Assembly (NCBI RefSeq): GCF_026125785.1
Contig: NZ_JAHCKL010000002.1
Coordinates: 248,001 to 312,000, forward strand
Reading direction: 5' to 3'
DNA: 64,000 bases
From: Hydrogenophaga sp.
GTDB lineage: Bacteria > Pseudomonadota > Gammaproteobacteria > Burkholderiales > Burkholderiaceae_C
The position numbers and the translations under genes are program-made. Below the pieces are notes generated by a model. It had not been told where the DNA came from. It saw nothing but the letters and a program-made list of their open reading frames with translations, and ran no database searches. This document shows, one piece after another, positions 1 through 64,000 of this stretch (within the stretch, counting starts at the first letter, position 1; each line of letters starts with the position of its first letter).

Positions 1-1515
1 GCCCATGTCCATGTGGACCAGGCCCCGGTAGCGGCCGATCCCGTGCGCGTTGTGCACCACCGGGTCGCCGACGTTGAGTTCGGAGAGGTCCTTGATCAGC
101 GCATCAACATCGCTGACCTGTTCCTGCTTGCGCCGCCGCCGTGTGGTCGGTCCGGCGGCGAACAGCTCGGTTTCGGTGACAAAGTCGATGCCTGCTTCAA
201 GCCAGGCGAAGCCGTTGGCCAGCGCTGCGGTGGCGATGCCGGTTTTCTCGTCGCGGTGAGACTGGAAGTCGGCCAGCGAATCGAAGGCGGGCGGGTTCAG
301 GCCGCTGGCGCGCAGGAAGTCGAGCAGGCTTTCACGCCTGCCCTCGCTTTCGGCCAGCAGCAGCACGCGGTGGGGCGTGCGGCGGATGTGGTCCTGCAGG
401 CGCGCGAGCGGGTCCTCGGCACCACGCACCACGGAGAGGTCTTCCAGCTTCTGCACGAAACTGTCGTGCGCCTGGGCCTGTTGCACCGGACGCAGGACGA
501 ACTGCGCATGGCGATTGGCCAGGGCGTGAAACTGCTCGGCCTGCAGGAACAGCGTTTCCGGCGGCAGCACCGGGCGCTCCGGGTCTCCTCGCAGGAGGCG
601 GTGGCGGTCCTGCGTGTCCTGCCAGAAACGCTGAAAGGCGGGCTCGAGCTCCCCGTGCAGCACCACGGTGGCGTCTCCACCGAGGTAGTCGAACACCGTG
701 GCCGTGTCCTCGAAGAAGAGGGGCAGGTAGTACTCGATGCCCGCGGTGGCCACGCCATTGCCCATGTCCTTGTAGATACGGCTCTTGGTCGGGTCGCCCT
801 CGAGCAACTCGCGCCAGCGGCTGCGAAAGCGTGCACGCGCCGCATCGTCCATGGGGAACTCCCGCCCGGGGAGCAACTGCACCTCGTTGACGGGATAGAG
901 GCTGCGCTGGCTGTCGGGGTCGAAGGTGCGGATGCTGTCGATCTCGTCGTCGAACAGGTCCACCCGGTACGGAACCAGGCTGCCCATGGGAAAGAGATCG
1001 ATCAGGCCGCCCCGCACGGCATATTCGCCCGGGCTCACGACCTGTGTCACATGCTGGTAGCCCGCCAGGGTGAGCTGGGCCTTGAGGCGTGCCTCGTCCA
1101 GCTTCTGCCGGACCTTGAAGTGAAACGTGTAGCCCGCGAGAAAGGCCGGTGGTGCCAGGCGGTAGAGCGCGGTGGTGGCGGGCACCAGGACCAGATCCGC
1201 ACCGCCGTCCTTGTCGCGCTGGGAGATGCGCCACAGCGTGGCCAGGCGCTCGCTGATGAGGTCCTGGTGGGGGGAGAACGTGTCGTAGGGCAGCGTCTCC
1301 CAATCGGGAAACAGGGCGCAGCGCAGGTCCGGTGCGAAGAAAGCGATTTCCTCGATCAGTCGTTGCGCGTCGTTGGCGTCTGCCGTGACGATGGCTGTGA
1401 GCCGGCCAACGGCCTTCTCGCGGCTGGCCAGTTCGGCCAGCAGCAGCGCGTCGGCCGTCACACCAGGGTGGGGCAGCGTGTGGCGTTTGCCAGGGGACAG
1501 GTGAGGCAAGTCCAT
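1..1515 (-). CDS. mfd: Transcription-repair coupling factor Mfd (N-terminal 505 residues, cut by window edge)
   Basis: Mfd is an ATP-dependent DNA translocase. It pushes stalled RNA polymerase off damaged DNA and recruits UvrA, linking transcription to nucleotide excision repair in the cytoplasm. The visible protein begins MDLPHLSPGKRH and contains the UvrB-like N-terminal module (for example FPDWETLPYDTFSPHQDLISE and the segment SPGEYAVRGGLIDLFP). It reaches the start of the RNA-polymerase-interacting CarD-like domain (GDPVVHNAHGIGRYRG, about residues 483-498) at the window edge. The helicase motor lies outside; the family is usually about 1150 residues. The ATG at 1513-1515 was chosen because it is the only start before the conserved region. 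It is divergent from ispD with a 136-bp gap. Confidence 0.95.
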   Translation of the reverse strand, partial: MDLPHLSPGKRHTLPHPGVTADALLLAELASREKAVGRLTAIVTADANDAQRLIEEIAFFAPDLRCALFPDWETLPYDTFSPHQDLISERLATLWRISQRDKDGGADLVLVPATTALYRLAPPAFLAGYTFHFKVRQKLDEARLKAQLTLAGYQHVTQVVSPGEYAVRGGLIDLFPMGSLVPYRVDLFDDEIDSIRTFDPDSQRSLYPVNEVQLLPGREFPMDDAARARFRSRWRELLEGDPTKSRIYKDMGNGVATAGIEYYLPLFFEDTATVFDYLGGDATVVLHGELEPAFQRFWQDTQDRHRLLRGDPERPVLPPETLFLQAEQFHALANRHAQFVLRPVQQAQAHDSFVQKLEDLSVVRGAEDPLARLQDHIRRTPHRVLLLAESEGRRESLLDFLRASGLNPPAFDSLADFQSHRDEKTGIATAALANGFAWLEAGIDFVTETELFAAGPTTRRRRKQEQVSDVDALIKDLSELNVGDPVVHNAHGIGRYRGLVHMDMG

Positions 1516-1635
1516 GAAGACAGGCGTAGGTGAGGCGTTGGATGGACTTGGGGGAGCGGGGCGCCGCAGTGGCCGAGGCCTCAGCGAACACGAACACCCC
1601 CGGCCTGAAGAGGCAGGGGGTGAGGGCACTGATTT

Positions 1636-1641
1636 TAGAAT
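1636..1641 (+). promoter_or_regulatory. Candidate -10 box (TAGAAT) of ispD
   Basis: TAGAAT stands out in a GC-rich gap between mfd and ispD. No good -35 is seen 16-18 nt upstream. The hexamer ends 10 nt before the preferred ATG at 1652, so the ispD leader would be only a few nucleotides long or absent. Confidence 0.4.
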
Positions 1642-1651
1642 GCGCTCACCC

Positions 1652-2383
1652 ATGCCCGACCTCCGCCCCGGATTGCCCACTTCATCCACCACCGCGCGCT
1701 GCCATGCGCTGTTGCCTTGCGCGGGTACTGGCTCCCGGGCGGGAACCCCGCTGCCCAAGCAGTACCAAGCGCTGGCTGGGCGCCCCATGGTCATGCACAC
1801 GCTGGCGGCACTGCGGGGCGTCGCTCGCATCGACCGCTGCCTGGTGGTGACCGCTCCGGATGACGGCTTCTGGGCCACGCAGGCTGTGCCGCCTGGGGTG
1901 ACCGTCGCGCCTTGTGGCGGCGACAGCCGCGCGCAAAGTGTCTTCAACGGCTTGCAGGCCCTGCGGGAGCAAGGCGCACAGCCGCTCGACTGGGTGCTGG
2001 TGCACGACGCAGCGCGCTGCCTGGTCACCCCATCGCAGGTCGAGGCGCTGATGGACGCATGCGAGAACGATGCCGTGGGCGGCTTGCTGGCCTTGCCCTT
2101 GCCCGACACTCTCAAGGCCGAGGTCGGGGGGCGGGTTGCCGCGACGGTGGACCGCTCGGGCAAATGGCTCGCGCAGACGCCCCAGATGTTCCGCCTCGGT
2201 GCGCTGTCGGACGCCATGGCGCACGCCGCTCGCGCAGGCTTTGACGGCGTGACCGATGAGGCCAGCGCAATGGAAATGGCGGGTTTCAAACCGCTGCTGG
2301 TGCGCGGCAGCGCGCAGAACTTCAAGATCACTTACCCGGAAGACTTCGCCTTGGCGGAAGCCGTCCTCAGGAGCCGCTCATGA
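1652..2383 (+). CDS. ispD: 2-C-methyl-D-erythritol 4-phosphate cytidylyltransferase
   Basis: Third step of the MEP isoprenoid pathway: it couples methylerythritol phosphate to CTP, giving CDP-methylerythritol. The N-terminus shows the nucleotide-binding signature [12 protein letters not shown] followed by [14 protein letters not shown]. Later landmarks are [11 protein letters not shown], the PLPDTLK segment and [20 protein letters not shown] near the C-terminus. The length (243 aa) is normal. The first residue of the usual AAG motif is replaced (PCAG for PAAG). An in-frame ATG at 1640 would add four residues; 1652 fits the family better, but neither has a clear ribosome binding site. The stop overlaps the ispF start (ATGA), so the two are translationally coupled. 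Confidence 0.93.
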
Positions 2384-2883
2384 CTTCGACCGACACCGCA
2401 CCGCGGCCGCCTTTTCGCATTGGCGAAGGCTGGGACGTGCACGCCCTGGTGACGGGGCGCCCGCTGATCCTCGGCGGCGTGAACATTCCACACACGCACG
2501 GCCTGCTGGGCCACTCCGACGCGGATGCGCTGCTGCACGCCGTCACCGACGCCTTGCTGGGCGCTGCGGCGCTGGGCGACATCGGCCGCCATTTCCCCGA
2601 TACCGACGAACGCTTCCGTGGTGCCGACTCCCGCGTGTTGCTCGCCGAGGCGGCGCGGCGCGTGCGCGAGACCGGCTACGAGATTGGCAACCTGGACGCC
2701 ACCGTGATCGCCCAGGCACCCAAGCTCGCGCCACACATCGATGCCATGCGCGCCAGCATCGCCGGCGTACTCGGTATCGCCATCTCGCAGGTCAATGTGA
2801 AGGCGAAGACCGCCGAGAAGATGGGGCCGGTGGGAGAAGGCCGCAGCATCGAGGCGCGCGCGGCGGCGCTGCTGTATCGCTGA
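2380..2883 (+). CDS. ispF: 2-C-methyl-D-erythritol 2,4-cyclodiphosphate synthase
   Basis: Trimeric zinc enzyme of the MEP pathway that cyclises CDP-methylerythritol 2-phosphate with release of CMP. The protein (167 aa) has the metal-binding GEGWDVHAL motif near residue 15, [18 protein letters not shown] around residue 45, and the C-terminal segment [21 protein letters not shown], all standard for IspF. It starts inside the ispD stop codon (ATGA overlap), the common ispD-ispF arrangement in proteobacteria. Its 3' end faces the histidine kinase gene on the other strand across an 88-bp gap, which contains short GC-rich dyads but no clear T-run terminator. Confidence 0.96.
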
Positions 2884-2971
2884 GGGGCTGCTGCCCGGCC
2901 TCAGGCCGTCACCGGCAGAACCGGGCCGGAGATGAAGTCACCCCGGGCCAGAGGCCCATGAGGGCGCGCGT

Positions 2972-4378
2972 TCAAGCGGGCGCCTTGACCAGCTTCATGT
3001 GCGCGGCCAGGCCACCGGTACTGCTGTTGGCCAGTGCGAAACGCCCACCCATGCGGGTGATGGCGCGTTCCACGATGGCCAGGCCAAGCCCGGTGCCCGT
3101 GGCCGAACTGCGCGAGACATCGCCACGGTAGAACGGCTGCGTGAGCTGTTCGAGCTGTCCCGCATCCACCCCCTGCCCATGGTCGCGGAGCTTGACCAGC
3201 ACGAAGTCGTCCTTGGCCTTGGCAGCGATCTCCACCCGCATCACGCCGGTACGCGGGTCTCGTCCGTAGCGGGAAGCGTTTTCGAGCAGGTTGGAGAACA
3301 CGCGCTGCAGCTCCACGGCGTCTCCCATCACGGCGGTTTGTGGCGGGATGTTGGTGGTCACCACATGGCTGGGGTCCTGGCCCAGGGAGAAGATGGCCGC
3401 ATCGATCACCTGATTGAGGCTGACGCGTTCGGGCGCTATGTGGTCGGGCCGCGCGTAGTCGAGGAATTTGTCGATGATGGCGTTGACCTGCTCGATGTCG
3501 GCCGACATGTGCTCTCGCGCCTGCGGGTCGTCCACGCTCATCTCGGTCTCAAGACGCAGCCGCGCCAGCGGCGTGCGCAGATCGTGCGAGATGCCCGCGA
3601 GCATCAGGGCCCGATCCTGTTCGATCTTGCTCAACCGCTGCGCCATGCGGTTGAAGCCGATGTTCACCTCGCGGATCTCGCTGGTGGCCACGGCCTCGTT
3701 GAGCTGACTGGCGTTGAAGTCACCCTCGCGCACTCGGCTGGCGGCAAAGGAGAGTTTCTTCAGCGGCCGGTTGATCAGACGTGCAATCAGAGCCGCGCCG
3801 GTGAGAGAGAGCAGGGCGGCGGTGCCCAGCCAGATCAGCCAGGTGGTACCCGCCACCGGGCCGATGCGAGAGGGGTCGGTCAGCAGCCAATAGGGATCGT
3901 CGTCGATGGTGAACCCGATCCACAGTCCTGGCGTGCCATTCACCTCACGCGCCACCAGCGTGTCCGGCCCCAGGCGGCTGCTGAGCTGCTGCGACACATT
4001 GCGACTGAGTGCGTCGATGTTGTAGAGCCGGAAGGTGTCGGAGGGCTCGCGCGGCGCAATGCGCAGGCCTTCTTCGTTGGCCAGCGTCTTGATGAGCGAC
4101 ACGCGCGCGATAGCGTCCGAGTGCACCAGCGCAGCGCGGCTGAGGTTCACCAGCGAGGCCAACTGGTTGGCGCTCTGCAGCGCACGCGGCTCGTACTCCA
4201 GCGCCCGGAACGTCTGCAGCCAGGCCACGATGCAGCCGATCAGCAGCAGGGTGAGAAAGAAGAACGTGCGCCAGAAGAGGCTCACGCCCCGGCTGGGGCG
4301 CAGTTCCAGCGGCGCGGGAGCGGTCTCCAGCGCGGCGGGTTCGGTCTCGAACGGAACGCGTGACTCGTCAGCGGCCAT
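2972..4378 (-). CDS. envZ: EnvZ-type sensor histidine kinase
   Basis: Inner-membrane sensor kinase (468 aa) that phosphorylates the adjacent OmpR-type regulator. In order: a cytoplasmic start, TM1 (FFFLTLLLIGCIVAWL, about residues 39-54), a periplasmic region of about 110 residues, TM2 (WLIWLGTAALLSLTGAALIA), a HAMP linker, the H-box ISHDLRTPLARLR with the phospho-accepting His, the N-box NLLENASRYG, and the G-boxes GQGVD and GTGLGLAI. The Pro two residues after the RT of the H-box is typical of EnvZ. It is transcribed after the regulator with a 3-nt gene overlap (TGATG type). The betaproteobacterial version is often called RisS. The signal sensed cannot be read from sequence. Confidence 0.88.
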   Translation of the reverse strand: MAADESRVPFETEPAALETAPAPLELRPSRGVSLFWRTFFFLTLLLIGCIVAWLQTFRALEYEPRALQSANQLASLVNLSRAALVHSDAIARVSLIKTLANEEGLRIAPREPSDTFRLYNIDALSRNVSQQLSSRLGPDTLVAREVNGTPGLWIGFTIDDDPYWLLTDPSRIGPVAGTTWLIWLGTAALLSLTGAALIARLINRPLKKLSFAASRVREGDFNASQLNEAVATSEIREVNIGFNRMAQRLSKIEQDRALMLAGISHDLRTPLARLRLETEMSVDDPQAREHMSADIEQVNAIIDKFLDYARPDHIAPERVSLNQVIDAAIFSLGQDPSHVVTTNIPPQTAVMGDAVELQRVFSNLLENASRYGRDPRTGVMRVEIAAKAKDDFVLVKLRDHGQGVDAGQLEQLTQPFYRGDVSRSSATGTGLGLAIVERAITRMGGRFALANSSTGGLAAHMKLVKAPA

Positions 4379-5109
4379 CAGGCATTGCCATCCGGCACGA
4401 AGACGTAGCCCACGCCCCAGACGGTCTGCAGATAGCGCGGCGAGGCAGCGTCTTCTTCAATCAGCTTGCGCAGGCGGGAGACCTGCACGTCCAGGCTGCG
4501 ATCGAACGGTTCGAATTCGCGACCGCGCGCCAGTTGGGCCAGTTTCTCGCGAGAGAGCGGCTGACGCGGGTGTCGCACCAGGGCCTTGAGCATGGCGAAC
4601 TCGCCGGTGGTCAGCGGCAGATCCGCGCCATCCTTGCGCAGGGTGCGCAGGCTGAGGTCGAACTCGAACGGGCCGAACTTCACCACCTCCTGGTCCTGAG
4701 AAGGGGCGCCCGGAACCTCGGTGGGCGGGCGTCGGCGCAGCACCGCGTGGATGCGGGCGAGCAGTTCGCGTGGATTGAAAGGCTTGCCCAGGTAATCGTC
4801 GGCACCGACCTCCAGGCCCACGATCCGGTCCACGTCTTCGCTCTTGGCGGTGAGCATGATGATGGGTGTGCGGTCGCCATTGGCGCGCAGACGGCGGCAG
4901 ATCGACAGGCCATCTTCGCCGGGCATCATGAGGTCGAGGACGATCAGGTCCACCGAGTCGCGCTGCAGCACGCGGTTCAATGCCTTGCCATCTTCGGCCA
5001 GCATGACCTCGAAGCCTTCTTGCATCAGGTAGCGGCGCAGCAGGTCTCGGATGCGGACGTCGTCGTCGACGACCAGGATCTTGTTGGGACGGACACTGTT
5101 CTGTGGCAT
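4378..5109 (-). CDS. ompR: OmpR-family response regulator
   Basis: DNA-binding response regulator (243 aa), partner of the kinase gene that follows it. The receiver domain spans about residues 10-125: KILVVDDDVRIRDLL with the acidic pair, the phospho-acceptor Asp in LIVLDLMMPGEDG, Thr in IIMLTAKS and Lys in DDYLGKPFNPRELLARI. A winged-helix effector domain follows (about 145-240) with RSLDVQVSRLRKLIE and the wing WGVGYVFVPDG. A reading frame open further upstream would add 39 residues, but the ATG at 5107-5109 has a GGAGAG ribosome site 8 nt upstream and matches the family start. Betaproteobacterial homologues are often named RisA. Its upstream region carries OmpR-like half-sites (see 5124-5208). 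Confidence 0.9.
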   Translation of the reverse strand: MPQNSVRPNKILVVDDDVRIRDLLRRYLMQEGFEVMLAEDGKALNRVLQRDSVDLIVLDLMMPGEDGLSICRRLRANGDRTPIIMLTAKSEDVDRIVGLEVGADDYLGKPFNPRELLARIHAVLRRRPPTEVPGAPSQDQEVVKFGPFEFDLSLRTLRKDGADLPLTTGEFAMLKALVRHPRQPLSREKLAQLARGREFEPFDRSLDVQVSRLRKLIEEDAASPRYLQTVWGVGYVFVPDGNA

Positions 5110-5278
5110 GAGAGCAACTCTCCAAATATGTAACAAACACGATTTTGGCAGCGCCAAGTGCTTGTCAGCCCTCAAATTTTGGTTTCCTGACAGGCTGTTA
5201 CAGATTTTGCCCGCACTGGCATCCACTTCATGCGGGGCACATCACACAATCGGTCGGGTGTTCATACTTGAGCGAACC
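5110..5278. promoter_or_regulatory. Divergent control region of ompR and the small secreted protein, with OmpR-like boxes
   Basis: This 169-bp gap is AT-richer than its surroundings. On the minus strand it carries GTTACATATTT (5124-5134), which resembles the C-box half of known enterobacterial OmpR sites. On the plus strand it has GTTACAGATTTT (5197-5208). TTGGC-AGC-GCCAA (5145-5157) is a perfect short inverted repeat. The minus-strand box lies immediately upstream of the ompR ribosome site, so OmpR binding there would be autoregulatory. No confident -35/-10 pair could be assigned on either strand. Confidence 0.4.
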
Positions 5279-5575
5279 ATGAAATCCTATCTGACGAGCG
5301 TTTGCCTGCTCTCGGTGGTCAGCCCTCTGATGGCCGGGCCGGAAGGTCAGCGCGTGCATCCGCTGCCCTCCGATGTCCCCGCCACCGTGCTGCCCATCTC
5401 GGTGGGCGATGCGGGTGAGGCGCGCGGACCCATGCGCTTGCGCGATGCACTGCGTCAGCCTTTCGATGACATGGATGAAAGCAGCAAGCCCTACCGCCTC
5501 TCTGTGGAGGAGCGTCAGCGGCTGCGTGAACAGCTGCGCGAGCAGCCCACTTCTGAACTTCGACTCAAGCCATGA
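5279..5575 (+). CDS. Small secreted protein of unknown function
   Basis: I do not recognise this 98-residue protein. It has a clear signal peptide (Lys at residue 2, hydrophobic core YLTSVCLLSVVSPL, likely cleavage after MAG or PLMA near residue 19). The mature part of about 79 residues is hydrophilic, rich in Pro, Arg and Glu, and ends in a charged predicted helix (SVEERQRLREQLREQ). The open frame extends upstream to 5051, but only the ATG at 5279 gives a signal peptide. Its stop overlaps the start of the SIMPL-domain gene (ATGA), so the two are probably co-translated and act in the same periplasmic setting. Confidence 0.72.
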   Translation: MKSYLTSVCLLSVVSPLMAGPEGQRVHPLPSDVPATVLPISVGDAGEARGPMRLRDALRQPFDDMDESSKPYRLSVEERQRLREQLREQPTSELRLKP

Positions 5576-6336
5576 CCCTGAACGCGACCCGTCTGCCCCA
5601 AGCGTCCTCTCGTTTTTCCCCGTCTTTCTTTTCCCGTCGCAGTCTTTCCGCCGTGCTGGCCCTGGGCCTGTTCATGGCGGCGCCCGCCATGGCCCAGACA
5701 CTCCCCGTTCCAGCCAATGTGGTGAATATTGCCGCCAGCGGCTTCATGGAAGTCCCTCAGGACTGGCTCAGCATGAGCTTGAGCACCACGCGTGAAGCGT
5801 CTGATGCCGTGACGGTGCAAAACCAACTCAAGCAGGCGCTCGATGCCGCATTGACCGTGGCTCGCGCAGCCGCCAAGCCGCAGGCGCTTGAGGTGCGCAC
5901 AGGACAGTTCAGTCTGCATCCGCGCTACGGCAAGGACGGCAAGATGACCGGCTGGCAGGGCAGCACCGAACTGGTGCTCGAAGGCCGTGACTTCGCCCTG
6001 ATCAGCGGCACGGCGGGCAAGATCCAGACGCTCACCATGGCCAACATGGGGTTCTCGCTCTCGCGAGAAGCGCGGCAGAAGCTGGAATCGGATGTGCAGG
6101 CCCAGGCCATCCAGCGTTTCAAGGCCCGTGCGGACGAAGTGGCCAAGGGCTTCGGCTTCTCGGGCTACACGCTGCGCGAAGTGTCGGTGAGTTCGGCCGA
6201 CCAGGACGTGCGTCCCTACCAGCCGCGCATGATGGCCATGGAGGCCAAGGCGGCGATGTCCGACGCCGCCGTGCCGGTGGAAGCTGGCAAGTCGACGGTG
6301 AATATCACCGTCTCTGGCTCCATCCAGCTGAAGTGA
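5572..6336 (+). CDS. SIMPL (DUF541) domain periplasmic protein
   Basis: Predicted periplasmic protein of 254 aa. After a long n-region, a hydrophobic stretch SAVLALGLFMAAPAMA ends in an AMA-Q cleavage site near residue 41. The rest fits the SIMPL/DUF541 family: NVVNIAASGFMEVPQDWL at the start of the domain, the central SLHPRYGKDGKMTGWQGSTEL region, and the C-terminal STVNITVSGSIQ strand. Members of the family have been linked to oxidative-stress or envelope phenotypes, but the biochemical role is not established. It is coupled to the small secreted protein upstream. Its 3' end faces 3-hydroxybutyrate dehydrogenase. Confidence 0.83.
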   Translation: MTLNATRLPQASSRFSPSFFSRRSLSAVLALGLFMAAPAMAQTLPVPANVVNIAASGFMEVPQDWLSMSLSTTREASDAVTVQNQLKQALDAALTVARAAAKPQALEVRTGQFSLHPRYGKDGKMTGWQGSTELVLEGRDFALISGTAGKIQTLTMANMGFSLSREARQKLESDVQAQAIQRFKARADEVAKGFGFSGYTLREVSVSSADQDVRPYQPRMMAMEAKAAMSDAAVPVEAGKSTVNITVSGSIQLK

Positions 6337-6338
6337 CC

Positions 6339-6355
6339 CGCGGCCCGAGGCCGCG
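6339..6355. terminator. GC hairpin between convergent genes
   Basis: CGCGGCC-CGA-GGCCGCG is a perfect 7-bp stem in the 19-bp gap between the convergent SIMPL and 3-hydroxybutyrate dehydrogenase genes. It has no T-run on either side, so it may only slow or protect transcript ends rather than act as a true intrinsic terminator. Confidence 0.3.
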
Positions 6356-7126
6356 TCATTGCGCGGCCCAGCCGCCGTCCATGTTCCAGGCCACCCCACG
6401 CACGTTGTCCGCTGCCTTGGAGCAGAAAAACACGGCGAGTTCGCCCAGTTCCTCGGGCGTGGTGAACTGCATGGAGGGCTCTTTTTCTCCCAGCAGCTGA
6501 CGCGTGGCTTCTTCGTTGGACAGACCCTGGGCTTGCGCCTTGGCGTCCACCTGTTTCTGCACGAGTGGCGTGAGCACCCAGCCCGGGCAGATGGCATTGC
6601 AGGTGACACCCGTGGTGGCGTTCTCCAAGGCCGTGACCTTGGTCAGGCCCAGGATGCCGTGCTTGGCTGCGACATAGGCGGACTTTTCGGCAGAGCCGAC
6701 CAGGCCATGCACAGAGGCCACGTTGATGATGCGGCCCCAATTCGACTTCAGCATCGCCGGCAGGGCCAGGCGGCTGGTCAGAAAGGCGCTGGTCAGGTTG
6801 ATGGAGATGATGGCATCCCAGCGTTCGACGGGAAACTTCTCGACGCGCGCCACGTGCTGGATACCGGCGTTGTTGACCAGGATATCGACTTGGCCAAAGG
6901 TCTCGGCAGCGAAGGCCATCATGGACTCGATCTCTGCCGGCTTGCTCATGTCGGCGCCATGGTAGGCCACCTTGGCGCCCAGAGCGGTGATCTCCGCCTT
7001 GGGGCCCTCGACGTCGCCAAAGCCGTTCAGCACGATGTTGGCGCCCTGTCGCGCCAGGGCCTTGGCAATGCCCAGTCCGATGCCGCTGGTGGAGCCGGTG
7101 ACGAGGGCGGTCTTGTTCGCAAGCAT
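6356..7126 (-). CDS. bdhA: 3-hydroxybutyrate dehydrogenase (SDR family)
   Basis: NAD-dependent cytoplasmic oxidoreductase interconverting D-3-hydroxybutyrate and acetoacetate, used when polyhydroxybutyrate is mobilised. The 256-aa protein is a classical short-chain dehydrogenase: TGSTSGIG cofactor motif near residue 10, NNAG near 90, catalytic Ser in NVASVHGLVGS, and the YVAAK Tyr/Lys pair. The family-typical features are NGFGDVEG early on, SVHGLVGSAEKSAYVAAKHG, and ENATTGVTCNAICPGWV with the long lid before WNMDGGWAAQ. An upstream in-frame ATG at 7144 is possible, but the start at 7126 has GGAG nine bases away. The PHB link fits phaR at 10.9 kb, though the two are not in one operon. Confidence 0.92.
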   Translation of the reverse strand: MLANKTALVTGSTSGIGLGIAKALARQGANIVLNGFGDVEGPKAEITALGAKVAYHGADMSKPAEIESMMAFAAETFGQVDILVNNAGIQHVARVEKFPVERWDAIISINLTSAFLTSRLALPAMLKSNWGRIINVASVHGLVGSAEKSAYVAAKHGILGLTKVTALENATTGVTCNAICPGWVLTPLVQKQVDAKAQAQGLSNEEATRQLLGEKEPSMQFTTPEELGELAVFFCSKAADNVRGVAWNMDGGWAAQ

Positions 7127-7208
7127 GGGGTACTCCAGTTCCATTACGATTGGTTGAACGCGATTGTTGAAAGCATTATCACGGAGGCCTGTGGCCCCAC
7201 TGCGACCC

Positions 7209-8129
7209 ATGCAAGAACCATCCCTGCAATACATTCCTGTCGGTGGCCCGGCTGCGCGCGGCGGTGCTCCCCGACGCATGGCGTACTGGGACTGGGCGCC
7301 TGCCATTGGCCGGGCGCGGCATGTCGTGGTGTGCGTGCACGGCCTGTCCCGGCAGGGCCGTGATTTTGATGTGCTGGCCCGCGCGCTGAGTCCGCAGGCA
7401 CGCGTTCTCGCGGTGGACGTCGCCGGACGTGGCCACAGTGACTGGCTCGCCGATCCCATGGCGTACCAGGTGGGAACCTACGTGGCCGATCTTGCCGCGC
7501 TGCTCATGCAACTGCGGGCGCAAGACCCGGAGGTGGTGATCGATTGGGTGGGGACCAGCATGGGGGGGCTGATCGGCATGGCGCTGGCGGCACAGCCCGC
7601 GCTGGCGCCGCGAAAGCTGGTGCTCAACGATGTGGGGCCGGTGATCCGGTGGGAGGCCTTGCAGCGCATTGCGAGCTACCTGGGGCGCAACCCCTCCTTC
7701 GGCAGTGAGCAGGAAGCTGTCGACTACCTCGCCTCCATCTCCACCGGGTTTGGTCCGCACACACCTGAGCAATGGCGCGCACTCTCGCTTCCGCTGCTGC
7801 GAGAGCGCGAGGGCCGCTGGTGGTTGCACTACGACCCGGCGCTGGCCGTTCCGGTCAAGGCGCTGACGGAGGCTCCCGACCAGGAAATGGCCCGCACAAC
7901 GGTGCGCGAGGGCGAAGCCACACTCTGGGGCCTGTACGACGCCATCACGGCGCCCACGCTGGTTCTGCGAGGTGCGCAGTCCGACCTCTTCAGCGAGGAG
8001 ACCGCAGTGGAGATGACCCGTCGCGGTCCGCACGCCCGTTGCGTGGTCTTCGAAGGTGTGGGGCATGCGCCCACCCTGGTGGCGCCTGACCAGGTCGCCG
8101 CCGTGAAGGCCTTTCTCCTGGATGCCTGA
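7209..8129 (+). CDS. Alpha/beta hydrolase
   Basis: Cytoplasmic alpha/beta-fold hydrolase of 306 aa; substrate unknown. Visible catalytic elements are the oxyanion motif VCVHGLSRQGRDFD, the nucleophile elbow GTSMGG (Ser), the acid in LVLRGAQSDLFSEE, and the His in FEGVGHAPTL. The family resembles small-ester or lactone hydrolases often found near PHB and stringent-response genes in Comamonadaceae, but the substrate is not shown here. The frame extends 15 codons upstream to 7164; the ATG at 7209 is preferred because the added residues are Arg/Pro-rich and atypical. It is divergent from bdhA and lies 30 bp before relA. Confidence 0.8.
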   Translation: MQEPSLQYIPVGGPAARGGAPRRMAYWDWAPAIGRARHVVVCVHGLSRQGRDFDVLARALSPQARVLAVDVAGRGHSDWLADPMAYQVGTYVADLAALLMQLRAQDPEVVIDWVGTSMGGLIGMALAAQPALAPRKLVLNDVGPVIRWEALQRIASYLGRNPSFGSEQEAVDYLASISTGFGPHTPEQWRALSLPLLREREGRWWLHYDPALAVPVKALTEAPDQEMARTTVREGEATLWGLYDAITAPTLVLRGAQSDLFSEETAVEMTRRGPHARCVVFEGVGHAPTLVAPDQVAAVKAFLLDA

Positions 8130-8159
8130 GCGCGGGACCCCTTCAGCGAATGCCCGGCC

Positions 8160-10481
8160 ATGAAGCGGTCTTCTCTTTCTGTTGAGCCCGACGCGCAGGA
8201 CGTGCGCGTGATGCCACCGGCGTCATCGGCCATCGTCGCGGCCACGTCCGACAGCCTGCCCAGACAGGCGCAGGCCCTGGCACGAGCTCGGGCTTTTGCC
8301 GAGCCGCTGCTGGCCAGCGAACGCCTGGATACGGGTGAGAACATCCTGGCGCATGCCGATGCGGTGGCCGGTGTTCTGCACGACATCGGTGGTTCTGAAG
8401 CCATGCAGGCAGCCGCGTATCTGGTGTACGCCTGCCAGCACCTGAACCGCCCGCAGGAGGTGATCGCCAAAGCCTTTGGCGACAACTTTGCCGCGCTGGC
8501 GGTGGAGACCACCAAGCTGGTCCAGCTTCAGCGCGCGGCGCGCCTCAAGCATGCCGAGGTGCAGGCCAAGAAAGAAGAGGAGCGTCAGGCAGCGCAAGAG
8601 CAGGACTTGCCGATGGTGGCGCCGGGCAAGACGGTGGTGTCGGAGCTGGCGGCCAGCCAGACCGAGAACGTGCGCAAGATGCTGCTGGCTTTCTCGCGCG
8701 ACCTCCGTGTGGTCATGCTCCGGCTGGCCTCGCGTCTGCAGACCTTGCGCTACTTTGCCGCCTGCAAGGGTGATCCTGGCGAGGCGCTGGCCAGCGAATC
8801 GCTGCATGTCTTCGCACCCCTGGCCAACCGGTTGGGCATCTGGCAGATCAAATGGGAAATGGAGGATCTGGCGTTCCGTTTCCTCGAACCCCAGACCTAC
8901 AAGGAAGTGGCGCGGCTGCTGGACGAAAAACGTGCCGAGCGCGAGGCCCACGTGGAGCAGGTGCGCCAGCGTCTGGAAGTCGAGCTCAATGAGCTTGGCG
9001 TGAAGGCGTCGGTGCAAGGTCGGCCCAAGCATATCTACAGCATCGTCAAAAAAATGCGGGGCAAGTCACTCGATTTCGAGCAGGTCTTCGACATCCGCGC
9101 CTTGCGCGTGATCGTGCCGGAGGTGGCCGACTGCTACACCGCGCTGGCCCATGTGCACGCCCGTTTTTCGCCCTTGGCCGATGAGTTCGACGACTACATA
9201 GCCAAGCCCAAGCCCAACGGTTACCAGTCCCTGCACACGGTGGTGCGCGACGAGCAGGGCAAGGCGTTCGAGATTCAGATCCGCACCCAGGCCATGCACG
9301 ACCACGCCGAGCACGGCGTTGCAGCGCACTGGGCCTACAAGGAAGCCGGTGTCAAAGGCTATGCGGGTGTCTCGGCCAGTTCCGAGTACGACGCCAAGAT
9401 CGCGGTATTGCGGCAACTGCTGGCCTGGGAGCGAGACCTCAGCGGGACCGCCCAGGGGCTGTTTGACGATCGCATCTACGTGCTCACGCCCGACGCGGCC
9501 ATCGTGGAATTGCCCCAGGGGGCGACGGCGGTGGACTTCGCCTACAGCGTGCACACCGACCTGGGGCATCGCTGCCGGGGTGCGCGTGTCGATGGGGCAA
9601 TGGTCACCCTCAATACACCCCTGCAGAACGGCCAGACGGTGGAAATCACCGCTGCGAAGGAAGGCGGGCCTTCGCGAGACTGGCTCAACGCCGAACTGGG
9701 TTACCTGGTCAGTCACCGTGCCAAAAGCAAGGTGCGCGCCTGGTTCAATGCCCAGGCCATGCAGGAAACCGTGGCCCGCGGCCGGGAGGCGGTGGAAAAA
9801 CTGCTGCAGCGCGAGGGCAAGACATCGCTCAAGCTGGATGACCTCGCCATCGCGCTGGGCCTGTCCTCGGCGCAGGAGATGTTTGAGCAGGTGGGCAAGG
9901 ATGAGCTGTCGTTGCGCGCCATCGAGTCCCATCTGCGTCCGCCGCTGCCCGAACCGGAGTTGCCTGCTGAAGGCCCGGTGTGGTTGAAGAAGCCGCGCAA
10001 GAACGCCACATCGTCCAGTGCGGGCGTTCTCGTGGTCGGGGTGGACTCGCTCATGACCCAGCTCGCCAAGTGCTGCAAGCCTGCGCCGCCAGACGAGATC
10101 GGTGGTTTCGTGACCCGCGGAAAGGGTGTGAGCATCCACCGTGCGGACTGCACCGATTTCGCTCATCTCCAGCGAAAGAACCCCGACCGGGTGATCGAAG
10201 TGCAGTGGGGTGGCGGCCAGTCCTCGGCTGGGCGCGACTCGCCCGCGACCTTCTACCCCGTCGATGTGGCGATCGAGGCCGTCGACCGGCAGGGCCTGCT
10301 GCGCGACATCTCGGATGTCTTTGCGCGCGAGAAAATGAATGTGATCGGCGTGCAGACCCAGTCGGTCAAGGGCATCGCCTGGATGACGTTCACCATTGAG
10401 GTGCCCGATGCCCGTCAGGTGGCGCGTGCCATGGCGGTGGTGGGTGATGTGCCCGGTGTGCGTGTCGTACGTCGCAAATGA
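8160..10481 (+). CDS. relA: GTP pyrophosphokinase RelA (ppGpp synthetase I)
   Basis: Ribosome-associated alarmone synthetase of the stringent response (773 aa): it transfers pyrophosphate from ATP to GTP/GDP when uncharged tRNA occupies the A site. Domains in order: a degenerate hydrolase-like region (residues about 45-190), the synthetase domain (about 240-390) with KHIYSIVKKM and KPKPNGYQSLHTVV, the TGS domain (about 440-500, VLTPDAAIVELPQGATAVDFAY), the zinc-finger/CC region (AKCCKPAPPDEIGGFVTRGKG) and a C-terminal ACT domain. In the HD region the metal-binding His-Asp pair is replaced (YACQHL at about residue 90), and the synthetase carries E342-F-D-D345, the EXDD signature of monofunctional RelA. 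It is therefore RelA and not SpoT. Confidence 0.94.
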   Translation: MKRSSLSVEPDAQDVRVMPPASSAIVAATSDSLPRQAQALARARAFAEPLLASERLDTGENILAHADAVAGVLHDIGGSEAMQAAAYLVYACQHLNRPQEVIAKAFGDNFAALAVETTKLVQLQRAARLKHAEVQAKKEEERQAAQEQDLPMVAPGKTVVSELAASQTENVRKMLLAFSRDLRVVMLRLASRLQTLRYFAACKGDPGEALASESLHVFAPLANRLGIWQIKWEMEDLAFRFLEPQTYKEVARLLDEKRAEREAHVEQVRQRLEVELNELGVKASVQGRPKHIYSIVKKMRGKSLDFEQVFDIRALRVIVPEVADCYTALAHVHARFSPLADEFDDYIAKPKPNGYQSLHTVVRDEQGKAFEIQIRTQAMHDHAEHGVAAHWAYKEAGVKGYAGVSASSEYDAKIAVLRQLLAWERDLSGTAQGLFDDRIYVLTPDAAIVELPQGATAVDFAYSVHTDLGHRCRGARVDGAMVTLNTPLQNGQTVEITAAKEGGPSRDWLNAELGYLVSHRAKSKVRAWFNAQAMQETVARGREAVEKLLQREGKTSLKLDDLAIALGLSSAQEMFEQVGKDELSLRAIESHLRPPLPEPELPAEGPVWLKKPRKNATSSSAGVLVVGVDSLMTQLAKCCKPAPPDEIGGFVTRGKGVSIHRADCTDFAHLQRKNPDRVIEVQWGGGQSSAGRDSPATFYPVDVAIEAVDRQGLLRDISDVFAREKMNVIGVQTQSVKGIAWMTFTIEVPDARQVARAMAVVGDVPGVRVVRRK

Positions 10482-10517
10482 GGCGCTTCCTCCGGCCGAG
10501 GTGGGGCGGAACACTGC

Positions 10518-10523
10518 TATACT
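10518..10523 (+). promoter_or_regulatory. -10 box of tRNA-Val (TATACT)
   Basis: TATACT lies 21 nt before the tRNA 5' end in the relA-tRNA gap. No convincing -35 hexamer is seen 16-18 nt upstream, so recognition may rely on a strong -10 or on activators. Confidence 0.45.
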
Positions 10524-10544
10524 TCGAGGCTTCGAACTGATCGT

Positions 10545-10621
10545 AGGCGCGTAGCTCAGCTGGTTAGAGCACCACCTTGACATGGTGGGGGTCAGGGGTT
10601 CGAGTCCCTTCGCGCCTACCA
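10545..10621 (+). tRNA. tRNA-Val (anticodon GAC)
   Basis: The 77-nt sequence folds into a full cloverleaf. The acceptor AGGCGCG pairs with CGCGCCT, the D arm is GCTCAGCTGGTTAGAGC, the anticodon stem CCACC/GGTGG encloses the loop TTGACAT with anticodon GAC at 10579-10581, and the T arm is AGGGG-TTCGAGT-CCCTT. The 3' CCA is encoded (10619-10621). It sits alone between relA and phaR and is followed by an intrinsic terminator. Confidence 0.97.
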
Positions 10622-10659
10622 CTCCGATGACGATTCGGGGTGTGGAGGTTAATCAAATC

Positions 10660-10682
10660 GCCCGGTGTTGCCGGGCTTTTTT
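10660..10682 (+). terminator. Rho-independent terminator after tRNA-Val
   Basis: GCCCGG-TGTTG-CCGGGC forms a perfect 6-bp GC stem with a 5-nt loop, immediately followed by six T residues (10677-10682). It ends the tRNA-Val transcript upstream of phaR. Confidence 0.9.
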
Positions 10683-10849
10683 GCGCCCAGCGCCTGTGCG
10701 CACCACCTGGCGGTCGCGTTCCTGCCGGCCCAGGGCCCGACGGTTGCACAGGGAAAACCCATGCTCGGCCTACTGGCCCGGTTCCTGGAATCTGCCGTAT
10801 CCTCTCAGGATGCCGGGCGTTCCCGCCCGCTCCTTCTGAAAGTCCTGCA

Positions 10850-11395
10850 GTGCAAAAGTCCAAGGCCGACAGCGGTGGCGAGCGCGCCTCGTCCGTGCGT
10901 GTCATCAAGAAGTACCCGAACCGGCGCCTCTACGACACCGACACCTCTTCGTACATCACTTTGTCCGAAGTGAAGTCGCTTGTCATGGACAACGAAGCTT
11001 TCGTGGTGCGTGATGCGAAGACCAACGACGATCTGACCCGCAGCATCCTGCTGCAGATCATCCTGGAGGAAGAGACCGCCGGCGCACCCATCTTCACCGA
11101 GCAGGTTCTAGCCAACATCATCAGGTTCTATGGCCACGCCATGCAGGACTTCATGGGCTCCTACCTTGAGAAGAACGTGCAGATCTTCATGGAGTTGCAG
11201 CACAAGATGGCGGAGCAGTCCGGTGGCGTCAACCCGGAGGTCTGGAAGCAGTTCATGAATGTCCAGTCGCCGATGATGCAGGGGATGATGGGGACTTATC
11301 TGGAGCAGTCGCGCAACGCGTTCACGCAGATGCAGGAGCAGATGCAGAAGAACAGCGAGCAGATGCTGGCGGCGCTCGGGCTCAAGCGGCCCTGA
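10850..11395 (+). CDS. phaR: Polyhydroxyalkanoate synthesis repressor PhaR
   Basis: PHB-responsive DNA-binding repressor that controls phasin and PHA-synthesis genes and also binds PHB granules. The 181-aa protein has the family N-terminal domain (RVIKKYPNRRLYDTDTSSYITL near residue 16, then VRDAKTNDDLTRSILLQIILEEE) and the PHB accumulation regulatory domain repeats further on (LANIIRFYGHAMQDFMGSYLE), ending in a Met/Gln-rich helix. GTG at 10850 is chosen as start because homologues begin at this point with an almost identical QKSKAD segment and no ATG precedes it. The 5' region from 10683 to 10849 shows no clear promoter. Confidence 0.92.
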   Translation: MQKSKADSGGERASSVRVIKKYPNRRLYDTDTSSYITLSEVKSLVMDNEAFVVRDAKTNDDLTRSILLQIILEEETAGAPIFTEQVLANIIRFYGHAMQDFMGSYLEKNVQIFMELQHKMAEQSGGVNPEVWKQFMNVQSPMMQGMMGTYLEQSRNAFTQMQEQMQKNSEQMLAALGLKRP

Positions 11396-11429
11396 CGCCC
11401 AGTCGCGCACGGTATGGTGCGCGGTCTGA

Positions 11430-11435
11430 GACAAT
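11430..11435 (+). promoter_or_regulatory. Candidate -10 (GACAAT) directly before rimO
   Basis: GACAAT ends 6 nt before the rimO ATG at 11442. If used, transcription would start at or next to the A of the start codon, giving a leaderless mRNA; no ribosome site is visible upstream of the ATG. Confidence 0.4.
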
Positions 11436-11441
11436 CGGGGC

Positions 11442-12830
11442 ATGTCCGAAACGTCCGTTGCGCAGGCCGCCAGTGCGGCCCCAAAAGTCGGTTTTGTGAG
11501 CCTGGGCTGCCCCAAGGCCCTGACCGACTCCGAACTCATCCTCACACAGCTCAGTGCGGAGGGCTACCAGACCTCCAAGACCTTCGCGGGGGCCGACCTC
11601 GTTATCGTCAACACCTGCGGCTTCATCGACGACGCCGTGCGCGAGAGCCTGGATACGATCGGCGAGGCGCTGGCGGAGAACGGTAAAGTCATCGTGACCG
11701 GTTGCCTGGGGGCCCGGGAAGGTGAAGGGGGTGGTAACCTGGTCAGGCAGATGCACCCCAGCGTGCTTGCGGTCACCGGCCCACATGCCACCCATGAAGT
11801 GATGAGCGCGGTGCACGAGCACCTGCCCAAGCCGCACGACCCTTTCGTCGATCTGGTGCCACCCCAAGGCATCAAGCTCACACCGAGGCACTACGCCTAC
11901 CTGAAGATCAGCGAAGGCTGCAACCACCGCTGCACGTTCTGCATCATTCCCTCGATGCGCGGCGACCTGGTGAGTCGCCCGATCGGCGATGTACTGACTG
12001 AAGCGCGCAAGCTGTTCGAGTCTGGCGTGAAGGAGTTGCTGGTGGTGAGCCAGGACACGTCGGCCTATGGAGTGGACGTGAAGTACCGCACGGGCTTCTG
12101 GGATGGCAAACCGGTGAAGACGCGCATGTTCGATCTGGTGCGTGCGCTCGGCGAGATCGCCCGCGGGTTTGGTGCCTGGGTGCGCCTGCACTATGTTTAT
12201 CCGTACCCTCATGTCGATGAGATCATCCCGCTCATGGCCGATGGACTGTGCCTGCCGTATCTCGACGTGCCGTTGCAGCACAGCCACCCGGATGTGCTGC
12301 GACGCATGAAGCGGCCTGCCAGTGGGGAGCGCAACCTGGAGCGCATCGCGCGCTGGCGTGAAATCTGCCCCGAGATCGTCGTGCGCAGCACCTTCATTGC
12401 GGGCTTCCCAGGCGAGACCGAAGCCGAGTTCGAGCACCTGCTCGATTTCCTGCGCGAAGCCCGGATCGACCGGGCCGGCTGCTTTGCCTATTCGCCGGTG
12501 CCAGGTGCCACGGCCAATGAGTTGCCGGATGCGGTGCCGGACACCCTGCGCGAGGAGCGTCGCGCCCGTTTCATGGCGGTTGCCGAAGCGCTTTCGGTGC
12601 AGAAGTTGCAGGACCGTATCGGCGCTACCATGCAGGTGCTGGTGGATGCAGCGCCTGGCATGGGGCGCAAAGGTGGCGTGGGCCGCAGCTACGCCGATGC
12701 CCCGGAGATCGACGGCGTGGTGCGTCTGTTGCCACCGGAGAAGATCAGCAAGACGTTGAAAGTGGGCGAGTTCACCAAGGCCCGTGTGGTCGCCGCGCAA
12801 GGGCATGACCTGCTGGCGGTCCCGTTTTGA
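11442..12830 (+). CDS. rimO: Ribosomal protein S12 methylthiotransferase RimO
   Basis: Radical-SAM enzyme with two 4Fe-4S clusters that adds a methylthio group to the conserved Asp of ribosomal protein S12. The 462-aa protein has the N-terminal UPF0004 domain ([23 protein letters not shown] and TGCLGARE supply the three Cys ligands of the auxiliary cluster), the radical SAM motif CNHRCTFC near residue 163 followed by [12 protein letters not shown], and a C-terminal TRAM domain (about residues 395-462). The IPSMRG variant and overall length separate it from the tRNA enzyme MiaB. It stands alone, 46 nt after phaR, with a possible promoter overlapping its start. Confidence 0.95.
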
Positions 12831-12884
12831 CGGTCTGCCCCAACCCCACTTTTCCCACCCGCGGGCTTATTGGCCTGCGCAAAG

Positions 12885-12917
12885 AAAAAAGGCTTGCAAA
12901 CCTTGTGTTTGCAAGCC
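12885..12917 (-). terminator. Rho-independent terminator of tRNA-Leu(CAG)
   Basis: Read on the minus strand, GGCTTGCAAAC-ACAAG-GTTTGCAAGCC is a perfect 11-bp stem with a 5-nt loop, followed by a run of six T. It lies 10 bp beyond the 3' end of tRNA-Leu. On the plus strand the stem lacks a T-run, so it is less likely to end the rimO transcript. Confidence 0.9.
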
Positions 12918-12927
12918 CTTATATGAT

Positions 12928-13012
<85 letters not shown>

Positions 13013-13046
13013 ATCTCAGGAAAACCAGAAGTATAGCAGAGAAAAA

Positions 13047-15314
13047 GTGAACGAAAAAAACAGCCTGTTGGCCGAATACGAAGGCGTGGTTTCCGGACAC
13101 CGTGATGGACACGGGTTCGTGATCCGCGACGATGGCCAGGCCGACATCTACCTTCCTTCCAATGAAATGCGCGCCGTCCTGCACAAGGACCGCGTGAAGG
13201 CCCGCATCGTGCGTCTGGACCGCAAGGGCCGTCCCGAGGGTCGCGTGACCGAGATCGTCGAACGCTCCGATGCGCCCATCATTGGGCGCCTCCTTCAGGA
13301 GAGTGGCGTGTGGCTCGTGGCGCCCGAAGACAAACGCTACGGTCAGGATGTGCTGATTCCCAAAAGTGCCACGGGCTCGGCCAAGCCGGGGCAGGTGGTG
13401 GTGGTCGAACTCACCGAACCTCCGGCGCTGTATGGCCAGCCTGTGGGCCGTGTGAAGGAGGTGCTGGGCGAAATTGACGACCCTGGCATGGAAATCGAAA
13501 TCGCGGTGCGCAAGTATGGTGTGCCGCACATGTTTTCCGAGGCCGCAATGGCGCAGGCCAGGGCGCTCCCGGACCATGTGCGTGCCAGCGATCACAGGCA
13601 CCGCGTGGACCTGCGAGATGTGCCGCTGGTGACCATCGATGGCGAGGATGCGCGCGATTTCGATGACGCCGTGTACTGTGAGCCGGCCAAGGTCGGCAAG
13701 GGCAAGGGCTGGCGTCTGCTGGTGGCCATCGCCGACGTCAGCCACTACGTGGAGACCGGCTCGCCGATCGACGTGGATGCCTACGACCGCGCGACCTCGG
13801 TGTACTTTCCGCGGCGCGTGATCCCCATGTTGCCGGAGAAGTTGTCCAACGGCTTGTGCTCGCTCAACCCTGGCGTGGAGCGCTTGTGCATGGTGTGCGA
13901 CATGCTGGTGAGCGCGCGCGGCGAGGTGCACGCCTACCAGTTCTATCCGGCGGTGATGTTCAGCCATGCGCGTCTGACGTACACCGAGGTGGCGGCGATT
14001 CTGCAGAACACGCGGGGCCCCGAGGCCGCCCAGCGCAAGTCGCTGGTGCCCTACCTGCTCAACCTGCACGATGTCTACCGTGCGCTGCTGGCCGCGCGCA
14101 ATGAGCGTGGTGCGGTGGATTTCGAGACCACCGAGACCCAGATCGTGTGCGATGAGTCCGGGCGCATCGAGAAGATCGTTCCGCGCACCCGCAACGATGC
14201 GCACAAGTTGATCGAAGAGGCCATGCTGGCGGCCAATGTCTGCGCGGCCGACTTCATCGGGGCAGGCAAACACCCCGGCCTGTTTCGCGTGCATGAAGGC
14301 CCCACGCCCGAAAAGCAGGAGATTCTTCGCAACTACCTCAAGGCCATGGGCGTTTCCCAGACCATTGGCGACAACCCCAAGCCCTCGGAATTCCAGCAGA
14401 TCGCCAACGCGACCAAGGACAGGCCGGAGGCCCAGCAGATCCACACCATGTTGCTGCGTTCCATGCAACAGGCGATCTACACGCCCATCAACAGCGGCCA
14501 TTTCGGCTTGGCCTTCGAGGCTTATACGCATTTCACAAGCCCGATCCGGCGCTACCCGGATTTGCTGGTGCACCGCGTGATCAAAGCGATCCTGGCACGC
14601 AGGCGCTACGAGTTGCCGGCGCTGCCCACGCCTGGCGAAGCGCATGCCAAGTTGAGCAAACGGCTGGCCAGCCGAGTGAAGCCGCCCGTGCCGGGTGAGT
14701 CCACGCGCAAGCCGTCCGCCGACACGCTGGCCTGGCAGGCAGCTGGGCTGCACTGCAGTGCCAATGAGCGCCGAGCAGATGAAGCCAGCCGCGACGTGGA
14801 GGCCTGGCTGAAGTGCAAGTACATGCGTGAGCACCTGGGCGAAGAGTTCAGTGGCGTGGTGACTGCGGTCACCAGCTTTGGCCTGTTCGTCACGCTCGAT
14901 GCCATGTATGTCGAAGGGCTGGTGCACATTACCGAGTTGGGTGGCGAGTACTTCCGCTTCGATGAGGCGCGCCAGGAGCTGCGTGGTGAGCGCACGGGGA
15001 TACGCTATGCGTTGGGAAGCCGGGTGCAGGTGCAGGTCAGCCGAGTGGACCTGGACGGGCGGCGCATCGACTTCCGGCTGGTCAGCGGTGACGATGACCT
15101 GCTGTTGCGCGCCATGCGGGACAAGGCGGGGCAGGGCGGAGCTGCCGATGGAGGCGGGCCAGGTGGCCGTGCGGGCAAGTCGCGCCGCGCAAGACCGGGC
15201 AGCGCCGCACCGCAGGCGCCCGTGTTGGAAGTGAAGGCGGCCGTGCGCAAGGCGTCAGCAGGCAAGAAGGCCGCGCGCAGCGCGCCGGGCAAGGCGCGAA
15301 AAGGGCGACGTTGA
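13047..15314 (+). CDS. rnr: Ribonuclease R
   Basis: Processive 3'-5' exoribonuclease (755 aa) that degrades structured RNA and takes part in rRNA quality control. After cold-shock-like OB domains (VSGHRDGHGFVIRDDGQADIYL at the start) comes the RNB catalytic domain with the Asp cluster DGEDARDFDDAVY (about residues 198-210), FTSPIRRYPDLLVHR, and an S1 domain (about 595-680, GVVTAVTSFGLFVTLDAMYVEG). It ends in a Lys/Arg/Ala-rich tail, a likely RNA-binding extension. The frame stays open upstream through the tRNA-Leu locus, but those residues cannot be protein; GTG at 13047 matches the homologue start (NEKNSLLAEYEGVVSGHRDG). The ribosome site is weak. Confidence 0.93.
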   Translation: MNEKNSLLAEYEGVVSGHRDGHGFVIRDDGQADIYLPSNEMRAVLHKDRVKARIVRLDRKGRPEGRVTEIVERSDAPIIGRLLQESGVWLVAPEDKRYGQDVLIPKSATGSAKPGQVVVVELTEPPALYGQPVGRVKEVLGEIDDPGMEIEIAVRKYGVPHMFSEAAMAQARALPDHVRASDHRHRVDLRDVPLVTIDGEDARDFDDAVYCEPAKVGKGKGWRLLVAIADVSHYVETGSPIDVDAYDRATSVYFPRRVIPMLPEKLSNGLCSLNPGVERLCMVCDMLVSARGEVHAYQFYPAVMFSHARLTYTEVAAILQNTRGPEAAQRKSLVPYLLNLHDVYRALLAARNERGAVDFETTETQIVCDESGRIEKIVPRTRNDAHKLIEEAMLAANVCAADFIGAGKHPGLFRVHEGPTPEKQEILRNYLKAMGVSQTIGDNPKPSEFQQIANATKDRPEAQQIHTMLLRSMQQAIYTPINSGHFGLAFEAYTHFTSPIRRYPDLLVHRVIKAILARRRYELPALPTPGEAHAKLSKRLASRVKPPVPGESTRKPSADTLAWQAAGLHCSANERRADEASRDVEAWLKCKYMREHLGEEFSGVVTAVTSFGLFVTLDAMYVEGLVHITELGGEYFRFDEARQELRGERTGIRYALGSRVQVQVSRVDLDGRRIDFRLVSGDDDLLLRAMRDKAGQGGAADGGGPGGRAGKSRRARPGSAAPQAPVLEVKAAVRKASAGKKAARSAPGKARKGRR

Positions 15315-15334
15315 GCACTAAGGCAGGGCCTCGC

Positions 15335-16279
15335 ATGACCAGCACCCCACCCAGAGCATCGGTACGCTCCCGGCATGCAGGTGCAAAGTCGCCTGTCGGG
15401 CGGTCCGCAGCGCGCAAGTCGCCGGCGAGGCCAACCGAACGTCCCTTGCGGATTGGCGTGTCGGCGCGTCTGCTGCACCGCGTTCCTCAGGAGTTGGGCT
15501 TTCGCAGCAAGATACTCCAGTACATCGAGCAGTCGCTGGCCCACTGGATCATGGAGCACGGCGCGGTGGCCTTCATGGTGCCTGCGGTGGCGCACGACAG
15601 CAAGCACGCGGCGCGCCATCTCCAAGTGGAGCACGTGGTGCAGGAGCTCGACGCCCTGGTGCTCCAGGGCGGTGCTGATGTGGCTCCTCAGACCTATGGC
15701 CAGACACCGCTGGATCCGCGCTGGGAGGGCGATGTGGTGCGCGACCGCTACGAGCTTTCGCTGCTGCGCGCCTTCCTGTCCCAGCGCAAGCCGGTGCTGG
15801 GGGTCTGTCGTGGCGCGCAGTTGCTCAATGTGGCTTTTGGGGGCACGCTGTACCAGGACATTGCAACCCAGTGCCCGGCAGCGCACGCCCATGTGGACAC
15901 CGATCTGTACGATCAACTCGAACACGACGTGACTTTCTTGCAGGGTTCGGCCCTGACGGCGCTGTACCCCAATGCATCGCAGCTTCGTGTCACGAGCATT
16001 CACCACCAGGCCGTGGCCGATCTGGGCAAAGGGGTGGTGGTGGAGGCGGTGTCTACCATCGACGGCATGGTGGAGGCCATTCGCTGGACAGGGGATTCCT
16101 ATGCGCGGGGCGTGCAGTGGCATCCAGAGTTCCACCATGGACGCGATGCCCTGGCCGACAGCTCACCCATCATGCTGGACTTCCTGGAAGCTTCGCGCGC
16201 GGCTGCGCTCAAGCGGCTCGAAGATGGCCTGGCCCTCGACCCGCGAGTGCCGCTTGCGCCGCTGCGCTTCGGTGCCTGA
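15335..16279 (+). CDS. Gamma-glutamyl-gamma-aminobutyrate hydrolase-like class I amidotransferase (peptidase C26)
   Basis: Cytoplasmic hydrolase of 314 aa related to PuuD, which frees GABA from gamma-glutamyl-GABA in putrescine breakdown. Supporting motifs: RIGVSARLLHR after a basic, low-complexity N-terminus of about 40 residues, LVLQGGADVAPQTYGQ, the nucleophile Cys in PVLGVCRGAQLLNVAFGGTLYQD, and the catalytic His-Glu in GVQWHPEFH. The substrate is not certain, since no other putrescine genes are nearby. A TTG at 15311 overlapping the rnr stop would add eight residues; the ATG at 15335 is preferred. The basic start (SVRSRHAGAKSPVGRSAARKS) is unusual for the family. Confidence 0.82.
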   Translation: MTSTPPRASVRSRHAGAKSPVGRSAARKSPARPTERPLRIGVSARLLHRVPQELGFRSKILQYIEQSLAHWIMEHGAVAFMVPAVAHDSKHAARHLQVEHVVQELDALVLQGGADVAPQTYGQTPLDPRWEGDVVRDRYELSLLRAFLSQRKPVLGVCRGAQLLNVAFGGTLYQDIATQCPAAHAHVDTDLYDQLEHDVTFLQGSALTALYPNASQLRVTSIHHQAVADLGKGVVVEAVSTIDGMVEAIRWTGDSYARGVQWHPEFHHGRDALADSSPIMLDFLEASRAAALKRLEDGLALDPRVPLAPLRFGA

Positions 16280-16336
16280 GCGCCTACACTGCCTGACGCA
16301 ACCCTGCTGACTTCTTTTCGACCACGCCACCAACGC

Positions 16337-16885
16337 ATGCGCATTGTTCTGTTCCTGCTGGAAACCGTGTTCTTCTTTCTGGTGGCCGCAGCCCTGCTGC
16401 GGGCCTGGATGAACCAGTTGCGCGTGCACATGTCTGCGCAGCCAGGCCGCTTCGTGATCGCGCTGACCAACTGGCTGGTCGCGCCATTGCGGCGCGTGCT
16501 GCCCCAGGCGCTGTCAAGGAGCCGCGTGGATTGGGGGAGTCTGCTGGCGGCGGTGCTGCTGTCTCTTGCGTTTGGCGTGGTCTGGGCCTTGCTGGCCACC
16601 AGCGTCTCCGGGCCCATGCCGTCTGAACATGTGCTCACGATGGTGCTGGGCATGTCGGTGCGCATGTTGCTGCGTTCGCTGTTGCAGGGCCTGATGGTTC
16701 TGTTGCTGGCCTACGCCATCCTGTCCTGGGTGCAACCGCAATCACCGGTCATGGGCACGCTGGGCCGCCTTTGCGATCCTTTCTTGCGCCCTTTGCGGAG
16801 GGTGGTGCCGCTGGTGGGTGGGGTGGATCTCTCGGTGCTGATCCTGATCGTCCTGTTGCAGGTCGGGCTGATGCTGCTGGCTTAG
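16337..16885 (+). CDS. yggT: YggT family membrane protein
   Basis: Integral inner-membrane protein of 182 aa with two copies of the YggT unit. Each has a hydrophobic helix, an amphipathic RxL/W segment and a Pro-rich turn: first LLRAWMNQLRVHMSAQPGRF...ALTNWLVAPLRRVLPQ, then LAYAILSWVQPQSPVMGTLGRLCDPFLRPLRRVVP, with four to five predicted transmembrane segments in all. The function is not settled; homologues have been tied to osmotic or potassium-related stress and to cell-division positioning. A TACACT hexamer at 16285-16290 may be its -10 box. Its end faces nnr with only 4 bp between stops. Confidence 0.88.
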   Translation: MRIVLFLLETVFFFLVAAALLRAWMNQLRVHMSAQPGRFVIALTNWLVAPLRRVLPQALSRSRVDWGSLLAAVLLSLAFGVVWALLATSVSGPMPSEHVLTMVLGMSVRMLLRSLLQGLMVLLLAYAILSWVQPQSPVMGTLGRLCDPFLRPLRRVVPLVGGVDLSVLILIVLLQVGLMLLA

Positions 16886-16889
16886 GGTG

Positions 16890-18515
16890 CTAGAGGTACC
16901 GGACGCTGGCGGCCAGCGCGCTGGCGCACAGGTCCGGGCCATCGGCAGGCCAATGGTCGGCCAGCCAGCCGTGCTGGAAGACAGCGCTGGCCACCACATC
17001 CAGGGCTGGTGTCTGTGGTGACCTGGGCCGGGCCAGGGCGCTGCCGATCATGCCCGCCAGCACGTCGCCGGTGCCTGCGGTGGCCAAGGCGGCATTGCCG
17101 CTCGGGTTGATGAGGGGTGTCCGCGCCGGTGCGGCCATCACGGTGCCTGAGCCCTTGAGCACGCAGACCACGCCATGCCTGTCGGCCAGCGCTTGCGCTG
17201 CCGAGATGCGGTCGGCCATCACGGCGTTCGTGTCTTGTCCCAACAGCCGCGCAGCCTCCAGTGGATGCGGTGTGATCACAGTGATAGCGCCTCGTCCTGC
17301 CCGGTGACGCAGCAAGGTTTGCAGCACCGTGTCCTGGGCAATGGCATTGAGCGCGTCCGCGTCCAGGACCAGTGAGTGGGCGGTGGACAGCACTCGGGGC
17401 AGGATGGCCGCCACGCTGCTGCCACCACCGCAGCCGCAGACGACGCTTCCCACCGTTTTCGCCAACGCATCCAGCAGGCGTTCCGGTCGCCGGAACATCA
17501 ACTCGGGATTCACCGGGTCCCAGGCGACGTCCGCAGCGGCCTCGTTGGCCTGCAGCAGGCCAACGAAGACCCGGCCCGCACCCGCGTGCAGGGCCGCACG
17601 CGCGGCGAGCACGGCGGCGCCAGTCATGCCGGCGCCATCGACGCCGATCGACTGGCCGCCGAGCACGACCACATCGCCAAAACTGCCTTTGTGGCTGGCG
17701 TGAGGCCGTCCTCGCGCACCTGGTGTCGGGCCCGGCTGGCCACTCAGCCATGCCGTGGCGTCTTCTGATGGTTGTCTCTGCGCCCCGAGATCGTCGAACC
17801 AGACATCACCGGCCGCATCGCGTCCGTTGGCCGTGAACAGGCCAGGCTTGAGGGTGAGCAGGGTCAGGGTGTGGCGTGGCCCAGGCGCAGAGTGCGCGCC
17901 GGCCTGCTCTGCGCCAGGTACGGGGCTGAGCAGGCCGGTGTCGGCGTCCAGACCACTGGGCAGATCCACGCACAGCACGGGGGATGGGCTTCTTCTGAGC
18001 TGGGTCAGCCATTCCCCCAGCCGGCCTTGTGCAGGTCGCGTGGCACCAAGGCCGAGCACGGCGTCGATGGCGAGATCGTGGCTCGCCGGTGGCTGCTCCA
18101 CGAACACCACGCCTGCGTCGCGGGCTTGCGCGAGGGCATGGCGCGCATCGTCGGGGAGGCGGCTTTCGTCGCCCGAGTCGCCCAGCCAGTGGGTCACCAC
18201 GACACGGGGACGCCCGCCATGCGCCAGTGCGGCCAGGTGCAGATGCCTGGCCGCCACCAGCCCGTCGCCGCCGTTGTTGCCTGGACCGCAGGCGACCCAG
18301 ATGATGCGGGCGTGGGGATAGAGGGCGAGCGCCAGCCTTGCGGTGGACTGGCCCGCACGCGCCATCAGCGCATGGGCGGGCGCGCGTGAAAGGGCAACGC
18401 GTTCGAGGCGGCGCGTGGCCTCGGTGTCGAACAAGGCCTCCCGCCGGTCAAGGGCCACTCGCCTTGGGAAGAGCGTGTCAGGCGGTGTGAGGGGAGGAGG
18501 GGCAGCTTGGGTCAC
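16890..18515 (-). CDS. nnr: Bifunctional NAD(P)H-hydrate epimerase/dehydratase
   Basis: Metabolite-repair enzyme (541 aa) that restores damaged NADHX/NADPHX. The N-terminal YjeF_N epimerase domain (about residues 30-240) has ACGPGNNGGDGLVAARHL and VDLPSGLDADTG. The C-terminal YjeF_C dehydratase domain (about 280-541) has HKGSFGDVVVLGGQ, GAALHAGAGRV-like glycine turns, LDADALNAIAQD, TPHPLEAARLLG, and the kinase-like GTGDVLAGMIG near residue 487. The fused order is the usual proteobacterial one. It follows dadA by 41 bp on the same strand and is probably co-transcribed with it. Confidence 0.93.
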   Translation of the reverse strand: MTQAAPPPLTPPDTLFPRRVALDRREALFDTEATRRLERVALSRAPAHALMARAGQSTARLALALYPHARIIWVACGPGNNGGDGLVAARHLHLAALAHGGRPRVVVTHWLGDSGDESRLPDDARHALAQARDAGVVFVEQPPASHDLAIDAVLGLGATRPAQGRLGEWLTQLRRSPSPVLCVDLPSGLDADTGLLSPVPGAEQAGAHSAPGPRHTLTLLTLKPGLFTANGRDAAGDVWFDDLGAQRQPSEDATAWLSGQPGPTPGARGRPHASHKGSFGDVVVLGGQSIGVDGAGMTGAAVLAARAALHAGAGRVFVGLLQANEAAADVAWDPVNPELMFRRPERLLDALAKTVGSVVCGCGGGSSVAAILPRVLSTAHSLVLDADALNAIAQDTVLQTLLRHRAGRGAITVITPHPLEAARLLGQDTNAVMADRISAAQALADRHGVVCVLKGSGTVMAAPARTPLINPSGNAALATAGTGDVLAGMIGSALARPRSPQTPALDVVASAVFQHGWLADHWPADGPDLCASALAASVRYL

Positions 18516-18556
18516 GCCGCGATTTCATCACGTTTGCCGCGCGCCGTGGCCTCGCG

Positions 18557-19834
18557 TCAGAGGCCGAGGCGCTGCGGGGCAAAGCCGCCGAGGTCGATGT
18601 CGGGCTCGCGCCCGCGCAATCGGTCGGCCAGTACCCGCGCATTGCCGCAGGCCATGGCCCAGCCTGCGGTCTCGTGGCCCAGGTTGAGCCACACCCCGGC
18701 CTGCCGCGTGGCGCCCAGCAACGGCAGGCCATCGGGCATGGCGGCTCGCACGGCTTGCCATTCCTGGATGCTGCCCTTGGGACCGCCCAGGCGCATGGCC
18801 CCGGGAAACCAGTCGGCCAGCACCTTGTAGAGCAGGGTCAGGGCCTGCTTGGAGGGCACTGCGGGCGGCTCGCCAAAGTAGTGGCCGCCGGCCACGCGCA
18901 CGCGCTGCCCGAGACGGGAGATGGACACGCCGCTGCGCGCATCCAGCACCGCCGACAAGGGCGCATCCAGGGGTTCGCGCACCGCAGCGCTCAGCGTATG
19001 ACCGTGAACGGTTCGCAGGGGTAGGCGCAGGCCCAGCGGTCGCAGCAGAGGGGGGCAGAGGGCGCCTGCGCACAGAACCACGGCGTCAAACCGCTCGTTG
19101 CGACTCTCTGCTTCCGGTCCCGCAGGGGTGAGCGTGAGCTCGACCCGGCCATCGACTTGCGGCGCGATCGAGCGAACCAGGGTGTCGAACTCGAATCGGG
19201 CGCCCAGGCGCTGCGATTCGCTGCGGATCAGCAGGGCGAATTCCCGGCAGTTGGCCACGGCCTCGCCCTGCAGTTCGACTGCGCCGTGCAGCGTCGTCTC
19301 AGGGTGCAGAGCGGGCTCCAGGGCGCGGGCCTGTTCGGCGCTCAGCACCTTGAACGCGACGTCCGCTTCGCGCAGGGAGTTCAACGCGGCCTGGGCAAGG
19401 TCGGCCTCACGGTCATCGCGCCAGAGGACAAGCATGCCTTCGCTGCGGTCGTGGTCCAGTTCGTATTCCGCGCCGATGTCCTGTCGGCGCTGCTGGCTGT
19501 ACCGCACAGCCCGGTGCACCAGTTGCTGTGCGGGCGTCTGTCGTTCGGTTCGGCCGGCCTGCGACCACTGCCACAGCCAGGGCCATTCGCTGGCTGGCGG
19601 CAGCCGCGGCAGCCGCATGCCGGCTCCCTGAGTCGCCCAGGGCAGGCGCAGGCGGCGCTGATCACCGAGCCAATCAGCGGTCCAGCCGGGCGCGACCAGA
19701 GGGCCTGTGGCGAAGCTGGCGACCTCGGCCACCGTGCTGCGTCGTTCGAACACGACGACTTCGTGGCCGTCGAGGGCCAGCTCGTGGGCGGTGGTGGTCC
19801 CCGCGATGCCCGCACCCACCACGGCGATCCTCAA
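18557..19834 (-). CDS. dadA: D-amino acid dehydrogenase (FAD-dependent)
   Basis: Membrane-associated flavoprotein (425 aa) that oxidises D-amino acids such as D-alanine to 2-oxo acids and feeds electrons to the respiratory chain. The start shows the dinucleotide fold VVGAGIAGTTTAHELALDGHEVVVFER. Family marks are FATGPLVAPGWTADW, the central SEGMLVLWRDDREA segment, AVELQGEAVANCREFA, and the C-terminal GHETAGWAMACGNARVLAD FAD-contact region. TTG at 19832-19834 is chosen: it begins LRIAVVGAG exactly where homologues begin and has GAGG 6 nt upstream; no ATG fits. No alanine racemase gene (dadX) lies beside it, unlike in enterics. nnr follows. Confidence 0.85.
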   Translation of the reverse strand: MRIAVVGAGIAGTTTAHELALDGHEVVVFERRSTVAEVASFATGPLVAPGWTADWLGDQRRLRLPWATQGAGMRLPRLPPASEWPWLWQWSQAGRTERQTPAQQLVHRAVRYSQQRRQDIGAEYELDHDRSEGMLVLWRDDREADLAQAALNSLREADVAFKVLSAEQARALEPALHPETTLHGAVELQGEAVANCREFALLIRSESQRLGARFEFDTLVRSIAPQVDGRVELTLTPAGPEAESRNERFDAVVLCAGALCPPLLRPLGLRLPLRTVHGHTLSAAVREPLDAPLSAVLDARSGVSISRLGQRVRVAGGHYFGEPPAVPSKQALTLLYKVLADWFPGAMRLGGPKGSIQEWQAVRAAMPDGLPLLGATRQAGVWLNLGHETAGWAMACGNARVLADRLRGREPDIDLGGFAPQRLGL

Positions 19835-20211
19835 GGCTGGCCTCGCTGCGCGATGTTTGTACGGGCGATGGGAGCGGGCAGAGGGTCGGGAGAGGGCTCC
19901 GCGGGGGTGTCGGCGTCGGGGCAGGACGGGGCGTGGGGCATGGTGCAGGGCACGATAAGGACAGGCCGCACGCCTGTATGAAGCAGACCGTGCGCGCCGG
20001 ACGGGAGGCGGGGAAGAGGCTGTGGTCAGACTGCTATAATCGACAGGCTTTGCCAATGGCGGTTTCGGACTAAGTCCGTCACACATTGACACAAGCGAAA
20101 TCGCAAACCAGCCCAACCGGGTGTTGCCGGAATTGAGCGAGCCGTCAGCGGCACGCATCGACCCAGGCTATCGGGGCTGGATTTTAGACTCAACCTCTGG
20201 AAAGTTCTCAC
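19835..20211. promoter_or_regulatory. Divergent dadA/rpsB region with rpsB promoter and 171-nt leader
   Basis: This 377-bp stretch holds no convincing gene. Its GC-rich left half (19835-20020) is the dadA upstream region, where no promoter is obvious. An extended -10, TGC-TATAAT (20032-20040), is the best housekeeping promoter signal in the window and should drive rpsB-tsf. The resulting leader is about 165 nt and contains short dyads, for example CGGA-CTAAG-TCCG. Long rpsB leaders are the target of autoregulation by S2 in other bacteria; whether this one folds into that structure was not established. Confidence 0.65.
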
Positions 20212-20964
20212 ATGTCTGTCTCCATGCGCGAAATGCTGGAAGCCGGTGTCCATTTCGGTCACCAAACCCGCTTCTGGAACCCCAAGATGGCTCCGTACAT
20301 CTTCGGTCATCGCAACAAGATCCACATCGTCAACCTCGAAAAGACGCTGCCCCTGTTCGAAGAGGCGCAGAAGTTCGTGCGCCAGCTCTCCGCCAACCGC
20401 GGCACCATCCTGATGGTGGGCACCAAGCGCCAGTCGCGTGACATCGTGGCCCAGGAAGCCCGCCGTGCCGGCGTTCCCTTTGTCGACCAGCGCTGGCTGG
20501 GCGGCATGCTGACCAACTTCAAGACCGTCAAGACCTCCATCAAGCGTCTCAAGGACATGCAGGCCCAGAAGGAAGCCGGCCTGGACAGCATGACCAAGAA
20601 GGAGCAACTGATGTTCGCCCGCGAGATGGAAAAGCTCGAGAAGGACATCGGCGGCATCCAGGAAATGAGCGCGCTGCCCGACGCGATCTTCGTGGTCGAC
20701 GTGGGCTTCCACAAGATCGCGGTGCTCGAAGCCCAGAAGCTGGGTATTCCGCTGGTCGGCGTGGTGGATACCAACCATTCGCCCGTGGGCATCGACTACG
20801 TGATCCCCGGCAACGATGACTCGGCCCGCGCCGTGGCGCTGTACGCCCGTGGCATCGCCGACGCGATCCTCGAAGGCCGCAGCAACGCCGTGAACGACGT
20901 GGTCAAGGCCACTGCCGAGGGTTCCGACGAGTTCGTGGAAGTCAAGGAAGACGCGTCCGCCTGA
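20212..20964 (+). CDS. rpsB: 30S ribosomal protein S2
   Basis: Structural protein of the small ribosomal subunit, needed for S1 binding. The 250-aa sequence has the standard start [25 protein letters not shown], the segment [31 protein letters not shown], and the signature [47 protein letters not shown] (given here only to locate residues about 160-205). A slightly acidic tail ([11 protein letters not shown]) ends the protein. It is the first gene of the rpsB-tsf operon, with a strong promoter upstream and an attenuator-like hairpin just after its stop. Confidence 0.98.
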
Positions 20965-20985
20965 GCGTGGCGCGCCCATGAAAGA

Positions 20986-21007
20986 GGGGCTCATGTAGCC
21001 CCTTTTT
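20986..21007 (+). terminator. Attenuator/terminator between rpsB and tsf
   Basis: GGGGCT-CATGT-AGCCCC is a perfect 6-bp stem with a 5-nt loop followed by five T. It lies in the 111-bp rpsB-tsf gap, where partial termination is known in E. coli to set the S2 to EF-Ts ratio. Confidence 0.8.
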
Positions 21008-21075
21008 CACAAGTCTGCAGCATCATTTCAACCCGCGCCGCCGTCTGCCGCGGCGTGGTCAACGGAGAAACCACA

Positions 21076-21963
21076 ATGGCAATTACCGCAAGCATGGTCG
21101 CCGAACTGCGCGCCAAGACCGACGCCCCCATGATGGAGTGCAAGAAGGCCCTGACCGAGGCCGATGGCGACATGGCCAAGGCCGAGGAACTGCTGCGTGT
21201 CAAGCTCGGCACCAAGGCCGGCAAGGCTGCCAGCCGCGTCACCGCCGAAGGCGTGGTGGCCAGCTTCATCGAAGGCAAGACCGGCGCGCTGATCGAAGTC
21301 AACTGCGAAACCGACTTCGTGACCAAGAACGACAGCTTCCTCGCGCTGGCCAACGCCGCAGCCAAACTCGTGGCCCAGGGCAATCCGGCCAGCCTCGAAG
21401 CACTGGGCGCGCTGGCCTACAGCCAGGATGGCTTCGGCCCCACGCTGGAAGACGTGCGCAAGGGGCTGATTGGCAAGATCGGCGAGAACATGAGCTTTCG
21501 CCGCTTCAAGCGCTACAGCGACGGTGGTCAGGTGACCGGCTACCTGCACGGCACCCGCATCGGCGTGCTGGTGGAGTTTGACGGCGAGGAGGTCCCGGCC
21601 AAGGACACCGCGATGCACATCGCGGCCATGAAGCCTGTGGCGCTCACCAGCGCCGATGTGCCCGCCGACCTGATCGAGAAGGAGCGTTCGGTGGCAACCG
21701 CCAAGGCGGCCGAGTCCGGCAAGCCGGCCGACATCGCCGCCAAGATGATCGAGGGTTCGGTACAGAAGTACCTCAAGGAGGTCTCGCTGTTCAACCAGCC
21801 GTTCGTCAAGAACGACAAGCAGACCGTGGAGCAGATGCTCAAGGCCGCCGGAACGACGGTCAAGGGCTTCACTCTTTACGTGGTGGGCGAGGGCATCGAG
21901 AAGAAGGTCGATGACTTTGCCGCGGAGGTGGCCGCACAGGTCGCTGCCGCCAAGGGCGCCTGA
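21076..21963 (+). CDS. tsf: Elongation factor Ts
   Basis: Guanine-nucleotide exchange factor that recycles EF-Tu during translation. The 295-aa protein shows the N-terminal UBA-like signature [31 protein letters not shown], the core motif [15 protein letters not shown] with the TDFV residues that insert into EF-Tu, and the C-terminal core ending in [18 protein letters not shown]. The ATG at 21076 has GGAG 9 nt upstream; a GTG seven codons earlier is not needed. It is co-transcribed with rpsB through the attenuator hairpin. Confidence 0.97.
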
Positions 21964-21983
21964 GTCGCTTCCGCCTCTTCCAG

Positions 21984-22005
21984 CAACGGGCCGCAAGGCC
22001 CGTTG
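21984..22005 (+). terminator. Hairpin after tsf
   Basis: CAACGGGCC-GCAA-GGCCCGTTG is a perfect 9-bp stem closed by a GNRA-type tetraloop, 20 bp after the tsf stop. No T-run follows directly (the next, TTTTT, is about 24 nt further), so it may be a 3'-end stabilising or Rho-related element rather than a classical terminator. Confidence 0.5.
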
Positions 22006-22117
22006 TGCCGTGTGGAGCCTGTTACTTCATTTTTGTTCTTGTCTGGCAGGAGGGCGCATGCTCCTCGCTACACTTGCCGGTTGAGCGTTTTTTCATCGAA
22101 TTCCAGAAAGTAGCCAC

Positions 22118-22828
22118 ATGCCAGCCTACAAGAGGATCCTGCTGAAACTGTCGGGCGAGGCCCTCATGGGGGATGACGCTTTCGGCATCAACCGGGCCAC
22201 CATCGTGCGTATGGTGGAGGAAATCGCCGAGGTGACGCGGCTGGGGGTGCAGGTGGCCATCGTGATTGGCGGCGGCAACATCTTCCGCGGCGTGGCGGGC
22301 GGTTCGGTGGGCATGGACCGTGCCACGGCGGACTACATGGGCATGCTGGCCACGGTGATGAACTCGCTGGCCCTGGCCGACACCATGGAAAAGGCCGGAC
22401 TGGTCGCCCGCGTCATGTCGGCCATTGCCATCGAGCAGGTGGTCGAGCCCTATGTCCGCCCCAAGGCGCTGCAGTATCTGGAAGAGGGCAAGGTGGTGGT
22501 CTTCGCCGCTGGTACCGGCAACCCTTTCTTCACCACCGACACCGCCGCCGCCCTGCGGGGCGCGGAGATTGGCGCGGAGGTGGTGCTCAAGGCCACCAAG
22601 GTCGATGGCGTCTACACCGCAGACCCCAACAAGGACGCGAGCGCCACGCGCTACACCACGATCTCGTTCGACGAGGCCATGAGCAAGAACCTTCAGGTGA
22701 TGGATGCGACCGCGTTTGCGCTGTGCCGCGACCAGAACCTGCCTGTCAAGGTGTTCTCGATCTTCAAGCCCGGCGCGCTGCGCAAGGTGGTGCTCGGAGG
22801 CGATGAGGGCACGCTGGTTCACGTCTGA
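22118..22828 (+). CDS. pyrH: UMP kinase
   Basis: Hexameric bacterial UMP kinase (236 aa) phosphorylating UMP to UDP in pyrimidine synthesis. It belongs to the amino-acid-kinase fold: [20 protein letters not shown] at the start, [37 protein letters not shown] (glycine-rich and UMP-binding loops, about residues 46-85), and [19 protein letters not shown] near residue 155. It opens the pyrH-frr-uppS-cdsA-dxr stretch; the tsf-pyrH gap (154 bp) holds a hairpin but no confident promoter. Confidence 0.97.
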
Positions 22829-22875
22829 TGGCGTCGAGCATTCTTTCCTTCCTGACGCATCGAGGAGCATGATTC

Positions 22876-23436
22876 ATGAGCATTGAGGACATCCGCAAGA
22901 CCGCCGAGCACAAGATGCTCCAATCGGTGGAGGCGCTCAAGACCGGTTTGACGAAGGTGCGCACCGGCCGGCCCAATCCGGCGCTGCTGGACGCGGTGCA
23001 TGTGGAGTACTACGGCTCCATGCTGCCCCTGTCCCAGGTGGCCAACCTGTCGCTTCTGGACGCGCGCACCATTGGCGTGGCACCGTGGGAAAAGGGCATG
23101 GGCGCCAAGATCGAAAAGGCGATCCGGGAGTCCGATCTCGGCCTCAATCCCTCGAGCCAGGGAGACCTGATCCGCGTGCCTATGCCGCCGATGACGGAAG
23201 AGCGCCGCAAGGAGTTGACCAAGGTCGTGCGAGGCGATGGCGAGGCGGCCAAGATCGCCATCCGCAACCTGCGCCGTGATGCCAACGAATCGGTCAAGCG
23301 CCTGGTGAAGGACAAGCTGGCTTCCGAGGATGATGACCGCCGTGCGCAGGAGGATATCCAGAAGCTCACCGATCGCATGATCGCGGAGGTGGACCGTCTG
23401 GTCGCCGCGAAGGAGCAGGACATCCTGGCGGTCTGA
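22876..23436 (+). CDS. frr: Ribosome recycling factor
   Basis: Splits post-termination ribosomes together with EF-G. The 186-aa protein has the typical long-helix bundle: [34 protein letters not shown], the domain II strands [31 protein letters not shown], and the C-terminal helix region [32 protein letters not shown]. Length and order after pyrH are the usual bacterial ones, with a 47-bp gap carrying a GAGGAG site before the ATG. Confidence 0.97.
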
Positions 23437-23469
23437 AGCCCAGTGTCCGTTTTCCCATCCATCGCGTCG

Positions 23470-24237
23470 ATGTCGAACCCTTCTCCCGCCCCGCTCGTTG
23501 GCGCAGTGAAGCCCGGCCACATTGCCATCGTGATGGATGGCAATGGCCGATGGGCACAGAAGCGCTGGTTGCCGCGTGTGGCAGGCCACAAACAAGGGGT
23601 GGACGCTTTGCGGCGCATTGTTGAGGCCTGCATCGAGCGCGGCATCCCTGCGCTTTCGGTGTTCGCCTTTTCCTCGGAGAACTGGAACCGTCCCGCCGAC
23701 GAGGTGTCGGGTCTCATGGACCTGTTGGCCATGGCGCTCGGACGCGAAGTGCCCAGCCTCAAGGACAACGGCGTGCGCCTGCATTTCCCGGGCAATCGCA
23801 GTGGCCTGTCTGCGCGCGTGGCCCAGGGTCTGGAGGCGGCAGAGCGAGACACCGCGCACAACACCCGCCTGGTTCTCAACGTCTGTTTCAACTATGGCGG
23901 ACGCTGGGACATCGCACAGGCTGCCCACAGCCTGGCGGCGCGAGGTGAGGCGATCACGGAAGAGAGCCTGTCGAATGCCATGGCGTTGTCGCATGTGCCG
24001 GATCCCGACCTGCTGATCCGCACCGGTGGCGAACTGCGCATCAGCAATTTCCTGCTCTGGCAGTCCGCGTATGCAGAGCTCGTCTTCACCGACTGTCTCT
24101 GGCCGGACTTCGATGGGGCCGCACTCGACCGGGCTCTGGCCGAGTTCGCCGGTCGCCAGCGCCGCTTTGGCCAGACTGCGGAGCAGCGCGCCCAGGCCGA
24201 ATCTTTGGCGGCCCATGCGGGCCAACGGCATGCTTAA
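23470..24237 (+). CDS. uppS: Isoprenyl (undecaprenyl) diphosphate synthase
   Basis: Cis-prenyltransferase making undecaprenyl diphosphate, the lipid carrier for peptidoglycan and O-antigen. The 255-aa protein shows HIAIVMDGNGRWA with the catalytic Asp (about residue 27), RVAGHKQGVDALRRIV, SVFAFSSENWNRP, and the C-terminal DLLIRTGGELRISNFLLWQSAYAEL with the RxG-RxSNFLLWQ substrate-binding residues. GTG at 23443 lies in frame, but the ATG at 23470 is preferred by family length. The stop overlaps cdsA by 8 nt. It uses the isoprenoid precursors made by dxr, ispD and ispF in this same window. Confidence 0.96.
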   Translation: MSNPSPAPLVGAVKPGHIAIVMDGNGRWAQKRWLPRVAGHKQGVDALRRIVEACIERGIPALSVFAFSSENWNRPADEVSGLMDLLAMALGREVPSLKDNGVRLHFPGNRSGLSARVAQGLEAAERDTAHNTRLVLNVCFNYGGRWDIAQAAHSLAARGEAITEESLSNAMALSHVPDPDLLIRTGGELRISNFLLWQSAYAELVFTDCLWPDFDGAALDRALAEFAGRQRRFGQTAEQRAQAESLAAHAGQRHA

Positions 24238-25054
24238 GCAGCGTGTCATCACCGCGGTCCTGCTGCTGGCGGTCCTGCTGCCGGCCCTGTTCTACCCATC
24301 CATCGAACCTTTTGCGGCGTTGACGCTGCTTCTCATTGCCGCCGCCAGTTGGGAATGGGCCCGGCTCAACGGCTGCGGTCCTCGGTTGTCGCTCTCGTTC
24401 GGCGCCGGCATGGCGTTGGCCATGGCGCTTTTCTGGCTGCTGGGCGGGCTTTCGCTGGCGTTGCGTCCGCTGTGGCTGGTGGTCGGTGCGGCCTGGGTGC
24501 TGCTGTCCGTGGCCATGCTGGGGCGTGGCGTCGGCGGCTGGAGTCTCTGGCCTGCCGGTCTACGCCTCTGGGGCGGGCTGTTTCTGATCGCCTGTGCCTG
24601 GCTGGCCCTGGTGCAGGCCAGGCAGGCCGGACTCACGTTCCTTCTGTCGGTGCTCACGCTGGTCTGGATGGCCGACATCGCCGCCTATTTCGGCGGTCGG
24701 GCTCTGGGCCGCCGCAAGCTGGCTCCCACCATCAGCCCGGGCAAGAGCTGGGAAGGCGCGATCAGCGGCCTGGTGGGGGTGGCGCTTCTGGCCGCAGGCT
24801 GGCTGGTGGTCCAGGGCGGCGAGGGCGACAGCCTGTATGCGCGCCTCTGGCAGCTCGGGCCACTGCCCGCAGTGCTGGCCCTGGTGTTCCTGGTGGCGAT
24901 GAGCGTGGTGGGCGATCTGGTCGAGTCGCTCGTCAAGCGAAGCGCGGGGGTCAAGGACTCCAGTGCCTTGCTGCCCGGCCATGGTGGTGTGCTTGACCGG
25001 GTCGACGCGCTGCTGCCCGTGCTTCCCCTGGCCATGATGCTCACGACCCTTTGA
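24230..25054 (+). CDS. cdsA: Phosphatidate cytidylyltransferase
   Basis: Integral inner-membrane enzyme (274 aa) making CDP-diacylglycerol from phosphatidic acid and CTP, the branch point of phospholipid synthesis. At least seven hydrophobic helices are visible. The C-terminal CDP-alcohol signature is intact: [20 protein letters not shown] followed by [15 protein letters not shown] (S-x-x-K-R-x4-K-D and H-G-G-x-x-D-R-x-D residues). The start at 24230 overlaps the uppS stop by 8 nt. The dxr ATG follows 5 nt after its stop. Confidence 0.96.
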
Positions 25055-25059
25055 ACGCC

Positions 25060-26244
25060 ATGACCCGTCCGCAGGCCGTCACCATACTGGGTTCAACCGG
25101 TTCCATCGGCACCAGCACGCTGGATGTGCTGGCACGCCACCCCGATCGTTATGTGGTCCATGCACTGACCGCAGCCACGCAGGTCGACGCGCTGCTGGCG
25201 CAGTGCCGCCGCTTCGCACCCCGCTATGCCGTGATGGCCAGCCCTGCCCATGCGCACGAACTGGCGCAGCGTGTGCGCGAAGAAGGTCTGCTTGTGCAGG
25301 TGCTTTCCGGCGCGCAGGCGCTGTGCGATGTGGCGAGCGCCGCCGAAGTGGACGCCGTGATGGCCGCCATCGTGGGGGCTGCGGGACTCGCGCCCAGCCT
25401 GGCTGCCGCGCGTGCGGGCAAGAAGGTGCTGCTGGCCAACAAGGAAGCGCTGGTGGTGGGGGGCGAACTGTTCATGCAGGCGGTGCGAGAGGGCGGCGCC
25501 ACACTGCTGCCGATCGACAGTGAACACTCCGCAGTGTTCCAGTCTCTGCCAGAAGATCCGGACACCTGGGAGCGCCGTGTCGACAAGATCGTGCTGACCG
25601 CCTCGGGGGGGCCCTTTCGGACCCGCGATCTCGGCACGCTGGAGAAGGTGACGCCTCAGGAAGCCTGTGCGCATCCCAACTGGGTGATGGGCCGCAAGAT
25701 ATCCGTCGACTCCGCCACCATGATGAACAAGGCGCTGGAGGTGATCGAGGCCAGCTACCTGTTTGGTTTGCCGGGTTCGCGCATCGAGGTCGTGATCCAT
25801 CCGCAGAGCGTGATCCATTCGATGGTGCAGTACCGGGACCGTTCGGTGGTGGCGCAACTTGGCACGCCCGATATGCGCGGCCCCATCGCCTACGGTTTGT
25901 CCTGGCCCGAGCGTATCGAGTCCGGTGCGGCTGCGCTCGATTTCACCGCCCTGGGCGCACTCAGCTTCGAAAAACCGGACGATCGGCGTTTCCCTGGCTT
26001 GCGCCTGGCCTGGGAGGCGCTCGAGGGTCCGGCAGGCACGACCGCCGTGCTCAACGCGGCCAACGAGGTGGCGGTGGACGCCTTTCTTGCTGGACACCTG
26101 CGTTTCGACCAGATTCACCGGATCAACGATGCAACTTTGCAGGCGCTGCAACCCTCCAAGCCGCAGCAACTGGCGGACCTGCTGGCCATCGACGCCGAGG
26201 CGCGGGCGCTGGCCCGTGCTCAGGTCGAGCGGCTGAGGGCCTGA
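25060..26244 (+). CDS. dxr: 1-deoxy-D-xylulose 5-phosphate reductoisomerase
   Basis: NADPH-dependent second step of the MEP pathway, giving methylerythritol phosphate, the substrate of IspD. The 394-aa protein has the nucleotide fold [21 protein letters not shown], the metal/substrate site [24 protein letters not shown], and [25 protein letters not shown] with the conserved Lys, Ser and Asn that hold the phosphate. The ATG at 25060 is used; a TTG three codons earlier overlaps the cdsA stop and could also serve. Confidence 0.96.
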
Positions 26245-26302
26245 AGGCATTCAGGGCGCGGCTGCGGTTTCCTGCGTCTCACCAATCTACCGGCCTCTGA
26301 CC

Positions 26303-27667
26303 ATGCTCACTCTCGTTGCCTTTGTCGTGGCCCTGGGACTGCTGATCGCGGTGCATGAATACGGCCACTACCGTGTGGCGGTAGCGTGCGGCGTGAAAGT
26401 GCTTCGCTTCTCCATCGGCTTTGGCAAACCATTGCTGAGCTGGCGCAAGCCGGGCAGCTCCACGGAGTTTGTCGTGTGCGCCCTGCCTCTGGGAGGCTAT
26501 GTCCGCATGCTGGACGAGAGGGAAGCGCCCGTGGACCCGGCGGAGCGGCATCTGGCTTTCAATACCCAGCCCTTGCGTTCCCGCGCGGCCATTGTTGCTG
26601 CGGGCCCTGCGGCGAATCTGCTGCTGGCCGTGCTTATCTATGCGCTGGTGAACTGGACGGGCATCGAGGAGCCGGTGCCCGTGTTGGCATCGCCTGTGGC
26701 GGGGTCTCTTGCCGCACAGGCTGGCTTCAAGGGCGGTGAGCGTGTGACGCAGGTGGCCGCCGCAGACGATGAGCCTGTCGATGTGCTGTCGTTCGAGGAC
26801 CTCCGCTGGCGCCTCACGCAAGCGGCCCTCTCTGGCGACGATCTGACGGTCTGGTTCAGCCCGCGCGACCAGGCCGGCGTGCGTTCGCTGGTCCTGCCCC
26901 TGAGTGAACTCCAGGTGCGCGACGCGGACGCCACCCTGTTCCAGCGCATCGGCATCACGACGCCCTGGAGCGCACCGGTGGTGGGCGAAGTGGTGGAGGG
27001 CGGCGCGGCGGCGGCGGCCGGATTGCATCCCGGTGATCTGGTGCAGCGTGTCGACGGCCATCCGGTGGCCGACGGCCAGAGCCTTCGGGCGCTGATCCGC
27101 GCGTCGGTCGGTGCCGAGGGCAAGGCTGTCACCCAGCACTGGGACATCCGGCGTGGCCAGCAGGCCTTGAGCCTGGCCGTGACGCCGGCGCCGGAACAGC
27201 AGGACGGTGCCTGGATCGGTCGCGTGGGCGCCTACATCGGCGCTGCGCCCCAGATGACCACCGTCAGCCATGGCTTGGTGGACAGCGTGATCAATGGCGT
27301 GGTTCGCACCTGGGAAGTCTCGTGGCTCACGCTGCGGATGATGGGGCGCATGCTGGTGGGGGAAGCCTCGGTAAAGAACCTCAGCGGCCCTATCACGATT
27401 GCTGATTACGCGGGCAAGTCGGCCAGTCTCGGCGTTACCTCCTACCTCCTGTTTCTGGCGCTCATCAGCGTCAGTCTGGGGGTGCTGAACCTGCTGCCGC
27501 TGCCGGTCCTGGATGGGGGGCACCTGATGTATTATCTTTGGGAGGGTGTGACCGGTCGCAGCGTTTCCGATGTCTGGATGGAGCGCCTGCAGCGAGGGGG
27601 TGTCGTGGTTCTCATGGCGCTCATGTCCGTCGCCTTGTTCAATGATGTGGTCCGTCTTGCGGGCTGA
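26303..27667 (+). CDS. rseP: Site-2 intramembrane zinc metalloprotease RseP
   Basis: Inner-membrane protease (454 aa) that makes the second cut in the anti-sigma factor RseA, releasing sigma-E during envelope stress; it also clears signal peptides. The zinc site HEYGH lies in TM1 (LGLLIAVHEYGHYRVAVACGVKV), two PDZ domains follow (about residues 115-190 and 220-300), and the third zinc ligand lies in LPLPVLDGGHLMYY in the C-terminal membrane part. Its place between dxr and bamA is conserved in proteobacteria and links outer-membrane assembly to stress sensing. Confidence 0.95.
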   Translation: MLTLVAFVVALGLLIAVHEYGHYRVAVACGVKVLRFSIGFGKPLLSWRKPGSSTEFVVCALPLGGYVRMLDEREAPVDPAERHLAFNTQPLRSRAAIVAAGPAANLLLAVLIYALVNWTGIEEPVPVLASPVAGSLAAQAGFKGGERVTQVAAADDEPVDVLSFEDLRWRLTQAALSGDDLTVWFSPRDQAGVRSLVLPLSELQVRDADATLFQRIGITTPWSAPVVGEVVEGGAAAAAGLHPGDLVQRVDGHPVADGQSLRALIRASVGAEGKAVTQHWDIRRGQQALSLAVTPAPEQQDGAWIGRVGAYIGAAPQMTTVSHGLVDSVINGVVRTWEVSWLTLRMMGRMLVGEASVKNLSGPITIADYAGKSASLGVTSYLLFLALISVSLGVLNLLPLPVLDGGHLMYYLWEGVTGRSVSDVWMERLQRGGVVVLMALMSVALFNDVVRLAG

Positions 27668-27680
27668 ACGCTTCCTTTCC

Positions 27681-30002
27681 ATGAAAACAAAACAAACCGG
27701 TCTTCGCGGCCTGACTCTTTCAGCGCTCGCGGCGTCCCTCATGGCTGCACTGCCCGCCTGGGCCGTGGACCCTTTCACCCTGCGGGACATTCGCGTGGAA
27801 GGCCTGCAGCGCGTGGAGCCGGGTACCGTGTTCGCCTCGCTGCCATTCCGTATTGGCGAGCTCTACAACGACGACAAGGGCACGACGGCCATCCGCGCGC
27901 TGTTCGGCCTGGGCCTGTTCAGCGACGTGCGCCTGCAGATCAACGGCGACGTGCTCGTGGTGATCGTGGAAGAGCGTCCCACCGTGGCCGATGTGGGCTT
28001 CTCCGGCATCAAGGAGTTCGACGCGGACGTGCTCAAGAAGGCGCTGCGCGACATCGGCCTGGCCGAAGGCCGTCCGTTTGACAAGGCGCTGGCCGATCGC
28101 GCCGAGCAGGAGCTCAAGCGCCAGTACATCAACCGCAGCATGTACGCGGCCACCGTGGTGACCACCGTGACGCCAACCGAGCGCAACCGGGTCAACTTGA
28201 ACTTCACCGTGGTCGAAGGCGATGTGGCCAAGATCCGCGAAATCCGCATCGTCGGCAACAAGGCTTTCTCCGAATCCACGTTGCGCAATCTGTTCGATCT
28301 CGACACGGGCAGTTGGCTGAGCTGGTACACCAAATCGGACCGCTACTCTCGCGCCAAACTCAACGCCGACATCGAAACCCTGCGCTCCTACTACCTCACG
28401 CGCGGCTACCTGGAGTTCCGCATCGAGTCGACCCAGGTAGCGATCTCGCCCGACAAGCAGGACATGTCGATCACCCTGAATATCTCCGAAGGCGATCGCT
28501 ACGTGGTCAAGTCGGTGGCGCTGGAGGGCGAGTACCTGGGCAAGGAGGAGCAGTTCAAGTCGCTGGTGACCTTGCGCGCTGGCGAGGCCTACAACGCCGA
28601 GGACGTTTCCGCCACCGTGAAGGCGTTCACCGACTATTTCGGTACCTTCGGCTACGCGTTCGCGCAGGTTGATGCCACGCCCGAAATCGACCGCGTGAAC
28701 AAGCAGGTGTCTTTCGTGCTGCGGTCGCAGCCTGCGCGGCGGGTGTATGTGCGCCGTATCCACGTTGAAGGCAACAGCCGCACGCGTGACGAGGTCGTTC
28801 GACGCGAGTTCCGTCAGTTCGAGTCGGCCTGGTACGACGGCGATCGCATCCGCCTCTCGCGCGACCGCGTCGACCGCCTGGGCTTCTTCACCGAGGTCAA
28901 TGTCGATACCCAGGCAGTGCCCGGCACGCCAGACCAGGTGGACCTGACGGTGACCGTGGCCGAGAAGCCCACCGGCAATATCTCGCTTGGCGCCGGCTAT
29001 TCCCAGGCCGAGCAGCTTTCGCTGATTGCCGGCATCCAGCAGGAAAACGTGTTCGGCTCCGGCAACTACCTGGGCATCAACGTCAACACCAGCCGGTTCA
29101 ACCGCCAACTGGTGCTGAGCACGGTGGATCCCTACTTCACGCCAGACGGTGTTTCGCGGACCTTCGACGCCTACTACAAGACCACCACGCCCTACACCAA
29201 TCAGGGTGGGGACTACCGCCTGGTCACCCCGGGCGTCGCGGTCAAGTTCGGCGTGCCTTTTACCGAACAAGACACGGTGTTTTTCGGGGTCGGCGTGGAG
29301 CAGACCCGCATTGAGGCCGGCAATGGGCTGCCCGAGGCCTATCAGAACTACTCCACCACGTTTGGTGACGCCAGCGTGTCGGTGCCTCTGACCATAGGTT
29401 GGACGCGAGACGGCCGGGACAGCGCCCTGGTGCCCACGCAGGGCCGCCTGCAACGCTTCAACACGGAGTTGGGCGTGGCGGGAGACACCCGCTATTTCAA
29501 GGCCAACTACCAAGTCCAGCAGTATTTCCCGTTGAACAAACAGTACACGCTGGCGCTCAACGGCGAACTGGGCTACGGCAAGGGTCTGGGGGGGCGTCCA
29601 TTCCCGCTGTTCAAGAACTTCTTCGGCGGGGGCCTGGGCTCGGTGCGTGGTTTTGACCAGGGTACCCTGGGCCCCACGTCGCCGATTCTTTCCGGGCTGC
29701 TGGCGGGTGAGCGGGTCAACATCGGCGGCAACCGCAGCGTGGCGCTCAACGCCGAGTTCATCACCCCCTTCCCGGGAGCCGGCAACGACCGGACCTTGCG
29801 CATGTTCGGCTTCATCGATGTGGGCAACATCTATGGCGAAGGGGAGAAGCTCAGTTTCTCCGACATGCGCGCCTCGGTCGGTGTCGGGGTGAGCTGGATC
29901 TCGCCCATCGGCCCCCTGCGCTTTGCATTTGCTAACCCCATCCGCAAATTCCCCGGGGATAGAATCCAGAAATTCCAGTTTCAGATCGGAACCTCCTTTT
30001 GA
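27681..30002 (+). CDS. bamA: Outer membrane protein assembly factor BamA
   Basis: Essential outer-membrane insertase (773 aa), core of the BAM complex that folds beta-barrel proteins. A signal peptide (LTLSALAASLMAALPAWA-V) precedes five POTRA domains: the first begins FTLRDIRVEGLQRVEPGTVFA, and POTRA 5 starts RRVYVRRIHVEGNSRTRDEVVRREFRQ. The C-terminal 16-strand barrel follows from about residue 430, with the lid-lock VRGF motif (SVRGFDQGTLGP) and a terminal Phe (FQIGTSF), the barrel-assembly signal. The open frame reaches back into rseP, but only the ATG at 27681 gives a signal peptide. It overlaps the skp start. Confidence 0.97.
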   Translation: MKTKQTGLRGLTLSALAASLMAALPAWAVDPFTLRDIRVEGLQRVEPGTVFASLPFRIGELYNDDKGTTAIRALFGLGLFSDVRLQINGDVLVVIVEERPTVADVGFSGIKEFDADVLKKALRDIGLAEGRPFDKALADRAEQELKRQYINRSMYAATVVTTVTPTERNRVNLNFTVVEGDVAKIREIRIVGNKAFSESTLRNLFDLDTGSWLSWYTKSDRYSRAKLNADIETLRSYYLTRGYLEFRIESTQVAISPDKQDMSITLNISEGDRYVVKSVALEGEYLGKEEQFKSLVTLRAGEAYNAEDVSATVKAFTDYFGTFGYAFAQVDATPEIDRVNKQVSFVLRSQPARRVYVRRIHVEGNSRTRDEVVRREFRQFESAWYDGDRIRLSRDRVDRLGFFTEVNVDTQAVPGTPDQVDLTVTVAEKPTGNISLGAGYSQAEQLSLIAGIQQENVFGSGNYLGINVNTSRFNRQLVLSTVDPYFTPDGVSRTFDAYYKTTTPYTNQGGDYRLVTPGVAVKFGVPFTEQDTVFFGVGVEQTRIEAGNGLPEAYQNYSTTFGDASVSVPLTIGWTRDGRDSALVPTQGRLQRFNTELGVAGDTRYFKANYQVQQYFPLNKQYTLALNGELGYGKGLGGRPFPLFKNFFGGGLGSVRGFDQGTLGPTSPILSGLLAGERVNIGGNRSVALNAEFITPFPGAGNDRTLRMFGFIDVGNIYGEGEKLSFSDMRASVGVGVSWISPIGPLRFAFANPIRKFPGDRIQKFQFQIGTSF

Positions 30003-30523
30003 TGAAGACTCTTTTCCGCCTTTTCAACCCCCGCCATCTGGCGGTGGTGGTGCTGGGACTGTCGGCTCTCGCCGCAGTCGCCCAGGACTTCCGCATCGGT
30101 TTCGTGAACACCGATCGCATCTTCCGCGAAGCCAACATGGCCAAGGCCGCGCAAACCAAGCTGGAGCAGGAGTTCTCGCGGCGCGAGAAGGAAATCCAGT
30201 CCCTGGCCAGCCAGCTCAAGAGCGCTTCGGAAAAGTTCGAACGCGAGTCGCCGACACTGCCCGACGCTCAGCGCGTCACACGTCAGCGCCAACTGGTCGA
30301 GCAGGACAGGGACTTCCAGCGCAAGCAGCGTGAGTTTCAGGAAGACCTGAACATGCGCAAGAACGAAGAGCTCCAGGGTGTGCTGGAGCGCGCCAACCGC
30401 ATCATCAAGCAGGTGGCGGAGGCCGAGAAGTACGACCTGGTGATCCAGGAGGCCGTCTACATCAACCCCAAGCACGACATCACCGACAAGGTGCTGGCTG
30501 GCTTGAACGGCGGCGGCAAGTAA
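30002..30523 (+). CDS. skp: Periplasmic OmpH/Skp-family chaperone
   Basis: Trimeric periplasmic holdase that carries unfolded outer-membrane proteins to BAM. The 173-aa precursor has a signal peptide ending ALAAVAQ near residue 27, then the family start [33 protein letters not shown] and a long charged coiled-coil hairpin (about residues 50-140), ending with [25 protein letters not shown]. The ATG overlaps the last base of the bamA stop, coupling chaperone and insertase. Confidence 0.94.
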
Positions 30524-30539
30524 GCGCACGGAGCGGGCG

Positions 30540-31595
30540 GTGTCCAAGTCGCTGGGCTCCATCGTCGAGGCCCTTGGCGGCTCACTTCAGGGCGATCCCG
30601 CACTCCGTATCGAGCGGCTGGCGCCGCTGGCCTCCGCTGAGGCTGATGCACTGGCCTTCGTGGCCCATGTGCGGTACGCCAACCAGATCGGGAGCACAGC
30701 GGCCGGTGCGCTGATCGTGCCTCCCGGACTTGCCGAGCCAGCGGCGCGGCGCGGCGCGTGCATCGTCACCGACGATCCCTACCTGTATTTCGCACGGCTC
30801 ACCCAGTGGTGGCGCCGTGCGCACGAACCTGCGCGCCCGCCTGCTATCGACCCGCTGGCCAGCGTCCATCCGCAGGCGCGAGTGGAAGAGGGCGTGGACA
30901 TAGGTCCCTTCGCCGTCGTTTCGGCCGGCGCGCAGGTGGCGCACGGAGCACGCATCGGCGCCCATGCCGTGGTGGGGCCGGATGCCCATATAGGCGAAGG
31001 CACCTTGCTGCATGCCCGGGTGAGCGTGGGCGAGCGTTGCGTGGTGGGCGCGCGCTGCGTGCTGCACAGTGGCGTGGTCATCGGGGCCGATGGATTCGGC
31101 TTTGCACCACACCAGGGGCAATGGGTCAAGATCGAGCAATTGGGTGCGGTGCGCATCGGCAACGATGTCGAAATCGGCGCCAATACCTGTATCGACAGAG
31201 GGGCGTTGGACGACACCGTGATCGAGGACGGCGTGAAGCTGGACAACCTGGTCCAGATTGGACACAACGTGCGCGTCGGTGCCCATACCGCCATGGCCGG
31301 TTGCGTGGGGGTGGCGGGCAGCGCGCACATCGGCGCGCACTGCACTATTGGAGGCGGTGCGGTGGTCCTGGGGCATCTGACGCTGGCCGACGGCGTGCAC
31401 GTATCGGCCGCCTCGGTGGTGACGCGCTCGTTGCTCAAGCCAGGGCATTACACCGGCATGTTCCCCATAGACGACAATGGGGCCTGGGAAAAGAACGCCG
31501 CATCCCTCAAACAGCTCAACCGCCTGCGCGAACGCCTCAAGGCTGTCGAGCAGGCCATCGCAAGCGCCCGACCAAACACCTCTTCCGACCCATGA
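30540..31595 (+). CDS. lpxD: UDP-3-O-acylglucosamine N-acyltransferase
   Basis: Third step of lipid A synthesis: acyl transfer from acyl-ACP to the amine of UDP-3-O-acylglucosamine. The 351-aa protein has an N-terminal uridine-binding domain (about 1-100, with [10 protein letters not shown]) and a left-handed beta-helix of hexapeptide repeats. Family motifs are [37 protein letters not shown], and [17 protein letters not shown] with the catalytic His. GTG at 30540 is the start, 14 nt after the skp stop codon. The stop overlaps fabZ. Confidence 0.95.
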
Positions 31596-32032
31596 TGGAC
31601 ATTCACCAGATTCTCAAGCAGCTTCCCCACCGCTATCCGATCCTGCTGGTGGACAGGGTGCTGGAGCTGGACAAGGGCAAGCGCATCCAGGCCCTCAAGA
31701 ACGTCACCATCAACGAACCCTTTTTCACCGGGCATTTTCCGCACCGCCCGGTGATGCCGGGTGTGCTCATGCTGGAGGCCATGGCGCAGGCGGCAGCCTT
31801 GCTGGCCTTTGACACCGTGGGTGTGACGCCCGACGACAAGACGGTCTACTACTTTGCAGGCATCGATGGCGCACGCTTCAAGCGCCCGGTCGAGCCGGGT
31901 GATCAACTGGTGATGGACGTGACGCTGGAGCGCATGAAGGCCGGCATTTTCAAGTTCAAGGGTGTTACCCGCGTGGGCGCCGAGGTGGCCTGCGAGGCGG
32001 AACTGATGTGCACCATGCGCACCATCGCCTGA
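31592..32032 (+). CDS. fabZ: 3-hydroxyacyl-ACP dehydratase FabZ
   Basis: Dehydrates beta-hydroxyacyl-ACP in fatty-acid elongation and competes with LpxA for the same acyl pool. The 146-aa hot-dog protein has [16 protein letters not shown], the active-site segment [23 protein letters not shown] (catalytic His and Glu), and [19 protein letters not shown]. Two tandem ATGs (31592 and 31595) overlap the lpxD stop; the first is used here. Its place between lpxD and lpxA is the classical one. Confidence 0.96.
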
Positions 32033-32050
32033 GCGCGGGAGGGCCGCGCC

Positions 32051-32848
32051 GTGTCGTCTCTGATCCATCCCACCGCCCTGGTCGACCCGCAGGCGCAACT
32101 GGACAGTTCGGTCCAGGTGGGGCCCTATACCGTGATCGGCCCGCATGTGAAGGTCGATGCAGGGACCACCATCGGTGCGCATTGCGTGATCGAGGGCCAC
32201 ACCACCATCGGCCGGGACAACCGCATCTTCCAGTTCAACTCGCTGGGTGCGATCCCGCAGGACAAGAAGTACGCAGGTGAGCCGTGCGAACTGGTCATAG
32301 GCCATCGCAACACCATCCGCGAGTTCTGCACCTTCAACATCGGTTCGCCCGGTGACAAGGGCGTCACGCGCGTAGGCGATGACAACTGGATCATGGCCTA
32401 CGTCCATCTGGCGCACGACTGCCAGGTGGGCCATCACACAATCTTCGCCAACAACTCGCAGCTGGCCGGTCACGTCACCGTGGACGATTGGGTGATCCTG
32501 GGCGGCTTTACCGTGGCGCACCAGTTCGTGCGCATCGGGGCGCACGCGATGACGGCCATGTGCTCGCTGCTGTTCGCTGATCTCCCTCCCTTCGTGATGT
32601 GCCAGGGCCAGCCGGCCCAGGCCCGCTCGATGAACTTCGAAGGTCTGCGCCGCAGGGGGTTCTCCGCCGCGCGCGTCTCGGCGGTCAAGGCCATGCACAA
32701 GGCGCTCTACCGGGATGACCTCAAGCTCGACCAGGCCACCGCGCGCATCCAGGCACTGGCCGAGGGCACGCCCGAGGCTGCGCCCGACGTGGCCTTGATG
32801 CTGGATTTTCTCGCCCGGGTGTCGCCCCAGCGCGGCATCGTTCGCTGA
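32051..32848 (+). CDS. lpxA: UDP-N-acetylglucosamine acyltransferase
   Basis: First enzyme of lipid A synthesis, moving 3-hydroxyacyl from ACP to UDP-GlcNAc. The 265-aa protein is a left-handed beta-helix: [29 protein letters not shown] at the start, [16 protein letters not shown], the catalytic His in [19 protein letters not shown], and [17 protein letters not shown], then a C-terminal helical domain. GTG at 32051 is the start. The lpxB ATG follows its stop with no gap. Confidence 0.96.
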
Positions 32849-33997
32849 ATGGCGCAGGTTCCCAAGCGCTTCGCGCTCGTGGCGGGCGAAGCGTCGGGTG
32901 ACTTGCTGGCGGGCCTGCTTCTGGGCGGTGTACGCCAGCGTTGGCCGGCGCTGCATGCCTGTGGCATCGGCGGGCCACAGATGGCGGCCCAGGGCTTCGA
33001 GGCCTGGTGGCCGAGCGACAAGCTTGCCGTGCGTGGCTACGTGGAGGTGCTGCGCCACTACCGCGAGATCGTCGGCATCCGTGACCGCCTGCGCGAGCGC
33101 CTTCTCGGCCCGGACCGACCGGATGTGTTCATCGGGGTGGACGCGCCAGACTTCAATCTCGATCTGGAGGCGGCGTTGCGGGAGCGTGGCGTGCGCACCG
33201 TGCACTTCGTCTGCCCCTCGATCTGGGCCTGGCGTGCCGAACGGGTGGAGAAGATCCGCCGCAGCGCGGACCATGTGCTGTGCATCTTTCCCTTCGAACC
33301 CGACCTGCTGGCCCGGCACGGGATTGCCGCAACCTACGTCGGGCACCCGCTGGCCAACGTGATTCCGCTGCAGCCAGACCGCACCGCGGCGCGTGCCCAC
33401 CTGGGCCTGCCCGCGGATGCCCAGGTGGTGGCGGTGCTGCCAGGCAGCCGCGCGTCCGAGGTGCAGTACCTGGCGCGCACTTTCTTCGACGCCGCCGTGC
33501 GCATGCAGCGCGAGCGGCCGGGTCTGCATTTCGTGGTGCCTGCGGTACCCGCGCTGCGCGAACGCATCGACGCCGCCGCGCGTGCCGCCGGTCTGCGCGA
33601 CGGTCTGCGTGTGTTGACCGGCCAGTCGCATGCCGTGCTGGCCGCCTGCGACGTGACGCTGATCGCCAGCGGCACCGCCACGCTGGAGGCGGCGCTCTTC
33701 AAACGGCCCATGGTCATCGCCTACGACATGAACTGGCTGTCGTGGCAGATCATGCGGCGCAAGCAACTGCAGCCCTGGGTCGGCTTGCCGAACATCCTCA
33801 GCGGTGAGTTCGTGGTGCCCGAGTTCCTGCAAGACGCGGCCACGCCAGAGGCTTTGTCGCGTGCGGTGCTGGACTGGCTCGATGCGCCTGCGAAAATCCT
33901 GGCTTTGCAGCAGCGCTTCGACGTGCTGCACCATGCTCTGCGACGCGACACCGCCCAACTCGCCACCGATGCGATCGAAAAAGTTCTTGAAAGCTGA
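32849..33997 (+). CDS. lpxB: Lipid-A-disaccharide synthase
   Basis: Glycosyltransferase (382 aa, GT19) joining UDP-2,3-diacylglucosamine and lipid X at the inner membrane. Motifs: [20 protein letters not shown] at the N-terminus, [46 protein letters not shown] near residue 195, and [22 protein letters not shown]. It starts immediately after the lpxA stop and its 3' end overlaps rnhB. Confidence 0.96.
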
Positions 33998-34619
33998 ACA
34001 GGCCTCCTTGCCCTGGGACACGCCCGGCCTGCTGGCTGGCGTGGACGAGGCCGGTCGAGGGCCTCTGGCCGGCCCGGTGGTGGCGGCGGCGGTGATCCTG
34101 GACGAGCGCCATCCCATCAAGGGCCTGGCGGACTCCAAGCAGTTGACCGCGCTGCGCCGGGAGCGGCTGTTTGACGAAATCCGTGCCAAGGCGCTGTGCT
34201 GCAGCGTGGCCCAGGCCTCGGTGGAAGAAATTGACCAGTTGAACATCCTGCAGGCCACGATGCTGGCCATGCGCCGTGCCGTACAGGGGCTGCGCCTGAA
34301 GCCGGGCAAGGTGCTGGTGGACGGCAACCGGCTGCCGCCACTGGATGTGCTGGCCGAAGCGGTGGTGTCGGGTGACGCGCTGGTGCCCGCGATTTCCGCT
34401 GCCTCCATTCTGGCCAAGGTCACGCGCGACCGCCTGTTGTGCGAGTTGCACCAGCAACATCCCGAGTACGGTTTTGACCGCCACAAAGGCTATGGCACGG
34501 CGCAGCATCTGCGCGCACTGCAGGCCCATGGCGCGCTGGCGGTGCACAGACGTTCCTTCGCCCCTGTGGCGCGGGCGCTGGCATCCACCGCCCTTGCGGG
34601 CGAGGGTGGAGCGCATTGA
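33969..34619 (+). CDS. rnhB: Ribonuclease HII
   Basis: Removes RNA from RNA-DNA hybrids and single ribonucleotides from DNA. The 216-aa protein shows [22 protein letters not shown] with the catalytic Asp-Glu pair, [16 protein letters not shown], the later Asp in [24 protein letters not shown], and [13 protein letters not shown]. The ATG at 33969 overlaps lpxB by 29 nt; TTG codons at 33987 and 34008 are shorter alternatives. The lpxB-rnhB order is standard. The stop overlaps the TTG start of the next gene. Confidence 0.94.
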
Positions 34620-35389
34620 CCCCGCCTACCGCCATCACCTCGCGCGACAACCCCTTGCTCAAGCGCTTGCGACTGCTTGCGCAGGACAGCACCGCCTACC
34701 GCAAGCAGGGCCAGGTCTGGTTGGAGGGTGACCATCTCTGCCGTGCTCTGCTGGCGCGTGGACATCGCCCTGACGTGGCGGTGTTCACCGACCGCTACTG
34801 GCCACAAGCGCCTCAGGCGCTGCGCGAAGCGGCGCCCCAGGTGGTCACCGTGCCCGAGGCGCTCATGGCGGGCCTCAGCGGCCTGGAGTCGGCGGCTGGT
34901 GTGGGCTTCGTCTGGGCGCTGCCTGCCGCGGTGCCCCTCGCGTCTGATGCACCCACGGTGGTGCTGGACCGGTTGCAGGACGCCGGCAACGTGGGTTCCA
35001 TCCTGCGCAGCGCGGCGGCTTTCGGTTTCACCCAGGTTGCCGCACTCAAGGGAACGGCCGCGCTGTGGTCGCCCAAAGTGGTGCGCGCCGGCATGGGGGC
35101 GCATTTTGGCCTGCGGCTGGTCGAGGGGCTGTCCGTGGCGGATCTGGACGGCCTTGCGGTACCGCTGCTGGCAACCAGTTCGCACCAGGGCGAATGGCTG
35201 CACCAGGGTGAACTGCCCTGGCCCTGCGCCTGGCTGCTGGGGCACGAAGGGCAGGGCGTGAGCGCCCCTCTGGAAGCGATGGCGCAGCGGCACGTGCGCA
35301 TCGCCCAGCCTGGTGGCGAGGAGTCGCTCAACGTGGCGGCTGCGGCGGCGATCTGCCTGCACGCCAGCGCGACCCGCCGCAGCGCCTGA
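34616..35389 (+). CDS. SpoU/TrmH-family RNA 2'-O-methyltransferase
   Basis: SPOUT-class methyltransferase (257 aa), probably acting on rRNA or tRNA ribose. The N-terminal substrate-binding part begins [19 protein letters not shown]. The SpoU core has [21 protein letters not shown] (motif 1, with Asn and Arg), [14 protein letters not shown] (motif 2) and [20 protein letters not shown] (motif 3). The target nucleotide cannot be deduced; RlmB-like and TrmH-like members share these motifs. A TTG start overlapping the rnhB stop (TTGA) is inferred, because homologues start at this position and no ATG exists nearby. Confidence 0.88.
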
Positions 35390-35589
35390 CGCCTCTCGGC
35401 GCGGCTGGCGCCGGGCTATAATTCCGCGGTTTACCCGCAATCGGCGCAAACCTTGCGCGCCCCGGCTTTTCACCCCAGGTTGTTGCTCCGTTTCTGCCCC
35501 GGCACCGGTCCGGCGCAAGGCGGACGCCAAGCCTGCGCGGCACCTGCCGCCGGCGCGAGGACCTTGCAGCCAACCTTCTGGAGAATTCC
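35390..35589 (+). promoter_or_regulatory. carA promoter and leader
   Basis: A TATAAT hexamer (35417-35422) is followed by a leader of about 160 nt before the carA GTG. The matching -35 is weak. Inside the leader GCGCAA-ACC-TTGCGC (35444-35458) can form a hairpin, with a TTTT a few bases later, but the stem is too short to call an attenuator. A GGAG site sits directly before the carA start. Confidence 0.6.
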
Positions 35590-36756
35590 GTGCTTCCCGT
35601 CCACCCGAAAGCCCTTCTCGCGCTCGCCGACGGCACGGTCTTTACAGGCATTTCCATTGGCGCTGCCGGCCAGACCTCGGGTGAGGTGGTGTTCAACACC
35701 GCCATCACCGGCTACCAGGAAATCCTCACCGATCCGAGCTATTGCCAGCAGATCGTCACGCTGACGTATCCGCACATCGGCAACACCGGCGTCAACGCCG
35801 AAGACGTCGAAGCCAGCCGCATCCATGCGGCCGGCCTGATCATCAAAGACCTGCCGCTGCTGGCCTCCAACTTCCGCAGCTCCGAAACCCTCACCCAATA
35901 CCTGCAACGCGAGGGCACCGTGGCCATCGCCGACCTGGATACCCGTGCGCTCACGCGGCGGCTGCGCACGCACGGTGCGCAGAACGGCTGCATTCTGGCC
36001 CTGCCGGCCGGACAGGCGATCACCGAGGCCCACCGCGCGCAGGCCGTGGCCGCTGCCAAGGCCGCACCCAGCATGGCGGGTACCGATCTCGCCAAGGTGG
36101 TGTCGGCCAGCGCGCCCTACGCCTGGACCCAGACCGAATGGCAACTCGGCTTCGGCTATGGCGAACAGATCGCACCGCGCTTCCACGTGGTGGCGTACGA
36201 CTTCGGCGTCAAGCACAACATCCTGCGCATGCTGAGTGCGCGCGGTTGCAAGGTCACGGTGGTGCCAGCCCAGACACCGGCCGCCGATGTCTTCAAGCTC
36301 AAGCCCAGCGGCGTGTTCCTCTCCAACGGCCCTGGCGACCCGGAGCCCTGTGGCTACGCGATTGCCGCCGCGCGCGAGATCATCGACAGCGGCGTGCCCA
36401 CTTTCGGCATCTGCCTGGGCCACCAGATCATGGCGCTGGCCAGCGGCGCGAAGACCTTCAAGATGAAGTTCGGCCACCACGGCGCCAACCACCCGGTGAA
36501 GGACCTGGACAACGGTCGCGTCTCGATCACCAGCCAGAACCACGGTTTCGCCGTGGACGAGAAGACCCTGCCTGCGACCCTGCGCGCCACGCACGTGAGC
36601 CTCTTCGACGGCACGCTGCAGGGGTTGGCCCGCACCGACAAGCCGGCCTTCTGCTTCCAGGGCCATCCCGAGGCGTCACCGGGGCCGCACGATATCGGCT
36701 ACCTGTTCGACCGCTTCATCGACCTGATGCAGGCCCGCGCCAGCGCCGCCGCCTGA
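35590..36756 (+). CDS. carA: Carbamoyl-phosphate synthase small subunit
   Basis: Glutamine amidotransferase subunit (388 aa) that passes ammonia to CarB for carbamoyl phosphate, the precursor of arginine and pyrimidines. The N-terminal domain starts [19 protein letters not shown] and includes [21 protein letters not shown]. The C-terminal class I GATase domain has [12 protein letters not shown], nucleophile Cys in [19 protein letters not shown], and the His/Glu in [14 protein letters not shown]. The GTG start at 35590 has GGAG upstream. An unknown gene separates it from carB. Confidence 0.97.
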
Positions 36757-36762
36757 AGCCGC

Positions 36763-37125
36763 ATGAAGCTCTTCAGTTTTCCCATCCACACCATCGAGAA
36801 GGCGATCGCCCGGCGCATGCTCACGCTGGAATCACCGCACCGCGAATGGTTCGCGCAGCGCTGGGCGCAGAAGCCCTACCGCAAGGCCTTCATCGAGAAC
36901 AAGGCCATGCCGCTGGTCACGCTGCTGGTCAAGGGCAAGGGTTGGGACGACGAGACCTTCAACGCCGAACTGTCGGCCTGGGACGCACGCTTCTACGACG
37001 CCGAGGTCGAGGTGCTGCGCCCCATGATCGAAGGGGACGGCCTGATTCAGCTGATGCAGAAGAACGTGCCCGCCGCGCGCGTGCAGGCACTGCTCAATAC
37101 TTTGGATACCCAGCGCCAGGCCTGA
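36763..37125 (+). CDS. Conserved small protein between carA and carB, function unknown
   Basis: Soluble protein of 120 aa that I cannot assign. It has no signal peptide or membrane helix. The first half is basic and aromatic (SFPIHTIEKAIARRMLTLESPHREWFAQRWAQKPYRKAF), the second half acidic and helical (DDETFNAELSAWDARFYDAEVEVLRPM, then LIQLMQKNVPAARVQALLNTL). It begins 6 bp after carA and ends 24 bp before carB on the same strand, so it is co-transcribed with both. The tight spacing and normal codon use argue for a real gene, perhaps a carbamoyl-phosphate synthase accessory factor, but that is only context. Confidence 0.75.
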   Translation: MKLFSFPIHTIEKAIARRMLTLESPHREWFAQRWAQKPYRKAFIENKAMPLVTLLVKGKGWDDETFNAELSAWDARFYDAEVEVLRPMIEGDGLIQLMQKNVPAARVQALLNTLDTQRQA

Positions 37126-37149
37126 GCCGGCGCGAACCCACCGCGAACC

Positions 37150-40407
<3,258 letters not shown>

Positions 40408-40455
40408 GCCCGGCGCCGGCCGGCCGAGGGTTTGCGCGCACGCCGCTGGCCGCGC

Positions 40456-40461
40456 TACATT
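40456..40461 (+). promoter_or_regulatory. Candidate -10 (TACATT) at the araC-type gene
   Basis: TACATT with a TTGCGC 18 nt upstream (40432-40437) lies so close to the ATG at 40469 (7 nt) that transcription would start at or just before the start codon, giving a leaderless or almost leaderless message. Confidence 0.45.
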
Positions 40462-40468
40462 CGGGCCC

Positions 40469-41449
40469 ATGGACGTGGGCGAGGCTGCAAGGTTTCCGGA
40501 TCGGGCCCGGCGGTGGTCCACCGATGAGGTGGACCCCGAGGGCCGGCTCGACTACTGGGTCGGCGCGATCTGCGAGGCTTTCCTGGAAATGGACTGCAGC
40601 TCCCGGGAAGCCGCCGTTTTTGACGGGCACCTCACCAGCGTGGAGGCCGGGCCGCTGTCCTTCAACCAGGTCGAGGCGTCCTCCCAGGACGTCTACCGCA
40701 CGGGTGCCGGGATCGCCCGTGGCCAGCGTTACCCCTTCTATCTCATCACCCATCGGCAGACGCCCTGGCATGTGCGGCAGGGTGGTCGCCACATCTCCCT
40801 GCGCCCTGGTGACGCGGTGCTGGTGGATTCGGCCCAGCGCTACGAACTGCACTTTCCGGTGTCGGTGGAAGTGATGTCGATCCAATTGCCGCGCGCCTGG
40901 GTGGGGGAATGGCTGACCCGGGTCGATGACCCGGCGCCTCGCGTGGCTTTCCGCGACCAGGGCTGGGGCAGGGCGCTCTCAGGGCTGTCGTTGCAGTTCG
41001 CGCACGAGCCGCTGCTGGCCGCTCAATACCCGGAAGGCCTCCTGTGCGACCAACTGGGTGCCATGCTGGCGGCGGCCATCGAGCCAGGGCAGGTGCCATT
41101 GCCCGGACCCGCCAGCCGTGATCTGCTGCAGCGCGCACAGGCCTTGCAGCGCGAGGCTCTCGGGGAACCGGGTCTGACCGCCCAGCGTGTGGCAGACCGG
41201 CTGGGCGTGTCCCTGCGCACCTTGCACAGGGCCTACGCCGCAGGTGCGACCAGTTTCGCCCAGCACCTGCGCCACCTCCGCCTGGCGCAGGCGGCTCAGT
41301 TGCTGAGCCAGGCCCGGCTGGCCACGGTACCCGTGGCGGAGATCGGGCGTCGCTGCGGTTACGTCGATGCCTCGCATTTCGCGCGCGAGTTCCAGCGCCA
41401 GCACGGCATCGCGCCGTCGAGCTGGCGTCGGCGGCACCTGCCCGCCTGA
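40469..41449 (+). CDS. AraC-family transcriptional regulator
   Basis: DNA-binding regulator of 326 aa. The N-terminal part (about 1-200) resembles the AraC-binding-like domain of FeaR-type activators: it includes DYWVGAICEAFLEMD, a cupin-like sheet region (LITHRQTPWHVRQGGRHISLRPGD) and SIQLPRAWVGEWL. The C-terminal HTH_18 domain (about 220-323) has LTAQRVADRLGVSLRTLHRAY as the first helix-turn-helix and VPVAEIGRRCGYVDASHFAREFQRQHG as the second. The ligand and targets are unknown. The neighbouring hydrolase gene, 133 bp downstream on the same strand, is a plausible target. Confidence 0.87.
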   Translation: MDVGEAARFPDRARRWSTDEVDPEGRLDYWVGAICEAFLEMDCSSREAAVFDGHLTSVEAGPLSFNQVEASSQDVYRTGAGIARGQRYPFYLITHRQTPWHVRQGGRHISLRPGDAVLVDSAQRYELHFPVSVEVMSIQLPRAWVGEWLTRVDDPAPRVAFRDQGWGRALSGLSLQFAHEPLLAAQYPEGLLCDQLGAMLAAAIEPGQVPLPGPASRDLLQRAQALQREALGEPGLTAQRVADRLGVSLRTLHRAYAAGATSFAQHLRHLRLAQAAQLLSQARLATVPVAEIGRRCGYVDASHFAREFQRQHGIAPSSWRRRHLPA

Positions 41450-41582
41450 TGGGCTGCCACTGCCTGGCACGCGCAGGCCATTGGCCTGGCACACATCCGC
41501 CATTCCCGAGGCCTCCATCTGCCTAAGCTCATGCGCACGCCGTGCCGAGGGGCGTGGCGGCTTTTCCTTCAGGAGACATGAC

Positions 41583-42311
41583 ATGGCAGATACCTATGTT
41601 CTCGTGCACGGCGCCTGGCACACCGGTGCCGAGTTCGAACCCGTGGCCCGGCACCTTCGCGCTCGCGGCCACACGGTGCATTGCCCCACGCTGGCCGGCA
41701 ACCGGCCAGGCGATGACCGAGCCACTTCGGGCCTCGGCGACGCCGCGCAGTCGGTGGTGGACTACCTCGTGCAGCACGACCTGCGCGACGTGCGCCTTCT
41801 GGGGCACAGCTACGGCGGCATGGTGATCAGCAAGGTGGCCGACATGGTGCCCGAACGCATCGCCCGGCTGGTGTACTGGGTGGCATTCGTGCCGCTCAGC
41901 GGCGAATGCCTCAACGACATGGTGCCGCCGCACTACAAGGCCCTTTTCGATGGCATCGCGCAAGCCAACGGCAATGCGGTCATGCTGCCGTACCCGATCT
42001 GGCGCGAGGCCTTCATCAACGATGCCGACGCCGCGCTGGCCCGCAGCGCCTATGAGCAACTGAACCCGCAGCCGTACCGCACCTTTACCGAGCCCGTGGT
42101 CCTGCAGACCGAACTCGCCGCCAAGCCCATGGGCAAGAGCTACCTGCTGTGCACCGAGGACACGGCCATGCCGCACAGCCTGCCCTGGCACCCCCGTCTC
42201 TCCGAGCGTCTGGGCCTGTACCGCCTGGTCGCTTGTCCAGGCAGCCACGAACTGTGCTTCACCGACCCGGCGCTGCTGGCGCGCAAGATCGAGGAGGCGG
42301 GCCGGGACTGA
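41583..42311 (+). CDS. Alpha/beta hydrolase (esterase-like)
   Basis: Cytoplasmic hydrolase of 242 aa, resembling the plant hydroxynitrile-lyase/methylesterase-type group common in bacteria. It starts [28 protein letters not shown] (oxyanion HGAW), the nucleophile elbow is GHSYGG, and the His lies in [12 protein letters not shown] near the C-terminus. The acid is probably in [12 protein letters not shown]. The substrate is unknown. AGGAG 7 nt before the ATG fixes the start; longer upstream reading is out of family. It may be controlled by the AraC-type regulator upstream. Confidence 0.82.
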
Positions 42312-42334
42312 GCCGGGCCGTCCGGCGCCCCGGG

Positions 42335-42363
42335 TTGGGTGGCGGAATCTTTCACGGCATAAT
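42335..42363 (+). promoter_or_regulatory. greA promoter
   Basis: TTGGGT (42335-42340) and CATAAT (42358-42363) are separated by 17 bp, a good sigma-70 match in this GC-rich region. The predicted start is near 42370, giving a greA leader of about 55 nt. Confidence 0.7.
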
Positions 42364-42377
42364 CCGTCTTCATGAAC

Positions 42378-42410
42378 ACCGCCGAGCGGCAACGCCCGGC
42401 GGTTTGCTTT
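42378..42410 (+). terminator. Attenuator-like hairpin in greA leader
   Basis: ACCGCCG (42378-42384) pairs with CGGCGGT (42397-42403) around a 12-nt loop, followed by TTTGCTTT. It lies between promoter and greA start, so it could end transcription early. In E. coli the greA leader also carries a terminator that yields short GraL RNAs; here the parallel is only positional. Confidence 0.55.
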
Positions 42411-42424
42411 TGGAGACACGACAC

Positions 42425-42901
42425 ATGGCCACCATTCCGATCACCAAGCGCGGCGCCGAGAAGCTCAAGGAGGAACTGCACCGCCTCAAGACCGTGGACC
42501 GACCCTGGGTCATCAACGCCATCGCCGAGGCGCGCGCGCAGGGCGACCTGAGCGAGAACGCCGAGTACGACGCCGCCAAGGACCGCCAGGGCTTCATCGA
42601 GGGCCGCATCGCCGAGATCGAAGGCAAGCTCTCCGCTGCCCAGGTCATCGACCCCTCTCTGCTGGATGCCGGCGGCAAGGTGGTATTCGGTGCCACGGTG
42701 GAGCTGGAGGAAGAGGACAGCGGCACCGCCGTGACCTACCAGATCGTCGGCGAGGACGAGGCCGACCTGAAGCAGGGCCTGATCAACATCAGCAGCCCGA
42801 TCGCCCGCGCCCTCATCGGCAAGGAAGAGGGCGACGTGGCCGAGGTGCAGGCGCCGGGTGGCACCAAGCGCTTTGAAATCGTGGCTGTGCGCTACGCCTG
42901 A
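42425..42901 (+). CDS. greA: Transcription elongation factor GreA
   Basis: Rescues backtracked RNA polymerase by stimulating cleavage of the nascent RNA 3' end. The 158-aa protein has an N-terminal coiled coil ([31 protein letters not shown], with acidic tip residues in [16 protein letters not shown]) and a C-terminal FKBP-like domain ([40 protein letters not shown]). Its promoter and a hairpin in the leader are visible upstream. The stop overlaps the next gene by one base. Confidence 0.96.
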
Positions 42902-43359
42902 TGCTGCGCCAGCGCCTGAGCCTGTTTCTCGCCGCCCTCTGGTGGGGCGGCATCACGGCGCTGAGCTTTCTGGCGGTGCCGCTGCTGTTCGCCAGCCTGG
43001 GCAGTCCGGCGGTGGCTGGACCCGTGGCGGCGCGCATCTTCTCCCTGCAATGCTGGGCCGGGCTGCTGATCGGCGTGGCGTTGCTGCTGCTCCTGCGCGG
43101 CACGCAGGCGCCTGGCGGCGACGAGCGGCCGGTCATCGCGGCAGAGGCGCTGACCACCATGGGATTCGTGCTCCTGGCCATGCTGCTGGCGCTGCTGCAG
43201 GAGTTCGGTGTGGCACAGAAGATCGTCACCGCGCGGGCCAGCGGCGGCGATCTGCGCTTCTGGCATGGCGTCGGCAGTGCCATGGTGCTGGTGCAGTGGC
43301 TGTGCGCCGGCGCGGTGCTCTGGCGCCTGGGCGCGGCTCCCGCAGGGCAGCCGCGCTGA
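42901..43359 (+). CDS. DUF4149 family membrane protein
   Basis: Small integral membrane protein of 152 aa with four predicted helices (about residues 8-32, 50-66, 85-105 and 125-145). It begins QRLSLFLAALWWGGITALSFLAVPLLFASLG, the typical DUF4149 start, and a polar loop (KIVTARASGGDLRFWHG) joins the last two helices. Its function is unknown. The gene overlaps the greA stop (TGATG), an arrangement seen in other Burkholderiales, and tRNA-Leu(TAA) follows. Confidence 0.85.
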   Translation: MLRQRLSLFLAALWWGGITALSFLAVPLLFASLGSPAVAGPVAARIFSLQCWAGLLIGVALLLLLRGTQAPGGDERPVIAAEALTTMGFVLLAMLLALLQEFGVAQKIVTARASGGDLRFWHGVGSAMVLVQWLCAGAVLWRLGAAPAGQPR

Positions 43360-43368
43360 GCGACCTGC

Positions 43369-43374
43369 GACAAT
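43369..43374 (+). promoter_or_regulatory. Candidate -10 (GACAAT) of tRNA-Leu(TAA)
   Basis: GACAAT ends 9 nt before the tRNA 5' end, a spacing consistent with direct initiation close to the mature end. No clear -35 was found. Confidence 0.35.
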
Positions 43375-43383
43375 GCCCCACCC

Positions 43384-43472
43384 GCCTCGGTGGTGAAATG
43401 GGTAAACACAGGGGACTTAAAATCCCTCGTCGTGAAAACGACTTAGCGGTTCGAGTCCGCTTCGAGGCACCA
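43384..43472 (+). tRNA. tRNA-Leu (anticodon TAA)
   Basis: Class II tRNA of 89 nt with encoded CCA. The acceptor GCCTCGG pairs with TCGAGGC (one G-T pair), the anticodon stem GGGGA/TCCCT encloses CTTAAAA with anticodon TAA at 43418-43420, the long variable arm is CGTCGTGAAAACGAC, and the T arm is GCGG-TTCGAGT-CCGC. It lies between the DUF4149 gene and the acidic protein gene. Confidence 0.97.
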
Positions 43473-43520
43473 GAGGTTCTGCCCATCCGCCGGGGCCTAG
43501 GTTTTTTCCGGTTTCGCCGG

Positions 43521-43526
43521 TACAGT
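43521..43526 (+). promoter_or_regulatory. Candidate -10 (TACAGT) of the acidic protein gene
   Basis: TACAGT ends 8 nt before the ATG at 43535, again placing the expected transcription start at or just ahead of the start codon. Upstream, a run of six T at 43502-43507 may close the tRNA-Leu transcript, though no strong stem precedes it. Confidence 0.35.
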
Positions 43527-43534
43527 GAGTTTCC

Positions 43535-44158
43535 ATGACCCGATACAACGCGCCCTTCGAGATCCACGTTCACGGCGACGTGCCGCTGCGCGAGGACGTG
43601 GCCTATGGCCAGATCCAGGACGCACTCAAGCCGTTGTGGCAGTACGCGGGCGCGCGCTCCCTGGCCGCCGCAGCCGAGAGCAGCTACGAGGACGAACCCG
43701 GCATCCGCTTCGACGCAGAAGCCCATCTGCTGCAGATCTGCTGGACGGTACCGGGCGACGAGGACTTCCGCCAGGTGATCGAGGAGGCCTGCATGGGGCT
43801 CAACGACATCGCCGCGGCCGGGGCCCCGCTGGAAGTCTCCTTCTACGACGCCGAGTACGACGAGGAAGACGAATCCTCCGAGGAAGAGGCCCGGGACGAC
43901 TTCCTGATGTGCTTCGTCGGCCCCACGCCGGCGGCCATCATGCAGGTGCAGCGCGACCTGCTGGTGCAGGATGTGCTGCATGTGATGGAGCGTCACTTCG
44001 ACCAGTCCGAGCTCGGTGAGGTGGTGGCCTCCATCGACAAGCTCTTCACCCAGCGCTTTGACGCGCTGGTCAGCTCGATGCAACTGGGCAAGCCGCCGCG
44101 CGGCTTTGGGGGCTCCTCCGGCCATGGCGGGCCGCGCAAGCCTCGCCACCTGCATTGA
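43535..44158 (+). CDS. Acidic conserved protein of unknown function
   Basis: Cytoplasmic protein of 207 aa without signal peptide or membrane helix. The start (TRYNAPFEIHVHGDVPLREDVAYGQIQDALKPLW) looks like a folded beta/alpha domain, the middle has a strongly acidic stretch near residue 110 (YDAEYDEEDESSEEEARDD), the third part is helical (VQRDLLVQDVLHVMERHFDQSELGEVV), and the end is a basic Gly/Pro/His tail (GGSSGHGGPRKPRHLH). I do not recognise a characterised family; similar proteins are expected in Comamonadaceae. It stands alone after tRNA-Leu(TAA). Confidence 0.75.
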   Translation: MTRYNAPFEIHVHGDVPLREDVAYGQIQDALKPLWQYAGARSLAAAAESSYEDEPGIRFDAEAHLLQICWTVPGDEDFRQVIEEACMGLNDIAAAGAPLEVSFYDAEYDEEDESSEEEARDDFLMCFVGPTPAAIMQVQRDLLVQDVLHVMERHFDQSELGEVVASIDKLFTQRFDALVSSMQLGKPPRGFGGSSGHGGPRKPRHLH

Positions 44159-44310
44159 GATGAAGCGCTTCCCGCGTTGCCTCCGGTGCCCTCTCTCTGC
44201 AAGCGGGGGGCCGCGCTGGAGCAGCGAGACGGGGTTTTCCAGGTCGACCGCCGGGTGCCGCGGCGTGGTGGAGCGCTGAGATTTCCGACAGCGGTGCCCT
44301 GAACCCCGGC

Positions 44311-45591
44311 GTGCGCAGGCGCGAGGTGTTCGGCTGGGCGATGTACGACTTCGCCAACTCGGGCTACACCACGGTCGTGATCACCGCGGTGTTCGCCGCG
44401 TACTTCGTCGGCGCGGTGGCCGGCGGGGCCGACTGGGCGACCTTTGCCTGGACGGCGGCGCTGAGTGCCTCTCATCTGATCGTGATGCTCACCAGTCCCG
44501 CGATGGGCGCCTGGGCCGACCAGCACGCCGCAAAAAAACGGCTGCTGATGCTGACCACCGCAGGCTGCGTGCTGGCTACCGCGGCGCTGGGTCTGGTCGG
44601 GCCTGGCGCGGTCGTGCTGGGGGTCGTGCTGCTCATTGTTTCGAACGTGTTCTATGCCTGGGGCGAATCGCTGGTGGCGGCTTTCCTGCCCGAGCTGGCG
44701 CGCCCGCAGGCCATGGGCCGCGTGAGCGGCTGGGGCTGGGGCCTGGGCTACGTGGGCGGCATGTTGGCGCTGGGCCTGTGCCTGGCGTACGTGCTCTGGG
44801 CCCAGGGCCAGGGCCAGAAGGCGGAACAGTTCGTGCCGGTGACCATGTGGATCACGGCGGCCGTGTTCGCCTTGGCCGCGCTGTTCACCCTGGCGCTGCT
44901 GCGAGAACGCGCCGTGCCGCAGGCCGGGGCGGCGGGCTCTGTCGGCCTGCGCGAGTCGTTTCAGCGCCTGCGCCAGACCTTTCGGGAGGCGCGGCGCTAC
45001 CAGGACTTCATGTGGCTGCTGGCCTGCGTGGCGGCCTACCAGGGCGGCGTGGCGGTGGCCATTGCGCTGGCGGCGATCTATGCCGAGCAGGTGATCGGAT
45101 TCGTGCAGCAGGAAACCATGGTGCTGATCTTCGTGCTCAACATCGCCGCCGCACTGGGCGCGCTGGCCTTCGGCCACTGGCAGGACCGGCTGGGGCACAA
45201 GCTGGCGCTGGGCATCACGCTGGTTGGCTGGATGGCGACCTGCATCATCGCCGCCGTCACCACCACCAAGGGCGGCTTCTGGTACGCCGCCGTGATCGCC
45301 GGCGTGTGTATGGGGTCCAGCCAGTCGGCCGGCCGCGCCATGGCCGGCATGCTGGCGCCTGCGGCACAACTGGCCGAGTTTTTTGGCCTGTGGACTTTCG
45401 CCACGCGCGTGGCCAGCATCGCCGGGCCGCTGAGCTACGGCGCCATTACCTGGATGACGGGTGGCAACCAGCGCCTGGCCATTGGCTGCACGGCGGTGCT
45501 GTTCGTGCTGGGCCTGGTGCTGCTGCTGCCGGTGAACATGGCGCGCGGTCGGGCCGCCGCCGATTCAGCCGGCCTCTCCGCCGCCCAGTGA
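44311..45591 (+). CDS. UMF1-type major facilitator transporter
   Basis: Inner-membrane transporter of 426 aa with about 12 hydrophobic helices. The start VFGWAMYDFANSGYTTVVITAVFAAYFV is the hallmark of the Atg22/UMF1 MFS branch. MGAWADQHAAKKR resembles the MFS A-motif between TM2 and TM3, and GMLAPAAQLAEFFGLWTFATRVAS is also typical. The substrate is unknown; members are often thought to move amino acids or other small metabolites. GTG at 44311 is taken as start because the family begins within a few residues of it; the 152 bp before it show no clear promoter. It converges with murI (stops overlap). Confidence 0.83.
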   Translation: MRRREVFGWAMYDFANSGYTTVVITAVFAAYFVGAVAGGADWATFAWTAALSASHLIVMLTSPAMGAWADQHAAKKRLLMLTTAGCVLATAALGLVGPGAVVLGVVLLIVSNVFYAWGESLVAAFLPELARPQAMGRVSGWGWGLGYVGGMLALGLCLAYVLWAQGQGQKAEQFVPVTMWITAAVFALAALFTLALLRERAVPQAGAAGSVGLRESFQRLRQTFREARRYQDFMWLLACVAAYQGGVAVAIALAAIYAEQVIGFVQQETMVLIFVLNIAAALGALAFGHWQDRLGHKLALGITLVGWMATCIIAAVTTTKGGFWYAAVIAGVCMGSSQSAGRAMAGMLAPAAQLAEFFGLWTFATRVASIAGPLSYGAITWMTGGNQRLAIGCTAVLFVLGLVLLLPVNMARGRAAADSAGLSAAQ

Positions 45592-46380
45592 GCGTGCGGC
45601 CTGCGTCAGGCCGAGCCAGCGCTGAGCCGCCCGCGTCAGGTCGTCCGGCGGGCCGCTGCTGTAGAGCAGCGGGCTTTGCCCTTGGGCGACGGTGCTGCCA
45701 CCGGGCAGCACCTCGCGCGTGCGCCGCGCGATGGCGGTGGCGGTGTCCACCAACTGCACACCCGGGCCGCAGAGCCGTTGCCAGGTGGCCATGGCAAAAG
45801 GGTAGTGGGTGCACCCCAGCACCAGGGTGTCGATGGGCGGGCCGTCGGAGGCATTGCGATGCAGCGCCGCCAGGTGCTGTTCGCACAGCGCCTCGATCGT
45901 GGCGGATTCGTGGCGTTCGATGGCGTCGGCCAGGCCATCGCACGCCTGCGACGTGAAGCGCAGCGGATGCGGCGCGTCGGCGCACAGGCGTTCCTGCAAG
46001 CGACGGAAGCGCTCGCTGCCCAGGGTGCCGCGAGTGGCCAGCACGCCCACATGGCCGCTGCGGCTGAGCGCGGCCGCCGGCTTGAGGGCAGGCTCCACGC
46101 CCACCACGGGCAGGTCCGGGTGCCGACGCCGCAACGCATCGATGGCCAGTGCCGTGGCCGTGTTGCAGGCCACCACCAGGGTGTCGATGGCGTGTTGCTG
46201 GCGCAGCCAGTCCGTGATCCAGGCCGAGCGCTGTTCGACGAAGGCCGGCTCGCGTTCGCCATAGGGTGCGTGGCCGCTGTCGGCCACGTAGACGAAGCGC
46301 GTATCCGGCATGTCGGCCAGCAGGGCGCGCAGCACGCTCAGGCCGCCGACCCCGCTGTCGAACACGCCGACGGTCTTCAA
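45565..46380 (-). CDS. murI: Glutamate racemase
   Basis: Makes D-glutamate for peptidoglycan. The 271-aa protein starts KTVGVFDSGVGGLSVLRAL, with both catalytic cysteines visible in VVACNTATALAID and VLGCTHYPF, and the YVADSGHAPYGER segment between. A TTG at 46378-46380 is chosen because it overlaps the fumA stop (TTGA) and fits the family start; an ATG at 46434 would add 18 residues that are only out-of-frame fumA sequence. It is probably translated from the fumA transcript. The 3' end overlaps the UMF1 transporter gene by 27 bp on the opposite strand. Confidence 0.92.
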   Translation of the reverse strand: MKTVGVFDSGVGGLSVLRALLADMPDTRFVYVADSGHAPYGEREPAFVEQRSAWITDWLRQQHAIDTLVVACNTATALAIDALRRRHPDLPVVGVEPALKPAAALSRSGHVGVLATRGTLGSERFRRLQERLCADAPHPLRFTSQACDGLADAIERHESATIEALCEQHLAALHRNASDGPPIDTLVLGCTHYPFAMATWQRLCGPGVQLVDTATAIARRTREVLPGGSTVAQGQSPLLYSSGPPDDLTRAAQRWLGLTQAARSLGGGEAG

Positions 46381-47930
46381 GCGGTGGCCAGGCTGATGCC
46401 CTTGAACTCCCCGGTGGCGATGCGCTGCTGCCACTCGGCCGGGCCGGTGATGTGCGCGCTGGTGCCACCGGCGTCCACCGCCACGGTGACGGGCATGTCG
46501 ACCACATCGAACTCGTAGATGGCCTCCATGCCCAGGTCCTCGAAGCCGACCACGCGCGCGGTCTTGATGGCTTTGGACACCAGGTAGGCGGCGCCGCCCA
46601 CGGCCATCAGGTAGGCGCTCTTGTGGTTGCGGATCGCCTCGATGGCCACGGGGCCGCGCTCGGCCTTGCCAATCATCGCGATCAGGCCGGTCTGCTCCAG
46701 CATCATGTCGGTGAACTTGTCCATGCGCGTGGCGGTGGTCGGGCCGGCCGGTCCCACGGCCTCATCCCTGACCGGATCGACTGGGCCGACGTAGTAGATC
46801 ACGCGGTTGGTGAAGTCCACCGGCAGCTTCTCGCCCTTGGCCAGCATGTCCTGGATGCGCTTGTGCGCGGCGTCGCGGCCGGTGAGCATCTTGCCGTTGA
46901 GCAACAGCGTGTCGCCCGGCTTCCAACTGGCCACTTCTTCCTTGGTCAGGGCGTCGAGGTTGACGCGCTTGCTCTTGTTGTAGTCGGGCGCCCAGTCGAT
47001 GCGGGGCCACAGGTCCAGCGAAGGCGCGCTCAGGTACACCGGGCCAGAGCCGTCCAGCACGAAGTGGGCGTGCCGCGTGGCCGCGCAGTTGGGGATCATG
47101 GCCACGGGCTTGCTGGCCGCGTGGGTGGGGTACATCTTGATCTTGACGTCCAGCACCGTGGTGAGGCCACCCAGGCCCTGGGCGCCGATGCCCAGCGCAT
47201 TGACCTTCTCGTACAGCTCCAGGCGCAACACCTCGACCTGGCTGAGCTTCTCGCCCTTGGCGGACTTGGCCTGCAGCTCGTACATGTCCAGGTCGTCCAT
47301 CAGGCTTTCCTTGGCCATGAGCACCGCTTTCTCCGCGGTGCCGCCGATGCCGATGCCCAGCATGCCCGGCGGGCACCAGCCAGCGCCCATGGTGGGCACG
47401 GTCTTGAGCACCCAGTCCACCACCGAGTCGCTCGGGTTGAGCATCACCATCTTGCTCTTGTTCTCGCTGCCGCCGCCCTTGGCCGCGACGGTGATGTCGA
47501 CTTTGTCGCCAGGCACGATCTCGGTGAAGATGACGGCGGGCGTGTTGTCCTTGGTGTTCTTGCGCGCGAACTGCGGGTCGGCCACGACGGAGGCGCGCAG
47601 CATGTTGTCGGGGTGGTTGTAGCCGCGGCGCACGCCTTCGTTGATGGCGTCCTCCAGGCTGCCGTCAAAACCCGCGAAGCGCACGTCCATGCCGACCTTG
47701 ATGAACACGTTGACGATGCCGGTGTCCTGGCAGATCGGCCGGTGGCCGGTGGCGCTCATCTTGCTGTTGGTCAGGATCTGCGCGATCGCGTCCTTGGCGG
47801 CGGCGCTCTGCTCGCGCTCGTAGGCGCGGGCCAGGTGGGCAATGTAGTCGGCGGGGTGGTAGTAGCTGATGTACTGCAGGGCGGCCGAGATGCTCTCGAC
47901 GAGGTCGTCGCGCTGGATCGTGGTGGTCAT
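46377..47930 (-). CDS. fumA: Fumarate hydratase, class I (4Fe-4S)
   Basis: Oxygen-sensitive iron-sulfur fumarase (517 aa) of the TCA cycle. The alpha part (about 1-300) has PICQDTGIVNVFIKVG, GGGSENKSKMVMLNPSD, MGAGWCPPGMLGIGIGGTAEKAVLMAKESL and MIPNCAATRHAHFVLDGSG, supplying the cluster cysteines. The beta part (about 330-515) has LLLNGKMLTGRDAAHKR, YYVGPVDPVRDEAVGPAGPTTATRMD and a C-terminal VDAGGTSAHITGPAEWQ. The fused alpha-beta form matches E. coli FumA/FumB. The ATG at 47930 follows a region without a clear ribosome site. A class II fumarase (fumC) lies 9 kb away. Confidence 0.95.
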   Translation of the reverse strand: MTTTIQRDDLVESISAALQYISYYHPADYIAHLARAYEREQSAAAKDAIAQILTNSKMSATGHRPICQDTGIVNVFIKVGMDVRFAGFDGSLEDAINEGVRRGYNHPDNMLRASVVADPQFARKNTKDNTPAVIFTEIVPGDKVDITVAAKGGGSENKSKMVMLNPSDSVVDWVLKTVPTMGAGWCPPGMLGIGIGGTAEKAVLMAKESLMDDLDMYELQAKSAKGEKLSQVEVLRLELYEKVNALGIGAQGLGGLTTVLDVKIKMYPTHAASKPVAMIPNCAATRHAHFVLDGSGPVYLSAPSLDLWPRIDWAPDYNKSKRVNLDALTKEEVASWKPGDTLLLNGKMLTGRDAAHKRIQDMLAKGEKLPVDFTNRVIYYVGPVDPVRDEAVGPAGPTTATRMDKFTDMMLEQTGLIAMIGKAERGPVAIEAIRNHKSAYLMAVGGAAYLVSKAIKTARVVGFEDLGMEAIYEFDVVDMPVTVAVDAGGTSAHITGPAEWQQRIATGEFKGISLATA

Positions 47931-47971
47931 GGGGAGAGGGCCTGGAAGGTGTTGAAGGGAAAGCGCCCGCC

Positions 47972-47977
47972 AGTGTA
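47972..47977 (-). promoter_or_regulatory. Candidate -10 (TACACT) of fumA
   Basis: On the minus strand TACACT lies 42 nt before the fumA ATG. The expected -35 position (about 47995-48000) has no TTGACA-like sequence and falls inside the inverted repeat at 47989-48008, so a protein bound there would affect fumA initiation. Confidence 0.45.
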
Positions 47978-47988
47978 GCGAAGCAGGC

Positions 47989-48008
47989 CTGTTCACCGGG
48001 GTGAACAG
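47989..48008. promoter_or_regulatory. Inverted repeat IR1, probable regulator binding site (distal to mrpA, at fumA -35)
   Basis: CTGTTCACC-GG-GGTGAACAG is a perfect 9-bp inverted repeat with a 2-bp centre. Its half-sites TGTTCAC and GTGAACA recur in IR2. The centre is about 127 bp upstream of the predicted sigma-54 start of mrpA and about 34 bp upstream of the predicted fumA start. Confidence 0.7.
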
Positions 48009-48032
48009 CGCCGCCGCACCGGTTGCGAAAAC

Positions 48033-48057
48033 TGAACACGTCGGGCCGGCGTGTTCA
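48033..48057. promoter_or_regulatory. Inverted repeat IR2, probable activator binding site of the mrp promoter
   Basis: TGAACACG and CGTGTTCA are perfect 8-bp inverted arms around a 9-bp spacer. The arms share the TGAACA/TGTTCA core of IR1 but in the opposite relative orientation. The IR1-right and IR2-left copies are 31 bp apart, close to three helical turns. The centre is about 81 bp upstream of the predicted mrpA transcription start. Confidence 0.65.
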
Positions 48058-48100
48058 CGCAAGTCATTGATTTTAAAGGCTCGCGTAGACAGGGCAGGTC

Positions 48101-48114
48101 GGCACGGCGCTTGC
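48101..48114 (+). promoter_or_regulatory. Sigma-54 (RpoN) promoter of the mrp operon
   Basis: GGCACG-GCGC-TTGC matches the -24/-12 consensus (TGGCACG-N4-TTGC) at every defined base except the first T, with the exact GG-N10-GC spacing. Transcription should start near 48126, 20-odd bases before mrpA and just ahead of the AAGGAG ribosome site at 48130-48135. Confidence 0.72.
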
Positions 48115-48148
48115 GAAGACAGGCTTCACAAGGAGACCTGTTGCCGTG

Positions 48149-50452
48149 ATGCTTGTCACTCTCGTCCTGTCCACGCTGGCCGCCGGCTGGTTGGCGCCCA
48201 CCGTGGTGCGCCGGGGTCTGGCACCCTGGATGGCGTTGTTGCCGGCCGGGCTGTTCCTTGCCTTCCTGGGCTGGCTGCCCGAGATCGTGGCCGGCCAGGT
48301 GGTGCTGGAGCAGCATGCCTGGATTCCCAGCCTGGGCATTGAGTTTGCCCTGCGGCTGGATGGCTTGTCGTTGTTGTTCGCGCTGCTCATCACCGGGATC
48401 GGCAGCTTCATCTTTCTCTACGCGTCGAGCTACCTGCACGGCGACGCGGGGCTGCCGCGCTTCTACGCCTTCCTCACGCTGTTCATGGGCGCCATGCTGG
48501 GCGCGGTACTGGCCGACGACCTCATCGCGCTGCTGGTGTTCTGGGAACTGACCAGCCTGACCTCCTTTCTGCTGATCGGCTACGAGCCGGAGAAGGCCGC
48601 TTCCCGGCGCGCGGCGCAGCAGGGTCTGCTGATCACGGTCGCCGGTGGGTTGGCCATGCTGGCTGGCATCGTGCTGCTCGGCAGCGCGGCGGGCACCTTG
48701 CGCATCAGCGACATCCTGGCGCAGGGCCCCACGCTGGTCGCGCATCCGCACGCCCCGGCTTTCATCACCCTGGTGGCGATCGGCGCTTTCGCCAAATCGG
48801 CGCAGGCGCCTTTGCACACCTGGCTGGCCAATGCCATGGCTGCGCCCACGCCGGTGTCCGCCTACCTGCACTCGGCCACCATGGTCAAGCTCGGCGTGTA
48901 CCTGCTGGCGCGCCTGCATCCGGCGCTGGGTGAGCACGCGCTGTGGAGTGCGCTGCTGCTGCCAGCGGGCCTGCTCACCATGCTCACCGGCACGCTGCTG
49001 GCCTTGCGCGCCAGCGACCTCAAGCGGCTGCTGGCCTATTCCACCGTGGTGTCCCTGGGCACCCTGGTCACGCTGATCGGGTTGCCGCATCCCGTGGCCC
49101 TGAGCGCGATGGTGACCTTTCTGCTGGGGCATGCGCTCTACAAGGCCTGCCTCTTCATGGTGGCGGGCATCGTGGACCACGCCTGCGGGACGCGCGACGC
49201 CACGCAGTTGGGCGGCCTGCGGCGAGCCATGCCCCTGACCGCCACCGTGGCCTTGCTGGCCGGCTTGTCCATGGCAGGGCTGCCGCCGTTCGTGGGTTTC
49301 ATGGGCAAAGAGCTGGTTTACGAGGCCACACTGGGTGGTGCATGGTGGCTGACGGCCGTGGCGCTGCTGGCCAACGCCTGCATGGTGCTGGTGGCCGGCG
49401 TGGTGGCGCTGAAGTGCTTCTTCGGTCCGGCGCGTCCCGTGCCAGGGCAGCCTCACGATCCGCCGCTGGCGATGTGGCTGGGCCCGGTGGTGCTGGCCGT
49501 GCTCGGTCTTCTGGCGGGCCTGCTGCCGCAGTGGCCCGCGGCGCTGCTTGGCGCGGCGGCCAGCGCCGTGGCCGGGCACCCGGTGACGCCGTCCCTTTCG
49601 CTGTGGCATGGCTTCACGCCCATGCTGGCGTTGAGTGCGCTGACCCTGGCGCTGGGCGCGCTCGCGCTGCGGGTCTGGCCCGCGCTGCGCCAATGGCTGG
49701 CGGGCCGCGAAGCCATGGACCGGCTCGGACCCGACCGGGCCTATGACCGCCTGATCACTGGCCTGCAACGCGTGGCTGCGTGGCAGACGCGGCGCATCCA
49801 GACCGGCAGCCTGCGGCGCTACCTCGGCAGCTTCTTCGCCGTGACCGCGCTGGGTGTGCTGCTCACCCTCTGGCTTCAGGGCGGCGCCGCGGTGGCCTGG
49901 CCGCGCTGGGCCGATGTGGGCGCGGAGGTCGCGCTGTCGGTCCTGCTGGTGCTGGCCTCGGCGGCGGTGCTGCGTGCCGGCAGCTTCATGGCCGGCATCG
50001 TCACGGCGGGCATGGTGGGCTTTCTGGTGGCGCTGGTGTTTCTCTTCCGTGGCGCGCCCGATCTCGCGTTCACGCAGTTCTCGGTGGAGGCGCTGGCCAT
50101 CGTGATCCTGCTGGCCATCGTCGGGCGCATGCCGTTTCACGAGGTCGATCCCCGGCGGTCCGGCGAACGCCGCCGCGATGCGCTGGCGGCGATCGCGTTC
50201 GGCCTCATGGCCACGCTGGTGCTGCTGGCGGTGGTGGCATCGCCCTTTGACGCGCGGCTGTCCGACTTTTTCCGAGCCGCCAGCGTGCCCGAGGCGCACG
50301 GTCGCAACCTGGTCAACGTGATCATCGTGGACTTCCGTGCGCTCGACACCCTGGGCGAGATCACGGTGCTGGCCCTGGCGGCGCTGGCCGCCGCCGCTGC
50401 GATCGCCAGCGTGCGCGCGCGCCGGGCCCATGGCGAGGAGGTGCGCTCATGA
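48149..50452 (+). CDS. mrpA: Na+(K+)/H+ antiporter subunit MrpA
   Basis: Largest subunit of the Mrp (Mnh/Pha) multi-subunit cation/proton antiporter, related to NuoL of complex I. The 767-aa membrane protein has more than 18 helices. The antiporter core is marked by [16 protein letters not shown], the Lys in [35 protein letters not shown] (split here by the TM5-TM7 region), and [19 protein letters not shown]. The C-terminal MrpA extension (about 590-767) has [25 protein letters not shown] and [28 protein letters not shown] three bases earlier (48146) is the alternative start; AAGGAG serves both. First gene of seven that overlap by 1-4 nt. Confidence 0.94.
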
Positions 50453-50850
50453 ATCCCTTGATCCTTCGCATGTGCGGCCAACTGGTGTTGCCGGTGGCTC
50501 TGCTGTTCTCGCTGTTCCTGCTCTGGCGCGGCCACAACGAACCCGGCGGCGGATTCGTCGGCGGCCTCATGGCGGCTGCGGGCTTCGCGATCCACGCCCT
50601 GCCGCGTGGGCGGGCCCGCCTGCTGCGGCTGCTGCGCATACCGCCAGGCAGCCTGGCCGCCATCGGCCTGGCCCTGGCGCTGCTCTCGGGATTGCCTGCC
50701 CTGTTGATGGGGCAGCCCTTTCTCACCCACCAGTGGGCGGTGTGGGACAGCGGCTTCGTGATCGGCACGGCGCTGGTGTTCGACATCGGTGTCTATCTGG
50801 CGGTGCTGGGCGCCGTGCTGGTGTTTCTCTCGCACTACCTGGACGACTGA
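50449..50850 (+). CDS. mrpB: Antiporter subunit MrpB
   Basis: Membrane subunit of 133 aa with four predicted helices. The family signature [26 protein letters not shown] is intact near residue 26, and [26 protein letters not shown] closes the protein. It is a separate gene here, not fused to MrpA as in the PhaAB form known from rhizobia. It overlaps mrpA by 4 nt (ATGA) and mrpC by one base. Confidence 0.93.
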
Positions 50851-51200
50851 TGGAATTCTTCTTCGTACTGGCGTTCGGTTTCATGGCCACCATCGCCGCC
50901 TACCTGCTGATGTCGCGCAACGTGCTGCGCATCGTGCTGGGCCTGTTGCTGCTGGGCAATGCCGCCAACCTGTCCATCTTCATCGCCGGCCGGCTCGAAT
51001 CGCGTGTGCCACCGTTGGTGGCGGAAGGCGAAACGCTGATTGCCGTCAGCGCGAACCCGTTGCCGCAGGCGCTGATCCTCACCGCGATCGTGATTTCCTT
51101 TGCCCTCGTGGCCTATGCGGTGGTGCTGTTCGAACAGGCCCACCAGCGTCTGGGCACGCTGGACACCGACGCCATGCGCGAAGCGGAGCCCCGAGCATGA
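50850..51200 (+). CDS. mrpC: Antiporter subunit MrpC
   Basis: NuoK-like subunit of 116 aa with three helices: FFFVLAFGFMATIAAYLLMS, VLGLLLLGNAANLSIFIAG and LPQALILTAIVISFALVAYAVVLF. The LPQALILTAIVI segment is the conserved MrpC region. It overlaps mrpB by one base and mrpD by four, so the complex is made by coupled translation. Confidence 0.93.
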   Translation: MEFFFVLAFGFMATIAAYLLMSRNVLRIVLGLLLLGNAANLSIFIAGRLESRVPPLVAEGETLIAVSANPLPQALILTAIVISFALVAYAVVLFEQAHQRLGTLDTDAMREAEPRA

Positions 51201-52717
51201 GCGCCCACCTGCTGCTCACTTTGCCGGTGGCCATTCCGCTGGCCACGCTGGTGCTGTGCGCATTGCTCCGGGACCTGCCTCGCGTCCAGCGCTGGACCAG
51301 CGTGGCCGGCAGCCTGGCCTTGCTCGCGGCGTCTGTGGCGTTGCTGGCGGCGGTCTTCGACGGGACCGTGCTGGCCACCCAGTTCGGGACCTGGTCCGCG
51401 CCGTTCGGCATCACCTTCGTCGCCGATCTGCTGGCCGGGGTGATGGTGCTGATCACCGCCGTGATGGCCGTGGCCGTCTCCGTCTATGCGCTGGTGGACG
51501 GTGCGCGCGAGCGCGAGCGTGCCTTCTTTCATCCGCTCTACCACGGGCTGCTGCTGGGCGTCTGCGGGGCCTTCCTGACGGGCGATCTCTTCAACCTGTA
51601 TGTCTGGTTCGAGATCATGCTGATCGCCTCCTTCGGCCTGCTGGTGGTGGGCGGGACACGTGCCCAGCTCGACGCTGGCGTCAAGTACGTGACGCTCAAC
51701 CTTGTGGCCACCACGCTGTTCCTCATCGCGGTCGGCTTCCTCTATGGATTGACCGGCACCTTGAACATGGCCGACCTCTCGCGCACGCTGCCCGGTGTGG
51801 AAAACCAGGGCCTGGTGAGCACGCTGGCGGTGATGTTCCTGATCGCCTTCGGGTCCAAGGCCGCACTGTTTCCGTTGTTCTTCTGGCTGCCTGCCGCGTA
51901 CCACACCGCCAGTGCGCCGGTGGTGGCCATCTTTGCCGCGCTGCTCACCAAGGTGGGCGTCTACGCCATCCTGCGCAGCTTCACGCTGCTCTTCGCGGGC
52001 GACGCCGGCTTCACCGGGCCCATCATCGGCGTGGTGGCCGCCCTCACCATGGTCACTGGCGTGCTCGGGGCGGCGGCCCACTTTGACGTTCGCCGCATCC
52101 TCTCCTTCCACATCATCAGCCAGATCGGCTACATGCTGGTCGGCCTGGCCGTGGCCACGCCGCTGGCGCTGGCCGGCTCGGTGCTCTACGTGGTGCACCA
52201 CATCGTGGTCAAGGCCAACCTGTTCCTCGTCGCCGGCGCCATGCGCCTGGCCGGCGGCAGCTTCGACCTCAAGGCCATGGGTGGCCTGCACCGCAGCGCG
52301 CCACTGCTGGCGCTGCTGTTCGCGGTGCCCGCGCTGTCGCTGGCGGGGGTGCCGCCGCTTTCGGGTTTCTGGGCCAAGTACGTGGTGGTCAAGTCCAGCC
52401 TGGACGCCGGCCACATGGTGCTGGGCGGCGTGGCGTTGGCGGTGGGCGTGCTCACCCTGTACTCGATGGTGAAGATCTGGAACGAAGCCTTCTGGAAGGC
52501 CGCCACCCCGCAGTCGGCGCAGGCGGTGGCCCATTGGAAGGCCGCGCCCCGCACGCGCCTGGCCATGCTGCTGCCCATCACCGGGCTGGCGGCCATCACG
52601 CTGACCATCGGCCTGGCCACCGAGCCCTTCATCGAGTTTTCCCTGCGGGCGGCAGACCAGTTGCTGGTGCCCGCCAGCTACATCGAGGCCGTGCTCGGCC
52701 AGGAGGCAAGCCCATGA
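51197..52717 (+). CDS. mrpD: Antiporter subunit MrpD
   Basis: Second antiporter-like subunit (506 aa, about 14 helices), related to NuoM/NuoN. Visible residues expected in the proton path: Glu in FNLYVWFEIMLIASFGLLV, Lys in AFGSKAALFPLFFWLPAAYHTASAPVVAIFAALLTKVGVYA (residues about 215-255), and the His-rich SFHIISQIGYMLVGLAV and VVHHIVVKANLFLVAGAM. PPLSGFWAKYVVVKSSLD is the usual C-terminal landmark. Overlaps mrpC and mrpE by 4 nt each. Confidence 0.94.
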   Translation: MSAHLLLTLPVAIPLATLVLCALLRDLPRVQRWTSVAGSLALLAASVALLAAVFDGTVLATQFGTWSAPFGITFVADLLAGVMVLITAVMAVAVSVYALVDGARERERAFFHPLYHGLLLGVCGAFLTGDLFNLYVWFEIMLIASFGLLVVGGTRAQLDAGVKYVTLNLVATTLFLIAVGFLYGLTGTLNMADLSRTLPGVENQGLVSTLAVMFLIAFGSKAALFPLFFWLPAAYHTASAPVVAIFAALLTKVGVYAILRSFTLLFAGDAGFTGPIIGVVAALTMVTGVLGAAAHFDVRRILSFHIISQIGYMLVGLAVATPLALAGSVLYVVHHIVVKANLFLVAGAMRLAGGSFDLKAMGGLHRSAPLLALLFAVPALSLAGVPPLSGFWAKYVVVKSSLDAGHMVLGGVALAVGVLTLYSMVKIWNEAFWKAATPQSAQAVAHWKAAPRTRLAMLLPITGLAAITLTIGLATEPFIEFSLRAADQLLVPASYIEAVLGQEASP

Positions 52718-53064
52718 GAAGAATCCGTGCCCTGTGGAACTGGCTGGCGCTGGCCGGCATCTTCCTGCGCGAGCTCGTGCTTTCGGTGCGCGAGGTCGCG
52801 CTGACCGTGCTCCGCCCGCAGCGCGCCGCGCGCAGCGGCATCGTCGCGGTGCCATTGACGGTGCGCAGCGATGCCGGCATCGCGCTGCTGGCCAACATGG
52901 TCACGCTCACGCCTGGCACCACCAGCCTGCACGTGAGCGCCGACCGGCGCGTCCTGTACGCGCACGTCATGAACCTGCAGGGCGATCCCGTGGCGCAGAT
53001 CGTCGAAGGCTTCGAGGCCCGCGTGCGCGCCGCGCTGGGCGAGGTGGAAGGAGGTGCACCATGA
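52714..53064 (+). CDS. mrpE: Antiporter subunit MrpE (short form)
   Basis: Subunit needed for assembly or full activity of the Mrp complex. At 116 aa it is clearly shorter than the usual 150-170 aa: the two N-terminal helices common in MrpE are missing, and the protein starts at a single short hydrophobic segment (WNWLALAGIFLRELVLSVREVA). The C-terminal domain is normal: VPLTVRSDAGIALLANMVTLTPGTTSLHVSADRRVLYAHVM. No start codon in the same frame would restore the missing part without reading far into mrpD, so the short form looks genuine. Confidence 0.88.
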   Translation: MRRIRALWNWLALAGIFLRELVLSVREVALTVLRPQRAARSGIVAVPLTVRSDAGIALLANMVTLTPGTTSLHVSADRRVLYAHVMNLQGDPVAQIVEGFEARVRAALGEVEGGAP

Positions 53065-53348
53065 TCCTGCCCGACTGGGTGCTGGGGCTGACGGCCCTGC
53101 TGTTGCTGCTGGCCATGCTGGCCGCGGGGGCGCGCATCGTGCGCGGTCCGCATCCTGCGGACCGTGTGGTCGCGCTGGACATGCTGGGCCTGCTGGGCGT
53201 GGCGGCCGCGGCGCTGGCCGCCCTGGTGGCCGACAGCACGGCCTTTGTGGACATCGCGCTCGGTGTGGCGCTGATCGGCTTCCTGGCGACGGTCGCGTTC
53301 GCCGCCTTCATCGAGCGCGGATCGATCCGCGAGGAGGACATGCCATGA
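53061..53348 (+). CDS. mrpF: Antiporter subunit MrpF
   Basis: Small membrane subunit (95 aa, three helices): VLGLTALLLLLAMLAAGARIVRGPHPADRVVALDMLG carries the conserved R-x-GP-x-x-x-DR segment, and VDIALGVALIGFLATVAFAAFIERG the third helix. Start and stop overlap mrpE and mrpG by four bases each. Confidence 0.92.
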   Translation: MILPDWVLGLTALLLLLAMLAAGARIVRGPHPADRVVALDMLGLLGVAAAALAALVADSTAFVDIALGVALIGFLATVAFAAFIERGSIREEDMP

Positions 53349-54151
53349 ACACCTGGGTGGCTTCCTGCCTGCTCGTCGCCGGCGCGCTGGTGTGCCTGCT
53401 GGCGGCAACCGGCGTGCTGCGCCTGCAGGACTTCTTCATGCGCATGCACGCCGCCACCAAAGCCGGCGTGGTGGGCAGTGGCCTGGTATTGCTGGGGGTG
53501 GCCGTGGCCGATGGCAGCCTGGCCACCTGGGTGAAGGTGCTGCTGGCCATTGTCTTTCTGCTGCTGACCACGCCTGTGGCGGGCCACCTGCTCGGGCGCG
53601 CGGGCTACGTTGGTGGTGCGCCGCTGTGGCGCGGCACCACGGAAGACCACTTGCGCGACGTATTGCCCCGCGGCCGCTTCGGCCCAGCGACCGCGCCCAC
53701 GGTGCGGCGGGTGGTGCTCGCGCTGACCGAAGGGCCGTGCATGGCGCGCGCGATCGGGGACGCCGTGGCGCTGGCGCGCGAGCAGGGCGCCGAGCTGTGC
53801 GGCGTGGCCATCATCGACACGCCGCGCCTGGCCAACGTCGGTCCGGTTCCCCTGGGCGCGCTGACCTACGCCCAGCGCATGAGGGAGCGGCGCCTGACGC
53901 AGGCGCGCCAGGCCGCCGCCGATGTGATCCAGCGTTTCGAGCAGGCCGCCAACGACGCCGGCCTGGTCTGGTCGGTGCGGCTGGAGGAAGGGCGCCCGCG
54001 CCGGCTGCTGCACGCCATGGCCAGCGCGGACACGGTGGTGGCCGTGGCGCCGCAGGCCTGGTTCGACCAGGGCGTCCTGGCGCAGCGGGTGGACGTGGTG
54101 CGTCGCCTGCGCTGGCGCGCGCAGAGGCCACTGCGGGTCCTGGGGGGATGA
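53345..54151 (+). CDS. mrpG: MrpG fused to a C-terminal universal-stress-protein-like domain
   Basis: Residues 1-100 are a normal MrpG (three helices, with GVLRLQDFFMRMHAATKAGVVGSGLVLLG and FLLLTTPVAGHLLGRAGYVGG). MrpG is usually 100-125 aa; this one is 268 aa. Residues 120-268 look like a UspA domain: a first strand RRVVLALTEGP, a helix, strand GAELCGVAIID, a charged helix (QRMRERRLTQARQAAADVIQRFEQAA), strand LVWSVRLEEGRPRRLLHAMASADTVVAVAP, and a last strand RPLRVLGG. The G-2x-G-9x-G(S/T) ATP motif is not seen, so ATP binding is doubtful. The domain would face the cytoplasm after the third helix. The kinase gene follows by about 20-50 bp. Confidence 0.9.
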   Translation: MNTWVASCLLVAGALVCLLAATGVLRLQDFFMRMHAATKAGVVGSGLVLLGVAVADGSLATWVKVLLAIVFLLLTTPVAGHLLGRAGYVGGAPLWRGTTEDHLRDVLPRGRFGPATAPTVRRVVLALTEGPCMARAIGDAVALAREQGAELCGVAIIDTPRLANVGPVPLGALTYAQRMRERRLTQARQAAADVIQRFEQAANDAGLVWSVRLEEGRPRRLLHAMASADTVVAVAPQAWFDQGVLAQRVDVVRRLRWRAQRPLRVLGG

Positions 54152-54204
54152 CGGGCTGGTAAGGTGAGGGCTTGTCGGCCATCCAACCGTTCGCCCTCTC
54201 CTCC

Positions 54205-55617
54205 ATGCCTGCTCCCCATGCCGTGCTCGCCGCCTACCGCCGCCTGCCGCTGACCGTGCGGCTGCCGCTGGTGGTGGCGGTGATGATCTTTGCCGCCGCC
54301 ATCGGCACCACCCAGGTGGCGCTGCAGAGCGTCTCGCGCCAGTTCGAGTCCCAGATGGCTGGCGTGGGCCAGGTCTACCTGGACGGCCTGGCGGCCGCGC
54401 TGCAGCCGGCGTTGCGCACGGCAGACGTCGAGGCTGTGCGCAGCGTGCTGGAGCGCTCGCTGGCGGTCAGCGTGGGCGTGCAGGACCGCCGCCTGGTGGT
54501 GCTGGACGCGCGAGGCGGCACGCTGGCGCGCGCCGACCGCGAGAGTTTGCCGCCCGATGCGGACTGGCCGGAGGAACTACCGGACACCGCTCGCGGCGCG
54601 CGTCTGGCGGATGAGGACCAGAGCATCTGGGTCTGGCGCACGCTCGAAGGTGAACACCGTGTGCTGGCCAACCTGGACGTCTCGGCCTTCCGAGAGCAGC
54701 GCGAGGGTCTGCGCTGGCGGCTGGTGCTGCTGGACCTGGCCGTCAGCGTGGCCTGTGCGCTGCTGGGTTTTCTGGTCGCACGACAGATGCAGCGTCCGGT
54801 GGCGCTGGTGACGCAGCGCCTGCAGGAAGGGCAGGCGATTCCGGCGGCGCTGATACAGGCCAGCGACCCGGAGTCGGCGCGGCTGATGCGGGCGGTCAAC
54901 CGCATGGCCGACGATGCGCGCGAGCGCGAGGCCATGCAGGCCCTGCTGGCCGAGCAGGAGCGCGAGGCCGTGCTGGGCCGGCTGGCGGCCACGCTGGCAC
55001 ACGAGGTGCGGAATCCGCTGGGGGGCATGGTCACCGCCATTCAGACCCTGCGCAAGTTCGGCGACCGGCCGGATGCCCGCGAAGACGCACTGGCTTTCAT
55101 CGAGCGCGGCGTGCTTGCGCTGGGCGAGGTGGTGGACGCCACCCTCACCACGCACCGCCCCGGCAGCGGTGAACGCCGCCTGCGCCTGCAGGACCTGCAG
55201 GACGTCCAGCGGCTGGTGGCCGCCGATGCACGCCAGCGCGGTGTCGGTGTGCGGCTGGAGGCCGTGCCCGGCCTGCCCGAGGAACTGCCCGTGGCGGCCA
55301 CCGAGGTGCGGCAGGTGCTGCTCAATCTGCTCATCAACGCCGTGCGCGCCACGGCCCCCGGAGGCGAGGTGCTGCTGCGCGTGCGGCGCGAGGCGCGCGC
55401 GCTGGTGCTGGAGGTGATCGACCAGGGCAAGGGCATGGCCGAAGACGTGGCCGACAGCCTGCGCCGAGGCCTGCCGCACGCCGGGCAGACGGGTCTTGGC
55501 GTGGCCGTCATCGTGCGTCTGGTGCAGCAACTGCGGGGCCGGGTCGCGGTGGATGCACACTCGCAGGGTGGCACCCACATCACGCTGGAACTGCCGCTGG
55601 AATCCCGAGACCCATGA
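54205..55617 (+). CDS. Sensor histidine kinase of the mrp-linked two-component system
   Basis: Membrane kinase of about 470 aa. TM1 (VRLPLVVAVMIFAAAIGTTQVAL) is followed by an extracytoplasmic sensor of about 150 residues (ADVEAVRSVLERSLAVSVGVQDRRLVVLD, a PAS/dCache-like pattern) and TM2 (LVLLDLAVSVACALLGFLVA), a HAMP-like linker, H-box ATLAHEVRNPLGGM, N-box LLNLLINAVRATAPGG and G-boxes VIDQGKGM and GQTGLGVAV. The H-box type (HEVRNPL) is that of NtrB/AtoS-like kinases that pair with sigma-54 regulators. A TTG at 54172, 6 nt after TAAGGT and with GGTGAGG near it, would add 11 residues. The stop overlaps the regulator start (ATGA). Confidence 0.88.
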   Translation: MPAPHAVLAAYRRLPLTVRLPLVVAVMIFAAAIGTTQVALQSVSRQFESQMAGVGQVYLDGLAAALQPALRTADVEAVRSVLERSLAVSVGVQDRRLVVLDARGGTLARADRESLPPDADWPEELPDTARGARLADEDQSIWVWRTLEGEHRVLANLDVSAFREQREGLRWRLVLLDLAVSVACALLGFLVARQMQRPVALVTQRLQEGQAIPAALIQASDPESARLMRAVNRMADDAREREAMQALLAEQEREAVLGRLAATLAHEVRNPLGGMVTAIQTLRKFGDRPDAREDALAFIERGVLALGEVVDATLTTHRPGSGERRLRLQDLQDVQRLVAADARQRGVGVRLEAVPGLPEELPVAATEVRQVLLNLLINAVRATAPGGEVLLRVRREARALVLEVIDQGKGMAEDVADSLRRGLPHAGQTGLGVAVIVRLVQQLRGRVAVDAHSQGGTHITLELPLESRDP

Positions 55618-56927
55618 ACGACATCCTGCTGATCGAAGACGACCGCGTGCTGGGCGGCGCGGTGAGCCAACGCCTGCGCCTGGAGGGTTTCGAGGTGCGC
55701 TGGGCCGAGACCAGCGCCCAGGCCATGGCCGCGCTGCGGCTGCGCCGGCCGGCCTTTGTGCTGGCCGACATCCGCCTGCCCGACGGGTCCGGCGAGGATC
55801 TCTACCGCAGCGCCATGCCCTACCTGGGCGACACGCCCATCCTGTTCGTGACCGCGTTCGCCGACATCGGCCAGGCGGTGCGGCTGGTGCGGGCCGGCGC
55901 CGACGACTACCTCACCAAACCGTACGACATGGATGCGGTGGTGGCGCGGATCCGCGCGCTGGCCAGCGAACCGGCCGCTGCGACCGAGGGCATGCCGGGC
56001 GGAGGCTCGGCCGCGTCCGAGGCGCTGGCGCGCGACCTGCACCGCCTGGCCGCGCGCGATCTGCCGGTGCTGCTGCGCGGCGAGACCGGCGTGGGCAAGG
56101 AGGTGGCCGCGCGGTACATGCACGCCCACTCACCGCGCGCGGCACAGCCCTTCGTGGCGGTCAACTGCGGCGCCATCGCCCGCGAGCTCATGGAGAGCCA
56201 GTTCTTTGGCCACGAGCGTGGGGCTTTCACCGGAGCGGTCGCCGCGCACGCGGGCTATTTCGAGGAGGCCGGCGAAGGCACACTGTTCCTGGACGAGATC
56301 GGCGAACTCGACGCCCGGTTGCAGACCGCGCTGCTGCGGGTGTTGCAGGACGGGGTGTTTCGCCGCCTGGGTGGCCGCACCGAACAGCGGTTCCGTGGCC
56401 GCCTCATGGCCGCTACCAACGCCGACCTGAACGAGCGCATGGCCAGCAAGGCGTTTCGCGAAGACCTGTACTACCGGCTCGCGGTGGTGGAGCTGACCAT
56501 TGCGCCGCTGCGCGAGCGCCGCGAGGACATCGTGCCGCTGGCGCAGCGCTTCCTGCGCGAGGCCGCCGCGCGCAACGGCATGCCCGGTCTGGTGCTGGAA
56601 GAGGCGGCGCTGGCGGCTCTGCAGGGCCATGCCTGGCCGGGCAATGTGCGGGAGCTTCGCAACCGCATCGAGCGCGCGGTGGCGCTGGTCGACGGTGATG
56701 GCATCACGCCGCAGGACCTGTTCCCCGAGCAGCGGCTGGACATGCCGGTGGCACCGGAGACCCTGGCCGATGCCCGCGAGCAGGCCGAACTGGACCAGAT
56801 CGATCGCGCGCTGGCGCTGTCGGGCGGGCGTGTCTCGGAGGCGGCGCGCCGCCTGGGCATCTCGCGCACCACGCTCTGGAAGCGGCGCCGCAAAGGTCCG
56901 CCGGACACCGGCGACTTACCCGAATGA
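55614..56927 (+). CDS. Sigma-54-dependent NtrC-family response regulator
   Basis: Activator of 437 aa. The receiver (1-120) has [12 protein letters not shown], the phospho-acceptor Asp in [13 protein letters not shown], Thr in FVTAFAD and Lys in [17 protein letters not shown]. The AAA+ domain (about 135-375) has Walker [13 protein letters not shown], the complete sigma-54 contact loop GAFTGA in [20 protein letters not shown], Walker [13 protein letters not shown], and the R-finger region [14 protein letters not shown]. The C-terminal Fis-type helix-turn-helix is [24 protein letters not shown]. Phosphorylated by the adjacent kinase, it should open sigma-54 promoters such as that at 48101. fumC follows 19 nt downstream. 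Confidence 0.93.
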
Positions 56928-56946
56928 AGAAAGGAGTCCGCTCCCC

Positions 56947-58332
56947 ATGAACACCCGCACCGAACACGATACCTTTGGCCCGATCGAGGTCCCGGCCGAC
57001 CGCCTCTGGGGCGCGCAGACGCAGCGTTCGCTGCAGAACTTCGACATCTCCGGCGAACGCCAGCCGCGCGAGATCATCCACGCGCTGGCCCAGGTCAAGC
57101 GCGCGGCGGCGGCGGTCAACCACGCGCTGGGCTTGCAGGACGCGCGCAAGACCCAGGCCATCGTTCAGGCCGCGGAGGAGATCATCGCCGGCCGGCACGA
57201 GGCCGAATTCCCGCTGGTGGTCTGGCAGACCGGCTCGGGCACGCAGACCAACATGAACGTCAACGAGGTGCTGGCCAACCGCGCCAGCGAGCTGCTGGGC
57301 GGCCCGCGTGGGGAAGGGCGGCTGGTGCACCCGAACGACGATGTGAACCGCAGCCAGTCCAGCAACGACGTGTTTCCCACCGCCATGCACGTGGCGGCGG
57401 CGGAAGCCATTGTGCGGCGCCTGCTGCCGGCGCTGCAGCGACTGCGCGAGACGCTGGCGCAGAAGGCGCTCGCGTTCGACGGCATCGTCAAGATCGGCCG
57501 CACCCACCTGCAGGACGCCACGCCGCTGACGCTGGGCCAGGAGATTTCAGGATGGGTGGCGCAGTTGGAACAGGGCGAGCGGCACGTGCGCGATGCGCTG
57601 CCCCATCTGTGCGAACTGGCGCTGGGCGGCACCGCGGTGGGGACCGGCCTGAACGCGCCCAAGGGCTATGCCGAACAGGTGGCGGCGGAGCTCGCCGCGC
57701 TCACCGGACTGCCTTTTGTGACAGCGCCCAACAAGTTCGAGGCCATGGCCTCGGTGGATGCGCTGGTGCATGCGCACGGCGCGCTCAAGACCTTGGCGGT
57801 GAGCCTGAACAAGATCGCCAACGACGTGCGCTGGCTGGCCAGCGGGCCGCGCAGCGGCATCGGCGAGATCCGCATTCCGGAAAACGAGCCGGGCTCGTCC
57901 ATCATGCCGGGCAAGGTCAACCCCACACAGAGCGAAGCGCTCACCATGCTGGTCGCGCAGGTACTGGGCAACGACGTCGCCATCAACATCGGCGGCGCCT
58001 CGGGCAACTTCGAACTCAATGTCTTCCGACCCATGGTGGCGCACAACTTCCTGCAGAGCGTGCGCCTGCTGGCCGATGGCATGAGGAGCTTCAACGACCA
58101 CTGCGCCGTCGGTATCGAACCCGACCGCGCGCGCATCGCCGAACTGGTGGAGCGTTCCCTGATGCTGGTGACCGCGCTCAACCCGCACATCGGCTACGAC
58201 AAGGCGGCCTTCATCGCCAAGAAGGCCCACAGAGAAGGCAGCAGCCTGCGCGAGGCCGCCATGGCTTCCGGCTACGTCACGGCCGAGCAGTTCGACCAGT
58301 GGGTGGTGCCGGCGAACATGGTGGGGCGCTGA
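56947..58332 (+). CDS. fumC: Fumarate hydratase, class II (iron-independent)
   Basis: Homotetrameric, oxygen-stable fumarase (461 aa). It begins [27 protein letters not shown], has [21 protein letters not shown] and [14 protein letters not shown] near residues 100 and 140, [20 protein letters not shown], the catalytic Ser in the fumarase/aspartase signature [21 protein letters not shown] (about 315-335), and a C-terminal small domain. AAGGAG lies 11 nt before the ATG. It sits 19 nt after the regulator gene on the same strand, so it is likely the last gene of the mrp-kinase-regulator transcript; no separate promoter was found in the short gap. Confidence 0.96.
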
Positions 58333-58351
58333 ACGCCCACGTCGGCCTGGC

Positions 58352-58954
58352 TCAGTGCCCGTCGCCCTGGGCCGGATGCGCCATCAGGCGGTCCGTCACG
58401 GCGATGGCCATGGCGCTGAGCAGGAACACCACGTGGATGATGGTCTGCCACATCAGCACCTTCACGTCGTAGTTGGCGGCGTTGATGAAGGTCTTGAGCA
58501 GGTGGATGGAGCTGATGCCGATGATGGCGGTGGCCAGCTTGACCTTGAGCACCGAGGCGTTCACGTGGCTCAGCCATTCGGGCTGGTCGGGGTGATTCTC
58601 CAGGTGCATGCGGCTCACGAAGGTCTCGTAGCCACCGACGATGACCATGATCAGCAGGTTGGAGATCATCACCACGTCGATCAGCGCCAGCACCACCAGC
58701 ATGATCACGGTTTCGTTCAGGCCGTTGAGCTGCACGTCGCTCTTGTAGCCGATGCTGCTGATGAGCTTGTCCAGGGCGACCTGGTTGCCGAAGGCGGCTT
58801 CGATCAGGTGCACGAGTTCCACCCAGAAGTGGAAGACGTAGATCGCCTGCGCGGCGATCAGTCCGATGTAGAGCGGCAACTGCAGCCAGCGGCTGGCGAA
58901 AATGAGGTTCGGCAGCGCGCGCACCGAGGCAGGGGTTTTGACAGGTTCGGTCAT
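58352..58954 (-). CDS. YqhA/UPF0114 family membrane protein
   Basis: Integral inner-membrane protein (200 aa) with four predicted helices. It starts with a short cytoplasmic segment, then LPLYIGLIAAQAIYVFHFWVELVHLI, ETVIMLVVLALIDVVMISNLLIMVIVGGYETFVSR (helices 2-3 with the conserved SNLLxMVIVGGYETFVS motif), LATAIIGISSIHLLKTFINA and VLMWQTIIHVVFLLSAMAIA. The family (TIGR00645) is found widely, but its function is not known; some genomes link it to respiratory genes. It converges with fumC. A TACAAT hexamer on the minus strand (59009-59014) may be its -10. Confidence 0.88.
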   Translation of the reverse strand: MTEPVKTPASVRALPNLIFASRWLQLPLYIGLIAAQAIYVFHFWVELVHLIEAAFGNQVALDKLISSIGYKSDVQLNGLNETVIMLVVLALIDVVMISNLLIMVIVGGYETFVSRMHLENHPDQPEWLSHVNASVLKVKLATAIIGISSIHLLKTFINAANYDVKVLMWQTIIHVVFLLSAMAIAVTDRLMAHPAQGDGH

Positions 58955-59008
58955 GAATGGCCAGCGTGTTGGATGGTGCCCCGGGGCGGTCGAGGGCGGG
59001 GCGGGCGT

Positions 59009-59036
59009 ATTGTAGGGCCGCGTCTGGTCGTATATT
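59009..59036. promoter_or_regulatory. Overlapping candidate -10 boxes of the YqhA-like gene and acsA
   Basis: In this GC-rich divergent gap two AT-rich hexamers stand out: TACAAT on the minus strand (59009-59014), for the YqhA-like gene, and TATATT on the plus strand (59031-59036), for acsA, 105 nt before its ATG. Neither has a clear -35. Confidence 0.4.
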
Positions 59037-59141
59037 CGGGTTTCCCCGCATCAGTACGGTGCCCTGTAAGTGGCTCGTAAGAGCCCTTGCGCACAGTCGC
59101 CGGCTGTCCCGTCCCGACAACATCCTCTGAGGAGACATCCC

Positions 59142-61136
<1,995 letters not shown>

Positions 61137-61174
61137 GCGTCCAGGGGCTCGCTGCGTGCGAGCCGGGCAGAGCC

Positions 61175-61209
61175 ACCGCCGGGTGCCGAAGAGGCCCCGG
61201 CGGTTTTCA
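61175..61209 (+). terminator. Rho-independent terminator of acsA
   Basis: ACCGCCGGG (61175-61183) and CCCGGCGGT (61196-61204) form a perfect 9-bp stem around a 12-nt loop, followed by TTTTCATTTG. It lies 38 bp after the acsA stop. Confidence 0.88.
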
Positions 61210-61543
61210 TTTGTGCCGGGTCGCGGGCGTTGTTTGGTGCGATCGGGAAAACAAAGCTTTGCAAAACGAAAAAAAACGATCAAAACTAGGGAAAACTCTG
61301 ATCTGAAAAAGCCGATTTCGATCAAAAAATAGTCCCACACATTGATCGTTTCAGTGCGATGGCGCAGGGCCTACGGGCACTCTGCCGGTGCCACGGCCTA
61401 TCAGGTTGTGGCGGCTCCCCAAGCCTCTCCAGAACCGAGGCAGGAAGACAGGCCACCCTCATCGGGGCGGCGACCGAAACGAACAAAAGCGAACTTGCCG
61501 GGTGCGTCCCAGGTGAGACACGTCCTTGTCTTCAGGAGCCATC
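61210..61543 (+). promoter_or_regulatory. AT-rich control region of the sugar-type ABC importer
   Basis: This gap contains no gene. From about 61249 to 61330 it is strikingly A-rich. CGATCAAAA occurs twice (61277-61285 and 61319-61327), and its inverted relative TTGATCG once (61342-61348). CGAA repeats at 61475, 61480 and 61490 (spacing 5 and 10) just before the binding-protein gene resemble DeoR/GlpR-type operators. AGGAG (61534-61538) is the ribosome site of that gene. No -35/-10 pair was chosen with confidence. Confidence 0.5.
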
Positions 61544-62620
61544 ATGTCCCATTCCCTTCTTCCCGTGCGCCGCTGGTTCGGTGCCGCGGTGGTTGCCGCC
61601 GCTTTCTGCGGTGCCGCCGGTGCCGCCGACGTCGAACTGCTTCCGGGTGGTCTGCTGACCCCCACCACCAAGGAACAGACCCAGCCGGGCCAGTTCAAGA
61701 AACCCGGGCCGTGGCGCATCGGCGTGTCCTTCGGCGGGGTGGGCAATACCTGGATCGTGCAGATGATCCAGGAGATGCGGCATGCCGCCGCACAGGACAA
61801 GAACATCGGCGAGTTCATTTTCGTGGAGGCGAACTGGCAGGCCGCCAAGCAGGTGGCCGACGTGGAGGACCTGCTGACCAAGAAGGTGGACGTGCTGATC
61901 ATCGGGCCGATCTCATCGGCCATTGGCGCACCCTTGGTGGAGAAGGCCGCGAAAACGGGCATCCCGGTGGTGGTGTTCGGCGCGTTCGGCAAGGCCATGC
62001 CATCGACCGTGGAGATGATGGGGGCGGGCGAGGTCTTCGGGCGCCAGGGGGGTGAATTCCTGCGCAAGGAGCTCAACGGCAAGGGCAACCTCTGGGCGTT
62101 CCGTGGCGTGGCCGGCGTGGAAGAAGAGACGCTGCGCTACAACGGTTTCCGCAAGTCCATCGAAGGCTCCGCCATGAAAGTGACCAAGGAGGTGTTTGGG
62201 GACTGGAACTACGCCAAGAGCAAGCAACTGTGCGAGAACCTCGTCCTGTCCGGGGATGCGGTGGACGGCATCTGGTTCTCGGGCGCCGAAATGACCCGTG
62301 CCTGCATCGACGTTTTCAAGGAAACGGGAAAGCCGTTGGTCCCCATGACCGGCGAGGGCAACAACGGCTTCCTGCGCACCTGGAAGGCCACCGGTGTCAA
62401 GAGCGTGGCGCCGCAGTTCACGCCGGGTCTGGGCGCCGCTGTGGTGCGCGCCTCGGCGGCGCTGCTGGCCGGCAAGCCGCTGTACCGCGCCTACTTTTCT
62501 TCGCCGCCGCCCATCACGCAGGCGGATCTGGACAAGTTCTACCGCCCGGATCTCAACGATGCCTACTGGCTGCCCTCCACCTTGCCGGAGGCCAAGCTCA
62601 AGGACATGTTCCGCCGCTGA
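61544..62620 (+). CDS. Periplasmic sugar-type ABC transporter substrate-binding protein
   Basis: Class I periplasmic binding protein (358 aa), the Peripla_BP_4/ribose-binding-like fold. The signal peptide ends AAFCGAAGAADVE (cleavage near residue 30). The mature part has WRIGVSFGGVGNTWIVQMIQEMRHAAAQ (first ligand-loop region), FVEANWQAAKQVADVEDLLTKKVDVLIIGP, GIPVVVFGAFGKAMPS, DGIWFSGAEMTRACIDVF and PLVPMTGEGNNGFLR. The ligand is not identifiable; sugars, polyols or autoinducer-2-like molecules are usual. Part of the sequence also resembles TorT-type sensors, but the neighbouring ATPase gene supports transport. ATG at 61544 follows AGGAG. Confidence 0.85.
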   Translation: MSHSLLPVRRWFGAAVVAAAFCGAAGAADVELLPGGLLTPTTKEQTQPGQFKKPGPWRIGVSFGGVGNTWIVQMIQEMRHAAAQDKNIGEFIFVEANWQAAKQVADVEDLLTKKVDVLIIGPISSAIGAPLVEKAAKTGIPVVVFGAFGKAMPSTVEMMGAGEVFGRQGGEFLRKELNGKGNLWAFRGVAGVEEETLRYNGFRKSIEGSAMKVTKEVFGDWNYAKSKQLCENLVLSGDAVDGIWFSGAEMTRACIDVFKETGKPLVPMTGEGNNGFLRTWKATGVKSVAPQFTPGLGAAVVRASAALLAGKPLYRAYFSSPPPITQADLDKFYRPDLNDAYWLPSTLPEAKLKDMFRR

Positions 62621-62635
62621 TGGTACGGACAGCCG

Positions 62636-64000
62636 ATGCCTGACACCCTTGCCACTCCCCATGGAGCCGATCCCATCGTCGTGCGGCGCATCGGCAAGCG
62701 CTTCGGGTCCACCGTCGCGCTGCACGATGTGGATCTCGTCGGCCGTGCCGGCTCCATCCATGCCATCACCGGAGAGAACGGAGCCGGCAAGTCCACGCTG
62801 ATGAAGCTGCTGGCGGGGGTGCACCAGCCCGACGCGGGCGAGATCCTGGTCGGCGGGCGCCCCATGGTGCTGCGCAGCCCGGCGGCGGCGCGCGCCGCCG
62901 GCATTTCCACCGTGTTCCAGGAACTCACCGTGCTGCCCAACCTCACGGTCGCGGAAAACTTGCTGCTGGGGCGCGAGCGTTCCCGGGCGGGGCTGCTGGA
63001 CCGGGCTGGCATGCTGGCCGAGGCGCGCGCGGTGCTGGCTCGCATTGGCATTGAGCTCGATCCCCTGCGGGCCGGCGGCAGCCTCACCGTGGGCGAGCAG
63101 CAACTGGTGGAAATCGCCAAGGGCGTGAGCACCGATGCCCAGGTCTTCATCTTTGACGAACCAACGGCTCCGCTCAACCGTGCCGAGGTCGACAAGCTCG
63201 AGGCGCTGCTGCATGCGCTCAAGGCCCAGGGCAAGCTGGTGTTCTACATCAGCCACCGCCTGGACGAGATCTTCCGCCTCTGCGACACCGTGACGGTGCT
63301 CAAGGACGGTCGCCTGGTGGCCACCGAGGCGATCGGCGCGCTGGACCATGACCGCCTGATTTCGCTGATGGTGGGACGTTCGCTGCAGGCGCTGTTTCCA
63401 CCGCGTCCGGACCCGGCCGAGGTCGGTGAGCCGGCGCTGCAGGTGCGCCGCCTGCGGCCCACTGCTTCTTCGGCCAGCGTCGCGCTCACCTTGCGCCGGG
63501 GCGAGATCGTGGGCCTCGGCGGCCTGGAGGGGCAGGGGCAGCGCGAGATCGTGCGAGCGCTGGCCGGCGTGATCCGGGCCGCGGAGGCCGACATCGTGCG
63601 CCGTGGACCCGATGGCCACGAGCAGCCCTACGACCCGCGCGCCGGTGCGATGCAGGCCGTGCGCCAGGGGGTCGGGCTGGTGCCGGAGGACCGCAAGCAG
63701 GAAGGCCTCTACCTGGACCTGCCGATCGCGGACAACATCTGGCTGGGGCTGCTGCGTGGGCTGGGGCTGGTTCGCCGCGCTCCGCGCTCACGCCAGGTGG
63801 TCGGCACCCTGGCCGAGCGCATGCAACTGCGCTCGCGCGACCTCGACCAGGACGTGGGCGATCTCTCGGGTGGCAACCAGCAGAAGGTCATGCTGGGTCG
63901 CTGGCTTGCCGCGGGCGTGGACATTCTGCTGGTGGAGCAGCCCACCCGGGGTGTGGACGTGGGTGCCAAGGCGGAGATCTATGGGCTGTTGCGCGACTTC
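62636..64000 (+). CDS. Sugar-type ABC transporter ATP-binding protein (two NBDs, cut by window edge)
   Basis: RbsA/MglA-like ATPase; 455 of about 500 residues are visible. NBD1: Walker A ITGENGAGKSTLMKLLAG (residues about 45-62), Q-loop STVFQELTVLPNLTVAENLL, signature LTVGEQQLVEIAKGVS, Walker B VFIFDEPTAPLNRAE and ISHRLDE. NBD2: degenerate Walker A LGGLEGQGQREIVRALAG, VGLVPEDRKQEGLYLDLPI, signature LSGGNQQKVMLGRWLA and ILLVEQPTRGVDVGAKAEIY. In NBD2 the Walker B Asp-Glu pair is Glu434-Gln435, so this site likely binds but does not hydrolyse ATP. It follows the binding-protein gene by 15 bp; a permease should come next outside the window. Confidence 0.92.
   Translation, partial: MPDTLATPHGADPIVVRRIGKRFGSTVALHDVDLVGRAGSIHAITGENGAGKSTLMKLLAGVHQPDAGEILVGGRPMVLRSPAAARAAGISTVFQELTVLPNLTVAENLLLGRERSRAGLLDRAGMLAEARAVLARIGIELDPLRAGGSLTVGEQQLVEIAKGVSTDAQVFIFDEPTAPLNRAEVDKLEALLHALKAQGKLVFYISHRLDEIFRLCDTVTVLKDGRLVATEAIGALDHDRLISLMVGRSLQALFPPRPDPAEVGEPALQVRRLRPTASSASVALTLRRGEIVGLGGLEGQGQREIVRALAGVIRAAEADIVRRGPDGHEQPYDPRAGAMQAVRQGVGLVPEDRKQEGLYLDLPIADNIWLGLLRGLGLVRRAPRSRQVVGTLAERMQLRSRDLDQDVGDLSGGNQQKVMLGRWLAAGVDILLVEQPTRGVDVGAKAEIYGLLRDF

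Follow-up and report, generated by a model that had tools for sequence, protein, structure and literature searches.

Two-component circuits such as NtrB/NtrC, DctB/DctD and ZraS/ZraR act on sigma-54 promoters from upstream sites, often with the help of IHF. Sigma-54 promoters share a GG-N10-GC spacing and hexamers of the TGGCAC-N5-TTGC type, and are silent without an activator. QseE/QseF at glmY is reported as a further two-component sigma-54 circuit (PMC6075780), and in Neisseria the Npa/Nps pair, RpoN and IHF are reported to control pilE (PMC6528607). The locus analysed here resembles the QseE/QseF- and NtrB/NtrC-like circuits in combining a kinase, an AAA+ regulator with a GAFTGA motif, upstream sites and a -24/-12 promoter, but the predicted target is a seven-subunit antiporter. 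With pilE control it shares the convergence of RpoN, IHF and a two-component pair on one structural gene, although pilE is a different target from mrp. Compared with seven-gene Mrp (Mnh/Pha/Sha) operons, it has the same seven subunits in the usual order, but differs in its 3′ kinase and regulator genes, its sigma-54/IHF-type promoter and a Usp-like extension of MrpG. The type of circuit is known; the Mrp antiporter is an unexpected target for it. A limited literature search, which took in few subscription journals and partial texts, found no description of an mrp operon controlled by a two-component system acting through sigma-54. Passage searches for terms of regulation found none in two Mrp papers (the main text of the review PMC5703873, and PMC7419157), and the passages found in PMC4641369, PMC2700814, PMC12516955, PMC12993520 and PMC2864759, the last of which quotes a TGGCATGNNNNTTGC promoter, contain no link of an mrp operon to such a system.

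The window, that is, the whole stretch of 64,000 nucleotides analysed, carries all seven Mrp subunit genes on the plus strand in the usual order, with separate A and B as in the seven-gene type: mrpA (48149..50452, 767 aa, starting at ATG 48149 and assigned by Pfam and NCBIfam), mrpB (50449..50850, PF04039), mrpC (50847..51200, PF00420), mrpD (51197..52717, PF00361 and NF009306), mrpE (52714..53064, PF01899), mrpF (53061..53348, PF04066) and mrpG (53345..54151, PF03334 at residues 9-88). The C-terminal extension of MrpG is Usp-like, residues 120-227 matching PF00582 with an E value of 2e-4 and 22.3 bits, below the cut-off of 24. The cluster is predicted to encode a Na+ or K+/H+ antiporter. As the original prediction had it, mrpG is followed on the same strand by a sensor histidine kinase gene (54205..55617; two hydrophobic stretches, a predicted PDC-type domain, HisKA and HATPase_c) and by the gene of an NtrC-family response regulator (55614..56927; receiver, AAA+ domain with intact GAFTGA and Fis-type HTH). 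The two frames overlap at 55614-55617, where the regulator start lies over the kinase stop; ATG 54205 is our chosen kinase start, the longest frame opening at TTG 54172. In the window the module lies between fumarase genes, with fumA divergent from mrpA.

The regulator has the domains of an NtrC-type enhancer-binding protein (PF00072, PF00158 and PF02954), and its closest solved chains are the NtrC-family regulators 4l4u and 1ny5. Its ten best NCBIfam models include those for NtrC, a PEP-CTERM regulator, AtoC, GlrR and ZraR, and it scores below the cut-offs of the named equivalogs (ntrC, 349.2 versus 558.6 bits; AtoC, 317.6 versus 714; GlrR, 301.5 versus 763; ZraR, 277.9 versus 760). The two proteins, kinase and regulator, matched 67 and 93 NCBIfam models in all (order not implied), and for neither does any of the best 25 reach its cut-off. 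HisKA and HATPase_c exceed their cut-offs in the window kinase and in four scanned relatives, and the kinase gene adjoins that of the regulator, as in cognate pairs. A kinase scan of the genome contigs gave six loci, two of them close. Locus L046 belongs to Hydrogenophaga sp. IBVHS1.

Structure modelling assigns the sensor of the kinase to the PDC type, as an extracytoplasmic domain of ~130 aa between two transmembrane helices. A model of the sensor alone (pLDDT 72, from 3 sequences) gave PDC-type matches on comparison; the whole-kinase model was of low confidence (pLDDT 59), and its structural comparison was dominated by the kinase core. In the window kinase and four relatives, no Pfam family exceeded its cut-off over the sensor, the CusS sensor domain reaching an E value of 0.055, below the CusS cut-off, and a search for a solved sequence relative of the sensor found none. 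The modelled domain is 6-13% identical to the PDC-type kinase sensors WalK, CitA, CusS and DcuS, a level from which the ligand cannot be deduced. CitA and DcuS bind citrate and C4-dicarboxylates, respectively; because fumarases lie beside the module in only three of the nine loci compared below (fumA upstream in three of nine), we do not claim a dicarboxylate signal.

Upstream of mrpA, a -24/-12 (sigma-54) core, GGCACG-N4-TTGC, had been proposed at 48101-48114, and exactly this sequence is found there on the plus strand (GGCACG-GCGC-TTGC), with GG-N10-GC spacing and a predicted transcription start at ~48126. The chance expectation of the core in any given 150 bp of one strand is ~3e-4. Across the 4.17-Mb genome, it occurs 18 times, versus 13 for a reversed-pattern control, so that the core taken on its own is weak evidence. 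A sigma-70 pattern was not found in 47900-58500, which is uninformative because only 0.3 matches were expected.

Further upstream lies UAS1 (47990..48007), the distal candidate enhancer site, a perfect 18-bp palindrome (TGTTCACCGGGGTGAACA) consisting of TGTTCACC-GG-GGTGAACA, with 102.5 bp from its centre to the -24 GG downstream. When no mismatch is allowed, the genome contains the pattern TGTTCACCNNGGTGAACA only once. The proximal candidate, UAS2 (48021..48038), is a degenerate GTTGCG-N4-CTGAAC with 8 of 10 fixed positions, 31 bp or ~3 helical turns from UAS1. The candidate site upstream of mrpA differs from the NtrC site. Two inverted repeats had been proposed in this region, of which the first corresponds to the palindrome at 47990-48007 (its start had been given one base off). 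The second, TGAACACG-N9-CGTGTTCA at 48033..48057, is present in its letters (TGAACACG at 48033-48040 and CGTGTTCA at 48050-48057), but its right arm, TGTTCA at 48052-48057, is missing at the aligned place in all eight relatives, so that it is probably not a functional unit and was rejected as a site. On the alignment, the conserved proximal site is 48022-48037, within the candidate UAS2, replacing the mis-parsed second repeat. Between the enhancer sites and the promoter, an IHF-type site on the minus strand, AATCAATGACTTG (WATCAANNNNTTR), spans 48060..48072 and is the only exact match in the 64 kb, on both strands, to the IHF consensus. This conserved element had been overlooked in the first reading of the locus.

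Among 67 genomes of the genus Hydrogenophaga, this MrpA type and this kinase are found in the same nine, the eight others having 68-81% identity in MrpA and 52-78% in the kinase. In all nine loci the upstream layout is the same, with two GTTCA-N6-TGAAC-type sites, an IHF-type site and then the -24/-12 element. The original prediction is thereby supported in the relatives, since all eight other genomes with the mrpA-G-kinase-regulator order retain the -24/-12 element and the pair of sites. The element reads GG[CT]A[CT][GA]-N4-TTGC in nine of nine loci and lies 41-58 bp before the mrpA start used, which was extrapolated from the protein match where that match stopped short of residue 1. The sequence WATCAANNNNTTR is exact in seven loci and has one mismatch in two, with 41 or 42 bp separating it from the -24 GG. 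In every locus, a scan of the 150 bp preceding the -24 for GTTCA-N6-TGAAC places -102.5 or -104.5 among the top two matches, and UAS2 sits at -71.5 or -72.5 from the -24 GG, giving a UAS1-UAS2 spacing of 31-32 bp across the nine. Degeneracy affects UAS2 in the window and the two relatives closest to it, and UAS1 in the other six loci; UAS2 has all 10 fixed positions in five of the eight relatives. The loci of seven of the eight relatives each contain a single copy of the exact palindrome pattern, which is always upstream of mrpA, and 0 of 21 control loci contain it. All nine mrp-linked regulators carry GAFTGA, the receiver motif DIRLPD and an identical recognition-helix stretch, SRTTLWKRR.

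With leave-one-out matrices built from the eight relatives only, the -24/-12, IHF-type and UAS2 blocks of the window each ranked first of ~128,000 positions; with the UAS1 matrix, three window positions, UAS1 included, scored as high or higher. A 136-position promoter model from the nine loci scored these at 77-94 bits, by construction, and the next best place in the 67 genomes at 29 bits. As controls, the last 950 bases were scanned of 20 regions upstream of other mrpA genes, which come from 19 genomes (own genome twice) and were picked from the many other mrpA matches; one of them, L183, offers just a few dozen bases ahead of mrpA and is uninformative, leaving 19. Upstream of these 19 informative mrpA genes of the genus, no block came near the minimum of the orthologues. 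The parts thus occur jointly and in fixed geometry in nine genomes and are absent from the searched controls, although relatedness among the nine means that shared descent accounts for some of the conservation.

The layout at nine of nine loci and the 19 control upstreams lacking it suggest that mrp is very probably served by a sigma-54, IHF-assisted two-component circuit that is probably autoregulated. A reading that we consider unlikely is that the sigma-54 promoter is indeed used by the two-component system, whose main targets nevertheless lie elsewhere, mrp being one of several regulon members. NtrC-type regulators often act on multiple promoters, as is generally known, and besides the mrpA sites, the exact palindrome pattern occurs at 3 places in the own genome and at 15 in the eight relatives; some of these places are ambiguous or unexamined, so that further targets may exist. 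However, of the 13 extra places examined (all 3 in the own genome and 10 of 15 in the relatives), 9 lie at least 380 bases into frames whose composition clearly resembles coding sequence, the other 4 (L220, L225, L233 and L234) being ambiguous, and each genome yields a single strong match to the full promoter model. The coding-frame test is only suggestive because 4 of 8 known mrpA-upstream sites are also in such frames, though no further than 278 bases from where the frame begins at its 5′ side. It is highly improbable that some other regulator uses the palindromes as operators, for example to control the divergent fumA, with the downstream kinase and regulator working elsewhere: palindromic operators are common and in the window UAS1 precedes the fumA start codon by 60 bp, but in six loci (L038-L043) no fumA was found in the stretch while both sites keep an unchanged distance from -24/-12, and the sites track the mrp-linked regulator with its invariant recognition helix. 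That a housekeeping promoter drives mrp and the -24/-12 match arose by chance is hardly credible. In favour of this reading, the exact cores genome-wide are close in number to those of the control, but in nine of nine loci the element follows two enhancer sites and an IHF-type site at a constant distance, in a layout absent upstream of the 19 informative other mrpA genes.

For the sigma-54 circuit serving mrp, we infer from the compared sequences binding, phosphorylation, sigma-54 use, looping, autoregulation and the kind of signal, and propose the following course. mrpA-G would be transcribed from the sigma-54 promoter at 48101-48114 and activated by the two-component system whose genes form the 3′ end of the same operon. 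Its membrane-bound kinase would sense an extracytoplasmic signal through its PDC-type domain and phosphorylate the NtrC-type regulator, oligomers of which would occupy 47990-48007 (strong) and 48021-48038 (weak), three helical turns apart. IHF would bend the DNA at 48060-48072 and so bring the regulator to the sigma-54 polymerase at -24/-12, where ATP hydrolysis via the GAFTGA loop would lead to promoter opening. If the kinase and regulator genes are on the mrp transcript, activation would be self-reinforcing. The circuit had been called self-contained, which holds for sensor, activator, enhancer and promoter but not for RpoN, which comes from the host genome, where its one gene lies away from the mrp locus; the same presumably applies to IHF.

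Because sigma-54 promoters stay silent unless activated, the predicted behaviour is a tight on/off switch for this costly membrane complex, not graded housekeeping expression. A sensor, an activator and a promoter tied to the antiporter would offer a direct handle on the signal that this Mrp answers. More tentatively, the locus may be a portable self-regulated antiporter module, in which Mrp, its own PDC sensor, the activator and the enhancer-promoter move jointly between chromosomal sites, in five species together with another mrp operon that immediately follows the regulator gene, and in which a dedicated sensor (of an ion, pH, envelope state or a small ligand) would set all-or-none, self-reinforcing Mrp production.

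A family-wide or order-wide system was rejected, since the regulator stretches inspected in other genomes showed no mrp gene. In a sample of the order (399 genomes), the regulator has matches in 23 other genomes at 42-48% identity, and in 20 stretches around the regulator from 19 of these 23, no mrp gene was detected at E 1e-8, one side being hardly visible in L118 and L121, where the regulator is near a contig end. This neighbour check left out G101, G358, G443 and G468 and 13 other family-sample genomes (43-46% identity). A sample of the family, also of 399 genomes and, like the first, non-exhaustive, contained one MrpA outside the genus past E 1e-165, at 49% identity. In all 11 remote homologues of the regulator that were compared, SRK(N/T/S)LW(E/Q) stands in place of SRTTLWKRR.

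The mrp operon of the window is followed on the same strand by genes for a kinase and an NtrC-type activator, as the original prediction of a sigma-54 two-component circuit controlling this operon had it. The genes mrpA to mrpG (48149–54151, + strand) overlap end to end, the sensor histidine kinase gene (+) lies 3′ of mrpG and starts at ATG 54205, or at TTG 54172 as listed, and the start of the response regulator gene (55614–56927, +) overlaps the kinase stop. The genome comprises 4.17 Mb in 46 contigs, and the nearest named loci in the kinase search were from Hydrogenophaga. Sequence inspection recovered the proposed −24/−12 core (48101–48114) and both proposed inverted repeats, the first of which starts at 47990 and not where it had been placed. 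Taken alone, the core is poor evidence because its 18 exact copies in the genome hardly exceed the 13 of the reversed control. The palindrome TGTTCACCNNGGTGAACA, with a single occurrence in the genome at zero mismatches, is better evidence than the bare core. Its relaxed form, GTTCAS-N4-STGAAC, has four exact places in this genome, the other three lying 482–800 bases inside frames with coding-like composition.

Alignment of the nine available upstream regions (the window and eight genus relatives) revealed four conserved blocks: two GTTCA-N6-TGAAC-type sites (distal, 47990–48007; proximal, 48021–48038), GCAA-N4-TTGAT (48060–48072) and GG[CT]A[CT][GA]-N4-TTGC. The −24/−12 element and the paired sites were thus conserved in all nine orthologous loci, the comparison that the original prediction had called for. 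The two best GTTCA-N6-TGAAC matches within 150 bp before the −24 element fell at the same two distances from its GG in every locus (distal, 102.5 or 104.5 bp; proximal, 71.5 or 72.5 bp; spacing, 31 or 32 bp). Three loci, the window and its two closest relatives, have a perfect distal site and a proximal one that matches at 8 of 10 fixed positions, and the remaining six have 9–10 of these positions in the proximal site and 7–9 in the distal. A strong and a weaker site three turns apart are thus retained, with the strong one switching place. The GCAA-N4-TTGAT block reads WATCAANNNNTTR on the − strand, which is the IHF consensus; it is exact in seven loci, the window among them, and carries one mismatch in two. 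Neither strand of the 64-kb window has another exact copy.

With matrices trained without the window, its −24/−12, IHF-type and proximal blocks each took first rank among approximately 128,000 positions, with the distal block among the top three. Upstream regions of other mrpA genes (20 regions from 19 genomes; L183 was too short to be informative) contained no block near the orthologues' minimum, the best scores being 13.3 versus 17.9 for −24/−12, 7.2 versus 30.1 for IHF and 12.4 versus 21.3 for the proximal site. Among these regions are those of two further mrpA paralogues in the window's own genome (G000:C20 and G000:C24; L177 and L178; 42% and 46% identity), which lack the enhancer promoter. 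A covariance model of the promoter, based on sequence only, scored the nine at 77–94 bits, by construction, and found nothing else over 29.3 bits in 67 genus genomes, with strict filters that may lose weak matches; at E 0.1, 63 of the 67 gave some weak match. The next-best matches were partial, covering the IHF and −24/−12 part. In L208 and L210, from two further genomes of the genus, these matches contain, by eye, −24/−12 cores (GGCACAGCGCTTGC and GGCACGAAGCTTGC) between a response-regulator-like frame and the next frame, which suggests that the model detects genuine sigma-54 architecture.

Kinase matches at E 1e-30 occurred in 16 of 147 genomes (67 of the same genus, own included): nine genus genomes at 52–100% identity (own included), G058 at 29%, with no mrp genes in the stretch examined around the match, and six genomes of other families at 30–35%. 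MrpA matched in 58 of the 67 genus genomes, and identity of at least 68% was confined to exactly the same nine, all others among the matches listed having at most 55%. Such a coincidence has a chance of approximately 2e-11 if genomes are independent, which shared descent means they are not. All eight relatives carry mrpA–E, mrpG, kinase and regulator in the same order; mrpF was unmatched in four (L039–L042), in part from an off-by-one query. Within the samples searched, the circuit is seen in only part of Hydrogenophaga. In five relatives (L038, L039, L040, L042 and L043), a second mrp operon begins approximately 50–100 bp past the regulator gene; its mrpA (39–41% identity) is apparently fused to mrpB and has a TAGACT −10-like block immediately 5′ of its ATG.

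All nine mrp-linked regulators share an identical recognition-helix stretch, SRTTLWKRR, and the 11 remote homologues printed (42–48% identity) have SRKNLWE, SRKNLWQ, SRKTLWE or SRKSLWE instead. The palindrome pattern occurred exactly once in seven of the eight relatives' loci, always upstream of mrpA (with one mismatch in G039), and was absent from the 21 control loci that surround remote regulators. At the level of sequence, regulator type and palindromic site occur together. Across the relatives' whole genomes the pattern had 22 places, versus 10 for the reversed control; seven are those upstream of mrpA. Of ten inspected among the 15 others, six lay at least 380 bases into frames of clearly coding-like composition, and four (L220, L225, L233 and L234) were ambiguous. 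This frame test is only suggestive, because coding-like frames also contain four of the eight true sites upstream of mrpA, at most 278 bases from the 5′ end of the frame; the regulator may therefore have a second target elsewhere.

NtrC-type activators are phosphorylated by a kinase, oligomerise on paired sites and, through IHF-assisted looping, drive ATP-dependent opening of sigma-54 polymerase. Here, the kinase would phosphorylate the regulator, which would oligomerise on the paired upstream sites, be brought to sigma-54 polymerase by an IHF-assisted DNA loop and use ATP to open it at the mrp promoter. Gene spacing suggests that kinase and regulator belong to the mrp transcript, in which case the circuit would be positively autoregulated. 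A single rpoN gene is present in the genome, where the AAA+ activator domain gives eight strong matches. A search for a sigma-70 pattern in 47900–58500 gave none, which is no evidence since only 0.3 was expected. By eye, eight of the nine loci have a short −10-like block just 5′ of the kinase gene's start (window, 54150–54205), which reads GGTAAGGT in the window and two of the relatives and TACGATCGGG in five others; it could serve the kinase and regulator genes as a weak basal promoter. Such an architecture is textbook knowledge; the unexpected point is that a dedicated sigma-54 two-component circuit would here control the Mrp antiporter, a wiring of which we found no description in the open-access library searched, although one may be in print elsewhere.

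By domain and family models, the window's module is flanked by a divergent class I-type fumarase gene upstream (− strand; PF05681/PF05683) and by fumC as the next gene downstream of the regulator (56928–56949 region). In three of the nine genomes (the window, G012 and G029) the module lies between fumA and fumC, and neither gene was found in the stretches examined from the other six. The fumC gene, which encodes a class II fumarase, may be a passenger on the regulator's transcript: in the window its start lies 19 bp past the regulator stop, and in the two closest relatives it coincides with that stop or lies within approximately 10 bp of it. The divergent fumarase gene reads from the same intergenic region as the mrpA promoter, and because the distal enhancer site lies 60 bp upstream of its start codon (47931–48007), predicted binding of the regulator there could also affect this gene. 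MrpG (53345–54151) carries a C-terminal Usp-like extension (PF00582 at E 2e-4, just under the cut-off), and in the loci of all eight relatives the fused protein is matched almost end to end, at 63–81% identity.
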